DNA of 41,861 bases from Anaerolineaceae bacterium (GTDB lineage Bacteria; Chloroflexota; Anaerolineae; Anaerolineales; Anaerolineaceae): NCBI GenBank assembly GCA_018056725.1, contig JAGPFF010000017.1:1-41861 (forward strand). Direction: 5' to 3'. Positions 1 through 41,861 of this stretch are shown here, one piece after another. The notes under the pieces were generated by a model. That model worked only from the letters and a program-made list of their open reading frames with translations, was not told where the DNA came from and did not search any database. Both the position numbers and the translations under genes were made by a program. Within the stretch, counting starts at the first letter, position 1. The number at the start of each line of letters is the position of its first letter.

Positions 1-332
1 GTGCGCAAGCCTCCCGGAGCCCAAAAGAAAAAAGCCCCAGGAGGGCTTTAAGAGCAGGCGCTGGGAGTGCGTAAGCCTCCCGGAGCCCAAAAGAAAAAAA
101 GCCCCAGGAGGGCTTTAAGAGCGGGCGATGGGAGTGCGCAAGCCTCCCGGAGCCCAAAAGAAAAAAGCCCCAGGAGGGCTTTAAGAGCAGGCGCTGGGAG
201 TGCGTAAGCCTCCCGGAGCCCAAAAGAAAAAAAGCCCCAGGAGGGCTTTAAGAGCGGGCGCTGGGAGTGCGCAAGCCTCCCGGAGCCCAAAAGAAAAAAG
301 CCCCAGGAGGGCTTTAAGAGCGGGCGATGGGA
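1..332. repeat. Tandem 66/67-bp repeats carrying tRNA-Gly 3' tail and terminator
   Basis: Five units begin at 1, 67, 134, 200 and 267 and run into the tRNA-Gly gene at 320. Unit lengths alternate 66, 67, 66, 67, 66, and some variants alternate too (gtgcgc versus gtgcgt at the unit start), so a dimer of about 133 bp was probably the duplicated block. Each unit ends with a 13-base copy of the 3' end of the tRNA gene, gcgggcgatggga or a 1-2 base variant, at 54-66, 121-133, 187-199 and 254-266. The true tRNA copy is 320-332. Each unit also holds one terminator hairpin. The array continues past the left edge of the window. Open frames across it are low-complexity artefacts. Confidence 0.93.
297..315 (-). 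terminator. Intrinsic terminator of tRNA-Gly, repeated in each upstream unit
   Basis: Read on the minus strand, a 7-bp stem AAAGCCC/GGGCTTT is followed by a run of six T. It lies just after the tRNA-Gly 3' end, so it is the natural terminator of that transcript. Near-identical copies sit at 231-249, 164-182, 98-116 and 31-49, one per repeat unit, giving at least five terminators in series. Confidence 0.8.
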
Positions 333-390
333 CTCGAACCCACGAATATCAGCTTGGAAGGCTGACGCCTTACCACTTGGCGACGCCCGC
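320..390 (-). tRNA. tRNA-Gly(TCC)
   Basis: On the minus strand the acceptor stem GCGGGCG pairs with CGCCCGC. The anticodon stem TCAGC/GCTGA encloses loop CTTCCAA with anticodon TCC. The T arm is GTGGG-TTCGAGT-CCCAT. The length is 71 nt without an encoded CCA. A -10 TATAAT at 403-408 and a -35 TTGCCC at 426-431 (17-bp spacer) lie upstream. The last 13 bases of the gene are repeated in the downstream array. Confidence 0.96.
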
Positions 391-402
391 AATATGCCCA
401 GC

Positions 403-431
403 ATTATAATTCACAGTTTTCAGTTGGGCAA
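403..431 (-). promoter_or_regulatory. Promoter of tRNA-Gly
   Basis: TTGCCC (426-431) and TATAAT (403-408) are separated by 17 bp on the minus strand. The -10 ends 12 bp before the mature tRNA 5' end, a good fit for a short tRNA leader. Confidence 0.65.
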
Positions 432-463
432 GTAAAAAATAGACGATCCTGATAACGAATAAA

Positions 464-487
464 CCAGGGAGGCTTTCACCTCCCTGG
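464..487 (-). terminator. Terminator-like hairpin after oligoendopeptidase F
   Basis: Perfect 9-bp stem CCAGGGAGG/CCTCCCTGG with a 6-nt loop, starting 11 bases beyond the peptidase stop codon. On the minus strand it is followed only by TTTATTC, so the U-tract is short. Confidence 0.6.
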
Positions 488-498
488 AGCCATTGCGA

Positions 499-2310
499 TC
501 AACCAACCAGCAGGCAATAACGATCCACCCGTCTCTCGGCGATTTTCAGGCTGTCTTCCCAGAACTTAGGCGTCCTGATATCAATTCCAAAGCGGGCTGC
601 CAGATCAGCGGCAGGAGCTTCGCCGGTGCTCGCCAGCAGGTTCATATAATCCTTAACGAAGGCGGGTCCACGTTGTGTGTAAATCTCATACAAACCCGTC
701 GCAAACATTAACCCGAAGGCGTAGGGGAAGTTGTAGAAGGATAATCCCGCAGAGTAATAATGAGGTTTCCACGTCCACATCCATTTTTGCAGGTATCTCT
801 CGTCCAATCCATCGCCATAAGTGGCTTTTTGAGCGTCTTCCATAATCTCACACAATTCATCCGCGGTCAGTTCTGCTTTTTCCCGGCGTTCAAACACCTC
901 TTTTTCAAACAAGTAGCGGGAATAAATATCCACAATAATTTGTGAATCATTGTTAATCTGGCTTTCCAGAATGGCAAGTTCCTCTTCAGGTTTTGTCACG
1001 TCTTTCATCATTGCCGAGGTAACGATGGTTTCACACATTATCGAAGCAGTTTCTGCTAACGTCATGGGGGTGAATTTTTGAATTTCAGTTTTACCGGCTT
1101 TTACTGCGCAGTAATTATGAAAGCCATGCCCCAGCTCGTGAGCGAGCGTGGAAACCTGATCGAAGGTTCCATCAAAATTGGATAAAATGCGGCTCTCACC
1201 AACGCCCGGCACTTCCATGCAAAAGGCGCCGCCGCGTTTTCCATCCCGTTGTTCGGCATCGATCCAGTGATGATCAAAGGCGTTTTTGGCGAATGCTTCC
1301 AGCTCCGGCGTGAAATTGCCAAAATTCTTCAAGACGATTTCTCTGGCTTCATCGAAGGTGTAATCCGATTTGATCTCACCCACCGGCGCAAAGAGATCAT
1401 ACCAGGGCAGTTTTTCCTCTCCCAGATACTTTGCTTTGGCTTTGAAATAACGCCGGAACATCGGGAAGGACTCTTGCATCGCGCCAAGCATTGCGTCAAG
1501 GGTTTGACGATCGATGTGCGCCATGTCAATGGCACTGTGCAAGGCGTCTTTGCGACCACGGCGCCGGTTAAGCACATTGACTTCGCCTTTAATCCCATTC
1601 ATGGCAGCAGCCAGTGGAACCTTGAGGGAAGTCCAAAGTTTGTCTTCCGTTTCGTAACCGCGCCGGCGTACATCCGCATCAGGGTGCGAGCGCAAATTGG
1701 TGAGGGCGGGGGATGGCAGTTTGCGCAATTCACCATCGATTTCCACTTCGGCGCTTGCCTGCGAAGTGACCATCCCTTGCAGCTTCGACCAGGCATTGGA
1801 ACCGCTCAGACTCAATTCAGATGCCAGCATCTCCTCAGCTTCCGACATCATGTACTTGCTTTGGCGGGCATCTTCCTCAAGAAAATAACGGTGGGCTTCA
1901 AGTTTGGGTTCCGCAATGAAGAGTTCGGGCAACCGGTCAGCCACTTTACCTATCCAGGCGCGTAATAAGACTTCCAACTGATCCATCTTAACCGCCAGCT
2001 GGTCAAATTCGGATTCTTTCCGCAGGGCTTCCTTATTGTAGCTGTCTGTTGAAATGAAGGATTCGATGTAGGCGCGCATGGTACCGGCTAGCAAGAGCAA
2101 TTCATTAACTCTGTCGACCAGATCACTGGCAAGCGCAGCCAGAAATTGACTTTCTTCTTTTCCGGTGGCTTTTGCTGCTGTGCCGGTTAAAACCTTCTCC
2201 ATTTCAGATATTAGCTGTGATAATTTTTCAAAGTCATGAGCATATTCAGCGGATGAAAGAGAAGGATAAACGTTGCTCAAATCCCATCTTGGTGGAAAGT
2301 TTGTGGACAT
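499..2310 (-). CDS. pepF: Oligoendopeptidase F, M3 family metallopeptidase
   Basis: A 603-residue zinc endopeptidase expected to cut short peptides in the cytoplasm, since no signal peptide is visible. The M3 zinc site HELGH lies at about residues 391-395 (two His ligands and the catalytic Glu). The third ligand region, a TLAET motif, is about 25 residues later. The approximately 600-residue length and the N-terminal half of helices that close over the cleft fit the PepF/M3 clade rather than thimet oligopeptidase. The ATG is preceded by AGGAG at good spacing. The gene is transcribed alone, divergent from the GIN-domain gene, with a -10-like TATAAT at 2345-2350. It probably feeds amino acids from imported peptides into metabolism, complementing peptidase T in this window. 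The exact substrate range cannot be read from the sequence. Confidence 0.93.
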   Translation of the reverse strand: MSTNFPPRWDLSNVYPSLSSAEYAHDFEKLSQLISEMEKVLTGTAAKATGKEESQFLAALASDLVDRVNELLLLAGTMRAYIESFISTDSYNKEALRKESEFDQLAVKMDQLEVLLRAWIGKVADRLPELFIAEPKLEAHRYFLEEDARQSKYMMSEAEEMLASELSLSGSNAWSKLQGMVTSQASAEVEIDGELRKLPSPALTNLRSHPDADVRRRGYETEDKLWTSLKVPLAAAMNGIKGEVNVLNRRRGRKDALHSAIDMAHIDRQTLDAMLGAMQESFPMFRRYFKAKAKYLGEEKLPWYDLFAPVGEIKSDYTFDEAREIVLKNFGNFTPELEAFAKNAFDHHWIDAEQRDGKRGGAFCMEVPGVGESRILSNFDGTFDQVSTLAHELGHGFHNYCAVKAGKTEIQKFTPMTLAETASIMCETIVTSAMMKDVTKPEEELAILESQINNDSQIIVDIYSRYLFEKEVFERREKAELTADELCEIMEDAQKATYGDGLDERYLQKWMWTWKPHYYSAGLSFYNFPYAFGLMFATGLYEIYTQRGPAFVKDYMNLLASTGEAPAADLAARFGIDIRTPKFWEDSLKIAERRVDRYCLLVG

Positions 2311-2434
2311 GATATCTCCTGGGCGAATTGTAAATTACGGCTAGATTATATTGTATATCCATCCGTTTGACGGGGTTGAATCCTTTGCCTGTTAAAAACG
2401 TATATATCCGTAGAAAAATTCGAAGGAGATTAAG

Positions 2435-3100
2435 ATGAGCGATTCATTCACAAGTTCAGAAAAACGTGATGTCAACGGGATTAACACCCTAATTTTCAAA
2501 GGTATGGGAAGAGTAGATCTCTTGCAAGGCGATCATGAGGAACTGGAAATTGAAGCCCAGCCTGAGATTCGCTCACGCATACGTACTATCGTGGAGGGGA
2601 ACATTCTCACCATCGATTATGATGAGGATTGGAAGGATTGGACTGGCATCCGCGCTCTTAGTGGTGACAAGATCCGGTTCCGCCTTATTATGCGGGAGAT
2701 CGTCGGACTGTCGATTGCCGGAGTGGGCAGCCTGGATTGCCCGAAAATAGAATCTGAAAACCTGGATCTTGCAATCTCAGGTCCCGGACTGCTTACCATC
2801 GGTACGGTGGAAGCGAAGCGGATTTCTGTCACCCTTTCAGGCGTTGGTTCCATGGACCTTGCCGGAAGGACAGATGAACTTAATGTGGCGCTCAGCGGTG
2901 CGGGATCTTTCAAAGCCCCCCGCCTTGAAGCAAGTGTAGCCAGTGTTCGTTTGACTGGGGTTGGCTCCGCCACTGTGTGGGCAAAGGATGTGTTGAATGC
3001 CACTATTTCTGGTGCCGGTGTCATTGAATACTATGGCAGCCCCAAAATCGCCCAAAGCAATACTGGTCTGGGTGTGCTAAAATTCATGGGTAACCGTTAG
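2435..3100 (+). CDS. GIN-domain (DUF2807-type) beta-solenoid protein
   Basis: A 221-residue protein with at least six repeats of the type (I/L)(S/A/T)G-x-G-(S/L), spaced about 20 residues apart from about residue 93 onward (for example IAGVGSLD, LSGVGSMD, LSGAGSFK, LTGVGSAT). This is the signature of the GIN/DUF2807 'head GIN' beta-helix. Family members are usually secreted or follow a signal peptide. Here the N-terminus is hydrophilic and no signal or transmembrane segment is visible, so it is either cytoplasmic or exported another way. GAAGGAGAT gives a strong ribosome site before the ATG. A TTGACG at 2367-2372 may be the -35 box, but the matching -10 is weak. The role is unknown. The next gene, on the same strand, is an ECF S component 38 bp away, so co-transcription is possible. 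Confidence 0.8.
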   Translation: MSDSFTSSEKRDVNGINTLIFKGMGRVDLLQGDHEELEIEAQPEIRSRIRTIVEGNILTIDYDEDWKDWTGIRALSGDKIRFRLIMREIVGLSIAGVGSLDCPKIESENLDLAISGPGLLTIGTVEAKRISVTLSGVGSMDLAGRTDELNVALSGAGSFKAPRLEASVASVRLTGVGSATVWAKDVLNATISGAGVIEYYGSPKIAQSNTGLGVLKFMGNR

Positions 3101-3138
3101 TCAATTTGGATCATACTTCAACAAAAATGGAGTGATCA

Positions 3139-3732
3139 ATGGCACAAGATAGAACAAGAAAAATCGTGATTACAGCTGTCCTCGGTGGTATCACCATCCT
3201 TCTCGGTCTGACGCATTGGGGATTCATTCCATGGTTTGGCGGAATATCGCTGACCATCATGCATGTTCCGGTGATCATCGGCGCCATTCTTGAGGGTCCG
3301 ATTGTGGGGCTTGGAATCGGTCTGATCTTCGGGCTTTTTAGCATGTTGCAGGCAGCCATTGCTCCCACCGGTGTACTTGATCCCTTATTCGTCAACCCCC
3401 TGTTGGCTGTTTTGCCCCGTCTCTTCATTGGTCCTGTCGCCTGGCTGTTCTGGTCTGCGTTGAAGAAATGGCCGGTTCCGGGCTTGATTGTGAGCGGGAT
3501 TGCCGGCAGTCTTACCAATACGGTGCTGGTACTGGGTGCCCTGGGGTTGTTTTTTGGCAACACCCCTCTGATGACCCAGGTATTTGGTTCAGGAATGTGG
3601 AAAGCACTGGGTGGGATTGCGGTTACTTCAGGTCTGCCTGAAGCAGGGGTCTCGGCATTGATCACCCTACTGGTGGTGGCAGCTTACCGTCAATTCACTG
3701 TGGGCAAACGCAAAGGCTCTGATCTCGGGTAA
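3139..3732 (+). CDS. ECF transporter S component (substrate-binding membrane protein)
   Basis: A 197-residue membrane protein of about six hydrophobic segments. The stretch MHVPVIIGAILEGP, then a Gly-rich helix, then a PRLFIGPVAW segment resembles the ECF_trnsprt (PF12822) fold of vitamin-type S components such as PanT-like proteins. It would bind a vitamin or similar micronutrient and work with the EcfT and EcfA proteins encoded next to it on the other strand. The substrate cannot be assigned: no riboswitch is visible upstream. The start ATG has TGGAG seven bases upstream. The stop lies only 24 bp from the convergent ecfT stop, with no clear terminator between them. Confidence 0.82.
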   Translation: MAQDRTRKIVITAVLGGITILLGLTHWGFIPWFGGISLTIMHVPVIIGAILEGPIVGLGIGLIFGLFSMLQAAIAPTGVLDPLFVNPLLAVLPRLFIGPVAWLFWSALKKWPVPGLIVSGIAGSLTNTVLVLGALGLFFGNTPLMTQVFGSGMWKALGGIAVTSGLPEAGVSALITLLVVAAYRQFTVGKRKGSDLG

Positions 3733-3756
3733 GATCCCCCACATTCACTTATCGTC

Positions 3757-4578
3757 TTACACAAGAAAGATGGCAAGTGAGATGGTGATTCCGATCAGGA
3801 TTGCGGAAGCATCTTTCCAGTTAAAATGTGGTTCTGTCATGCTGGTTCGTTTGTCCAGCACCCCGTAGGCGCGGGCGTCCATTGCCAGCGCGAGGTTTTC
3901 AGATCGGCGCAGGCTGGTGATGAAAAGAGGCAGCACCATCGGAACCACTTGCCGGATACGGTTCGCCAACCCTTTCTTTTTCACCCCCCAATCTGAGCCG
4001 CGCGATGCCTGCGCTTTGGCGATGCGTTCGGCACTCTGGGCAAGGAAGGGAAGGAAGCGCAGCGTCACTTGAATCACCATGATGAAATCCATGGTGCGGA
4101 TGCCAAGGCGCTGCAAGGGGGCAAGGGCACGGTTGAGACCTTGCAATAATTCCGAGGTTGAAATCACAAATCCACCCAGGCTTAAGAGCAAGATTAAGGC
4201 GCAAAAACGGATGAGCAGCATTCCTCCTGCCCAAATGCCGGAAAGCGTGATATGAACTTTTCCGATACTTGCCACGATCTTTGGGTCGAGCGCGGAAGAA
4301 TACAGAAAAACCTGTATTACTGCAATAATGAGTAGAAATGGCAGCGGGGCGATCAAACTTTTAAGTGCAAATCCCACTTTCACCTTGGAAAGAAGCAGGG
4401 CTGCAAAAACCACAACCACCCCAAGAATTAATCCCACTCTGGACGGAGTGAAAGTGATGGCGATGATCCAGGCACCAAAAATGAGAATCTTGGTCAACGG
4501 GTCGAGGCGGTGCAATACCGATTGGGTGGGAATGTATTGCCCGAAGGGAATCCGCGAGAGGAAATCAAACTCATCCAT
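3757..4578 (-). CDS. ecfT: EcfT, ECF transporter transmembrane coupling protein
   Basis: A 273-residue EcfT that would couple ATP hydrolysis by EcfA to S-component toppling. It has several membrane segments in the N-terminal half, then the cytoplasmic coupling helices with the family's Ala-Arg-Gly region (AQASRGSD, then AMDARAYG near the C-terminus), the motif that contacts the ATPases. I chose ATG at 4578, preceded by GGAGGT at 7 bases. A longer frame reaches 4659 but lies inside the ATPase gene and lacks a ribosome site. The start overlaps the end of the ecfA stop region by 8 bases, so the pair is translationally coupled. It probably serves the neighbouring S component and maybe others in the genome. 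Confidence 0.9.
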   Translation of the reverse strand: MDEFDFLSRIPFGQYIPTQSVLHRLDPLTKILIFGAWIIAITFTPSRVGLILGVVVVFAALLLSKVKVGFALKSLIAPLPFLLIIAVIQVFLYSSALDPKIVASIGKVHITLSGIWAGGMLLIRFCALILLLSLGGFVISTSELLQGLNRALAPLQRLGIRTMDFIMVIQVTLRFLPFLAQSAERIAKAQASRGSDWGVKKKGLANRIRQVVPMVLPLFITSLRRSENLALAMDARAYGVLDKRTSMTEPHFNWKDASAILIGITISLAIFLV

Positions 4579-6310
4579 GAGCCTGACCTCCATCGATTGC
4601 TTGCAATGCCGCAAAGAGTTGTTCCGCCTTGACGACTCGCTCAGGCAGGGGCCAGCCACGCTCCCGTAAACGGATCGCCAGCCTCACCACCGAAGGCTGC
4701 CCAAGGGCAGCTTCTTGAATGAGCGCTGTGTCATTAAACAAATCAGCTGTGTTGCCAGTGCGGAGTGCCCGACCATTTGATAGGAGGGTCAGATTCTGGG
4801 TGAGTTCAGTAATGTCGCCCATGCTATGGGAGCTCAAGATCAATTCACTGCCCTGCTGCTGATAAGCCCGCAGGATGCCGTGCAAATTACGGCGGGAAGC
4901 AGGGTCCAGCCCGGCAGTCGGTTCATCCAGAATCAACAGGCGTGGTTGCAAAGCCATGGTTGCAGCCAGAGCTACTTTGCGTTTTTCGCCACCACTGAGT
5001 GTATAGGTGACCCGGTCTTTGAATTTTTCAAAATCCAACCCTACCAGATTCATTGCTTCCTCAACCCGCCGGGCGAGCCCTTCTTTCCCGTAGAGCATTT
5101 TTGGTCCATAGGCAATTTCATCCCCAACATACTGCTCGAAGAAATAAATTTCGGGGTTTTGAAAAACCAACCCGGCGTACCGTCTGACGGCTTTTATATC
5201 CACATTGGGATCCGAGAGATTGTACGGACCAATTCTAACCTCCCCCTTCTGCGGTCGATACAAGCCGTTCAAATGCTGGAGAAGAGTGGATTTACCAGAA
5301 CCTGTGGCACCGCAAAAGCCATGAGCAAAGCCGCTGGTTACCTCTAGGGAAATATCGAAAAGCGCTTGCTCTTCCAACGGCGTATGATGCAGGTAATAAT
5401 GGTCGAGAGATTGGACTGAAATAAGCGCCTCTGCGGATGAGGGACTAAATTGCTGTGGTTCAAGAAAATAAGCGCCACTGTAGGTGGGAATCTCCTGTAG
5501 TGCCTGTTCAAAATCAGTCGATAAATGGGCGAGTGCAGGATTGATTTTCCGGATTTCATTTAATAATAAAAGCGTTGAAGGCTGTTCCAACCCGCAAGAC
5601 TTCAACAAAGGCTGATCCATGAAAAGAACTTCAGGTGCACCATCATAGACGAGATTGCCATCTTTCATCGCCAGCACCCGGTCAGCCCGGGCGGCTTCTT
5701 CCATAAAATGGGTGATGAAAATGACCGTTATGCCACGATGATGCAGGTTCTGCATTTCAGCCATCACATCCAGGCGACCCCGCGGGTCCAACATGGCTGT
5801 GGACTCATCGAAAATCACGCACTCCGGTTCCATTGCCAGCACGCCAGCCAGTGCAACACGTTGTTTTTGACCGGCGGAAAGCAGGTGAGTGGGGCGGTTC
5901 CTCAAGCTCCCCATGCGAACTGTTTCCAGCGCTGTATTGACCCGCGCACGGATCTCTACCGGGGGAATAGCCAGGTTTTCAGGTCCAAAAGCGGTATCTT
6001 CTTCGATTAGGGTAGCTACAATTTGGTCTTCTGGATTTTGAAAGACCATTCCAACGCGGGCACGAATCTGCGCCAGGTTGGCGGCGTGGGCAGTGTTTTT
6101 TCCGTTGATCAGCACCTGCCCGGACGTGGGAAGCAGCAAGGCGTTACAATGTCGGGCGAATGTGGTCTTACCAGAACCATTGGCGCCAACAATCGCCACC
6201 CATTCTCCCTGTTCAATCTGCAAGGAAAGATCATTAAGCGCGGGTAGCGTGAGTTCGTCAGTGCCAGGGTGCCGGTAGACGACATGGTCAAACTGAATTA
6301 ATGGAGGCAA
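4571..6310 (-). CDS. ecfA: Fused EcfA1-EcfA2 double ATPase of an ECF transporter
   Basis: Two complete ABC ATPase domains in one chain. Domain 1 has Walker A GANGSGKTT, signature LSAGQKQRVALAG and Walker B CVIFDESTAMLDP. Domain 2 has GATGSGKST, LSGGEKRKVALAA and LLILDEPTAGLDP. Most ECF systems use two separate genes, so this is a fusion. Domain 1 carries DES where DEP is usual, as in many EcfA1 proteins. The start is uncertain. TTG at 6310 with GGAG six bases upstream gives 579 residues. A TTG at 6352 would give 593, but it has no ribosome site and overlaps a TATAAT (6352-6357, minus strand) that could be the promoter -10. EcfT follows with overlapping ends. Confidence 0.88.
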   Translation of the reverse strand: MPPLIQFDHVVYRHPGTDELTLPALNDLSLQIEQGEWVAIVGANGSGKTTFARHCNALLLPTSGQVLINGKNTAHAANLAQIRARVGMVFQNPEDQIVATLIEEDTAFGPENLAIPPVEIRARVNTALETVRMGSLRNRPTHLLSAGQKQRVALAGVLAMEPECVIFDESTAMLDPRGRLDVMAEMQNLHHRGITVIFITHFMEEAARADRVLAMKDGNLVYDGAPEVLFMDQPLLKSCGLEQPSTLLLLNEIRKINPALAHLSTDFEQALQEIPTYSGAYFLEPQQFSPSSAEALISVQSLDHYYLHHTPLEEQALFDISLEVTSGFAHGFCGATGSGKSTLLQHLNGLYRPQKGEVRIGPYNLSDPNVDIKAVRRYAGLVFQNPEIYFFEQYVGDEIAYGPKMLYGKEGLARRVEEAMNLVGLDFEKFKDRVTYTLSGGEKRKVALAATMALQPRLLILDEPTAGLDPASRRNLHGILRAYQQQGSELILSSHSMGDITELTQNLTLLSNGRALRTGNTADLFNDTALIQEAALGQPSVVRLAIRLRERGWPLPERVVKAEQLFAALQAIDGGQAHG

Positions 6311-6481
6311 GAGGGACTCCAAAACAGGAACTGTTTCATAGTATTCAGGCAATTATACTGGATTCTCCCATTCCTTCTTTTAAAAACCTATCCGTTTCGT
6401 TCTGCCATTTGCTGATAGTATTCTGTTATATAATAGGGTTACGATTCTCATATAATTCAAGAACTGCAATCGGAGGAGCTA

Positions 6482-7267
6482 ATGAAACGTCTGTTGATGC
6501 TTGTGCTCGTATTGACTCTTGCAATAGGGGTGGTGGGATGCCAATCTTCCACAGATCACCTGGCTGCCATCAAGGAAGCTGGTAAGGTGGTGGTGGGAAC
6601 ATCTGCAGATTATCCGCCATTTGAGTTTGTAGATGAAGCGGGGAACACAACGGGTTTTGATGTGGAATTAATGAATGAAATTGGGAAACGCATGGGTGTG
6701 ACGGTAGAGTGGACTGACATGCCTTTTGACAGCCTGATTGCTGCGGTGCAGGAAGGCAAAATTGATATGTCCATCGCCGCTTTCAATTATGATGAAGAAC
6801 GAGATAAAACAGTCGATTTTTCTGATCCGTATTACACCACGGAGGATTCCTTTGTGGTTCTCGATGGATTCACCGGTGATCTGAGCGACCCGATGAATCT
6901 TGCCAATTTCACCGTTGGCGCGCAGTCCGGCACCGTTCAAGATGGCTGGATTACAGATAACCTGGTAACACCTGGTTTGCTGCCTGCGGAAAAGTATTTC
7001 ACTTATGAGCGGGTCGATCAGGCAGCCCTTGATTTACAGGCTGGTCGGATTGAAGTTTTGATGGCGGATTATGTTCCCGCGCAGGCAGTGGTTAGCCAGT
7101 ATGGTGGCATGAAGATCGTTTATCATGGAGTTCTTTCCACCGGACCATTAAATATCGTCCTTCCTGAAGGGGATACGAACCTTAAAAATGAAGTAAATCG
7201 TATCCTAAAGGAAATGCAGGACGACGGATTTGTGGATCAACTCGCGGTCAAGTATTTTAGCGAGTAA
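6482..7267 (+). CDS. Amino-acid ABC transporter substrate-binding lipoprotein
   Basis: A 261-residue SBP_bac_3 family protein. Residues 1-20 form a lipoprotein signal ending in the lipobox VVGC, so mature protein would be anchored at Cys20. The sequence then shows the family start GKVVVGTSADYPPFEF and the GFDVELMNEIGKRMG helix, followed by FDSLIAAVQEGKIDM, the usual hinge region. It would capture a polar amino acid outside the membrane and pass it to the two permeases and ATPase encoded next. GGAGGA precedes the ATG. TATAAT-like hexamers at 6429-6434 and 6451-6456 are possible -10 boxes without a good -35. The ligand (glutamine, arginine, cystine or other) cannot be told from sequence. Confidence 0.9.
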   Translation: MKRLLMLVLVLTLAIGVVGCQSSTDHLAAIKEAGKVVVGTSADYPPFEFVDEAGNTTGFDVELMNEIGKRMGVTVEWTDMPFDSLIAAVQEGKIDMSIAAFNYDEERDKTVDFSDPYYTTEDSFVVLDGFTGDLSDPMNLANFTVGAQSGTVQDGWITDNLVTPGLLPAEKYFTYERVDQAALDLQAGRIEVLMADYVPAQAVVSQYGGMKIVYHGVLSTGPLNIVLPEGDTNLKNEVNRILKEMQDDGFVDQLAVKYFSE

Positions 7268-7283
7268 CTTTTCATAGAGAAAT

Positions 7284-7327
7284 TGGGGGGATAGGATACA
7301 TGCTTGTAAAGTATCCTGATCCCCCCA
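7284..7327 (+). promoter_or_regulatory. Intercistronic stem-loop between binding protein and permease
   Basis: TGGGGGGAT-AGGATAC (7284-7299) pairs with GTATCCTGATCCCCCCA (7311-7327), leaving one bulged base and an 11-nt loop. No T-run follows, so it is more likely an mRNA-stabilising or processing hairpin that keeps the binding-protein message more abundant than the permease message. Confidence 0.6.
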
Positions 7328-7385
7328 TTAATTTAGTGTAAACAGGGGGAAGGATAAACTTTGGCTGGATAAGGAGTAACTTTTT

Positions 7386-8030
7386 TTGAACGTTGCCCGA
7401 TTCCTTCAGTACATCGCCTCCGGTACAGCCTTTACGGTTGGAGTGACAGTCATTGCACTTCCCTTTGGCTTGCTTTTGGGGGCTGTGCTCGCCTTCTTGA
7501 ATGTTTATTCAGGAAAAATGGTCAAAAACCTGACCTCCATCTACAGCACGATGATGCGGGGGATTCCCCCCATTGTCTTGCTCTTTATTCTCTACTTTAT
7601 TGTTTCCGGCGAAATCAACCTTTCACCATTCTGGGCAGGATCCATCTCCCTTGGCATCGTCAGCAGCGCATATCAGATGGAAATCATCCGTGGAGCCATC
7701 CTTTCGGTCAGCGGTGGTCAGATGATGGCAGCCCGCGCGATTGGGATGACGAAAAACCAGGCAATTCGCAATATCATCCTGCCACAAACCTTGCGTCTGG
7801 CGATTCCCCCCTGGTCCAATGAAGCGGCGATTGTGATCAAGGATTCTTCCCTGGTGTATGCGCTTGGCGTCCCCGAAGTTCTCCGCCGTGCACAATTAAT
7901 TTCCGCCAGCACGCAACAGCCTTTTCTAGCTTATGCCGCCGCGGCAGCGATTTATTTTATTCTGGTGTTTATAACCAACCGTTTACTCGATGCCCTCGAA
8001 AAGCGGTTGCGTATTCCTGCCAATCCTTAA
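7386..8030 (+). CDS. Amino-acid ABC transporter permease (first)
   Basis: A 214-residue permease of the HisM/GlnP type with about five membrane helices. The EAA coupling loop is recognisable around residues 115-140 (ARAIGMTKNQAIRNIILPQTLRLAIPPW). The start is TTG at 7386, nine bases after AAGGAG; no ATG fits. It would pair with the second permease (8808-9488) as a heterodimer around the ATPase dimer. The sequence follows the binding protein after a 118-bp gap containing a strong hairpin, and precedes the ATPase gene by 12 bp. Confidence 0.9.
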   Translation: MNVARFLQYIASGTAFTVGVTVIALPFGLLLGAVLAFLNVYSGKMVKNLTSIYSTMMRGIPPIVLLFILYFIVSGEINLSPFWAGSISLGIVSSAYQMEIIRGAILSVSGGQMMAARAIGMTKNQAIRNIILPQTLRLAIPPWSNEAAIVIKDSSLVYALGVPEVLRRAQLISASTQQPFLAYAAAAAIYFILVFITNRLLDALEKRLRIPANP

Positions 8031-8042
8031 CCTGGAGTGATC

Positions 8043-8807
8043 ATGGCAAAACCCATCCTCACGATTAAAGACCTAACCAAGAAGTACGGTGATAATGTTA
8101 TTTTTCATGACATAAATCTGACTGTGAATGAAGGCGATACGATTGTGATCATCGGTCCTAGTGGGACTGGCAAAAGCACTCTGTTGCGCTGCATTAATTT
8201 GCTTACCCGTGCGGATGGCGGTCAGATTTGGCTGGATGACCAGGAGATTACCGCGAAACATTGCAATGAAGATGTGGTACGGCAGCACATTGGTATGGTA
8301 TTTCAAAATTTTCTCCTTTTCAACCACCTCACCGCTCTGGATAACGTGATGCTTGGTCTGACCAAAGTGAAGCACATGAAACCAGAGCCGGCGCGTGAAA
8401 AAGCCATGCAGGAGCTGGATCGGGTGGGTCTGTCTGACCGCGCGGGGCACTACCCGGGGCAGCTTTCAGGCGGGCAGCAGCAGCGGGTGGCAATTGCCCG
8501 GGCGCTGGCGATGGATCCGCGCATCATGCTTTTCGATGAACCCACTTCTGCTCTCGACCCTGAGCTGATCGGTGAAGTGCTGGAAGTGATGCGTAAACTG
8601 GCGCTGGAAGGGATGACCATGCTGGTGGTGACCCATGAAATGGGGTTTGCCCGTGAAGTTGCCGACCGTATTGTGTTCCTTGAAAAAGGAAGCATCGTTG
8701 AGGAAGGCACGCCGGAAGACCTCTTTTACCGTCCAAAACATGATCGGACGCGTGAGTTTCTGTGGAAGATCACCGAGCTCTACGGGAAAAAGGACGCCGG
8801 AAAATAG
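8043..8807 (+). CDS. Amino-acid ABC transporter ATP-binding protein (GlnQ type)
   Basis: A 254-residue single-domain ABC ATPase. Walker A is GPSGTGKST, the Q-loop is MVFQNF, the signature is [15 protein letters not shown], Walker B is [12 protein letters not shown] and the H-loop is VVTHEM, all intact. The GlnQ/HisP-like [21 protein letters not shown] segment places it in the polar amino-acid group. ATG at 8043 has GGAG five bases upstream; a GTG at 8037 overlaps that ribosome site and is unlikely. Its TAG is directly abutted by the ATG of the second permease, so the two are tightly coupled. Confidence 0.93.
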
Positions 8808-9488
8808 ATGATCAAATGGTTGGAATTATTCCAGCGTTTTTTGCCTGAGTTCCTTAAAGGCACAGCCGTCACCCTTGAACTGACTGCCGTAGGTCTGCTG
8901 TTGGGGTTTGTGCTGGGAATGCTTCTGGCGTTGGCACGTTGTTATGGCTCCAAACTATTGAAGACGATTGCCATTGGGTATATCGAGATTTTCAGGGGTA
9001 CGCCCTTGCTGGTTCAGTTGTTTCTGATCTATTATGGGCTTCCTTCTCTAGGTCTGACTCTTTCCCAAACGCTTTCAGCTTATCTTGCTCTCGGGTTGAA
9101 CAGCGCTGCTTATCAGGCTGAATATCTGCGCGGCTCCATTCAGGCGATCGGCACATCCCAGATGACAGCGGGCAGGTCGATTGGTCTCTCTCGCTGGCAG
9201 ACGATCTGGTACATCATTTTGCCGCAGGCTTTGCGGCTCATGATTCCTGCCTGGTCAAACGAGCCGATCTCTTTGCTCAAGACAACGGCTGTGGTTTTCC
9301 TGATCGCAGTGCAGGACCTGATGGCTAAAGCCAAACGCGCAGCCACTGCCACCTATGATCCCATTGGAAGTTATCTGGCAGTGGCGGTGATCTATTTGGT
9401 GATGGTGTTTCTGTTGAATTGGGGGCTGAAGTTTCTTGAAAAGAAGACCCGGATTCCCGGTTTTGAGATGGAAGCGAAAAAAACCTGA
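8808..9488 (+). CDS. Amino-acid ABC transporter permease (second)
   Basis: A 226-residue HisM/GlnP family permease. The N-terminal region FLPEFLKGTAVTLELTAVGLLLGF and the segment IEIFRGTPLLVQLFLIYYGLP are hallmarks of the family. The coupling loop is AGRSIGLSRWQTIWYIILPQ. Together with the permease at 7386-8030 it should form the membrane channel. The ATG follows the ATPase stop with no gap. This is the last gene of the operon; no clear terminator follows. Confidence 0.91.
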   Translation: MIKWLELFQRFLPEFLKGTAVTLELTAVGLLLGFVLGMLLALARCYGSKLLKTIAIGYIEIFRGTPLLVQLFLIYYGLPSLGLTLSQTLSAYLALGLNSAAYQAEYLRGSIQAIGTSQMTAGRSIGLSRWQTIWYIILPQALRLMIPAWSNEPISLLKTTAVVFLIAVQDLMAKAKRAATATYDPIGSYLAVAVIYLVMVFLLNWGLKFLEKKTRIPGFEMEAKKT

Positions 9489-9770
9489 GGGTGTAGAAAA
9501 ATCCTGCTGGCTCTCAACCGTAAAAATCGGCAGGTAGGTGCCAGACTTTGAATTTCTTTCCGGTATTGGTGCTCTGAGTTTTCTGTTAGAGTAGTCCCAA
9601 CAACAGCTGCCTGCCACACTGCGTGTCATCTGCTGGTTTCTCATCAATGTATTGATGGCGGACGCTGATAACCCGGTTTCAAAGCAACATGCTGAGGGGC
9701 TGGGGCTGGATTTCGTGAGGATATGTTGCCGGAAGCCTGATGACAGTCCTGCAAATACATGACCTGAGCG
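9489..9770. other. Non-coding gap before the thiamine operon
   Basis: About 280 bp between the amino-acid transporter and the thiamine promoter. Short open frames here lack ribosome sites and recognisable motifs. I see no tRNA, repeat or convincing terminator. Confidence 0.5.
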
Positions 9771-9775
9771 GACTC

Positions 9776-9804
9776 TTGACACGGGGCTTTGCGCAGTCTA
9801 TACT
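9776..9804 (+). promoter_or_regulatory. Sigma70-type promoter of the thiamine operon
   Basis: TTGACA (9776-9781) and TATACT (9799-9804) are separated by exactly 17 bp. Transcription would begin near 9811, a few bases before the TPP riboswitch. This is one of the best consensus matches in the window. Confidence 0.8.
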
Positions 9805-9817
9805 CAAATTAGCAGCA

Positions 9818-9907
9818 CAACGGGGAGCCTGGCAAAACAGGCTGAGAGTAGGGTCATTACCCTTTACCCGCATTACCTGATCCGGATCATACCGGCGGAG
9901 GGATAGT
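9818..9907 (+). ncRNA. TPP (THI-box) riboswitch
   Basis: The conserved THI elements are all present: CGGGGAGCC with the CTGAGA motif after a short hairpin, a variable stem around TAGGGTCATTACCCTTTA, then ACCTGATCCGGATCATACC and GGCGGAGGGA. In known THI boxes the CTGAGA region binds the pyrimidine ring of TPP and the distal arm binds its pyrophosphate. It sits between the promoter at 9776 and thiamine pyrophosphokinase, so it should reduce expression of the operon when TPP is high. Confidence 0.96.
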
Positions 9908-9921
9908 TAAGAATACACCAG

Positions 9922-9943
9922 CCCTCCCCGGTGGAGGGTTTTT
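9922..9943 (+). terminator. Riboswitch-controlled terminator containing the thiN ribosome site
   Basis: CCCTCC (9922-9927) pairs with GGAGGG (9933-9938), followed by five T. The GGAGGG arm is also the ribosome-binding site for ATG 9946 (7-base spacing). The same CCCTCC could instead pair with the GGAGGG at the 3' end of the riboswitch (9898-9903), which would form an antiterminator and free the ribosome site. Confidence 0.82.
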
Positions 9944-9945
9944 CT

Positions 9946-10593
9946 ATGACGGTTAAAACAGCTTTGATTTTCGCCAATGGCGATTTGAAACGTCCGGAAG
10001 AAATTCGGCGTATGGCTTTGGGGGGTGAGATGATCATCGCGGCGGATGGTGGATTGTGCCACATTCAGTCGCTTGGATTAATCCCCAACCTTTTGATTGG
10101 CGACCTGGATTCAGTAAGTCCGGAGCAAATTCTCTGGGCACGCGAGGTGGGAGCGGAAGTTCGACAATTTCCTGTTGATAAAGATGAAACCGACCTCGAG
10201 CTTGCCCTTTTAGCCGCGGCAAATATGGGTTGCCAAAAACTGATCATCTTTGGCGCGCTCGGTGGACGGCTCGACCAGACGCTCTCCAACATATTTCTAC
10301 TTCATCTCCCGGACCTTGCTGATTTGGATGCTCGCATTGTGGATGGCAATGAGGAAGTGATCCTCGTGCGAAATTCAGTTCGCCTCACTGGAAAACCCGG
10401 GGAGATTGTCTCCCTGCTGCCGCTCTCCCCCATCGTGCGTGGAATTACCACCACGGGATTGCAATTCCCGCTTCAAGATGAAAGTATGGTTTTTTATCGC
10501 AGCCGCGGCATCAGCAATATTATGGCGGCTGATACGGCAAGCGTGGAAGTGCTGTCGGGCATCTTGATTTGCATTCATGAGCGCAGGGAGTAA
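9946..10593 (+). CDS. thiN: Thiamine pyrophosphokinase
   Basis: A 215-residue cytoplasmic enzyme that transfers pyrophosphate from ATP to thiamine, giving TPP and AMP. Family motifs in order: AADGG (about residue 31), IGDLDS (about 51), DKDETDLELAL (about 80), GALGGRLDQTLSN (about 106) and the C-terminal SRGISN. The Asp-rich motifs bind Mg-ATP. The start ATG 9946 follows GGAGGG; a GTG at 9931 lies inside the terminator hairpin and is rejected. Heading a riboswitch-controlled operon with a thiamine importer, it traps imported thiamine as the cofactor, suggesting salvage. No thiamine biosynthesis gene is visible here. Confidence 0.95.
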   Translation: MTVKTALIFANGDLKRPEEIRRMALGGEMIIAADGGLCHIQSLGLIPNLLIGDLDSVSPEQILWAREVGAEVRQFPVDKDETDLELALLAAANMGCQKLIIFGALGGRLDQTLSNIFLLHLPDLADLDARIVDGNEEVILVRNSVRLTGKPGEIVSLLPLSPIVRGITTTGLQFPLQDESMVFYRSRGISNIMAADTASVEVLSGILICIHERRE

Positions 10594-10598
10594 CCGCT

Positions 10599-11681
10599 AT
10601 GAAATTTCTCAACAATTTCCTTATAGCCTGTCTGCTTTTACTTCTGGCACTTGGCGGTTGCGCGCCGGCAGCTCAACCGGTCACCACTCCCACCCCGGTT
10701 ACGCTTACGGTAATGACGCACGACTCCTTTGCCATTTCACAAGCGATCGTCCAGGCTTTCGAGGAAGAGAACCAGGTTCAGGTGGTATTTTTGAAATCCG
10801 GTGATACCGGCGCAGCCCTCAACCGGGCGATCCTTACCAAGGAATCACCCGAAGCCGATGTGTTTTATGGGGTGGATAATACCTTTCTTTCAAGGGCGAT
10901 ACAGGAAGGGATTTTTGAGCCCTATACCTCCCCATTGTTGGAGAATATTCCGGATTCCTTCAAGAACTCCCTTTCAGGAATGGTTGCCCCGATTGATTAT
11001 GGGGATGTGTGCATCAATTATGACCGCGCCTGGTTTGCAGCCAGAGGGTTGGAAGCGCCGCAGAGCCTGGATGACCTCCTCCTACCGGAGTATGGCGGAA
11101 AAGAGGGTGAAGGGCTGCTTGCGGTGGAAAATCCGGCGACTTCTTCGCCCGGGTTGGCATTTCTACTGACCACAATTGCTCAGTACGGGGAGGAAGGTTA
11201 TCTCGATTACTGGCAGGCACTCAAAGCCAATGGGGTTGTAGTCGTTAACGATTGGGAAACAGCATATTACACCAATTTCTCTGCTTCTTCAGGGAAAGGT
11301 GCCCAGCCAATGGTTGTCTCTTATGCCACCAGTCCGGTCGCTGAGGTGATCTATGCGAGCAGCCCACTGAGCGAAGCTCCAACTGCTTCGATCACCGCGC
11401 CAGCTACCTGTTTTCGCCAGATCGAGTACGCCGGGATTCTCAAAGGGACCTCTCATTTAGATCTGGCGCAGCGTTGGATCGATTTTATGCTTTCACCCCG
11501 GTTTCAAGAAGACCTGCCCTTACAAAATTTCGTTTTTCCTGTGAATCCAACGGCTGTACTTCCAGAGGAGTTCGTAAAATATGCTTCTGTAGCGGAAGAA
11601 CCCGCCATGCTTGACCCGGTGCTGATCGCAAACCGTCGTGATCAATGGATCCGGGATTGGGACCGGGTGATGAAGCAGTGA
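10599..11681 (+). CDS. thiB: Thiamine-type ABC transporter substrate-binding lipoprotein
   Basis: A 360-residue extracytoplasmic binding protein of the ThiB/iron-binding structural class. The N-terminus is a lipoprotein signal ending LGGC (Cys21), followed by a short Pro/Thr linker. The mature start VTLTVMTHDSFAIS, the SPEADVFYGVDNTFLSRA segment and DYGDVCINYDRAWF are typical of ThiB. GGGAG lies 9-10 bases before ATG. The gene follows thiN by 5 bp under the TPP riboswitch, which supports thiamine (or its phosphates) as ligand. A ferric-ion ligand is the main family alternative, and the riboswitch argues against it. Confidence 0.9.
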   Translation: MKFLNNFLIACLLLLLALGGCAPAAQPVTTPTPVTLTVMTHDSFAISQAIVQAFEEENQVQVVFLKSGDTGAALNRAILTKESPEADVFYGVDNTFLSRAIQEGIFEPYTSPLLENIPDSFKNSLSGMVAPIDYGDVCINYDRAWFAARGLEAPQSLDDLLLPEYGGKEGEGLLAVENPATSSPGLAFLLTTIAQYGEEGYLDYWQALKANGVVVVNDWETAYYTNFSASSGKGAQPMVVSYATSPVAEVIYASSPLSEAPTASITAPATCFRQIEYAGILKGTSHLDLAQRWIDFMLSPRFQEDLPLQNFVFPVNPTAVLPEEFVKYASVAEEPAMLDPVLIANRRDQWIRDWDRVMKQ

Positions 11682-13372
11682 TTTTCTCTCGTTCCTTTTT
11701 TCAATTTATCAAACGGATAGGAGCGCCTTTATGGGCGCTTCCGGTTACTCTGTTGATCGTTTGTTTTTTCTTTCCACTGGCTAAGGTACTGGGACTCATG
11801 TTCCAGAAAAGCGGTGAAATTTACCTTTCCGCAATCTGGCAGCCACTTGGTTTCACGGTTTATCAGGCAATCCTTTCCACGCTGCTGACGCTGCTCTTTG
11901 GCTTACCTGCCGCGTATGTCTTTACCCGTTTTGATTTTACCGGCAAGCGTTTGCTGCGCATTCTTACCATGCTGCCGTTTATCCTACCTACAGTGGTGGT
12001 GGCTGCAGCTTTCAATGCCTTGCTAGGACCACATGGCTGGATAAACATGGGATTGATGCAGTTAACAGGTTCCGATATACCGCCGGTTCACTTTCTTAAC
12101 ACATTTGGCGCAATTCTAGTGGCACATGTTTTCTACAACGTTTCCATCGTTATCCGTGTGGTTGGAGGAGCCTGGAGCCAGCTCGATCCGCGGCTTGAAC
12201 AATCCGCGAGTGTACTGGGAGCCTCCCCATGGAAAGTCTTTCAAACCATTACTCTTCCTTTGTTACGCCGCTCGATCCTTTCAGCATCCTTGCTCGTCTT
12301 TCTGTTTGATTTTGCCAGCTTTGGCGTCATTTTGATGCTGGGGGGACCGGAGTTTCAAACGCTTGAGGTTGCGGTTTATACACAGGCACTCTATTTTCTT
12401 AACCTGCCCATGGCAGGCATCCTTTCATTGGTGCAATTGCTTTGCACCCTTGGGGTCATGCTGCTGCATGGCAGAGTTAATCGAAGTCAACCGGTTCCCT
12501 TCTTTCCAAGATTCCGGGCGGAAGGGACGCATCCGCCACGGGGTGCAGTTGAAAAGGGGATAGTTACACTTGTGGTTCTTACTCTCTTTTTGTTGCAGGT
12601 CATACCTCTGCTGGCGCTTGCCAGCAGGTCGGTTTTCCGGGTTGAAGCAGAGCGTGGTCAACGGGAGGATGTACAGAGCGGTCTGACTCTGGAATATTAC
12701 GAAGAACTCTTCGTCAATAAAAGAGGAGATGTTTTTTACATTCAACCTGCGCGGGCGATTGCAAATTCGCTGATATTTGCAGGGATAACCATGTTGATTG
12801 CGGTGATCAATGGCAGCTTGATCGCCTATACCCTGGTAAAAGTACCTTCTGCCCGGCGCTGGTTGGATCCTTTGATCATGCTCCCCTTTGGAGCATCCGC
12901 GGTCACACTGGGGCTTGGATTTGTCGTAACGTTTCATGGTTCCACGCTGACTGGTAACGGTTTTCCCTGGTTGATCCCGCTGGCGCACAGCCTGGTTGCC
13001 ATGCCCTTTGTAGTAAGAACGGTTCAGCCGGTGTTAGCCTCCATCCCTCCCTCTCTGGAGCAATCCGCTGCCGTATTGGGCGCCTCACCGCTGCGCGTAT
13101 GGTGGGAAGTGGAAATGCCTTTGATCAGCCGGGCATTCCTTTCTGCAGCGTTGTTCTCTTTTACGATCTCCCTGGGGGAATTCGGAGCGACTTCGTTCAT
13201 TGCCAGGCTGGATAATCCCACCATGCCGCTGGCAATTTATCGCTACCTGTCTCAGCCGGGTGCCTTGAACTACGGGCAGGCGATGGCGATGGCAACGATT
13301 CTGATCGTTATCTGCGGGATTTCACTGCTTTTACTTGAAAATCTAAGCCATGCTGCACTGCATTCAGATTAA
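11678..13372 (+). CDS. thiP: Thiamine-type ABC transporter permease with two fused domains
   Basis: A 564-residue permease with two BPD_transp_1 halves, about 12 membrane helices. Each half has an EAA loop of the form EQSASVLGASPWKVFQTITLP (first half, around residue 180) and EQSAAVLGASPLRVWWEVEMP (second half, around residue 465). This duplicated form is normal for ThiP. The start is GTG 11678, which shares four bases (GTGA) with the binding-protein stop, so translation is probably coupled. An in-frame ATG at 11645 lies within the previous gene and is less likely. The linker between halves is about 60 residues and partly charged. Confidence 0.9.
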   Translation: MIFSRSFFQFIKRIGAPLWALPVTLLIVCFFFPLAKVLGLMFQKSGEIYLSAIWQPLGFTVYQAILSTLLTLLFGLPAAYVFTRFDFTGKRLLRILTMLPFILPTVVVAAAFNALLGPHGWINMGLMQLTGSDIPPVHFLNTFGAILVAHVFYNVSIVIRVVGGAWSQLDPRLEQSASVLGASPWKVFQTITLPLLRRSILSASLLVFLFDFASFGVILMLGGPEFQTLEVAVYTQALYFLNLPMAGILSLVQLLCTLGVMLLHGRVNRSQPVPFFPRFRAEGTHPPRGAVEKGIVTLVVLTLFLLQVIPLLALASRSVFRVEAERGQREDVQSGLTLEYYEELFVNKRGDVFYIQPARAIANSLIFAGITMLIAVINGSLIAYTLVKVPSARRWLDPLIMLPFGASAVTLGLGFVVTFHGSTLTGNGFPWLIPLAHSLVAMPFVVRTVQPVLASIPPSLEQSAAVLGASPLRVWWEVEMPLISRAFLSAALFSFTISLGEFGATSFIARLDNPTMPLAIYRYLSQPGALNYGQAMAMATILIVICGISLLLLENLSHAALHSD

Positions 13373-13385
13373 TGGAGTGAGATTA

Positions 13386-14435
13386 ATGCTTGAAGTCCGC
13401 AATCTTTGCAAAAAATATGAAGGAAAGCCGCTCTTGAATGGGGTGGATTTGACCGTAGACGGTGGGGAAACGTTATGCCTCATTGGTAGTTCAGGAAGCG
13501 GAAAAAGCACCCTGCTGCGTATTATTGCCGGGATTGAGTCTGCGGATTCGGGGAGTGTTTGCTGGCAGGGGGAGGATCTCCGTGCTGTTCCGGGCTATAA
13601 ACGGAATTTTGGCTTGATGTTTCAAGATTACGCGTTGTTCCCTCACCTGACGGTGGCTGAAAATGTCGCTTTTGGCTTGCGCATGCGTCACCTTCAGCGT
13701 GACCAGATCGAGCAAAAAGTTCAGAGCGCTCTCCAACGGGTCAATATGACCTCCTTTCATGACCGAAGGGTGACTGATCTTTCAGGTGGAGAGCAGCAAC
13801 GTATTGCCCTCGCCAGAACGCTTGCGCCGGAACCGCGGTTAATGATGTTCGATGAACCGCTGGCAGCATTAGATCGGAATTTGCGATTTGAATTGCAGGA
13901 AGAACTAAAGGGAATGCTTCATGAAACCGGTATCCCCACCATTTACGTGACCCATGATCAGGAAGAGGCAGCCTTCCTCGGCGATCACCTGGCTCTCCTG
14001 CATGAGGGACGGATTGTGCAGTATGGTTCCCCGGAGGAAGTGTTCCAGTACCCCTCCAGTCGATGGGTGGCGGAGTTCCTGGGATTTCACGGGTTTATCG
14101 ACGGCGTGGTGTGCGATCTTTCACCTTTGGCGGTTAAAACAGCTCTTGGGGTTTTGCATCCACAGGCTGCGCCAGGTTCCGAGCAACCCTCCCTCGGCGA
14201 GACAGTCACTTTGTTGATCCGCCCCAGGAAAATTTTGCTGAAAGGAGAGGGAATCGGGCAGGATCAAATTGAGGGAGAGGTGATTGACAACCGTTTTCTC
14301 GGCAATTTTTACCGGGTGGAATTTAGATTATGCACGGGTGCGAGCCTGGAATTTATGTCCCCAACGCCTTATTCGATAAGGGAAAAGGTGATCCTTCCTC
14401 TGGCTGAGGAGGATATGCTGATTCTAAGCCAATAG
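13386..14435 (+). CDS. Thiamine-type ABC transporter ATP-binding protein
   Basis: A 349-residue ABC ATPase. Walker A GSSGSGKST, Q-loop MFQDYALFPHLT, signature LSGGEQQRIALAR, Walker B LMMFDEPLAALD and the switch VTHDQEEA are intact. Residues from about 240 form a C-terminal regulatory domain of TOBE/MOP type, so the protein resembles FbpC/PotA in length rather than the 230-residue enterobacterial ThiQ. ATG 13386 follows GGAG at 8 bases; an upstream frame from 13350 overlaps the permease and lacks a ribosome site. It should energise the permease encoded immediately upstream. It is the last gene of the riboswitch operon, and it converges on the small membrane-protein operon. Confidence 0.88.
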   Translation: MLEVRNLCKKYEGKPLLNGVDLTVDGGETLCLIGSSGSGKSTLLRIIAGIESADSGSVCWQGEDLRAVPGYKRNFGLMFQDYALFPHLTVAENVAFGLRMRHLQRDQIEQKVQSALQRVNMTSFHDRRVTDLSGGEQQRIALARTLAPEPRLMMFDEPLAALDRNLRFELQEELKGMLHETGIPTIYVTHDQEEAAFLGDHLALLHEGRIVQYGSPEEVFQYPSSRWVAEFLGFHGFIDGVVCDLSPLAVKTALGVLHPQAAPGSEQPSLGETVTLLIRPRKILLKGEGIGQDQIEGEVIDNRFLGNFYRVEFRLCTGASLEFMSPTPYSIREKVILPLAEEDMLILSQ

Positions 14436-14468
14436 GAAATTCAGTTGTCTTACGGGCTCGACCGGGAT

Positions 14469-14627
14469 TCATTTTAGGATAAGCCACAGCACGCCCATCA
14501 ATATAGCGCCACCAAGGCAGAAGGACACCGTCATGACAATGGCGATGAGCAGCATCTCCTTCTTACGCGCCTCAATCAGGGCTTCACGCTCTTTATCTTG
14601 TTGAGGGGATTCTGGAGAAGTGTTCAA
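14469..14627 (-). CDS. Small single-span membrane protein, 52 residues
   Basis: This frame starts with TTG at 14627, whose last two bases overlap the TGA of the DUF4126 gene, and ends at 14469. It codes for 52 residues: a charged N-terminal half (SPQQDKEREALIEARKKEM) followed by about 24 hydrophobic residues rich in Leu, Ile, Val and Gly, ending WLILK. This fits a single-pass membrane protein with a cytoplasmic basic/acidic helix. GGAAG lies about 10 bases before the TTG, inside the upstream gene. Overlap with the gene before it, and the clean hydrophobic segment, argue for a real coupled gene. I do not recognise a family. It may be an accessory subunit of the DUF4126 protein. Confidence 0.6.
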   Translation of the reverse strand: MNTSPESPQQDKEREALIEARKKEMLLIAIVMTVSFCLGGAILMGVLWLILK

Positions 14628-15199
14628 TCGAAATCCACTTCCTTCTGCCGTTTCTTACGACGTTTCGACCACCAGAGAATCAGAGCGATCACAAATACCA
14701 AAAAGATGGCAACGAGGACCGGAATCAGCACAGAAAGGATGCTTACCACGGTTGAGGTTGCCTGTTCGCCGATGGAGACGGGAACATTCCCCAATCCGGC
14801 AGTTGTTGCGTTTACCACCGGGCGTACGGCTAAAGATTTCACGGCATGCACCCCGCCTGAAACGAGCAAGCCGGCAATCAGACCTAATATCGGGTTGACG
14901 TCCCCTACCTGGCTGGAGGCGGCAGCAAACACAATCGCCCCGGCAGTTGGTCGGATAAAGGATTGGACGACATCGTTGACGTGATTCACACCCGGGAACA
15001 TATCAGCCAGGATCTCAACGATAGTAAGTACAAGGAGCACACCAATCACCCACCATGAAGTCATCAGGTTCCAGGGTTCCTGGAGGTGAATGAGATTGGT
15101 GAATTTTGCCAGCAATGCCACCGTAAGCAGGGGGATATATGCATTCAACCCTGCACTGGCGGATAGACCAAATGCGGTAAAAATATTGAAAATGTCCAT
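14624..15199 (-). CDS. DUF4126 membrane protein
   Basis: A 191-residue integral membrane protein. The N-terminal segment GLSASAGLNAYIPLL, followed by VEILADMFPGVNHVNDVVQSFIRPTAGAI and a Gly-rich repeat of the same pattern, matches DUF4126. The C-terminus is a membrane helix followed by a very basic tail (WWSKRRKKRQKE), so the tail should face the cytoplasm. The function of the family is unknown. It lies 19 bp after the DUF2085 gene and overlaps the 52-residue membrane gene, so three membrane proteins appear to be made together. Confidence 0.82.
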   Translation of the reverse strand: MDIFNIFTAFGLSASAGLNAYIPLLTVALLAKFTNLIHLQEPWNLMTSWWVIGVLLVLTIVEILADMFPGVNHVNDVVQSFIRPTAGAIVFAAASSQVGDVNPILGLIAGLLVSGGVHAVKSLAVRPVVNATTAGLGNVPVSIGEQATSTVVSILSVLIPVLVAIFLVFVIALILWWSKRRKKRQKEVDFD

Positions 15200-15218
15200 T
15201 TTCCTTTTTCCTGTTTGC

Positions 15219-16016
15219 TTACCAGGTTCCGCTTAATTGAAAGCGGAGTAAATCCATTAAACCAATTTGCAGAATAGCAGCGATGGATCCGATAATAAAT
15301 ATACGGCATCCGTCCTTAAAAAGGTGCAAGGTATTTTCTTTTCGTAAAATGATGCAAACGATGAGCGAATAAAGCATGCTTAATATGCCAAAAATTGTAA
15401 CCGTTGAAAGCACAGCCACAGGGTAATAGAGAATTGGGAGGTCAGCCAGGATCAGGGCGCCTGCCGCGAGACAAAGGAGCAGGAGGAGAGTGAACTGCCT
15501 CCAGCTCGCCAGGATTGGGGCAGGGGTTGGGTTCACCCATAAGGTCTGCTGCCAGAGGGGCAAGACCAGGTTTGCCAGGGTGATGCCCATGAGAAATCCG
15601 GTGATGAGGCGGATAAGATTGGAGGATGGGTAGAGAGGGGCAAATCCGGGGAACAGGGAGAGGGTTGAATGGATACCATCTACTGCGAAGGCTATGAAAA
15701 AGATTCCCAGCAGAATGATTTTTCCGCGTGAAGGGAACCCGGAACGCCTGTCGCGGGGATAGAGGTAAATCAGAGAAATGAACAGACCTAAAAAGGTGCC
15801 CGTACAACGCGCGCAAAGCGGCAGTACTTTTCCGCCAATTGAGTAGGAATGAGATTCAAGCTGGTGACAAACTGCAAAGCCTGCCGCATGAGTTTTTCCA
15901 TCTAAACCGGCAGGGGTTAAAAGAAGCCAACCGGTTACCAATGACAGTGCCAGGAAGGCAAGGACCAGGTTCTTAAGAGGCATCCGTTGCGGGTGGGGAG
16001 GCTTACTCTCATTCAT
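15219..16016 (-). CDS. DUF2085 membrane protein
   Basis: A 265-residue membrane protein with about six hydrophobic segments. The diagnostic stretch is FAVCHQLESHSYSIGGKVLPLCARCTG (around residues 50-77): Cys, His and a C-x-x-C pair near a membrane edge, typical of DUF2085 and suggestive of a metal or redox site, though no function is established. The promoter TTGCTA (16048-16053) and TATAAT (16025-16030) lie so close that transcription would start at about the ATG itself. No Shine-Dalgarno sequence is present, so the message may be leaderless. Confidence 0.82.
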   Translation of the reverse strand: MNESKPPHPQRMPLKNLVLAFLALSLVTGWLLLTPAGLDGKTHAAGFAVCHQLESHSYSIGGKVLPLCARCTGTFLGLFISLIYLYPRDRRSGFPSRGKIILLGIFFIAFAVDGIHSTLSLFPGFAPLYPSSNLIRLITGFLMGITLANLVLPLWQQTLWVNPTPAPILASWRQFTLLLLLCLAAGALILADLPILYYPVAVLSTVTIFGILSMLYSLIVCIILRKENTLHLFKDGCRIFIIGSIAAILQIGLMDLLRFQLSGTW

Positions 16017-16024
16017 TTTCCAGA

Positions 16025-16053
16025 ATTATAGTGTGTCCGGGGAACCTTAGCAA
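16025..16053 (-). promoter_or_regulatory. Promoter of the DUF2085 operon, likely leaderless
   Basis: TTGCTA and TATAAT with a 17-bp spacer on the minus strand. Only 8 bases separate the -10 hexamer from the ATG at 16016, which leaves room for essentially no 5' leader. Confidence 0.6.
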
Positions 16054-16064
16054 GTACGGGTGGC

Positions 16065-16093
16065 TTGACGCAAAATCCGAAATGTGATTTACT
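16065..16093 (+). promoter_or_regulatory. Candidate promoter of the peptidase T leader
   Basis: TTGACG (16065-16070), 17-bp spacer, TTTACT (16088-16093). Transcription starting near 16100 would include the short leader frame and the structured region before peptidase T. A second candidate -10 (TATAAT 16265-16270) lies just before the gene itself. Confidence 0.45.
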
Positions 16094-16132
16094 TATTTTG
16101 TTCCAGGTTGCAATCCTAACGATGAGGAGGTG

Positions 16133-16195
16133 ATGTCTACGATGTGTCATAGTTTTAAACACAGCGCTGCGGCATCCCTCCTCGCGAAGCAGTAG
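16133..16195 (+). CDS. Candidate leader peptide upstream of peptidase T
   Basis: A 20-residue frame from ATG 16133 or a 17-residue one from ATG 16142 (MCHSFKHSAAASLLAKQ), ending at TAG 16193. GAGGAGGTGAT at 16124-16134 is a near-complete complement of the 16S rRNA 3' end; spacing suits ATG 16142 (about 10 bases) better than 16133 (2 bases). The stop falls inside a strong hairpin (16164-16209). The SD core GAGGAGG can pair with CCTCCTC at 16177-16183 in that hairpin, so translation and folding would compete. I do not recognise the peptide. It could be fortuitous, but the ribosome site is unusually good. Confidence 0.4.
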   Translation: MSTMCHSFKHSAAASLLAKQ

Positions 16196-16252
16196 GGAAG
16201 CCGCAGCGCCAAACCCCCGGAGCCGTCAATCTGACGGCTCTGTGGTTTAAAC
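16152..16252 (+). ncRNA. Three-way-junction fold between DUF2085 and peptidase T genes
   Basis: Three nested or adjacent stems close on one another. An outer stem GTTTTAAACACA (16152-16163) pairs with TGTGGTTTAAAC (16241-16252) with two single-base bulges. Inside it lie GCGCTGCGGC/GCCGCAGCGC (16164-16173/16200-16209, extended by TCCCT/AGGGA) and GAGCCGTCA/TGACGGCTC (16220-16228/16232-16240, 3-nt loop). There is no U-tract. This may be a cis-acting leader RNA, or a palindromic mobile repeat with imperfect terminal inverted repeats. I know no matching family. Confidence 0.55.
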
Positions 16253-16296
16253 CCTCACTTGCTATATAATCAAAGTACTTAATCATTGGAGGACCT

Positions 16297-17523
16297 ATGC
16301 AGACTGTACGCGACCGTTTTATCAAATATGCCAAAATTCATACGACTTCTCTTCGAGATTCTACGGACATCCCCAGCAGCCCCATTCAGTTTGATCTGGC
16401 GCGCGAGTTGGAAAAAGATTTGCAGGAAATTGGACTCGAAGAAATCAGCCTGGATGACCATTGTTATCTGATGGCTACTTTGCCAGCAACAACGGATCGC
16501 GCCCTGCCGGTCATCGGTTTTATTGCTCACATGGATACCAGCCCGGATATGAGTGGAGAAAATGTTAACCCTCAAATCATCGAAAAGTTTGATGGGGGAG
16601 AAATTGTATTGAATGAAGCCCTCAATGTCCGTATGAAACCGGAGGAATTTCCCGAATTAGGAAAATACATCGGGCAGGAGTTAATAACCACCGATGGCAC
16701 CACTCTGCTTGGCGCCGATGACAAAGCTGGTGTGGCGGCGATTGTTTCGGCAATGGAGTATTTGATCCATCACCCTGAGATTCCCCATGGCAAAATCAGA
16801 ATCGGTTTTACGCCGGATGAGGAGATTGGTCATGGCGCTGATCTATTTGACGTTGCGAAATTCGGCGCGGAGTATGCCTATACGGTGGATGGGGGTGAGA
16901 TTGGAGAACTTGAATATGAGACTTTTAATGCGGCAGAAGCCGTTATAACCTTTTATGGTCGCAATGTTCACCCGGGCGTTGCGAAAAATAAAATGATCAA
17001 CTCGTTGCTTCTGGCGATGGAATTTAACGCTATGCTTCCGGTTAACGAAAGACCGGAATATACCGAAGGGCGTGAAGGTTTTATTCATCTTATTATGATG
17101 AATGGGACAGTGGAATTGACCCGGTTGGCATATATCCTTCGTGATCACGACCGTGCCCGGCTTGAAAAACGTAAACAATATATGATCGATGCGGCAACCT
17201 TGCTAAACCGTCGCCTTGGCGAGGGTCACGTGGAACTTGAAATCAATGACCAGTACTACAACATGCGCGAAAAGATTGAACCCGTCTTCCACATCGTTGA
17301 AAATGCCAGACAGGCAATGATTTCATTGGGGATTGAACCGATAATTGTTCCCGTCCGTGGCGGCACGGATGGCTCCCGCCTATCCTACATGGGTTTGCCG
17401 ACGCCAAATCTCTTCACCGGCGGGTTGTATGCTCACGGAAAGTATGAGGTTCTTCCAACCCGAAGCCTCGAAAGGGCAGTCGATGTGATCGTGCGCATCG
17501 TTGAGATGTCAGGGAATGCCTAA
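16297..17523 (+). CDS. pepT: Peptidase T, tripeptide aminopeptidase
   Basis: A 408-residue cytoplasmic M20 family dizinc aminopeptidase that releases the N-terminal residue of tripeptides. Motifs in order: GFIAHMDTSPD (zinc-binding His and Asp, about residue 78), LGADDKAG (bridging Asp), TPDEEIG (catalytic Glu and zinc-binding Glu, about residue 174), TVDGGEIGELEYETFNA, and RGGTDGSRLS plus LPTPNLFTGG (about residues 350-375). The length fits PepT (about 410). GGAGG lies 4-5 bases before ATG. The gene has a long, structured upstream region and ends in a bidirectional terminator, so it appears to be a single-gene unit. It would finish the degradation of peptides produced by oligoendopeptidases. 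Confidence 0.95.
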   Translation: MQTVRDRFIKYAKIHTTSLRDSTDIPSSPIQFDLARELEKDLQEIGLEEISLDDHCYLMATLPATTDRALPVIGFIAHMDTSPDMSGENVNPQIIEKFDGGEIVLNEALNVRMKPEEFPELGKYIGQELITTDGTTLLGADDKAGVAAIVSAMEYLIHHPEIPHGKIRIGFTPDEEIGHGADLFDVAKFGAEYAYTVDGGEIGELEYETFNAAEAVITFYGRNVHPGVAKNKMINSLLLAMEFNAMLPVNERPEYTEGREGFIHLIMMNGTVELTRLAYILRDHDRARLEKRKQYMIDAATLLNRRLGEGHVELEINDQYYNMREKIEPVFHIVENARQAMISLGIEPIIVPVRGGTDGSRLSYMGLPTPNLFTGGLYAHGKYEVLPTRSLERAVDVIVRIVEMSGNA

Positions 17524-17530
17524 AAAATGA

Positions 17531-17557
17531 CCCCCGCTTGCTAAGGCGGGGGTTTTT
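17531..17557. terminator. Bidirectional terminator between pepT and the DMT transporter gene
   Basis: CCCCCGC pairs with GCGGGGG (8-nt loop) and is followed by TTTTT on the plus strand. On the minus strand the same hairpin is followed by TCATTTTTT. The two flanking genes converge here. Confidence 0.88.
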
Positions 17558-17562
17558 AATCA

Positions 17563-18423
17563 TTAACTCACGCGAAATTTTTTATTTAGTGCTTCATTTA
17601 GAATGAGGGCGCCGATGATTATGATCCCGCCGATCACCAACCGCAGGAGATTCGCCTGCTCGCCGAACACTAAAAGTGAAACCACCACCGCCAGTGGAAT
17701 CTTAAGATCATTGAAAATTGCCAGGGTTCCGGCATTAACACGCCGCCCACCAATATTCCAAAGGAAGAAACTTAACCCGGAAGCTATCGCGCCGAGGTAG
17801 ATCAGGGTCAGGATCTGTTTTACCGACAAGGAAATTGAGCTAAGTGAGGTAAGGAATAAGGTTGCTAAAACCGTCACAACCACGCCGCCGATGTAAAGCA
17901 GCCCGAACACCTGATGATCTTGGAGTTCTGGATGCTGTCCCATGATCCGGCGGTAATAAATTTGTCCAAAGGCATAACACAGGTTCGAAGCCTGAACCAG
18001 GATAAAACCATTCCAGACAGCCTGTGTTTGCAGAGCTTGACCCTCGATAACCCATGTTCCCGCAACGGTCACGAGCGCTACGATCATATGTAGGAGATTA
18101 AACCGCCGCGAAAACAAGTCATCGCTGAGGGTCACAAAGATGGGGGTGAAAACTGTAAATAGCGCTACTTCAAAAGCTTGCAGGGATTGGAATGCGGCAA
18201 GATAAAAAATATACATCAGTCCAAACTGCACGAATCCGGTAAAAGCTAGCTTCAGCCTTGTTTTCCACTCCACACCTTTTACTTTTAGGAAGGGTAAAAA
18301 GACCAGCGCGGCAATGAAAAGGCGAGCAAAGGCTACGAATGTGGAGTCAACGCCTGCCAGATTCCCTTTGATGAGACCAAATGAAAATGCCCAGATCATT
18401 GAGACGATGAAAAGCAATGCCAT
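17563..18423 (-). CDS. DMT-superfamily (EamA) transporter
   Basis: A 286-residue protein with about ten hydrophobic segments arranged as two EamA repeats. The opening ALLFIVSMIWAFSFGLIKGNLAG and the repeat ending at VEGQALQTQ are typical, and the second repeat ends with LVFGEQANLLRLVIGGIIIIGALIL, a common drug/metabolite exporter pattern. Such proteins usually export amino acids or other small metabolites; the substrate is unknown. GGAG is six bases before ATG at 18423. No co-transcribed partner: it stands between the pepT terminator and a gap before the sensor-kinase end. Confidence 0.88.
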   Translation of the reverse strand: MALLFIVSMIWAFSFGLIKGNLAGVDSTFVAFARLFIAALVFLPFLKVKGVEWKTRLKLAFTGFVQFGLMYIFYLAAFQSLQAFEVALFTVFTPIFVTLSDDLFSRRFNLLHMIVALVTVAGTWVIEGQALQTQAVWNGFILVQASNLCYAFGQIYYRRIMGQHPELQDHQVFGLLYIGGVVVTVLATLFLTSLSSISLSVKQILTLIYLGAIASGLSFFLWNIGGRRVNAGTLAIFNDLKIPLAVVVSLLVFGEQANLLRLVIGGIIIIGALILNEALNKKFRVS

Positions 18424-18533
18424 GGCTACTCCAATCGCCCAATCTTACCATAACCGGAAAGGAGCAAAAACCATTCACTGCCAGTGATAAATCTGCCAAT
18501 GCGGTGTGAGAACCTTTTGAGAAGTATCAGCAG

Positions 18534-18569
18534 CAAGCGCTAGCAGTGGTTCACCATTGCTAGCGCTTG
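18534..18569. terminator. Long perfect-type hairpin after the sensor kinase
   Basis: CAAGCGCTAGCAGTGG (18534-18549) pairs with CCATTGCTAGCGCTTG (18554-18569) with one G-U pair and a 4-nt loop. It begins 9 bases after the sensor-kinase stop. There is no clear U-tract on either strand, so termination is plausible but not certain; it may protect the 3' end of the operon message. Confidence 0.55.
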
Positions 18570-18577
18570 TCAGCGAT

Positions 18578-19975
18578 TTATTCGTTTGCTGCCGGAAGCT
18601 CGATAATGACCTTTAAGCCGCCTTCGCTGTTGTTTTGAGCGCTGATCCTGCCCCCTTGTGCTTCCACCAATTGCTTGCAGATAGCCAGACCCAACCCAGC
18701 CCCGCCAGTAGCGCGCGTCCTCGATTTTTCACCGCGCCAGAAACGGTCAAAAAGCAGAGGCAAATCTTCTTCCTTTACCCCCGGACCATTATCGGAAATT
18801 ACAATCTGTATCCGACCATTTTGACTTGAAGACTGAATTTGAATAATTCCTTCAACAGGAACGAACCGCAGGGCGTTCCCGATCAAGTTGCCAATCACCT
18901 GTTCCATCCGCTGCGGGTCGATGATGGCGTAGAGTTTCTTTTCAGCAGGTTCGTAGAGGATTTTTACTTTTCGGCTGGCTGCCTGTGGTTCGAAGACGGT
19001 TACGGTCTTTACCAGCAAATCAACCAGATTGGTGGATTTCAACTCAAGATGGAGTTGTCGAGTTTCTGCCAGTGTTAACAAGTGCAAGTCATCCACAAGC
19101 CTTTCCAGGAGGTAGGTTTCTTCGAGCGCGGGGGCAATACTCTCCATTGTCGGTGGGTAAACTTCATCCATGATGCCCTCCAACCGACCACGCATAATGG
19201 TCAGTGGGGTGCGCAGTTCATGGGCAATATCTGCTAACATTTCCCGTCGTTCCCGGTCATTGCGTTCCAAAGTCTCCGTCATTTGATTGAATTGGGATCC
19301 AAGCAGGTAAAGATCATCTTTGGAATTTTTCAATTTCACCCGTGTGCTCAAATTGCCTTTTGCAACATTCCCGGCAGCCGCAATCACTTCCGCCAGCGGG
19401 TTGACGAAGCGGCGCATCAGCAACACACCGATGATCACAGTTAGCAGGATCAGAAGCAAAGCCACGAAAAAGATTGGATTCAAGGCGCCGAGTGTGAGAC
19501 GGATAGGCTGCGGTACGGGAGGTTTTTCAGTAATAAGCTTGCCAACCTCTTTGCCATTGACCATTAAGGCAGTTTCCTGATACTGTACTGGCAATTGAAC
19601 TGCCTGCCCTGAGTTATTGCTCCAAAGTTGACCAAAATAGAAGATCACATTCCCAGAGGCATCGAGAAGTACAGAACGTTCCCAATCCATCATTAAGAAA
19701 CGAGATTCCGGGCGCATCGAGTTTTGAATAATCGTTTCCACACCGTCCCAGCTGCCTTTGCCTAAATAATAAGCTTCGAGGACGGCTGCATTGGGATTGC
19801 GGAAGTATGGATTGCGACCAGTATTGCGGCTGATCTGGGTGATGGTAAGAGCCAGGAGGGCAACCACACCCACAACCGCCACTACTAGAAAAGCGCGGAC
19901 CAGCACCAGTACCAACCTGCGTTGTATCGGCTTGACTGAAGTGGAGGAAGGCTGTTCTTTCGGATTACTTTCCAT
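18578..19975 (-). CDS. Sensor histidine kinase (BaeS-like) of the MacB-type operon
   Basis: A 465-residue membrane kinase. TM1 is at about residues 22-46, an extracytoplasmic sensor region of about 110 residues follows, then TM2 and a HAMP domain (RRFVNPLAEVIAAAGNVAKGN). The H-box is DIAHELRTPLT, and the ATPase domain has N-box NLIGNALRF, G1 DNGPGV and G2 GAGLGLAI, all intact. I chose ATG 19975, which overlaps the response-regulator stop by 11 bases; a longer frame to 20101 lies inside that gene. It should phosphorylate the response regulator upstream. The stimulus is likely an envelope stress or a substrate of the exporter in the same operon. Confidence 0.92.
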   Translation of the reverse strand: MESNPKEQPSSTSVKPIQRRLVLVLVRAFLVVAVVGVVALLALTITQISRNTGRNPYFRNPNAAVLEAYYLGKGSWDGVETIIQNSMRPESRFLMMDWERSVLLDASGNVIFYFGQLWSNNSGQAVQLPVQYQETALMVNGKEVGKLITEKPPVPQPIRLTLGALNPIFFVALLLILLTVIIGVLLMRRFVNPLAEVIAAAGNVAKGNLSTRVKLKNSKDDLYLLGSQFNQMTETLERNDRERREMLADIAHELRTPLTIMRGRLEGIMDEVYPPTMESIAPALEETYLLERLVDDLHLLTLAETRQLHLELKSTNLVDLLVKTVTVFEPQAASRKVKILYEPAEKKLYAIIDPQRMEQVIGNLIGNALRFVPVEGIIQIQSSSQNGRIQIVISDNGPGVKEEDLPLLFDRFWRGEKSRTRATGGAGLGLAICKQLVEAQGGRISAQNNSEGGLKVIIELPAANE

Positions 19976-20645
19976 TAAATTTGTACCCCACGCCATGCAC
20001 GGTAATGATTGAATCTGCCTCCAGACCGGTAGGATTAATCTTTTTACGAAGGTTCCGGATGTGTGAGTCGATTGCCCGCTCATAGCTTTCGAAGGCGACA
20101 CCGCGCACTGCTAACAGAATCTGGCTGCGGGTGAAAATACGCCCAGGCTGGCTGGTGAGGGTCGCCAGAATCTCAAATTCGGTGGGTGTGAGCGGGATTT
20201 CCTGATCCTCCACCTGAACAGTGAACCGCCCGCGATCCAGTGTGAATTTCCCGCAGTGAATTACATCAGAGGTTGACTCGTACTGCACCCGCCGGAAGAT
20301 GGTGCGTACACGGGCTACCAGCTCTCGCGGGCTGAAAGGTTTGGTGATGTAATCATCCGCTCCTAATTCCAATCCAACGAGCTTGTCGCTTTCTTCCACC
20401 CTGGCAGTGAGCATGATGATGGGAATGTTGTTTTCGCGCCGAATTTCACGGCAAATATCGAGACCATCCATGTTGGGGAGCATTAGATCAAGGACAATCA
20501 GATCCGGTTTTTCTTCCCGCACCCGGTGCAGGGCTTTCATGCCATCTGTTTCACTGACAACTGAAAAACCGGCTGCCTGAAGATAATCCTGGCAGATTTC
20601 TACAATCTTGATTTCATCATCCACGATCAAAATTTTTTTACTCAT
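19965..20645 (-). CDS. OmpR/PhoB-family response regulator
   Basis: A 226-residue protein from ATG 20645 (232 from GTG 20663; neither has a strong ribosome site). The receiver domain has the acidic pair DDE (residues 9-11), phospho-acceptor Asp53 in VLDLMLPNMDG, Thr in LTAR, and Lys in TKPFSPREL. The C-terminal winged helix contains LTPTEFEILATL and a recognition helix ESYERAIDSHIRNLRKKI. It would bind DNA as a dimer after phosphorylation by the kinase encoded next. Because both sit downstream of the exporter genes in one transcription unit, autoregulation of the operon is likely. Confidence 0.93.
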   Translation of the reverse strand: MSKKILIVDDEIKIVEICQDYLQAAGFSVVSETDGMKALHRVREEKPDLIVLDLMLPNMDGLDICREIRRENNIPIIMLTARVEESDKLVGLELGADDYITKPFSPRELVARVRTIFRRVQYESTSDVIHCGKFTLDRGRFTVQVEDQEIPLTPTEFEILATLTSQPGRIFTRSQILLAVRGVAFESYERAIDSHIRNLRKKINPTGLEADSIITVHGVGYKFNGK

Positions 20646-20693
20646 TTGATTTTGATTATCCACAGAAGCAGATGATCTGGCAAGAGGGGATTG

Positions 20694-21296
20694 TTAAGCA
20701 TCTGCTATCGATTCAGCTTGAGATTGAACTTGTTTTTCCGGAAGGAAGAGGAAAAGGACGAGACCAAGCGCCAAAACTATTGACAGGATGTTCAGAGCCA
20801 GATTGATTCCTCCCATTTGGCGGATCATGGAGGAGATGGTATAGATGAGTGCAACCGCTGCAGTGAGTATGGCGTATACTTTTGCCCACTTTTTACGCAG
20901 CACGATGCCTACTGCTGTGAGGATTCCACCCAAGAGTACAGCGCCACCAGCCACGTAACGTAGGAGAAGCATGACTTTCATTTGGGTAGACGAACCCCGC
21001 TCTCCAGGTGGAAAGGTACCACTTCCCCCTGAAAAAGGTTCACCTTCTCCGGGGCGTTGATTTGATTGCGAGGGGGGCATTCCTTGCCCCGGTTGGAAGT
21101 TGCCATCCTCCGGTGGGACAAAGTCATTATTTCCGGCACCTGGCATCTGCCCTGAAAAAAGCCCTTTATTGGCAGGGTCTCCGTTGGAGCGGAAGAGTCG
21201 GTCTCCTCCCAATAAAGGGAGGAGACCAGCGACCAGCATCAAACTAATGCATAAAACCAATGAAATAATCCTTTTAGTTGATTGGCGAATTTTCAT
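20694..21296 (-). CDS. Unknown membrane protein of the MacB-type operon
   Basis: A 200-residue protein I do not recognise. Residues 10-30 are a signal-like hydrophobic segment. Residues about 38-100 form a low-complexity linker rich in Gly, Pro, Asn and Gln (motifs such as GQMPGAGNND and FSGGSGTFPPGE). The C-terminal part has three hydrophobic segments, ending in an acidic tail. AGGTGAT precedes the ATG. The gene lies between the permease and response-regulator genes with gaps of 15 bp on the permease side and about 48 bp on the regulator side, so it belongs to the operon. Similar Gly/Asn/Pro-rich stretches end the adaptor and the ATPase of this operon. It could be an accessory or signalling subunit. 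This role is inferred from location. Confidence 0.7.
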   Translation of the reverse strand: MKIRQSTKRIISLVLCISLMLVAGLLPLLGGDRLFRSNGDPANKGLFSGQMPGAGNNDFVPPEDGNFQPGQGMPPSQSNQRPGEGEPFSGGSGTFPPGERGSSTQMKVMLLLRYVAGGAVLLGGILTAVGIVLRKKWAKVYAILTAAVALIYTISSMIRQMGGINLALNILSIVLALGLVLFLFLPEKQVQSQAESIADA

Positions 21297-21311
21297 AAAT
21301 CACCTGATGCT

Positions 21312-22547
21312 TTATTCGTAACGTAGAGCTTCAATGGGTCTGAGCTTGGAAGCCTGAAAAGCCGGATAGAGACCAAAGAACAAACCGATCAAGGCAGAAG
21401 AGGTAAAGGCGAGAAGAACGACATCCATCGTAATTTTGGCGGTGATCAGGTTGAGATAGGTAAACACAAACGCAATCAGCACGCCCAGGAGTATTCCCAG
21501 AATACCTCCCAGTATGGACAGAGTCATCGTCTCCACTAGAAATTGAAAGAGGATCGCTTTACGCGGAGCACCGACAGCTTTGCGCAAACCGATTTCTCGC
21601 GTACGCTCAGTTACCGATACCAGGGTGATGTTCATGATGCCAATTCCACCGACCAGCAGTGAGATGCCCGCAATTGCGCCCAGATAAACCGACATGGTAT
21701 TACTGATATCACTCAGGCTGGATAGCATTTGCTCCTGGCTTGAAACGGAAAAACCGAGGTCATCATTTAGCCCGAGTTTGTGTTGGGCACGCAATACCAG
21801 CTCCACTTTGGAGATGACATTGTCGATTTGGTCGGTATCTGCCGCCGAAATGGAGATGCCTGAGAGAATTGACTTTCCGTTGTATTTCGCCATTGAGCCA
21901 AAAACGCGGGCGTACCCTGTCTGCAGGGGGATGATCACATTTGAATCTGCACTCATAAAGCCCGAAGTACCTTTTGCGGCGAGCACGCCAACGATTTCAA
22001 AGGTCACATTGTTTACTTTGATGCTGCGCCCGATTGGGTTCAATCCTTCAAAAAGTTCATCAGAAACATCAGAACCGACTACAGCCACTCGCGACCGGTT
22101 AAGATCATCAGCATCGGTGATAAAACGTCCACTGGCAATTTCCAGGTTATTGACCTGCAGATAATTGGTCGTGACCCCGATGACGCTGTAATTGGTTGTA
22201 CGACTGGTTGTGGAAACCTGGGTTTGGGAGGAATAGTAGGGTGCCGCGTTGGCAATTCCATCCACTTTCGCCATTATGGCTTCATAATCCTCCAGCAGCA
22301 GGGAACCTGTGCGTGATGCTCCGCCCATCATCCCCGGGCGGAACATTCTTGCGCTCGAGATGGTAATCAGGTTAGTACCCATGTTTTCCACCTGTTCGGT
22401 GATATTCGATGTCGCCCCGCGACCAATTCCGAGCAGGGCGACCACAGCAGCCACACCAATGACAATGCCCAGGATCGTTAACGCGGAACGGAGTTTGTTT
22501 GCCAGAAGAGCCCGCATGGCAATGCGGAAATTATTCACCAGACTCAT
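21312..22547 (-). CDS. MacB-type ABC permease (FtsX/MacB_PCD)
   Basis: A 411-residue protein with the four-helix MacB layout. TM1 follows FRIAMRALLANKLRSALTILGIVIGVAAVVAL, then a large extracytoplasmic domain of about 220 residues (a MacB_PCD core), then three helices in the FtsX block containing GGIGIMNITLVSVTERTREIGLRKAVG and a final ASKLRPIEALRYE tail. These are diagnostic. MacB permeases transmit ATP-driven shape changes to the adaptor to pump substrates out; they are mechanotransmitters rather than alternating-access channels. Its ATG overlaps the ATPase stop by four bases (ATGA). Substrate unknown; macrolides, peptides and lipoproteins are known in the family. Confidence 0.92.
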   Translation of the reverse strand: MSLVNNFRIAMRALLANKLRSALTILGIVIGVAAVVALLGIGRGATSNITEQVENMGTNLITISSARMFRPGMMGGASRTGSLLLEDYEAIMAKVDGIANAAPYYSSQTQVSTTSRTTNYSVIGVTTNYLQVNNLEIASGRFITDADDLNRSRVAVVGSDVSDELFEGLNPIGRSIKVNNVTFEIVGVLAAKGTSGFMSADSNVIIPLQTGYARVFGSMAKYNGKSILSGISISAADTDQIDNVISKVELVLRAQHKLGLNDDLGFSVSSQEQMLSSLSDISNTMSVYLGAIAGISLLVGGIGIMNITLVSVTERTREIGLRKAVGAPRKAILFQFLVETMTLSILGGILGILLGVLIAFVFTYLNLITAKITMDVVLLAFTSSALIGLFFGLYPAFQASKLRPIEALRYE

Positions 22548-23329
22548 TTTTCACCTTCTTCCTGATGAGCTGTGTTGGAATTGCCATTGCCATTGGCATT
22601 GCCATTGATCAGGATCTCTTCCGGTCGTTTTGTTCCAGCTTTGATTGGATTTTTCACATATTCATCTTTGACGATCATTCCATCCATTAAATGGATGATT
22701 CGGTCGGTATGACGGGCGATAAATAGATCATGGGTCACGTAGACCACCGTCTGACCCTGTTCTTCATGCAGACGTTGAAAAAGTGCCATGATCTCATCCC
22801 CAGTTTTGCTATCAAGATTACCTGTCGGCTCATCCGCGAGCAAAATTGCAGGATCATTCACCAGCGCCCTGGCGATTGCCACGCGTTGTTGCTGTCCACC
22901 TGAAAGTTGGTTGGAGTGATGTTTCATGCGTTCTCCAAGTCCAACCGTTTCAAGTGCTTTTTTGGCTTTTTCAACGCGATCTCGGTAACGGGTGCCGTTG
23001 TAACTGAGGGGCAGCATCACATTTTCCAATGCGGTGGTTCTTGGCAGCAGGTTGAATTGCTGGAAGACGAACCCCACTTCATGCGAGCGAAGGTTAGCCA
23101 ATTGGTCATCACTCATTTTTGAGACATCTTTCTCATCGATGAAATATTCTCCACTGGTAGGGTTATCCAAACAGCCCATGATAGCCATTAATGTGCTTTT
23201 CCCTGACCCGGATGGTCCCATGATGGCGACCATTTCTCCCTTGTCGATCTTAAGGTTTACCCCGTCTAAGGCGCGGACTTCACTATCGCCTACTTTGTAG
23301 ATCTTGGTGAGTTCTTTTGCTTCGATCAT
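22544..23329 (-). CDS. MacB/LolD-type ABC ATPase
   Basis: A 261-residue single-domain ATPase. Walker [11 protein letters not shown]-loop FVFQQFNLL, signature [13 protein letters not shown], Walker [13 protein letters not shown] and the H-loop VTHDL are intact. It belongs to the LolD/MacB/FtsE group. After about residue 230 it carries an unusual tail rich in Asn and Gly ([12 protein letters not shown]), encoded by short hexamer-like repeats in the DNA near 22575-22605. GAGGA precedes ATG 23329. The gene overlaps the permease gene by four bases and lies 32 bp after the adaptor gene. Confidence 0.93.
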
Positions 23330-23361
23330 ATTAATTCCTCGAAGGTATCAGTGTCTTGTAA

Positions 23362-24828
23362 TTAGGGGACCATATTGCCGGGTCTGTTGCCATTTTGCGC
23401 GCCTGCGCCAAAATCACCGCCAGGCATGATCATTCCTCCGCCATTTGGCTCACTGGTGGTGTCACTGGAGGAGGTTGTGGAAGAGTAAATGACAACCACA
23501 TCGCCGGCTTTAAGGTCTCCATCCACGATAACGGTGTCGTCCACAATCTGCCCACTGATGACGGAGACACGCTCCTGCTGGTCACCATTCATGCGAATAA
23601 CATATTCACCCTGGGCATCGCTTTGTACCGCAGCGATGGGGACAAAGAGGGTCGACTCGGGTTCTCCCGTTTGAATCGTGACATTGGCGGTGGCGCCAAT
23701 CAGCACGGATGGATCGATTTTGTCCAGATCGACTCGGACGGTGTAATTAACCACACCGGATGAGGAATTCCCAATGGGGTTGATGAAACTGACTTCTCCA
23801 GTGGTATCCATACCCGGGAAGGCGTCGAAGGAGATGGCCGCTTTATCCCCGATAGTGATGTTTGAAATTGAGGTCTCATCGATGGAAATTTCGACATACA
23901 TTTTGGTTCGGTCGATGAGGATGAGGGCATTTTCACCCTGGCTCACCTGATCTCCGGGTTGGCTGTAAACAACAACCACTTCGCCATCAAACGGGGCAAT
24001 GACCTTCATGCTATTGACCGTTGCCTGGGCGGCATCCACTGCAGCTTGTGCCACAGCAATATCATCTGGATTTGGACCATCTTTTACTCTGTCATAAGCC
24101 CGCTGAGCACTTTCCAATTCTGCCTTGGCAAGTTCCATATTGGCTGAATAAGCATCAGCAGTGAGTGTATCTGGTGTGCTTGTCAGGTAGTTCAACTGGG
24201 TCTTCAATGTATTGACATTGATTTGAGCGTTGATCATGGCGGATTTCGCATTCAATTTTTGCAGGTTGTCATCTTTGAGATAACTGAGGTTTGTGTAATT
24301 CTCCGAAGCATCTTCAAGTTTGACTTCTGCAATTTCAAGCGCGACGCGAGCCGCTGCGATGCTGTTGTTGGAACCAATTTGAGTACCAATTGTATATGCG
24401 TCGGAGTAAGCGTCCTGGTATGCTTCCTGGGCGGCGACCAATGCCACCATCGCTTCGGCAGTGGAGGACATGGATTTGGCATCTTCCAAAGCCAGCCTGG
24501 CATTTGCCAGCGCTACAAAGCCATCGATTACTTCAGCAGGTACAGTTGTCGAGTCGAGTTCCATCAGGACGTCATCACTCTTGACTTGATTACCGGCTTT
24601 GACGGACACCGAAGAAACCACGCCGCTCGTGTTCCAGGTGAGCGTGGCAACCTGAGCTGCGGCGAGTGAACCGGAAGATTCCACGGTATCCGTGATGGTG
24701 GATTCTGTCACCAAGCCGGTGCCGGCGGATTGAGCATTAGTAGTATCCGATTGGGTGCATCCAGCCAGCAGCAAACCAATGATCAAAGGGATGATGAGTA
24801 ACAGGTGAGTTTGTTTCCGATTTAGCAT
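23362..24828 (-). CDS. Lipoprotein adaptor of a MacA/HlyD-type efflux system
   Basis: A 488-residue membrane-fusion-type protein anchored as a lipoprotein (lipobox LLAGC, Cys near residue 24). Order: a lipoyl/biotinyl-like half motif (GVVSSVSVKAGNQVKSDDVLMELDS), a long alpha-helical hairpin rich in Ala and Glu (about residues 110-270), a second lipoyl half (APFDGEVVVVYSQPGDQVSQGE), then beta-barrel domains. The C-terminal 30 residues are Gly/Asn/Pro rich. The start is ATG 24828 with AAGGAG; an upstream frame at 24858 has no better site. With no outer-membrane channel gene here, the adaptor probably works across one membrane and wall, as expected for a monoderm. It is the first gene of a six-gene operon. 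Confidence 0.92.
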   Translation of the reverse strand: MLNRKQTHLLLIIPLIIGLLLAGCTQSDTTNAQSAGTGLVTESTITDTVESSGSLAAAQVATLTWNTSGVVSSVSVKAGNQVKSDDVLMELDSTTVPAEVIDGFVALANARLALEDAKSMSSTAEAMVALVAAQEAYQDAYSDAYTIGTQIGSNNSIAAARVALEIAEVKLEDASENYTNLSYLKDDNLQKLNAKSAMINAQINVNTLKTQLNYLTSTPDTLTADAYSANMELAKAELESAQRAYDRVKDGPNPDDIAVAQAAVDAAQATVNSMKVIAPFDGEVVVVYSQPGDQVSQGENALILIDRTKMYVEISIDETSISNITIGDKAAISFDAFPGMDTTGEVSFINPIGNSSSGVVNYTVRVDLDKIDPSVLIGATANVTIQTGEPESTLFVPIAAVQSDAQGEYVIRMNGDQQERVSVISGQIVDDTVIVDGDLKAGDVVVIYSSTTSSSDTTSEPNGGGMIMPGGDFGAGAQNGNRPGNMVP

Positions 24829-24847
24829 TTCTTTCTCCTTGGTTGTA

Positions 24848-24863
24848 TCAAGATTCATCTTGA
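24848..24863. promoter_or_regulatory. Palindromic operator candidate upstream of the MacB-type operon
   Basis: TCAAGAT-TC-ATCTTGA is a perfect 7+2+7 palindrome 20 bases before the adaptor ATG, downstream of an AT-rich region with a TATGAT-like -10. Such symmetric sites usually bind dimeric repressors. The operon's own OmpR-type regulator would be expected to bind direct repeats, so another regulator is likelier. Confidence 0.4.
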
Positions 24864-25298
24864 ATCATAAATTCTGAATGTGCAGAAATTATGCAGACAA
24901 GGCGGAGAAATGTAGAAAGCTGCTCGAGGCGGAGACCAGGTAGGGGAAGGAAACAGTGGCGGCAGCGAGTTAGAGGTGCGCGTGACGCAGGTGGGGAGTG
25001 GGGGAGCGGTTATCCTGGACGATGAGGGGGAAAATGGAGAGGACGGGGTGGAAGTTTAGGGCAGCGAGGTAAAAAGGTGAGAGGGCAGTCCAAGCAAGGG
25101 CTGCCATCGTTATGTAATATTTGTAAAATTGTGTAAATTTGAGTCCTTTTTTCCCCTTTACAAAAAAAGGACAGGCAAAGTATATGGGGGGCATTAAAAT
25201 TATTTAGGGATTCATTCTCTCTAATTTTTATGCTCTATCTCGTTGTAAGATATATTAACGAATAAATAAGCTAATCACTGAAAATTATAGGAGGGTGC
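24864..25298. other. Non-coding gap holding the operon promoter and repeat copy 1
   Basis: The first part should hold the promoter of the adaptor operon. A repeat-related block lies at 24990-25105. The rest is AT rich, with no open frame that has a ribosome site and family resemblance. This is the left edge of the accessory region. Confidence 0.5.
24990..25105 (+). repeat. Diverged direct repeat, copy 1
   Basis: Related to 26657-26774 in the same orientation. Shared blocks include TATCCTGGACGATGAGGGG, TTTAG-GCAG-GAGGTAAAAAG and GGTGAGAGGGCA, followed in both by a weak hairpin with GGGCTGCC. The middle parts differ. The two copies flank the lipoprotein gene at 25299-26420. Confidence 0.75.
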
Positions 25299-26420
25299 AT
25301 GTCAAAAAGATATTTATTCTTCCCGGTTATGCTTTTGACCGCTATTCTCTTTAGCTCCTGCCAAACATCATCACACACTTCAAAACCGGAACAGATTGTC
25401 CAAAATAACTCCATCGTTACCTCAACTCCAACCATTGCGACCGCCACCCCTTCTTTTACTACAATTCCATCCCCTGAAATCTTTTCAGATGATAATACCG
25501 GAGATTTATATGAAACGATCCTTTCTTTTCCGGCTGGCAAAACCGGCTTTCCATACCAGGGGGTTAATATCCCGGGGATGGAAATCACCGGGCCAAACGC
25601 ATTTGCCATATTTTCGGATGGACGTTATGTGATCGCCGATTTAATCGAAAATCGATTGTGGATCCTTAGTCCCAAAGGAGAACGAGTAAAGATAATCGAT
25701 TTATACCCGATTGGAATTATGAACGTTTCTGATTTGCAAGTTTATGAAGATGAGATTTACGCATTGGAAATTTATCTTAATCCGCCGATTCATTACCGTA
25801 TTAATCTTCTGTCGCCAGACGGAAAACTAATGACGTATTATGACATTCCAGAAGGGTACCATCTGGAAAATGGTTTGACAGGGTTTATGATTGATTGCGA
25901 CGGGAAGATATTTCTTGATTTGGCAGGCCAATTGCAGCCTCTCCTAATTTTAAATGAGAACCTGATTACATCTTCAAGCAAGAATCATTATGAATGCAAT
26001 GGCAAGAGCTATTATGTTCAAGTCACCAATCGTGGGGAAGAACCCAAATTAATTGCAGGATCCTTCACCCTAGGTACCTCTTTAACATTTGGACTTGGAA
26101 GTTTATCCTTACTTAAAGTCTTACCGGATGGAAGTTTTTTTGTAGTTCGGTCTGATGTCGTAAATGATAAAATCATCCAGGTCGACGATACCGTTCATTA
26201 CTTTTCAGCGCAAGGTGTTCAGCTCGGGGTTGCGAGAGTGCCAGTGGATGAGCGATATTACTATGTGATGCGCAATCTGTCCGTTGGCCCCGACAATAAT
26301 GTTTACTGTCTTTTGCCTAAACCTGATTCCCTCAAAATATTACGTTTGAAATTCTACTCTTCGCTAGAACCCCTGTTCCCGGGTGTAGAACCTCCCACAA
26401 TAACACAAATACTCCCATAA
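25299..26420 (+). CDS. Unknown lipoprotein with Thr/Pro linker and propeller-like repeats
   Basis: A 373-residue protein. It has a lipoprotein signal ending LFSSC (about residue 21), a Ser/Thr/Pro/Ile-rich linker (to about residue 65), then a long region of beta-rich segments such as GRYVIADLIENRLWILSPKGERVK and later LSPDGKLMTYYD and GPDNNVYCLLP, which look like blades of a six- or seven-bladed propeller (NHL/SGL class). No catalytic motif is evident. GGAGG lies 5 bases before ATG. Base use is more AT-rich than in the flanking operons, and the gene is bracketed by the diverged repeats, which suggests acquired DNA. A binding or surface role is plausible but inferred. Confidence 0.75.
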   Translation: MSKRYLFFPVMLLTAILFSSCQTSSHTSKPEQIVQNNSIVTSTPTIATATPSFTTIPSPEIFSDDNTGDLYETILSFPAGKTGFPYQGVNIPGMEITGPNAFAIFSDGRYVIADLIENRLWILSPKGERVKIIDLYPIGIMNVSDLQVYEDEIYALEIYLNPPIHYRINLLSPDGKLMTYYDIPEGYHLENGLTGFMIDCDGKIFLDLAGQLQPLLILNENLITSSSKNHYECNGKSYYVQVTNRGEEPKLIAGSFTLGTSLTFGLGSLSLLKVLPDGSFFVVRSDVVNDKIIQVDDTVHYFSAQGVQLGVARVPVDERYYYVMRNLSVGPDNNVYCLLPKPDSLKILRLKFYSSLEPLFPGVEPPTITQILP

Positions 26421-26779
26421 CAGGACAAAGGAACTGAATTGCTGTTGTTATAGCCTGTGCGAGATATGATTAATAATTTTAAGGGTTCCAGCAGATGAAC
26501 GAAAAATTGAGTGATGCGTGTGATAGATTGAAAAGAAATGCCCCGAAATAAAGTGCTGGAAGAAGGACTTAATTGTTCCCGATTTTCTTTGAAGTAGCTG
26601 GCGCGGTTTCACCTTATTCAGATAATATGAGGAAGTAGTACGAAACCCAGGCATCTGGTGGGGAGTTGTCGAACAGCTATCCTGGACGATGAGGGGAAGG
26701 CAAGCCAGCACAGGATGTCTGTTTAGAGCAGTGAGGTAAAAAGGTGAGAGGGCATGCCTATGGAAGGGCTGCCCTCAAT
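26421..26779. other. Non-coding gap with repeat copy 2
   Basis: Contains the second repeat copy at 26657-26774 and otherwise AT-rich sequence. An 18-codon frame near 26494 lacks a ribosome site. Nothing else is recognised. Confidence 0.5.
26657..26774 (+). repeat. Diverged direct repeat, copy 2
   Basis: Counterpart of 24990-25105 in the same orientation. Its 3' part has a clearer hairpin, GAGGGCA (from about 26748) pairing with TGCCCTC (from about 26770). It ends next to the stop codon of a phosphoesterase fragment. Confidence 0.75.
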
Positions 26780-26971
26780 TTATTTAATCCCAGGAATGAT
26801 ATCTTTCAATCTCCACGGACGATATTCGCGCACCTCGATACACATGTTGATGTGATTCGGTCCAAGGACTAATCCTTCAAGGGGTGGGGGAGAATTATGA
26901 ATATGTCCATGAATATTAATTAAACCGTCATCGAGGGGAACCACTAGCCATTGGGAGAGCCTTCCAAACGT
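26780..26971 (-). pseudogene. C-terminal fragment of a metallophosphoesterase
   Basis: On the minus strand an uninterrupted frame ending at 26780 reads ...GLINIHGHIHNSPPP...GPNHINMCIEVREYRPWRL..., which is the C-terminal end of the calcineurin-like metallophosphoesterase family (COG4186 style). GHIH is one of the metal-binding motifs. Upstream it meets a TAA at about 26972-26974, with no start codon or ribosome site, and the N-terminal Asp/His motifs are absent. The gene is therefore broken; it is next to IS3 remains, which may have caused the truncation. Confidence 0.7.
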
Positions 26972-27026
26972 TTAAAATTTTGGACGACTTCAATCGTGAA
27001 GCCTTGTGATCGAAGTGGAAACATAG

Positions 27027-27380
27027 CTGCCTGCTGAACATGTCATACGTGTTCTTGAGATGATCATTTCATGGCGTGGCTGTCCCAAACAGATCCGGTT
27101 GGACAACGACCCAGAATTCATCTCTCACCGACTGGAAAATTGGGCAAAGGAACACAATATTCAACTGGTTCATATTCAACCTGGCAAACCAGCGCAAAAT
27201 GCTTACATTGAGCGTTTCAACCGTACATTTCGTGAGGATATCTTGAACGCCTACTTATTCAACTCACTGAAGGTGGTTAGAGATATTTCAGAGCAGTGGC
27301 TCGAAGAATATAACTCTGTTCGGCTACATGAGGCTTTAAATGGCTTATCACCCTACCAATATGTAGTTCAAAATACCTGA
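27027..27380 (+). pseudogene. IS3-family transposase (orfB) C-terminal fragment
   Basis: The frame contains the second half of a DDE integrase core: IRLDNDPEFISHRLENWA (second catalytic Asp in RLDNDPE) and YIERFNRTFREDIL (catalytic Glu), then the usual ending QWLEEYNSVRLHEALNGLSPYQY. The first catalytic Asp and the whole N-terminal half are missing; a TAG at 27024-27026 is directly before the fragment. It cannot be active. Immediately downstream, about 250 bp of AT-rich DNA may contain the former IS right end, which I cannot delimit. Confidence 0.85.
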
Positions 27381-27626
27381 TTATTCCACTTATAAATGGT
27401 ACTATTTTTGGGATGTTGACTGTTGTCAAATATCTAAAAATCGACCGGGAATAATTACATTTCTCTTGTCGATCTCACTATCTTCTTAATCAGAGACATG
27501 CCCTAGGAATATATCCAATATGGAATCTGCAAGGTATCTCTTCTTTACAGTTTATCGAGGAGGACTTGGGTATAAATATTCGACCTTTTATCCTACCAGG
27601 TTGCCACCATTATAGTGAGATGCGTA
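27381..27626. other. AT-rich gap between transposase remnant and lipoprotein gene
   Basis: A frame of about 55 codons (about 27467-27640, reading ...GIYPIWNLQGISSLQFIEEDLG...) is open but has no ribosome site or recognised family; it may be gene debris. Confidence 0.4.
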
Positions 27627-28340
27627 TTATCGAATATTGATTAACATTCCATTAAGTAAACCTTCTGGAAATGAGTCAACACAGCCAGTTGTTAACCCCG
27701 GCGGGAAATAGTTTGATTCCAGCCGAACGTAGATATCTTCAGGCCATTTACTAATAATTTGAGGCCCAATGTTAAAAACGATTTCTTGTTGGTTTACGTC
27801 AAATATGACATTTGTGATTGATGAAAATTGATTAGATGTTGATAATACATCAAAAAACTCGTCAGCTTTGACATCATAGTCATCGATTTCCTGGAAGAAT
27901 ACTTGGAGGGAAAAGCCATTATTGCTTCCCTCGAAATCCTCAGGTATCGGCGCTGCTGTATCTACAACAATTTTTAGACCACCGTCTTCTATTTTAAAAT
28001 AAGTCGCACTAATATAATCCATATAATCTGGCAAGCATGTTTGTTCGCCTGGCGCATGCATACCATCGCCTTCCTCGTCAGTAAAAAAAGCAATCATACC
28101 AATTGGAGTCGGAGATATGGTAATATTTAAATCAGACGTCGGTGTTCCAGTCAATTCAGGTATTATTGTCGGAGGAATTGGAGATGGCGTCATTGTTTCA
28201 GTCAACTCAGGTGTTATCGTTGGTGAATATTGTGTAGGTGTTAGTGTTGATGGATTAGGAGTAGGAGTAGCGGTACAACTACTGAGTAAAATAAATAGAA
28301 TCAAGAGTATAGCTAATGATTGGTTTTTAGGCTTATCCAT
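27627..28340 (-). CDS. Unknown lipoprotein with Thr/Pro-rich linker
   Basis: A 237-residue protein. A lipoprotein signal ends LLSSC (about residue 22), followed by a linker of about 60 residues made of Thr, Pro, Ser and Glu with two imperfect copies of a PTI(I/T)PELT unit. The C-terminal 160 residues hold acidic segments (DEEGDGMHAPGEQ, FFQEIDDYDV) and no family I know. ATG 28340 follows AGGAGG at good spacing; a GTG at 28346 is in frame but is nearer to the ribosome site. It is AT-rich, and lies between two transposase remnants, so it is accessory. Its architecture, though not its sequence, is like the lipoprotein at 25299-26420. Confidence 0.7.
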   Translation of the reverse strand: MDKPKNQSLAILLILFILLSSCTATPTPNPSTLTPTQYSPTITPELTETMTPSPIPPTIIPELTGTPTSDLNITISPTPIGMIAFFTDEEGDGMHAPGEQTCLPDYMDYISATYFKIEDGGLKIVVDTAAPIPEDFEGSNNGFSLQVFFQEIDDYDVKADEFFDVLSTSNQFSSITNVIFDVNQQEIVFNIGPQIISKWPEDIYVRLESNYFPPGLTTGCVDSFPEGLLNGMLINIR

Positions 28341-28452
28341 ACCCACCTCCTTGGGGTGGTAAACATTATTTAGACACGAAAAGCGAGTCTTGTAAGGTGG
28401 ACTTCTTTCTTAAGGTTGAGTATAGCAAGGCTTGATCTATGATAACACAGAA

Positions 28453-28644
28453 TTAAGCGGGCGTATAATAGTCGAGGGCTTGGTGAGGGCGCTCAAAGTT
28501 GTAGAAGTGGAAATAGCGGGTCAGCCCCACCTGGACCCCCCGCGGAGAAGCATAATCGTTGAGATACACCTCCTCTTACTTGACCGAGCACCACAGCCGT
28601 TCGGTGAAAAAGTTATCTGCGGCCCGGCCTCTGCTGTCCAGAAC
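28453..28644 (-). pseudogene. Second IS3-family transposase fragment with an in-frame stop
   Basis: On the minus strand the frame reads RGRAADNFFTERLWCSVK, then a TAA, then EEVYLNDYASP, and later GLTRYFHFYNFERPHQALDYYTPA, the normal ending of an IS3-type transposase. The stop replaces the usual Tyr of the family's SVKYEEVYL motif. Another TGA lies upstream at about 28645. The sequence differs from the remnant at 27027-27380, so it is a different IS3 group. It is inactive. Confidence 0.8.
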
Positions 28645-28962
28645 TCATCCGTGTCAGCCATTTTCCCTCACTCTCATTTACTAAGCATTATCACAGATGC
28701 TCCAATTATTATAGCAAAGATAGTCAAAACAAATAATCAAATTTGATTTAAATTCTCAGCCCGATTTGACAGAGCAATTGGGTCTAGAAACCTCATCGCT
28801 ATGTAAAAAATGACCTAAAAATTTACAAAGCTTCAGCTACTTTGAAAACGAATCTTCGTTGTCCCCCTAGGATCATGCCCTTTCACTTTGTACAATAAGA
28901 CCAAGTAATCAACACAGATTAATCGTCGCTGAAATCGTTCGGACTTTCTTATTATCGTTGGA

Positions 28963-29001
28963 GCGACCTGGCCAGTAATTTCTGGCAGGTCGTTTTGTTT
29001 T
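28963..29001 (+). terminator. Intrinsic terminator-like hairpin
   Basis: CGACCTGGCCAG pairs with CTGGCAGGTCG with one bulged base and is followed by TTTTGTTTT. There is no gene upstream on this strand for over 1 kb, so it suggests a non-coding transcript or a decayed gene. Confidence 0.55.
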
Positions 29002-29059
29002 CCAGGGCAGAGAGGAGGTGGTTGAGGAAACAATCGATAGAAAAATGAAAACATACGCT

Positions 29060-29093
29060 AGCCATGCCAAGTGCTTAAGGATCTGGCATGGCT
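29060..29093. promoter_or_regulatory. Inverted repeat upstream of the excisionase-like gene
   Basis: AGCCATGCCA and TGGCATGGCT form a perfect 10-bp inverted repeat with a 14-base spacer, ending 36 bp before the gene start. It may be an operator, or a recombinase-binding site. Confidence 0.4.
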
Positions 29094-29129
29094 GACGGAT
29101 CTCAATCACTCATAATGAAAGGAAAATGA

Positions 29130-29354
29130 ATGGAAGAAGAAAACACCCAATTTACCAATTTGCTTACAGGCGAGGAGATCGCCAAAATTCTGCATGTTTC
29201 GCGTGCGTATGCTTATCAACTCATGCGCCAACGGATTATTCCAACAGTCAAGATTGGACGCAGTGTGCGCGTGCGGCCGGTGGACCTTGAGGAATTCATT
29301 GCCAGGAATTTGGGGCAAAACAGCCTAATTGCTGGACGTAATAGACAGAACTGA
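29130..29354 (+). CDS. Excisionase-like helix-turn-helix protein
   Basis: A 74-residue DNA-binding protein. LLTGEEIAKILHVSRAYAYQLMRQRIIPTVKIGRSVRVRPVDLEEFI is the excisionase/MerR-like winged helix (TIGR01764 class), with the turn at HVSRAYAYQLM. It probably controls or assists the integrase encoded 112 bp downstream, directing excision. AAAGGAAAATG at the start serves as ribosome site. Its length and intact motif indicate a functional gene. Confidence 0.88.
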   Translation: MEEENTQFTNLLTGEEIAKILHVSRAYAYQLMRQRIIPTVKIGRSVRVRPVDLEEFIARNLGQNSLIAGRNRQN

Positions 29355-29466
29355 TGTTCCATTTCTGAGAAAAGATGCTACAATGATTTGTAACAACCGC
29401 ACCTTAATAAACGAATATCGAGAAAAACGTGGATTGCTGCCAGATGTCTCGCAACAGGAGGAAACA

Positions 29467-30690
29467 ATGACTCAGCAATCCAGAAAAAGCAAAACTAGGC
29501 ATCGTGGGCACAACGAGGGCAGTATTCGTCCAACCCCGAACGGCACCTGGCGGGCTTGGGTAACGTTGAAATCCGGGAAGAGGATCAGTAAGACACTTCC
29601 CACCAAACCTGAAGCCCGTGATTGGTTGCAGCAGAAGATGACGGAAGCGGAAGAAGCGCTCGATGCAGAGAAGACACTTGGGGAGTATATGTTGGAATGG
29701 TTTGAGAATCATTCCTCCCAGTTGAAAGAATCCACCCGCTGCGATTACAAGATCATCATTCACAAGTACATCCTGCCGGCTCTGGGTGAGGTGGTTTTGA
29801 ATATGCTGCACCGGTCGGTGTTTGACTCGTTCTATACGAACCTGCGAAGGATACCCGTCGGTGACACGCAAATCCGTTACATCCACCGCATTCTTCACAA
29901 GGCACTTCAGGACGCAGTCGATGACCGGATACTGACCTTCAACCTGTGTGAGGGAGCCAAGGCACCCAAGAAGCAACGCATCCATCGAGTCTACTGCCCA
30001 TTGAATGAAGAGCAAAGCATCTTATTGATGAACCAAGCGAAGGGCACCCCGTTGGAAGTGCTAATCCACCTGGCTCTCAAGACAGGTATGCGGCAGGGTG
30101 AGTTGTTCGCCTTGAAGTGGGAAGACATTCTCTGGGAGACGCAGCAGATTCACATCCAACGCAATTTACAGCGCGTCCTTCGGGATGGCAAACAGGTATG
30201 CACCTTCAGCACTCCTAAAACTGCAACCAGCGACCGCAAGATCATGGTTGGTGTGAAGACGCTCGATGCGCTCAGGGCTCAACAAAAAGAAGTGCAGCTA
30301 AAGAAAGCGCTGGCGAAAAATCGCTGGCGGGAAAACGATCTGGTCTTTCCTTCCAGCACTGGTACTCCGCTGAATCAAAGCAACGTTCTGAAACAATATG
30401 GAGAGATTCAGAAAGCAGCAGGGCTGAAACACATCCGTTTTCATGACCTGTGTCACATCGCCGCTTCAATCATGCTCAACCATGGCATCCAACTTCTGAC
30501 AGTCTCCTACATTCTAGGGCACTCACAGCCTTCAACCACACTGAACATGTACGGTCATCAGTTCAGTGCCATGGAGCTGCAAGCTGCCTGTCTGGTGGAT
30601 GATATCTTTGATCAACCCCAACTTCAACCGCAAACTCAACCCAGTCCGTTGCCTGTGGAGTTTCTCTCAGTCTCGAATCTTAAAAAATGA
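29467..30690 (+). CDS. Tyrosine recombinase (integrase) with a substituted catalytic arginine
   Basis: A 407-residue integrase of the phage/ICE type. An arm-binding domain (about residues 10-65), a SAM-like core-binding domain (LGEYMLEWFENHSSQ..., about 70-155), then the catalytic domain. Arg209 (TGMRQGELFAL), Lys251 (TPKTATSDRKI), His326 of HDLCH, His in LGHSQPSTTLNMY, and Tyr362 are present. The HxxR arginine is replaced by Cys329 (TGT; one base from CGT). ATG 29467 has AGGAGG at 5 bases; a longer frame from 29329 is in part shared with the upstream gene and less likely. It ends 160 bp from tRNA-Arg, the usual target of such enzymes. Confidence 0.9.
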   Translation: MTQQSRKSKTRHRGHNEGSIRPTPNGTWRAWVTLKSGKRISKTLPTKPEARDWLQQKMTEAEEALDAEKTLGEYMLEWFENHSSQLKESTRCDYKIIIHKYILPALGEVVLNMLHRSVFDSFYTNLRRIPVGDTQIRYIHRILHKALQDAVDDRILTFNLCEGAKAPKKQRIHRVYCPLNEEQSILLMNQAKGTPLEVLIHLALKTGMRQGELFALKWEDILWETQQIHIQRNLQRVLRDGKQVCTFSTPKTATSDRKIMVGVKTLDALRAQQKEVQLKKALAKNRWRENDLVFPSSTGTPLNQSNVLKQYGEIQKAAGLKHIRFHDLCHIAASIMLNHGIQLLTVSYILGHSQPSTTLNMYGHQFSAMELQAACLVDDIFDQPQLQPQTQPSPLPVEFLSVSNLKK

Positions 30691-30771
30691 TTTTTCAATC
30701 TTAAGAAAAGTTGAGAGAAATACATAAAGTTTTGCACGTTTTTTGCGCGTTTTTCTGCCCAAATATAGCAA

Positions 30772-30805
30772 TCGGACGGCATAAACCACCATATATGCCG
30801 TCCGA
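30772..30805. promoter_or_regulatory. 12-bp inverted repeat between integrase and tRNA-Arg
   Basis: TCGGACGGCATA (30772-30783) and TATGCCGTCCGA (30794-30805) form a perfect inverted repeat with a 10-base loop. No U-tract follows on either strand. It may terminate weakly, or serve as a recombinase site near the element's end. Confidence 0.5.
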
Positions 30806-30851
30806 CTACCTTGAAACCCCTATATATAGTACCCTGGCGGGCATCTGCGAG

Positions 30852-30925
30852 CGCCCCCGGGGAGGCTCGAACTCCCAACCTACTGATTCGAAGTCAGGCA
30901 CTCTGTCCAATTGAGCTACGGGGGC
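30852..30925 (-). tRNA. tRNA-Arg(TCG)
   Basis: On the minus strand the acceptor stem GCCCCCG/CGGGGGC, D arm GCTC...GAGT, anticodon loop CTTCGAA (anticodon TCG) and T arm GGGAG-TTCGAGC-CTCCC fold well; discriminator G at 30852. Length 74 nt without CCA. The top pair of the anticodon stem is a C-T mismatch, the only irregularity. A -10 TATAAT at 30936-30941 lies upstream. Its 3' end faces the integrase, as expected for an insertion site. Confidence 0.95.
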
Positions 30926-31000
30926 GTGCGCTCAAATTATACTCTATCCTCTTAAGTTTTCTGCAAAAAACCGTTACAATAAAATAAAGGAGTCTATCAC

Positions 31001-32146
31001 ATGCAAAAAGTGATCACCTCCGAGCGCATCCCGATAAAACTCTGGCTTGATTCAATTGATGAAACCACCCTCCAGCAGGCGCGCAATCTTGCCAACCTGC
31101 CCTTTGCTTTCAAATGGATCGCTTTGATGCCTGACAGCCACGTCGGCTTTGGAATGCCCATCGGCGGCGTTCTGGCTGCACAGGAGGTCATTGTTCCAAA
31201 TGCCGTTGGAGTGGATATCGGCTGTGGAATGCTTGCCGCGCGCACGAATTTGACGAAGATCAATCTGCCTGATTTACAGCTTCTTCTTGATCGTATCCGT
31301 CAGCAAATCCCTCTCGGCTTTCATCATCATCAGACGGATCAGCCCTGGCGAGGTTTTGACCACGCTCCGGACCTCCCCATCATTCAACAAGAACTCGCTT
31401 CTGCCCGGCGTCAACTGGGGACTTTGGGCGGAGGTAATCACTTCATCGAGATCCAGCAGGGGAGCGATGACCGTATCTGGATCATGATTCACTCCGGCAG
31501 CCGGAATTTTGGTTTGAAAGCAGCGAGTACCTATCATAAAATTGCCCAGGCTTTTTGCGCGCGCAAAGGATATCCGCTTCCCGATCGGGATCTGGCATAT
31601 ATTCCCATGGACATCCGAGAAGGGGAGGATTACTTCGCAGCGATGAATTATTGTTGCGAATTCGCGCTCGCCAATCGGATGCATATGCTGGAATTAATAT
31701 CGGGGGTCTTGGAAGATGCCATCGGCGGAAAAGTTGATGAGACTATTAATATTCATCACAATTATGCCGCAATTGAAACTCATTTCGGACGATCGGTTCT
31801 CGTGCACCGAAAAGGCGCTATAAAAGCTGCCAGTGATACCATCGGGATCATACCGGGTTCTATGGGCTCAAAGAGTTATATCGTCAGGGGATTCGGAAAC
31901 CCGGATAGTTTTGCCTCCTGTTCTCATGGTGCGGGCAGGCGAATGGGGCGGAAGGAGGCAATCCGTTCTCTTAACCTGACCACTGAACAGGAGAAGATGC
32001 GCGGGATTCTCCATGGCTTGCGATCTCGAAATGAATTAGATGAAGCTCCTGGTGCTTACAAAGACATTGATGAGGTAATGCATCTGCAGCAAGATCTGGT
32101 GAAAATTCTCATTTCCTTGCAACCGCTTGCTTCGATCAAAGGATAA
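31001..32146 (+). CDS. rtcB: RtcB-family RNA ligase
   Basis: A 381-residue RNA ligase that joins 2',3'-cyclic phosphate or 3'-phosphate ends to 5'-OH ends, using GTP and Mn. The Mn site is in MPDSHVGFGMPIGG and VGVDIGCGM; later come LGGGNHFIEIQ (about residue 140), HHNYAAIE and the guanylylation region SCSHGAGRRMGR, whose His is the attacked residue. The chain is shorter than E. coli RtcB (408). AAGGAG lies 8 bases before ATG. No archease gene is nearby; the enzyme would repair cut tRNAs or other RNAs. It is the first gene beyond the island, divergent from tRNA-Arg. Confidence 0.93.
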   Translation: MQKVITSERIPIKLWLDSIDETTLQQARNLANLPFAFKWIALMPDSHVGFGMPIGGVLAAQEVIVPNAVGVDIGCGMLAARTNLTKINLPDLQLLLDRIRQQIPLGFHHHQTDQPWRGFDHAPDLPIIQQELASARRQLGTLGGGNHFIEIQQGSDDRIWIMIHSGSRNFGLKAASTYHKIAQAFCARKGYPLPDRDLAYIPMDIREGEDYFAAMNYCCEFALANRMHMLELISGVLEDAIGGKVDETINIHHNYAAIETHFGRSVLVHRKGAIKAASDTIGIIPGSMGSKSYIVRGFGNPDSFASCSHGAGRRMGRKEAIRSLNLTTEQEKMRGILHGLRSRNELDEAPGAYKDIDEVMHLQQDLVKILISLQPLASIKG

Positions 32147-32197
32147 AATTAATTCCAGGTTTTGCAGTGAGAAAAAGATCACACTGAGTTTTCCAGA

Positions 32198-33430
32198 TCA
32201 ATGCCCGATCAGGGCTTTGATGAATCCTAAAACATTTATCGATTGTCCGGTAAGTAAGTTTTGGGTCTTGAATAATCTTGCGCTCGCCCGCACAAAGACC
32301 CAAGCGGTTCCTGCCAGAAGCGCCAGGGACAATAAGATTTGCCAGATTGGCACACTGGTTGCGGATAGCCGAGTCATCATCGTTACTGGCGAAGTTAATG
32401 GAAAAATACTCAGAAACAGCGCCAGTGGACTGTCAGGGGTTTGTAACAGGCTGCTGATGAAGATCAGCGGGACGACCAATGGCATAATCACTAATGTGGT
32501 TAATTGCGATCCTTCTCGTAGGTTGGGCACCAGTGCGCCGATTCCAGCCATCAGGCTGGCGTAAACGGCATACCCAAACAGGAAGAAAAAGATTCCCCAG
32601 ATAAGAATGGTAGGAGGTAACTGGATCGAAGCAGCTAGTGGAAAACTTCTGCCCGAGAAATTAAGCAGCAACAAGCCAGCGCCAAGCCACACAATAGTTT
32701 GTAGTAAACCGGTGAGTCCGAGTGCAATTATTTTTCCGGTGAGCAGTTCCTGTGGCGTGACCGAAGTGATGAGAATCTCCATGACGCGATTCACTTTTTC
32801 AGTCGAGACGCTGTTGAGCATCAACGAGGAAGACGTCAGAATGACGATGTAAAACAAGAAAGTAATCATGTAGGGGAGGAAAAAAGTAAGCCAGTTTTGT
32901 TCATCTCGCTGGGAACCACTCAGATCAATTGTGCTTACGTTTATCGGGTTTTGTAATCGATACGCCAGATCAAGGTTGCCATCAAGCAGGTTATACGCCA
33001 CCAGCGCGTAAATAGGACTGGATGCTGATTCGGCGCTCAGCGGATTGAAATCAGGGCGAATGTAGAAGATTTCACCGGAAGTCAGATAATCTTCAGGAAT
33101 AAGGTAATAAGCGCTGATTTTTCCCGTGTGAATTGCCTGAATGGCTTCCTCTTCGGTGTTGAACTTCGTGATTAAGTCCTCATCCCCAGGCGGGATGGTT
33201 TTTATCCTTCCGCTATAATCCACAAATCCTTCAAGCGTTTGTTCTTGTTGAGGTGTAAATAGATTGCCTATTGCTTCGCCCGCATCAATCCCGCTTGTCT
33301 TTTGAATCCCCGATATGATCAAAATGATAATAAAACTCGAAACGGGTAAGAGAATCAGAGTCAGCAGAAAGGATCTTCGGGTTACGATGCTAAGGAATTC
33401 ATTTTTAAGAATGATCAAGATTTTATTCAT
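32198..33430 (-). CDS. ABC-2 type export permease (NatB-like), second
   Basis: A 410-residue ABC-2 permease. A first membrane helix (RRSFLLTLILLPVSSFIIILII, from about residue 18), a soluble extracytoplasmic domain of about 160 residues, then five more helices. The motif LNSVSTEKVNRVMEILITSVTPQELLTGKIIALG is the ABC-2 coupling region. Start ATG 33430 follows AGGAAG, right after the stop of the first permease at 33438. It should heterodimerise with that protein. Substrate unknown; relatives (NatB, YhaP) export sodium or peptides. Confidence 0.9.
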   Translation of the reverse strand: MNKILIILKNEFLSIVTRRSFLLTLILLPVSSFIIILIISGIQKTSGIDAGEAIGNLFTPQQEQTLEGFVDYSGRIKTIPPGDEDLITKFNTEEEAIQAIHTGKISAYYLIPEDYLTSGEIFYIRPDFNPLSAESASSPIYALVAYNLLDGNLDLAYRLQNPINVSTIDLSGSQRDEQNWLTFFLPYMITFLFYIVILTSSSLMLNSVSTEKVNRVMEILITSVTPQELLTGKIIALGLTGLLQTIVWLGAGLLLLNFSGRSFPLAASIQLPPTILIWGIFFFLFGYAVYASLMAGIGALVPNLREGSQLTTLVIMPLVVPLIFISSLLQTPDSPLALFLSIFPLTSPVTMMTRLSATSVPIWQILLSLALLAGTAWVFVRASARLFKTQNLLTGQSINVLGFIKALIGH

Positions 33431-33437
33431 GGCTTCC

Positions 33438-34640
33438 TCATTTCCCCTTTTCAAAAGCTTCACGCAGTCTGACTCGTTGCCCATACCTCAACATACCCAG
33501 CCGGAAAATTCGTGCAGAGAGCCAAAGCGAGAAAACTGCCAGCAGAATGAGGAGAACGATCTCAATGGCAATTTGCCATCCAGGTACCGTGGTGAACATG
33601 GCACGCAGGGGCAGGGCAATTGGGGCTGTCAATGGGAAAAGGCTCAGACCAATAGCCAGGGTGCCATTCGGATTAAACATAATTGAGGTTACAAACCACA
33701 ACGGTATCGTAATGGGTAAGGTAAACCAGCCTGCGATTTGCTGCGCTTCTCGACTTTCAGTGGCAGTCGCACCAATTGCCCCCATAGCAGCAGCGACCAT
33801 CACGAAAGCGGGGAGCATGGTGGCAGCCATCAGGAGCAGATACGATACATCGATGGTTGGAATTTCTCCAATGGGGAGGAAGAGGGGAATGAACCGCAGC
33901 GCGATGAGTACAAATAAGATCCAGATGGCTAATTGAGTGAGCCCTACCAACAGGTCACCAAGCACCTTACCGGTCATCAATTGTGTCGGTGATACCGAAG
34001 TCACGATGATTTCCATTGTCCGGTTCTCTTTTTCTTCCACTACCGCTTGCAGGAGATAACTCCCACTGATATTAACGGCAATAATAAAGAGAACTCCCGA
34101 AAGAATCGGTAGCATTATGCTTAACCAATTATCCGCCGCCATTTCTCGTTCACCATCCAGTGAACGGATGATCAGATTATCCCCCTCGGTTAATCGCTTT
34201 GCGATCTCTTTGGGTTGTCCTTGCAACAAATTCAGCTTAAGAAAATCGCCAAAATCACTGGTTACATTTGTGCCGGTTTGAGCGTTTTTGATCAGGGTGA
34301 CCTGACCGGTGGAAAGATAATCATCGCCCAGGATGAAATAAGCCTGAATCGTTTGATCTTCAAACGCTGCTTTGGCTTCCTCTTCACTTTCCATGGGTAA
34401 TATTTCTACATGGTGAAAAAGCTCCATTGGTTTTTCTGGTACCTGAATCGGATGGTCAATTAAGTGATTGGGATCAATATAGCCCACGGGCGCCTGATTG
34501 AAATCCAACCATACGGTGAGCAAACCAATGCCAACCATCACTACTACCATCAATGGCATGCTTAATACACCAAACAGGAAACTTTTCTTTTGCACATGCC
34601 GTTTATATTCGTGAATAAAAACCAGCCAGGTTTTGTTCAT
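33438..34640 (-). CDS. ABC-2 type export permease (NatB-like), first
   Basis: A 400-residue homologue of its neighbour with the same layout: a first helix (KSFLFGVLSMPLMVVVMVGIG), an extracytoplasmic domain of about 150 residues, then a cluster of helices. The coupling segment is VVEEKENRTMEIIVTSVSPTQLMTGKVLG. AGGAG lies about 11 bases before the ATG, which overlaps the ATPase stop by four bases (ATGA). The two permeases differ widely in the soluble domain but share the core, so a heterodimer is likely. Confidence 0.9.
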   Translation of the reverse strand: MNKTWLVFIHEYKRHVQKKSFLFGVLSMPLMVVVMVGIGLLTVWLDFNQAPVGYIDPNHLIDHPIQVPEKPMELFHHVEILPMESEEEAKAAFEDQTIQAYFILGDDYLSTGQVTLIKNAQTGTNVTSDFGDFLKLNLLQGQPKEIAKRLTEGDNLIIRSLDGEREMAADNWLSIMLPILSGVLFIIAVNISGSYLLQAVVEEKENRTMEIIVTSVSPTQLMTGKVLGDLLVGLTQLAIWILFVLIALRFIPLFLPIGEIPTIDVSYLLLMAATMLPAFVMVAAAMGAIGATATESREAQQIAGWFTLPITIPLWFVTSIMFNPNGTLAIGLSLFPLTAPIALPLRAMFTTVPGWQIAIEIVLLILLAVFSLWLSARIFRLGMLRYGQRVRLREAFEKGK

Positions 34641-35542
34641 TGTGAATTCTTCTCCTGACTGACCACCTGAATAAAAATTTCGTCCAATGAAGGCATGGCG
34701 ATTTCAAATTGTTCCAGGAGGATTTTATTTTCTACCAGGATTCTTAAAACATCCTGTGCGGTTCTTCCTTTTTCAAACTTGAGCAGTTTACTCCCATTAT
34801 GATCCCGGATTTCTACCACACCTGGCAATTGCTCTGGCAGTGGATTAAGAGAGCGAACCAGTACGGCATCTGAAGCAAATTGCCGCTGAATTTCAGTCAA
34901 TGATCCATATAACACTGTCTTACCTTGATTGATGAGCGCGATACGATCAGCCAGCTCCTCCACCTGGTGCATCTGATGCGTGCACATGATGATCGTTTTC
35001 CCCTCATCCCTCTTTTCGCGTAAAAGATCCTTCACCATTTGTGTATTGACGGGATCAAGGGAGGAAAAGGGTTCGTCAATGATAATGGCATCCGGGTCGT
35101 GGACCAGGGTGTTGATCAGCTGCGCTTTTTGCTGCATGCCTTTACTTAGTTCTTTTACTTTTTTCCGACTTGAATCGGCAAGGTCGAACCTTTCCAGAAA
35201 ATCGTGAACGCGTTTTCGAGCCTCATTTTCTTCCAGCCCTTTGAGCGTAGCCAGATAAACCAGACAGCGTTCCAGCGGAATATCCTGATAGAGTCCGCGT
35301 TCTTCGGGCAAGTATCCGATCCGATTCTTCTTCTCTTCTGTCATCGGACCGCCGAAAATGCCAACTTTTCCTGCATCCGGTTTAAAAATGTCAAGGATAA
35401 TCCGGATGGAGGTTGTTTTTCCAGCACCATTGGGTCCGAGCAACCCAAAGATTTCTCCGGGATTAACTTCAAAAGAAACGTCCTCAACAGCTTTGACAGC
35501 GCCAAAGGATTTTGCGATTTTTTCGACGAAGATTGTTGACAT
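34637..35542 (-). CDS. NatA-like ABC exporter ATP-binding protein
   Basis: A 301-residue ABC ATPase. Walker A GPNGAGKTT, Q-loop near YLPEERGLYQD, signature LSKGMQQKAQ, Walker B AIIIDEPFSSLD and the H-loop CTHQM. The YLPEERGLY stretch and Gly-Met-Gln-Gln-Lys signature variant mark the NatA/YhaQ-type subgroup. ATG 35542 follows AAGGA; an upstream frame to 35569 has a poorer site. Residues after about 225 are a C-terminal domain common to the subgroup. It heads a three-gene exporter operon. Confidence 0.92.
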   Translation of the reverse strand: MSTIFVEKIAKSFGAVKAVEDVSFEVNPGEIFGLLGPNGAGKTTSIRIILDIFKPDAGKVGIFGGPMTEEKKNRIGYLPEERGLYQDIPLERCLVYLATLKGLEENEARKRVHDFLERFDLADSSRKKVKELSKGMQQKAQLINTLVHDPDAIIIDEPFSSLDPVNTQMVKDLLREKRDEGKTIIMCTHQMHQVEELADRIALINQGKTVLYGSLTEIQRQFASDAVLVRSLNPLPEQLPGVVEIRDHNGSKLLKFEKGRTAQDVLRILVENKILLEQFEIAMPSLDEIFIQVVSQEKNSQ

Positions 35543-35570
35543 AACTAATCCTTTTTCCATTAGGGTCAAA

Positions 35571-35614
35571 TAAAAAAAACCGGCCTTGCTTTAATGTATA
35601 CGAGGAAGGCCGGT
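35571..35614 (-). terminator. Terminator of the nucleoside importer operon
   Basis: AAGGCCGGT/ACCGGCCTT stem (35606-35614 with 35579-35587) and, on the minus strand, eight T directly after it. It lies 18 bp beyond the last permease gene. Confidence 0.85.
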
Positions 35615-35632
35615 GAAAAGTATCACGTTATT

Positions 35633-36919
35633 TTATTCTTTAGTATAAGGCTCCCCATCGGCTGCCGGTACATGACCTTTGCCTACGAAACCGGCGAGCA
35701 CAATCATGGTAATGATGTAGGGAGCGGTGGACATTAAAGTTGACGGGATGACACTTCCCAAGAGGGACAATTTGGAACCAAGTGAGTCGGCGAAACCAAA
35801 GAGGATTCCTGCACCAAGGGCTCCGATAGGTGTGTAATTACCGAAGATCATGGCAGCCAATCCAATGAAGCCTTTACCGGCAGTCATGACCTCATCGAAA
35901 CGCCCCACGGATCCCAGGGTAAAGAACGCGCCTGCCAGCCCAGCCACTGTTCCACCGAGGAGAACTGCCATATAGCGGGTACGGATGACGTTAATTCCCA
36001 GCGTATCGGCTGCTTTAGGGTGCTCTCCTACGCTGCGCACACGCAAGCCCCACCGGGTGGAGAACAAAGCTACTTGCAAAACGATCAGCAGGATGAACAT
36101 CAGGTACACAAAGAAATTGGTATTGAAGAAAATCGGTCCCAGTAATGGGATATTTGCCAGCCCGGGGATTTCTACCCGTGTGAACATGGCAGGGTTGTTC
36201 AGTTCCTGCCGCGTCTGCAGAAATTTTTGAGAGAGGAAGGAAGTCATACCGGTGGAAAACATATTAATTACCGTGCCGGAGATGATCTGATTAATTCTGT
36301 ATTTGATCGAGAGGACCGCATGCAAAGCAGCCAGCAGTACGGCAGAAAGCACACCAAAAAGCAACCCCAGCCAGGCATTATGGGTCAGACTGCCGGCAAG
36401 TGCCCCAACCATTGCAGACATCAACATCATTCCTTCAATGGCAATATTGATGACCCCCGCCCGTTCACATAATATCCCGGAAAATGCGCCCATAGTGATT
36501 GGAACTGCAAGCTGCACTGCACTGGAAAGCATACCCGCCAGATTGAGGGATTTACCCGCTGCCTGCCAGGTTAGGAAGCTGAAGATAAAGAACAGAAATA
36601 CGACACCCACCAACAGGTTTGTCCATCTGCCAAATCCGCGAACCAATTGATAAACGCCAATGACAAGGCTAATACCAATCAAAATGAAAAGCGTCAATTG
36701 AGAATTGACAATCCAATCCCCCATCACGCCAACGGTAATTCCTCCCGGAGTCATGACGAATTTGGTGGTTGTCTCAGGCTGCAAAGTGCGCGCGAAAACC
36801 AGGAAAATGAACACCGCCACTAAAATCTCGATGATGCCGGTCATGAGGCGACGTGTCGTTGAAATTTCAGCAATTTTTGCTCGATGAATGGTCGTGGATG
36901 TAGCAACAGCTGTAGTCAT
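35633..36919 (-). CDS. Nucleoside ABC transporter permease (NupQ/YufQ type)
   Basis: A 428-residue permease of the BPD_transp_2 (branched-chain/ribose) class, with about ten membrane helices. The Gly-rich signature PITMGAFSGILCERAGVINIAIEGMMLM (about residues 140-168) is typical of NupQ. It continues LRVRSVGEHPKAADTLGIN, the family coupling-type loop. ATG 36919 follows GGAGGAGG and overlaps the upstream stop (TAATG). It forms a heterodimer with the preceding permease. The N-terminal 120 residues contain extra helices, longer than the minimal family. Confidence 0.92.
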   Translation of the reverse strand: MTTAVATSTTIHRAKIAEISTTRRLMTGIIEILVAVFIFLVFARTLQPETTTKFVMTPGGITVGVMGDWIVNSQLTLFILIGISLVIGVYQLVRGFGRWTNLLVGVVFLFFIFSFLTWQAAGKSLNLAGMLSSAVQLAVPITMGAFSGILCERAGVINIAIEGMMLMSAMVGALAGSLTHNAWLGLLFGVLSAVLLAALHAVLSIKYRINQIISGTVINMFSTGMTSFLSQKFLQTRQELNNPAMFTRVEIPGLANIPLLGPIFFNTNFFVYLMFILLIVLQVALFSTRWGLRVRSVGEHPKAADTLGINVIRTRYMAVLLGGTVAGLAGAFFTLGSVGRFDEVMTAGKGFIGLAAMIFGNYTPIGALGAGILFGFADSLGSKLSLLGSVIPSTLMSTAPYIITMIVLAGFVGKGHVPAADGEPYTKE

Positions 36920-38208
36920 TATTTACCTCCTCCCCAACCGCTCAAAGTGATCGTGGAAGCTGCCTCTTCTTTCAAAGGCTGGCGGATGCGGTAGATTGAG
37001 CGGATGATGGCGGGTGCTGCCACAAAGATCAGGATGACCGCCTGCAAAATTGTGACGATATCGATTGGAGTTGCAGAAACCACCATCATTTTTGTTGCCC
37101 CATTTTTCAGGATACCGAAGAGAAGCGCGGCGAAAATGACGCCAACCGGATGGTTGTTCCCTAGCAAGGCAAGGGCGATGCTATCAAAACCATATCCCGC
37201 AGAAAGACCGATTGCCATGCTGCGGTTGATTGCCAGAATCTCGTTGCCACCTGCCATACCGGCGAGAGCACCGGAAAGCGCCATGCCAATGATTGTCACC
37301 TGGGTGATGTTTAGTCCTGCATATTTCGCGGCACGAGGGTTTGTGCCCACGGTGCGCAGATTCAATCCCCATGTTGTTTTAAAGAGAAGCCACCATACAA
37401 AGGCGGCAAAAGCCAGGGCGATAAAAAATCCCAGATGGAAACGAATTGGAGCTTTGAAGAATTGCGGAATTTGAGCTGATTTTTCAATGATTGGACTGAG
37501 GGGCATGCCTCCAGTACCGGGGCGGGTCATTGGTCCGGTCAATAAGTATGTGGTTACCCGATATGCAATGTAATTCATCATAATACAGTTGATGACTTCA
37601 TTTCCACCCGTGGTTGCTTTAAGCAGCCCTGGAATCATTCCCCATAGGGCTCCTCCTAACGCCCCAGCCAGAAAGGCAATTGGCATGTGGATATAGCCGG
37701 GCAGACCGTGAAGGGAATAGCCAACGAAAGTCGCCGCCGCCGCCCCCATGAATAATTGACCTTCGACGCCGATGTTGAAGAGTCCGGCTCGAAAAGCCAG
37801 GGCACATGCTAACCCCGCGAATATGTAAGGCGTACTTTGCACCAAACTTTCCAAAATCGGATTGACGGCGTTGCGGATATCCTGGGCGTTTCCACCTCTG
37901 AGCGCGGCGAAAAGTTCGACAGGATTTCCTAGTGAGCCGGTGAGTAAAGCCAGATAGGCAGTGCCAACTTCAGAGAACGCAGTTCCAATGCCTTTCCAGA
38001 AGCTGATCGCGAAGGCATCATAAACCGCAAAACTTGTTGAAGCGATCACAATTGCGCCAATGATCAACCCGGTGATGATTGCCAATACCGGGATCTGGAT
38101 GACAGCCCAAAAACTACGTTTTTTCTTGGTTTTTGAAGGCGCACCCCCATTAATTTCTTCCAAAACAACCTTTCCAAAATCTTGCTTTTCAATGTCTTTT
38201 TTTCCCAA
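36919..38208 (-). CDS. Nucleoside ABC transporter permease (NupP/YufP type)
   Basis: A 429-residue permease of the same class. A charged N-terminus (about 35 residues), then about nine helices. Signature region PYIFAGLACALAFRAGLFNIGVEGQLFMGA (about residue 144) and LNLRTVGTNPRAAKYAGLN later. Start is TTG at 38208 with GAGGTG five bases upstream; no ATG fits. The gene lies 12 bp after the ATPase gene and overlaps the next permease by one base. Confidence 0.91.
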   Translation of the reverse strand: MGKKDIEKQDFGKVVLEEINGGAPSKTKKKRSFWAVIQIPVLAIITGLIIGAIVIASTSFAVYDAFAISFWKGIGTAFSEVGTAYLALLTGSLGNPVELFAALRGGNAQDIRNAVNPILESLVQSTPYIFAGLACALAFRAGLFNIGVEGQLFMGAAAATFVGYSLHGLPGYIHMPIAFLAGALGGALWGMIPGLLKATTGGNEVINCIMMNYIAYRVTTYLLTGPMTRPGTGGMPLSPIIEKSAQIPQFFKAPIRFHLGFFIALAFAAFVWWLLFKTTWGLNLRTVGTNPRAAKYAGLNITQVTIIGMALSGALAGMAGGNEILAINRSMAIGLSAGYGFDSIALALLGNNHPVGVIFAALLFGILKNGATKMMVVSATPIDIVTILQAVILIFVAAPAIIRSIYRIRQPLKEEAASTITLSGWGGGK

Positions 38209-38220
38209 GGCTGCACCTCT

Positions 38221-39780
38221 TTAAAACGTGGTTTCCACAATCTTTTCGCCCTGAGGTTTTTCGATCTTTTCAGGGACAATGCCTGCCATCAATAAACCAA
38301 GGGTTTCTTTTGAAATTTCTCCAGCATTAACGATTGCAAGGACTTTCCCCCGGTACATGACGGCAATGCGATCGGAAAGTTCAATGATCTCATCCAATTC
38401 TGGTGAAACGAGAAGCACAGCACAGCCTTCATCCCTTTTTTGCACAATTCGTTTATGGATGTATTCGATGGACCCCACATCCAAACCACGGGTTGGTTGG
38501 GATGCAACCAGAAGGTGAATGGGACGTGACAGCTCCCGGGCAATGATCACTTTCTGCTGGTTGCCTCCCGAAAGGCTGCCAACCGGCGTGAGCGAACTTG
38601 GAGTACGAATATCGAAATCTTTTATCAATTTATCAGAGTACTCCAAAATCTTGTCATATTGAAGGACAACGCCTCTGGCAAAGGGTTCCTTGTAATAGGT
38701 GCAGAGAACAAGGTTTTCAGCAACCGGGAAAGGCAACACCAATCCATCCGCCTGACGATCTTCCGGGATATGGGCGCTGCCGATCTCAGTGATCTTTCTT
38801 GGAGGAGCATTGGTAATCCTCTGACCTTTGAAGAGGATTTCACCTGCAGCGCATTTTCTCAGACCCGTGATCGCTTCCACCAACTCTGTTTGACCGTTCC
38901 CCTGAACTCCGGCGATGCCAAGAATTTGACTGGCGTGAACATCAAAAGAAACATGATCCACCATGATTTGTTTAAATTGATCCGCCACTACGACATCTTT
39001 TAAAGAGAGAACAACTTCTCCCGGTTCTTTGATATCTTTTTCAACCACCAGGTTTACTTCGCGACCCACCATCATTTCCGCCAGCTCACGTTTATCGGCA
39101 ACCTTTGGGTCTGCTTCGCCAACCACGGCACCACGGCGAATGACCATGATACGATCTGCCACATCAAGCACTTCGCGCAGTTTGTGGGTGATGAAGATAA
39201 TGGATTTACCTTGTTTGACCAGTGAGCGCATGATGATAAACAGATCATCAGCTTCCTGTGGAGTAAGGACGGCAGTTGGTTCATCGAAGATGAGAATGTT
39301 AGCTTCCCGATACAATAGTTTGATAATCTCCACTCTCTGCTGCACGCCCACAGGAAGATCTTTTACATAATCATCCGGGTTGACCTCAAGTTTATATTGT
39401 TGAGAAATCTCATGGATCCTCGCTGCTGTTTTTGGACGGTCGAGAAAAACTCCGGCTTTTACCGGTTCAGAACCTAGCATGACATTTTCGGTCACAGTAA
39501 ATACCGGGATCAACATGAAATGCTGATGTACCATACCAATACCCGAATTGATGGCATCAGTAGGCGAATTGATGATCACTTTTTCACCATTAACCAGAAT
39601 CTCGCCCTCATCTGGCTGGTAGAGACCATAAAGTATGTTCATCAAGGTCGTCTTTCCGGCGCCATTTTCCCCCAGCAAAGCGAGGATCTCCCCCTGATTG
39701 AGATTCAGATCAATATGATCATTTGCCAGCACCCCCGGAAATCTTTTGGTGATTCCTTTAAGCTGTAAGATCGGAGTCAT
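38221..39780 (-). CDS. Nucleoside ABC transporter ATPase with two domains (NupO/YufO type)
   Basis: A 519-residue protein of two ABC domains. Domain 1 has Walker A GENGAGKTT, the Q-loop HQHFMLIPVFTVTENVMLG, signature LPVGVQQRVEI and Walker B LIFDEPTAVLTP. Domain 2 has Walker-A-like GVQGNGQTE, signature LSGGNQQKVIIARE and a Walker-B-like LLVASQPTRGLD, where the catalytic Glu is Gln. This degenerate second site is normal for the sugar/nucleoside group. The ATG follows GGGAG. The gene lies after an attenuator-like hairpin behind the binding-protein gene. Confidence 0.93.
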   Translation of the reverse strand: MTPILQLKGITKRFPGVLANDHIDLNLNQGEILALLGENGAGKTTLMNILYGLYQPDEGEILVNGEKVIINSPTDAINSGIGMVHQHFMLIPVFTVTENVMLGSEPVKAGVFLDRPKTAARIHEISQQYKLEVNPDDYVKDLPVGVQQRVEIIKLLYREANILIFDEPTAVLTPQEADDLFIIMRSLVKQGKSIIFITHKLREVLDVADRIMVIRRGAVVGEADPKVADKRELAEMMVGREVNLVVEKDIKEPGEVVLSLKDVVVADQFKQIMVDHVSFDVHASQILGIAGVQGNGQTELVEAITGLRKCAAGEILFKGQRITNAPPRKITEIGSAHIPEDRQADGLVLPFPVAENLVLCTYYKEPFARGVVLQYDKILEYSDKLIKDFDIRTPSSLTPVGSLSGGNQQKVIIARELSRPIHLLVASQPTRGLDVGSIEYIHKRIVQKRDEGCAVLLVSPELDEIIELSDRIAVMYRGKVLAIVNAGEISKETLGLLMAGIVPEKIEKPQGEKIVETTF

Positions 39781-39852
39781 AGTATCTCCCGAAAAAATGG
39801 TGAAATTTGAAATATTGTATCACAGGCAGGGATTTTTCTATCAATGTAAATA

Positions 39853-39882
39853 AAAAGACTGGAGCGTTCGCTCCAGTCTTTT
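39853..39882 (-). terminator. Attenuator-like terminator between binding protein and ATPase genes
   Basis: A perfect 13-bp stem AAAAGACTGGAGC/GCTCCAGTCTTTT with a 4-nt loop, 15 bp after the binding-protein stop. On the minus strand it ends in TTTTTATTT. Partial read-through would give more binding protein than ATPase and permeases. Confidence 0.85.
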
Positions 39883-39897
39883 CGGTGTAACTGTCAG

Positions 39898-41034
39898 TTA
39901 TTGCTGTTTGTATTCCGGATTCATCGTGATTGTACCAGCGACGATGTCCGCTTTGAGGGTCTCGAGTTCGGTCTTCAGTTCAGCCGGAACGACACTGTCA
40001 AGATTGTGGAACGGGGCGAGGGCGACGCCGCCATTGGCGAGGTTACCAACCACCGAACCACCCTGGAAAGTACCTTCGTAGGCGGATTTGATGACTTCGA
40101 ACGTGGTAACGTCCATCAATTTCATGATGGAAGTCAGGGTGATGTCAGCATAATCAGGGGCAGTCAGGAACCAGTCAGAATCCACACCGATGATGTAGGC
40201 ATTTCCGCGGGCTTTGACGGCAGCAGCAGCACCCAAACCAACAGGTCCAGCAACCGGAACGATGATGTCAGCGCCTTCATCCATGAGGGAGACAGCCATG
40301 TCGTTACCCTTCTGCTGATCGGAGAAGTCATTGGTGAAGAGACCTTCTTTGGCTTCGGTATCCCATCCAAGTACTTCCACTGCGGTACCGTGAACTTCAT
40401 TATAATGAGCCACACCGCGGGCAAACCCATCCATAAAGATGGAAACGGTGGGGATGTTCATGCCACCAAAGGTACCCACTTTTCCGGTTTTAGTCACACC
40501 AGCAGCGAGGTAACCTGCAAGGAAGGCGGCTTCGTCGGTCTGGAACGCCTGACCAACAACATTGGGGATTACGGGGGAATACCCGTAGTCAACGATGGAG
40601 AATTTCACATCCGGGTTGGCTTCAGCTGCAGCTTTGGTTGCATCGCCGAGAAGGAATCCGACGGTGATGATGATGTCGCATTTCTCAGCAATGAAAGCGT
40701 TGATGTTCTTCTCGAAATCAGCGACTTCCTTGGATTCCAGATACTTGGCTTCGATGCCCAACTGGGCAGCTGCATCCTGAGCACCCTTCCATGCGGTTGC
40801 ATTGAAGGATTTGTCATCCACGCCACCCGTATCCGTTACTTCGCAAGCCAGGAATTTGGGAGCTTCGGTAACGACAGGTGCCTCGGTAACAACAGGGGCT
40901 TCGGTTACAACAGGAGCGGGCGCTTCCGTTTCAACGGGAGCCGGTGCTTCGGTTGGCGTGGGGGTAGCGCACGCGCTTAGAACGAAGACAGCGATCATCA
41001 TTACTGACATTACAGCCAACAGTTTCTTTGACAT
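39898..41034 (-). CDS. BMP-family (PnrA-like) nucleoside-binding lipoprotein
   Basis: A 378-residue lipoprotein. Lipobox LSAC with Cys22, then a linker of about 40 residues with VVTEAP-type repeats, then the BMP fold. Diagnostic stretches: VTDTGGVDDKSFNATAWKGA (about residue 66) and later GTFGGMNIPTVSIFMDGFARG and IIGVDSDWF. In the family the Asp/Phe/Trp residues stack with purine nucleosides. GGAGGAGAAGCA lies before ATG. It is the first and probably most abundant product of the importer operon. Guanosine, adenosine or inosine are known ligands in the family; the ligand here is not determined. Confidence 0.94.
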   Translation of the reverse strand: MSKKLLAVMSVMMIAVFVLSACATPTPTEAPAPVETEAPAPVVTEAPVVTEAPVVTEAPKFLACEVTDTGGVDDKSFNATAWKGAQDAAAQLGIEAKYLESKEVADFEKNINAFIAEKCDIIITVGFLLGDATKAAAEANPDVKFSIVDYGYSPVIPNVVGQAFQTDEAAFLAGYLAAGVTKTGKVGTFGGMNIPTVSIFMDGFARGVAHYNEVHGTAVEVLGWDTEAKEGLFTNDFSDQQKGNDMAVSLMDEGADIIVPVAGPVGLGAAAAVKARGNAYIIGVDSDWFLTAPDYADITLTSIMKLMDVTTFEVIKSAYEGTFQGGSVVGNLANGGVALAPFHNLDSVVPAELKTELETLKADIVAGTITMNPEYKQQ

Positions 41035-41064
41035 TGCTTCTCCTCCTACAGAGATTTTGAATTA

Positions 41065-41119
41065 GCGGTAATCATACCGCGCATTAATTTAGTATAACGA
41101 GATTTGTTTTTTGATGCAA
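41065..41119 (-). promoter_or_regulatory. Promoter and leader hairpin of the nucleoside importer operon
   Basis: TTGCAT (41114-41119) and TATACT (41091-41096) on the minus strand with a 17-bp spacer. A short hairpin GCGGTA/TACCGC (41065-41080) falls in the leader. No known riboswitch is recognisable. Confidence 0.7.
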
Positions 41120-41169
41120 GTATCCTCTAACTTAAATTTTATCAAGTCAATCTTTTTCTTCCCGAATCT

Positions 41170-41832
41170 TTACGGGGCGAGGATATTATCTTCAACGGTG
41201 GCTTCTCCTTTTTTTACTCCAAGCATCAGAAACAGTGCGATGATCAGGAAAACTGGACCAAACACCATTACCATGCCATAATTTTGACCACTTAATTGAA
41301 CGATTAACCCATTGAGATTGGGTCCCACAATAGCCGCCAGAGTGGAAAATAGATAATACAACCCGGTGAACGTGCCAATGCGAGAGGCGGTTGTCAGATC
41401 CACCACCATGGGCAGAGAATTGATATTGATCATTGCCCAGGTGATCCCAGCCGCCATCAGGAAGAGATTTACCACGCGAATCATCCCCAGCGCTGGAATC
41501 TTAACCAACTCAATTGTGAGAAAATCAACTGGCAGGATGGCGATACAAAAAACGAGCGCTGCCATGCCAACGATGCCAGCGGAAATAGTTTTTTTCCGAC
41601 CGAACCTGCTTCCCATGATTCCTGCTACTAAGGCGAATAGAACAAAGAAGATTCCCATATGCCCTGACATTCTGCCGGCATCTCCATCGGGAATGCCGAG
41701 ATGTTTTGTGGCATACAAGGTCAAAAAGGATTCCACTCCCTGGTAGGTGAGAAACCAGAAGAAAATTGCCAGCAGAATTCGTAAGCCGCTTTTATCTTTT
41801 TCCCGGATTAATTCCATCAGACTTTCAAACAT
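41170..41832 (-). CDS. MFS transporter, C-terminal half, apparently interrupted
   Basis: The frame from ATG 41832 codes for 220 residues with six hydrophobic segments, corresponding to the second half of a 12-helix MFS carrier, including the loop SRFGRKKTISAGI, typical of MFS between helices. No ribosome site precedes the ATG. In the same frame the sequence before it reads TAT GAA TAG ACC GAA ATA CAG CCC AAT, which looks like coding sequence interrupted by TAG at 41851-41853 (one base from CAG, Gln). The gene is therefore likely a full MFS gene with a nonsense change, whose first half lies outside the window. It might also be a rare half-size protein. Substrate unknown. Confidence 0.75.
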   Translation of the reverse strand: MFESLMELIREKDKSGLRILLAIFFWFLTYQGVESFLTLYATKHLGIPDGDAGRMSGHMGIFFVLFALVAGIMGSRFGRKKTISAGIVGMAALVFCIAILPVDFLTIELVKIPALGMIRVVNLFLMAAGITWAMININSLPMVVDLTTASRIGTFTGLYYLFSTLAAIVGPNLNGLIVQLSGQNYGMVMVFGPVFLIIALFLMLGVKKGEATVEDNILAP

Positions 41833-41861
41833 ATTGGGCTGTATTTCGGTCTATTCATACG

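Follow-up and report, generated by a model that had tools for sequence, protein, structure and literature searches.

Positions 16065 to 16250 of the 41,861-nt stretch of Anaerolineaceae DNA analysed here (the window) resemble a standalone small gene, in which a promoter-like site is followed by an extended Shine-Dalgarno (SD) sequence, a 17-codon reading frame, a hairpin made of codons, and a terminator-like hairpin. Judging from the sequence, we propose that this is a small RNA gene, probably a switch gated by its own translation, and put the chances of this reading a little short of even.

All the features described here lie on the forward strand unless stated otherwise, and were compared with those of relatives in two alignments, A1 (the window and 27 of 29 BLAST loci, L026 and L027 being left out) and A2 (110 sequences, namely the window and 109 of 122 nonredundant loci; of the 13 left out, 5 came from outside the class). 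The promoter suggested in a preliminary description of this DNA is present as a sigma-70-type promoter-like site at 16065 to 16093 (TTGACG, a 17-nt spacer, and TTTACT, the latter preceded at a distance of one base by TG). Same-genus relatives carry a promoter-like site at the matching position, and a sigma-70-like site with at least 9 of 12 matches was found in 126 of 147 loci versus 47 of 441 shuffled controls, with 11 matches in 65 of the 147. Further downstream lies the conserved 5' motif GCYATCCT (here GCAATCCT, 16110 to 16117), which as GC[ACT]AT[CT] stands upstream of the SD in 108 of the 110 A2 sequences; in the window, this almost invariant motif begins some 14 nt upstream of it. A stem of at least 5 pairs between promoter and motif occurred in 65 of 147 loci versus 20% of shuffles, which is suggestive only. 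The ribosome site noted in the preliminary description could be read directly (GAGGAGGTGATG, 16124 to 16135). Its extended form is referred to here as region 1 (GAGGAGGTGATGTC, 16124 to 16137), and the AGGAGGTGAT within it, at 16125 to 16134, is complementary over 10 nt to the 16S rRNA tail ATCACCTCCT. The micro-ORF that follows (MCHSFKHSAAASLLAKQ, 16142 to 16195) runs for 17 codons from the ATG at 16142 to a TAG at 16193 to 16195, and an in-frame ATG at 16133 would prefix MST and give 20 codons, in agreement with the 17 to 20 codons originally claimed; neither the Cys nor the His pointed out in the same claim is conserved in relatives.

Within the micro-ORF lies region 2 (GGCATC and CCTCCTC, 16171 to 16183), which is complementary to region 1. 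It is overlapped by hairpin 1 (16164 to 16209), in which GCGCTGCGGC (16164 to 16173) pairs with GCCGCAGCGC (16200 to 16209) and an inner CCCT (16176 to 16179) with AGGG (16194 to 16197); the 3' arm of this hairpin, region 3 (16200 to 16209), shares with region 1 its partner bases in region 2. The terminator-like hairpin 2 (16220 to 16240) has double changes in 8 of its 9 pairs. It is followed by no clear T run in the window's genus and by a T-rich tail in many relatives: at least 5 T in the 10-nt tail were counted in 69 of 148 loci (9 loci in which no hairpin was found being scored as having none) versus 6% of random 10-mers. The T run being weak, read-through into pepT is possible in the window's genus. 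A TATAAT at 16265 to 16270, outside the element, could serve pepT alone; it has no good -35 box and was not called by the promoter scan. As a whole, positions 16100 to 16296 fold more strongly than their dinucleotide shuffles (z of -4.94; 0 of 200 shuffles). The preliminary description had drawn three stems, of which hairpins 1 and 2 stand. The outer stem TTTAAAC/GTTTAAA is, by eye, lost even among same-genus copies (e.g., L006 and L010), and we rejected the three-way junction that it would close, as this is by eye not maintained in relatives.

The pairing of the SD with the reading frame was found unprompted by RNAalifold in A1, with 99.5% of cells paired over the 28 sequences and with covariation. 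In the window, GAGGAGG.GATGTC (16124 to 16137) and GGCATC-CCTCCTC (16171 to 16183) form 13 pairs with one bulged T, so that the GAGGAGG/CCTCCTC pairing first claimed is real, longer than was thought, and kept in relatives. A2 was split by the letter that sets the register into 74 sequences with a CACCTC-type region 2 and 36 with a CCTCCTC-type one; the cells of the SD:ORF helix were paired in 775 of 814 and 455 of 468 cases, respectively, and those of hairpin 1 in 788 of 813 and 362 of 396. Double changes affected 5 of the 12 pairs of hairpin 1 in A1 and 85 + 28 of its cells in A2, where each cell is a counted sequence and not an independent event. The double changes in the SD:ORF helix were concentrated at columns 38-104, 42-100, and 29-112 of A2. 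In both clades, the 1:2 pairing and the 2:3 pairing each beat all 2,000 between-species shuffles of the partner segment, a control that leaves relatedness in. An exact Watson-Crick run of 6 between the SD and the frame was absent from 13 of 152 loci.

How the two helices share region 2 differs between groups. Column 100 is common to both, and the triple 42/100/146 reads C-G-C in 48, T-A-T in 23, and is mixed in 39 of the 110 sequences, the top pair of helix 1:2 (columns 42-100) being broken in 33 of the 110. In the register found within the class, the helices overlap by only 4 to 5 columns, and both could therefore form at once, giving an H-type pseudoknot in which the loop side of hairpin 1 carries the anti-SD. 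The overlap extends to 9 to 10 nt in a number of out-of-class loci, where the helices would have to exclude each other. In nested folding of the 121 loci with a recognizable region-2 motif, the SD was predicted to be masked, with a median unpaired probability of 0.02 for the nascent RNA and 0.10 for the complete one, and the predicted energy of the SD with the loop side of hairpin 1 had a median of -12.7 kcal/mol versus -7.0 kcal/mol for shuffled partners. The earlier suggestion that translation of the peptide and folding would exclude each other is thus well supported by the covariation and by the conserved frame described below.

We then compared the element with the 16S rRNA itself. The 16S rRNA ends in GGATCACCTCCTTT in 15 16S loci, which came from 11 of the 15 genomes searched; the window's own genome gave no 16S match. 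The 10-nt complement of this tail, AGGAGGTGAT, is present in 62 of the 110 A2 sequences, and GGAGGTG in 109 of them. In region 2, 46 of the 74 sequences of the class clade contain ATCACCTC, which matches a portion of the 16S tail exactly. Since the SD complements the 16S tail and region 2 copies part of it, the RNA holds both halves of the SD interaction, and the simplest reading would be that this internal copy and real 30S subunits compete for the SD. For the 5' motif the picture was different: GGATRGC, the complement of GCYATCC, was not found in the 16S loci read, and the looser AGGATGG turned up in 3 of these 15 alone, some 860 nt ahead of the end; no complement lay near the 3' end.

The position of region 2 within an open frame is conserved. 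Among the 125 of 148 loci with a recognizable region-2 motif, which alone the frame test counts, the motif was in frame with the first ATG (taken at least 5 nt past GGAGG, an open frame not being required) in 121, at seven in-frame spacings from 27 to 45 nt, and out of frame in 4. The first stop fell 12 to 24 nt after the start of the motif in 123 of the 125, and the two remaining frames hit a stop before codon 11 in 88%. The frame itself measures 14 to 21 codons in 148 other loci, the set left from 154 after exclusion of L183 and L232, which have no frame, and of 4 repeats, including the window's copy (L144). The stop codons of these frames are TAG in 87 of 148 and TGA in 8 of 148, versus 52 and 107, respectively, of 228 background frames (taken mechanically from both strands, longer than 200 codons).

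The peptide is held far less firmly. Of the codon changes in the hairpin arm that preserve pairing, 44 sequence-codon cases were nonsynonymous and 41 synonymous. The GGCATCACC-type stretch is read as A-S-P or A-S-L in the window's own class and as G-I-T, G-V-T, and the like in out-of-class families, which use another frame for the shared RNA stretch. Upstream of region 2, serine is encoded by AGT in 77% of cases versus 9.9% in background frames, and the AGT lies mostly 19 to 21 nt before region 2 (A in 84%, G in 89%, and T in 83% of 121 loci), a fixed distance that points to an RNA motif. From the kept frame, the nonsynonymous compensated changes, the use of another frame outside the class, and the placement of AGT, we infer that the RNA and the passage of the ribosome are under selection and the peptide less so. 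The conserved frame can alternatively mean that the peptide matters, and recurring residues do exist (Arg in last position in 62 and Asp at position 2 in 56 of the 148 peptides).

In the mechanism that we propose for the switch, the codons of region 2 inside the micro-ORF would pair with the SD in region 1 and mask it. A loaded ribosome would open the RNA by reading through these codons. In the folded RNA, hairpin 1 would hold region 2 while its loop side stays paired with the SD, so that the class would have an H-type pseudoknot, and several other families of the phylum a simple switch between two states. The passage of the ribosome would count for more than the peptide made. As to the output, our guess is that translation may alter the lifetime or accessibility of the remaining RNA (region 3), which would then act on other RNAs. 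Given the resemblance of region 2 to the 16S tail, this partial copy would compete with real 30S subunits for the SD, and translation of the frame would report the number of free ribosomes. This scheme can be extended, tentatively, to an RNA widespread in Chloroflexota that would measure free ribosomes by the competition of real 30S subunits with a copy of the 16S tail, inside its own frame, for a near-perfect SD, would be selected for ribosome passage and not for the peptide, and would form a housekeeping RNA class of its own; this extension is on balance improbable.

The distribution of the element was determined with two covariance models, R1, built from the 28 sequences of A1, and R2, built from A2. 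At an E value of 0.01 or better, BLAST found matches in 37 of 61 genomes (the window's own and relatives), and R1 in 187 of 298 genomes of the class; the search with a covariation model proposed at the outset recovered the fold widely. Among class genomes with a completeness of 90% or more and a contamination of 5% or less, 119 of 189 had an R1 match and 70 had none. In the phylum-wide draw, R1 matched 52 of 201 genomes, and R2 matched 103 of 400 phylum genomes. The 111 class genomes of 298 that gave no match to R1 partly reflect lost sensitivity: when 38 genomes, chosen for the most part as earlier misses, were searched with R2 under laxer filters, 12 of them gave strong matches (E value of at most 2.2e-7), and the class count is therefore a lower bound. 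The same laxer search gave no match at an E value of 0.05 in 23 of the 38, including the family members G031, G627, and G668, in which the element went undetected and may have been lost. Since G031 is a single contig and 99% complete, the element is not essential throughout the class. Copy number was low, with one match in 180 of the 187 carrier genomes and two in 7; the second matches in the window's own assembly and in G237 come from the same hairpin read on the reverse strand. The own assembly, 89% complete, has one copy. Two matches at separate places were seen in G035 (contig C64) and G625 (contigs C4 and C7; both weak, with E values of 7e-4 and 1e-3).

An outgroup control, which took 33 of 79 outgroup loci from genomes that we take to be of the phyla Bacillota and Bacteroidota, gave best matches with E values of 0.003 to 0.044 in 6 of 33 genomes, and the combination of SD, frame, and helices was found in 0 of the 6 matching loci. 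As the weaker phylum matches do no better than the outgroup E value of 0.003, phylum matches near 0.001 to 0.01 are individually no better than background. Of 40 places outside the class taken from the R2 matches in the phylum, 35 had an SD, an ATG, a frame of 10 to 26 codons, and helices of variable strength, for which no score cutoff was set, and 5 did not. The searches point to a predicted small RNA gene in most of the sampled class genomes, detectable beyond the class in the phylum.

Downstream of the element, pepT (peptidase T, 16297 to 17523; TIGR01882, 553.9 bits versus a cutoff of 285.75) begins 56 nt past hairpin 2. In translation attenuators of the ermC and trp type, a ribosome on a short frame sets mutually exclusive helices. 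The element is like them in its helices, and the preliminary description had read it as such a leader of pepT. The element does have the short conserved frame overlapping alternative helices that is expected of an attenuator, and protein clustering of the neighbours showed pepT to come directly after it in 7 of the 13 same-genus loci, the window included. The element differs, however, in having no constant downstream gene. In the neighbour set (74 loci, 71 of them distinct), pepT adjoined none of the remaining loci, so that the fold does not always precede pepT and does so within the genus only; in the same-genus genomes G001, G006, G007, G008, and G009 it was 1.2 to 2.3 kb distant, and in G002 it was on a separate contig. 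Of the 143 loci with a next mechanically called frame, 75 have it on the strand of the element and 68 on the opposite one. With neighbours so varied, and with a promoter-like site and a terminator-like hairpin of its own, the element is by these sequence criteria independent of its neighbours, and attenuation of pepT is unsupported and in our estimate highly improbable. Divergent from the element, a DUF2085 membrane protein (PF09858) is encoded on the reverse strand at 15219 to 16016. Its cluster adjoins 15 loci, of which 9 are same-genus, 3 belong to other genera of this family, and 3 to a different family; we rejected it as a constant neighbour, since, with 9 of the loci from one genus, shared descent may explain the adjacency.

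A palindromic mobile repeat, the rival considered in the preliminary description on account of two near-perfect inverted repeats, has next to no probability in view of the single copy in the own assembly and the single match in most carriers. The only pattern match on a viral contig was, by eye, an ordinary SD ahead of an ordinary gene, without the hairpin, and an origin from phage was likewise rejected. Also very unlikely, although slightly less so than attenuation of pepT, is a type I toxin mRNA of the aapA or hok kind, with its SD masked until processing. The hok transcript is a type I toxin mRNA with metastable hairpins that mask the SD, and the present RNA has its SD masked by an anti-SD as far as covariation and prediction indicate. 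There is a likeness to aapA3 of Helicobacter pylori, for which the excerpt of PMC6733600 used here describes an SD paired with an anti-SD in masking hairpins, one of which extends into the very short ORF, alternative helices that succeed one another, and a codon choice dictated by RNA structure. The element departs from type I toxin mRNAs in that an antisense promoter score of at least 9 was reached in 8 of 148 loci versus 6.5% of shuffles (by a consensus scan only), its peptides are mostly not hydrophobic (GRAVY median of -0.08 and maximum of 1.52 for 148 peptides), and it is single copy in most carriers across the class. An antisense partner was rejected for the same reason, reverse-strand promoter scores being equal to those of shuffles in the 148 loci.

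Two further readings carry more weight. The 14- to 21-residue peptide could itself be the product of a micro-protein gene, with masking of the SD merely limiting its amount. The kept frame and stop, the strong SD, and the recurring Asp and Arg fit this well enough to make it a serious contender, if an unlikely one; however, about half of the codon changes in the hairpin arm that preserve pairing replace the amino acid, the out-of-class families read G-I-T instead of A-S-P, and AGT for Ser sits at mostly one distance from region 2, which argues for an RNA motif. Alternatively, region 2, being like an anti-SD, or region 3 could target other mRNAs, the frame serving only to control exposure of this seed. 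Such a trans-acting RNA would agree with the independence from neighbours, the promoter-like site, and the terminator-like hairpin, and region 2, in its resemblance to the 16S tail, could mask the SDs of other mRNAs; as region 2 is complementary to regions 1 and 3 of its own RNA, it would nevertheless be self-masked, and we consider this reading distinctly unlikely, more so than that of a micro-protein.

Against known RNA families, nothing over the element reached the gathering cutoffs of Rfam 15 in the window and 20 loci, and a riboswitch of a known class was rejected, as no family reaches its cutoff. The best weak match was the PreQ1-III riboswitch (RF02680), which bears a weak resemblance over 16142 to 16265 (19.8 bits versus a gathering cutoff of 63); the element, unlike this riboswitch, has no constant downstream gene. 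The Chloroflexi-1 motif found in PMC2864571, which is an Rfam family (RF01698), gave no match to the element. Elsewhere, the search found only tRNAs and a TPP riboswitch at 9811 to 9920 (68.5 bits), which precedes the permease and ATPase of an ABC transporter (11645 to 14435, by Pfam) that perhaps serves thiamine uptake.

The nearest known parallels to the element are the SD-masking toxin mRNAs discussed above and neighbour-independent small RNA genes that bear a small frame, such as SgrS/SgrT, RNAIII/delta-hemolysin, and SR1/SR1P (as given in the excerpt of PMC5521070 used here). The promoter-like site and the terminator-like hairpin, seen as sequence features, would fit a dual-function small RNA of this kind. 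The element differs from these RNAs in that its frame overlaps the helices of the putative switch and its peptide varies with the pairing kept. In the literature searched, we found no description of a standalone, class-wide RNA that keeps its frame, is free in its peptide, and carries a built-in copy of the 16S tail. The individual parts are known, and what appears to be new, as far as that literature shows, is their combination.

A frame that is conserved together with a peptide that is conserved far less separates conservation of translation from conservation of protein. Should the RNA indeed gauge free ribosomes, their number, on which growth control centres, would be read out directly by an RNA. 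Under the rival readings, too, the gene is widely conserved, has apparently escaped description, and offers a switch that can be put to the test.
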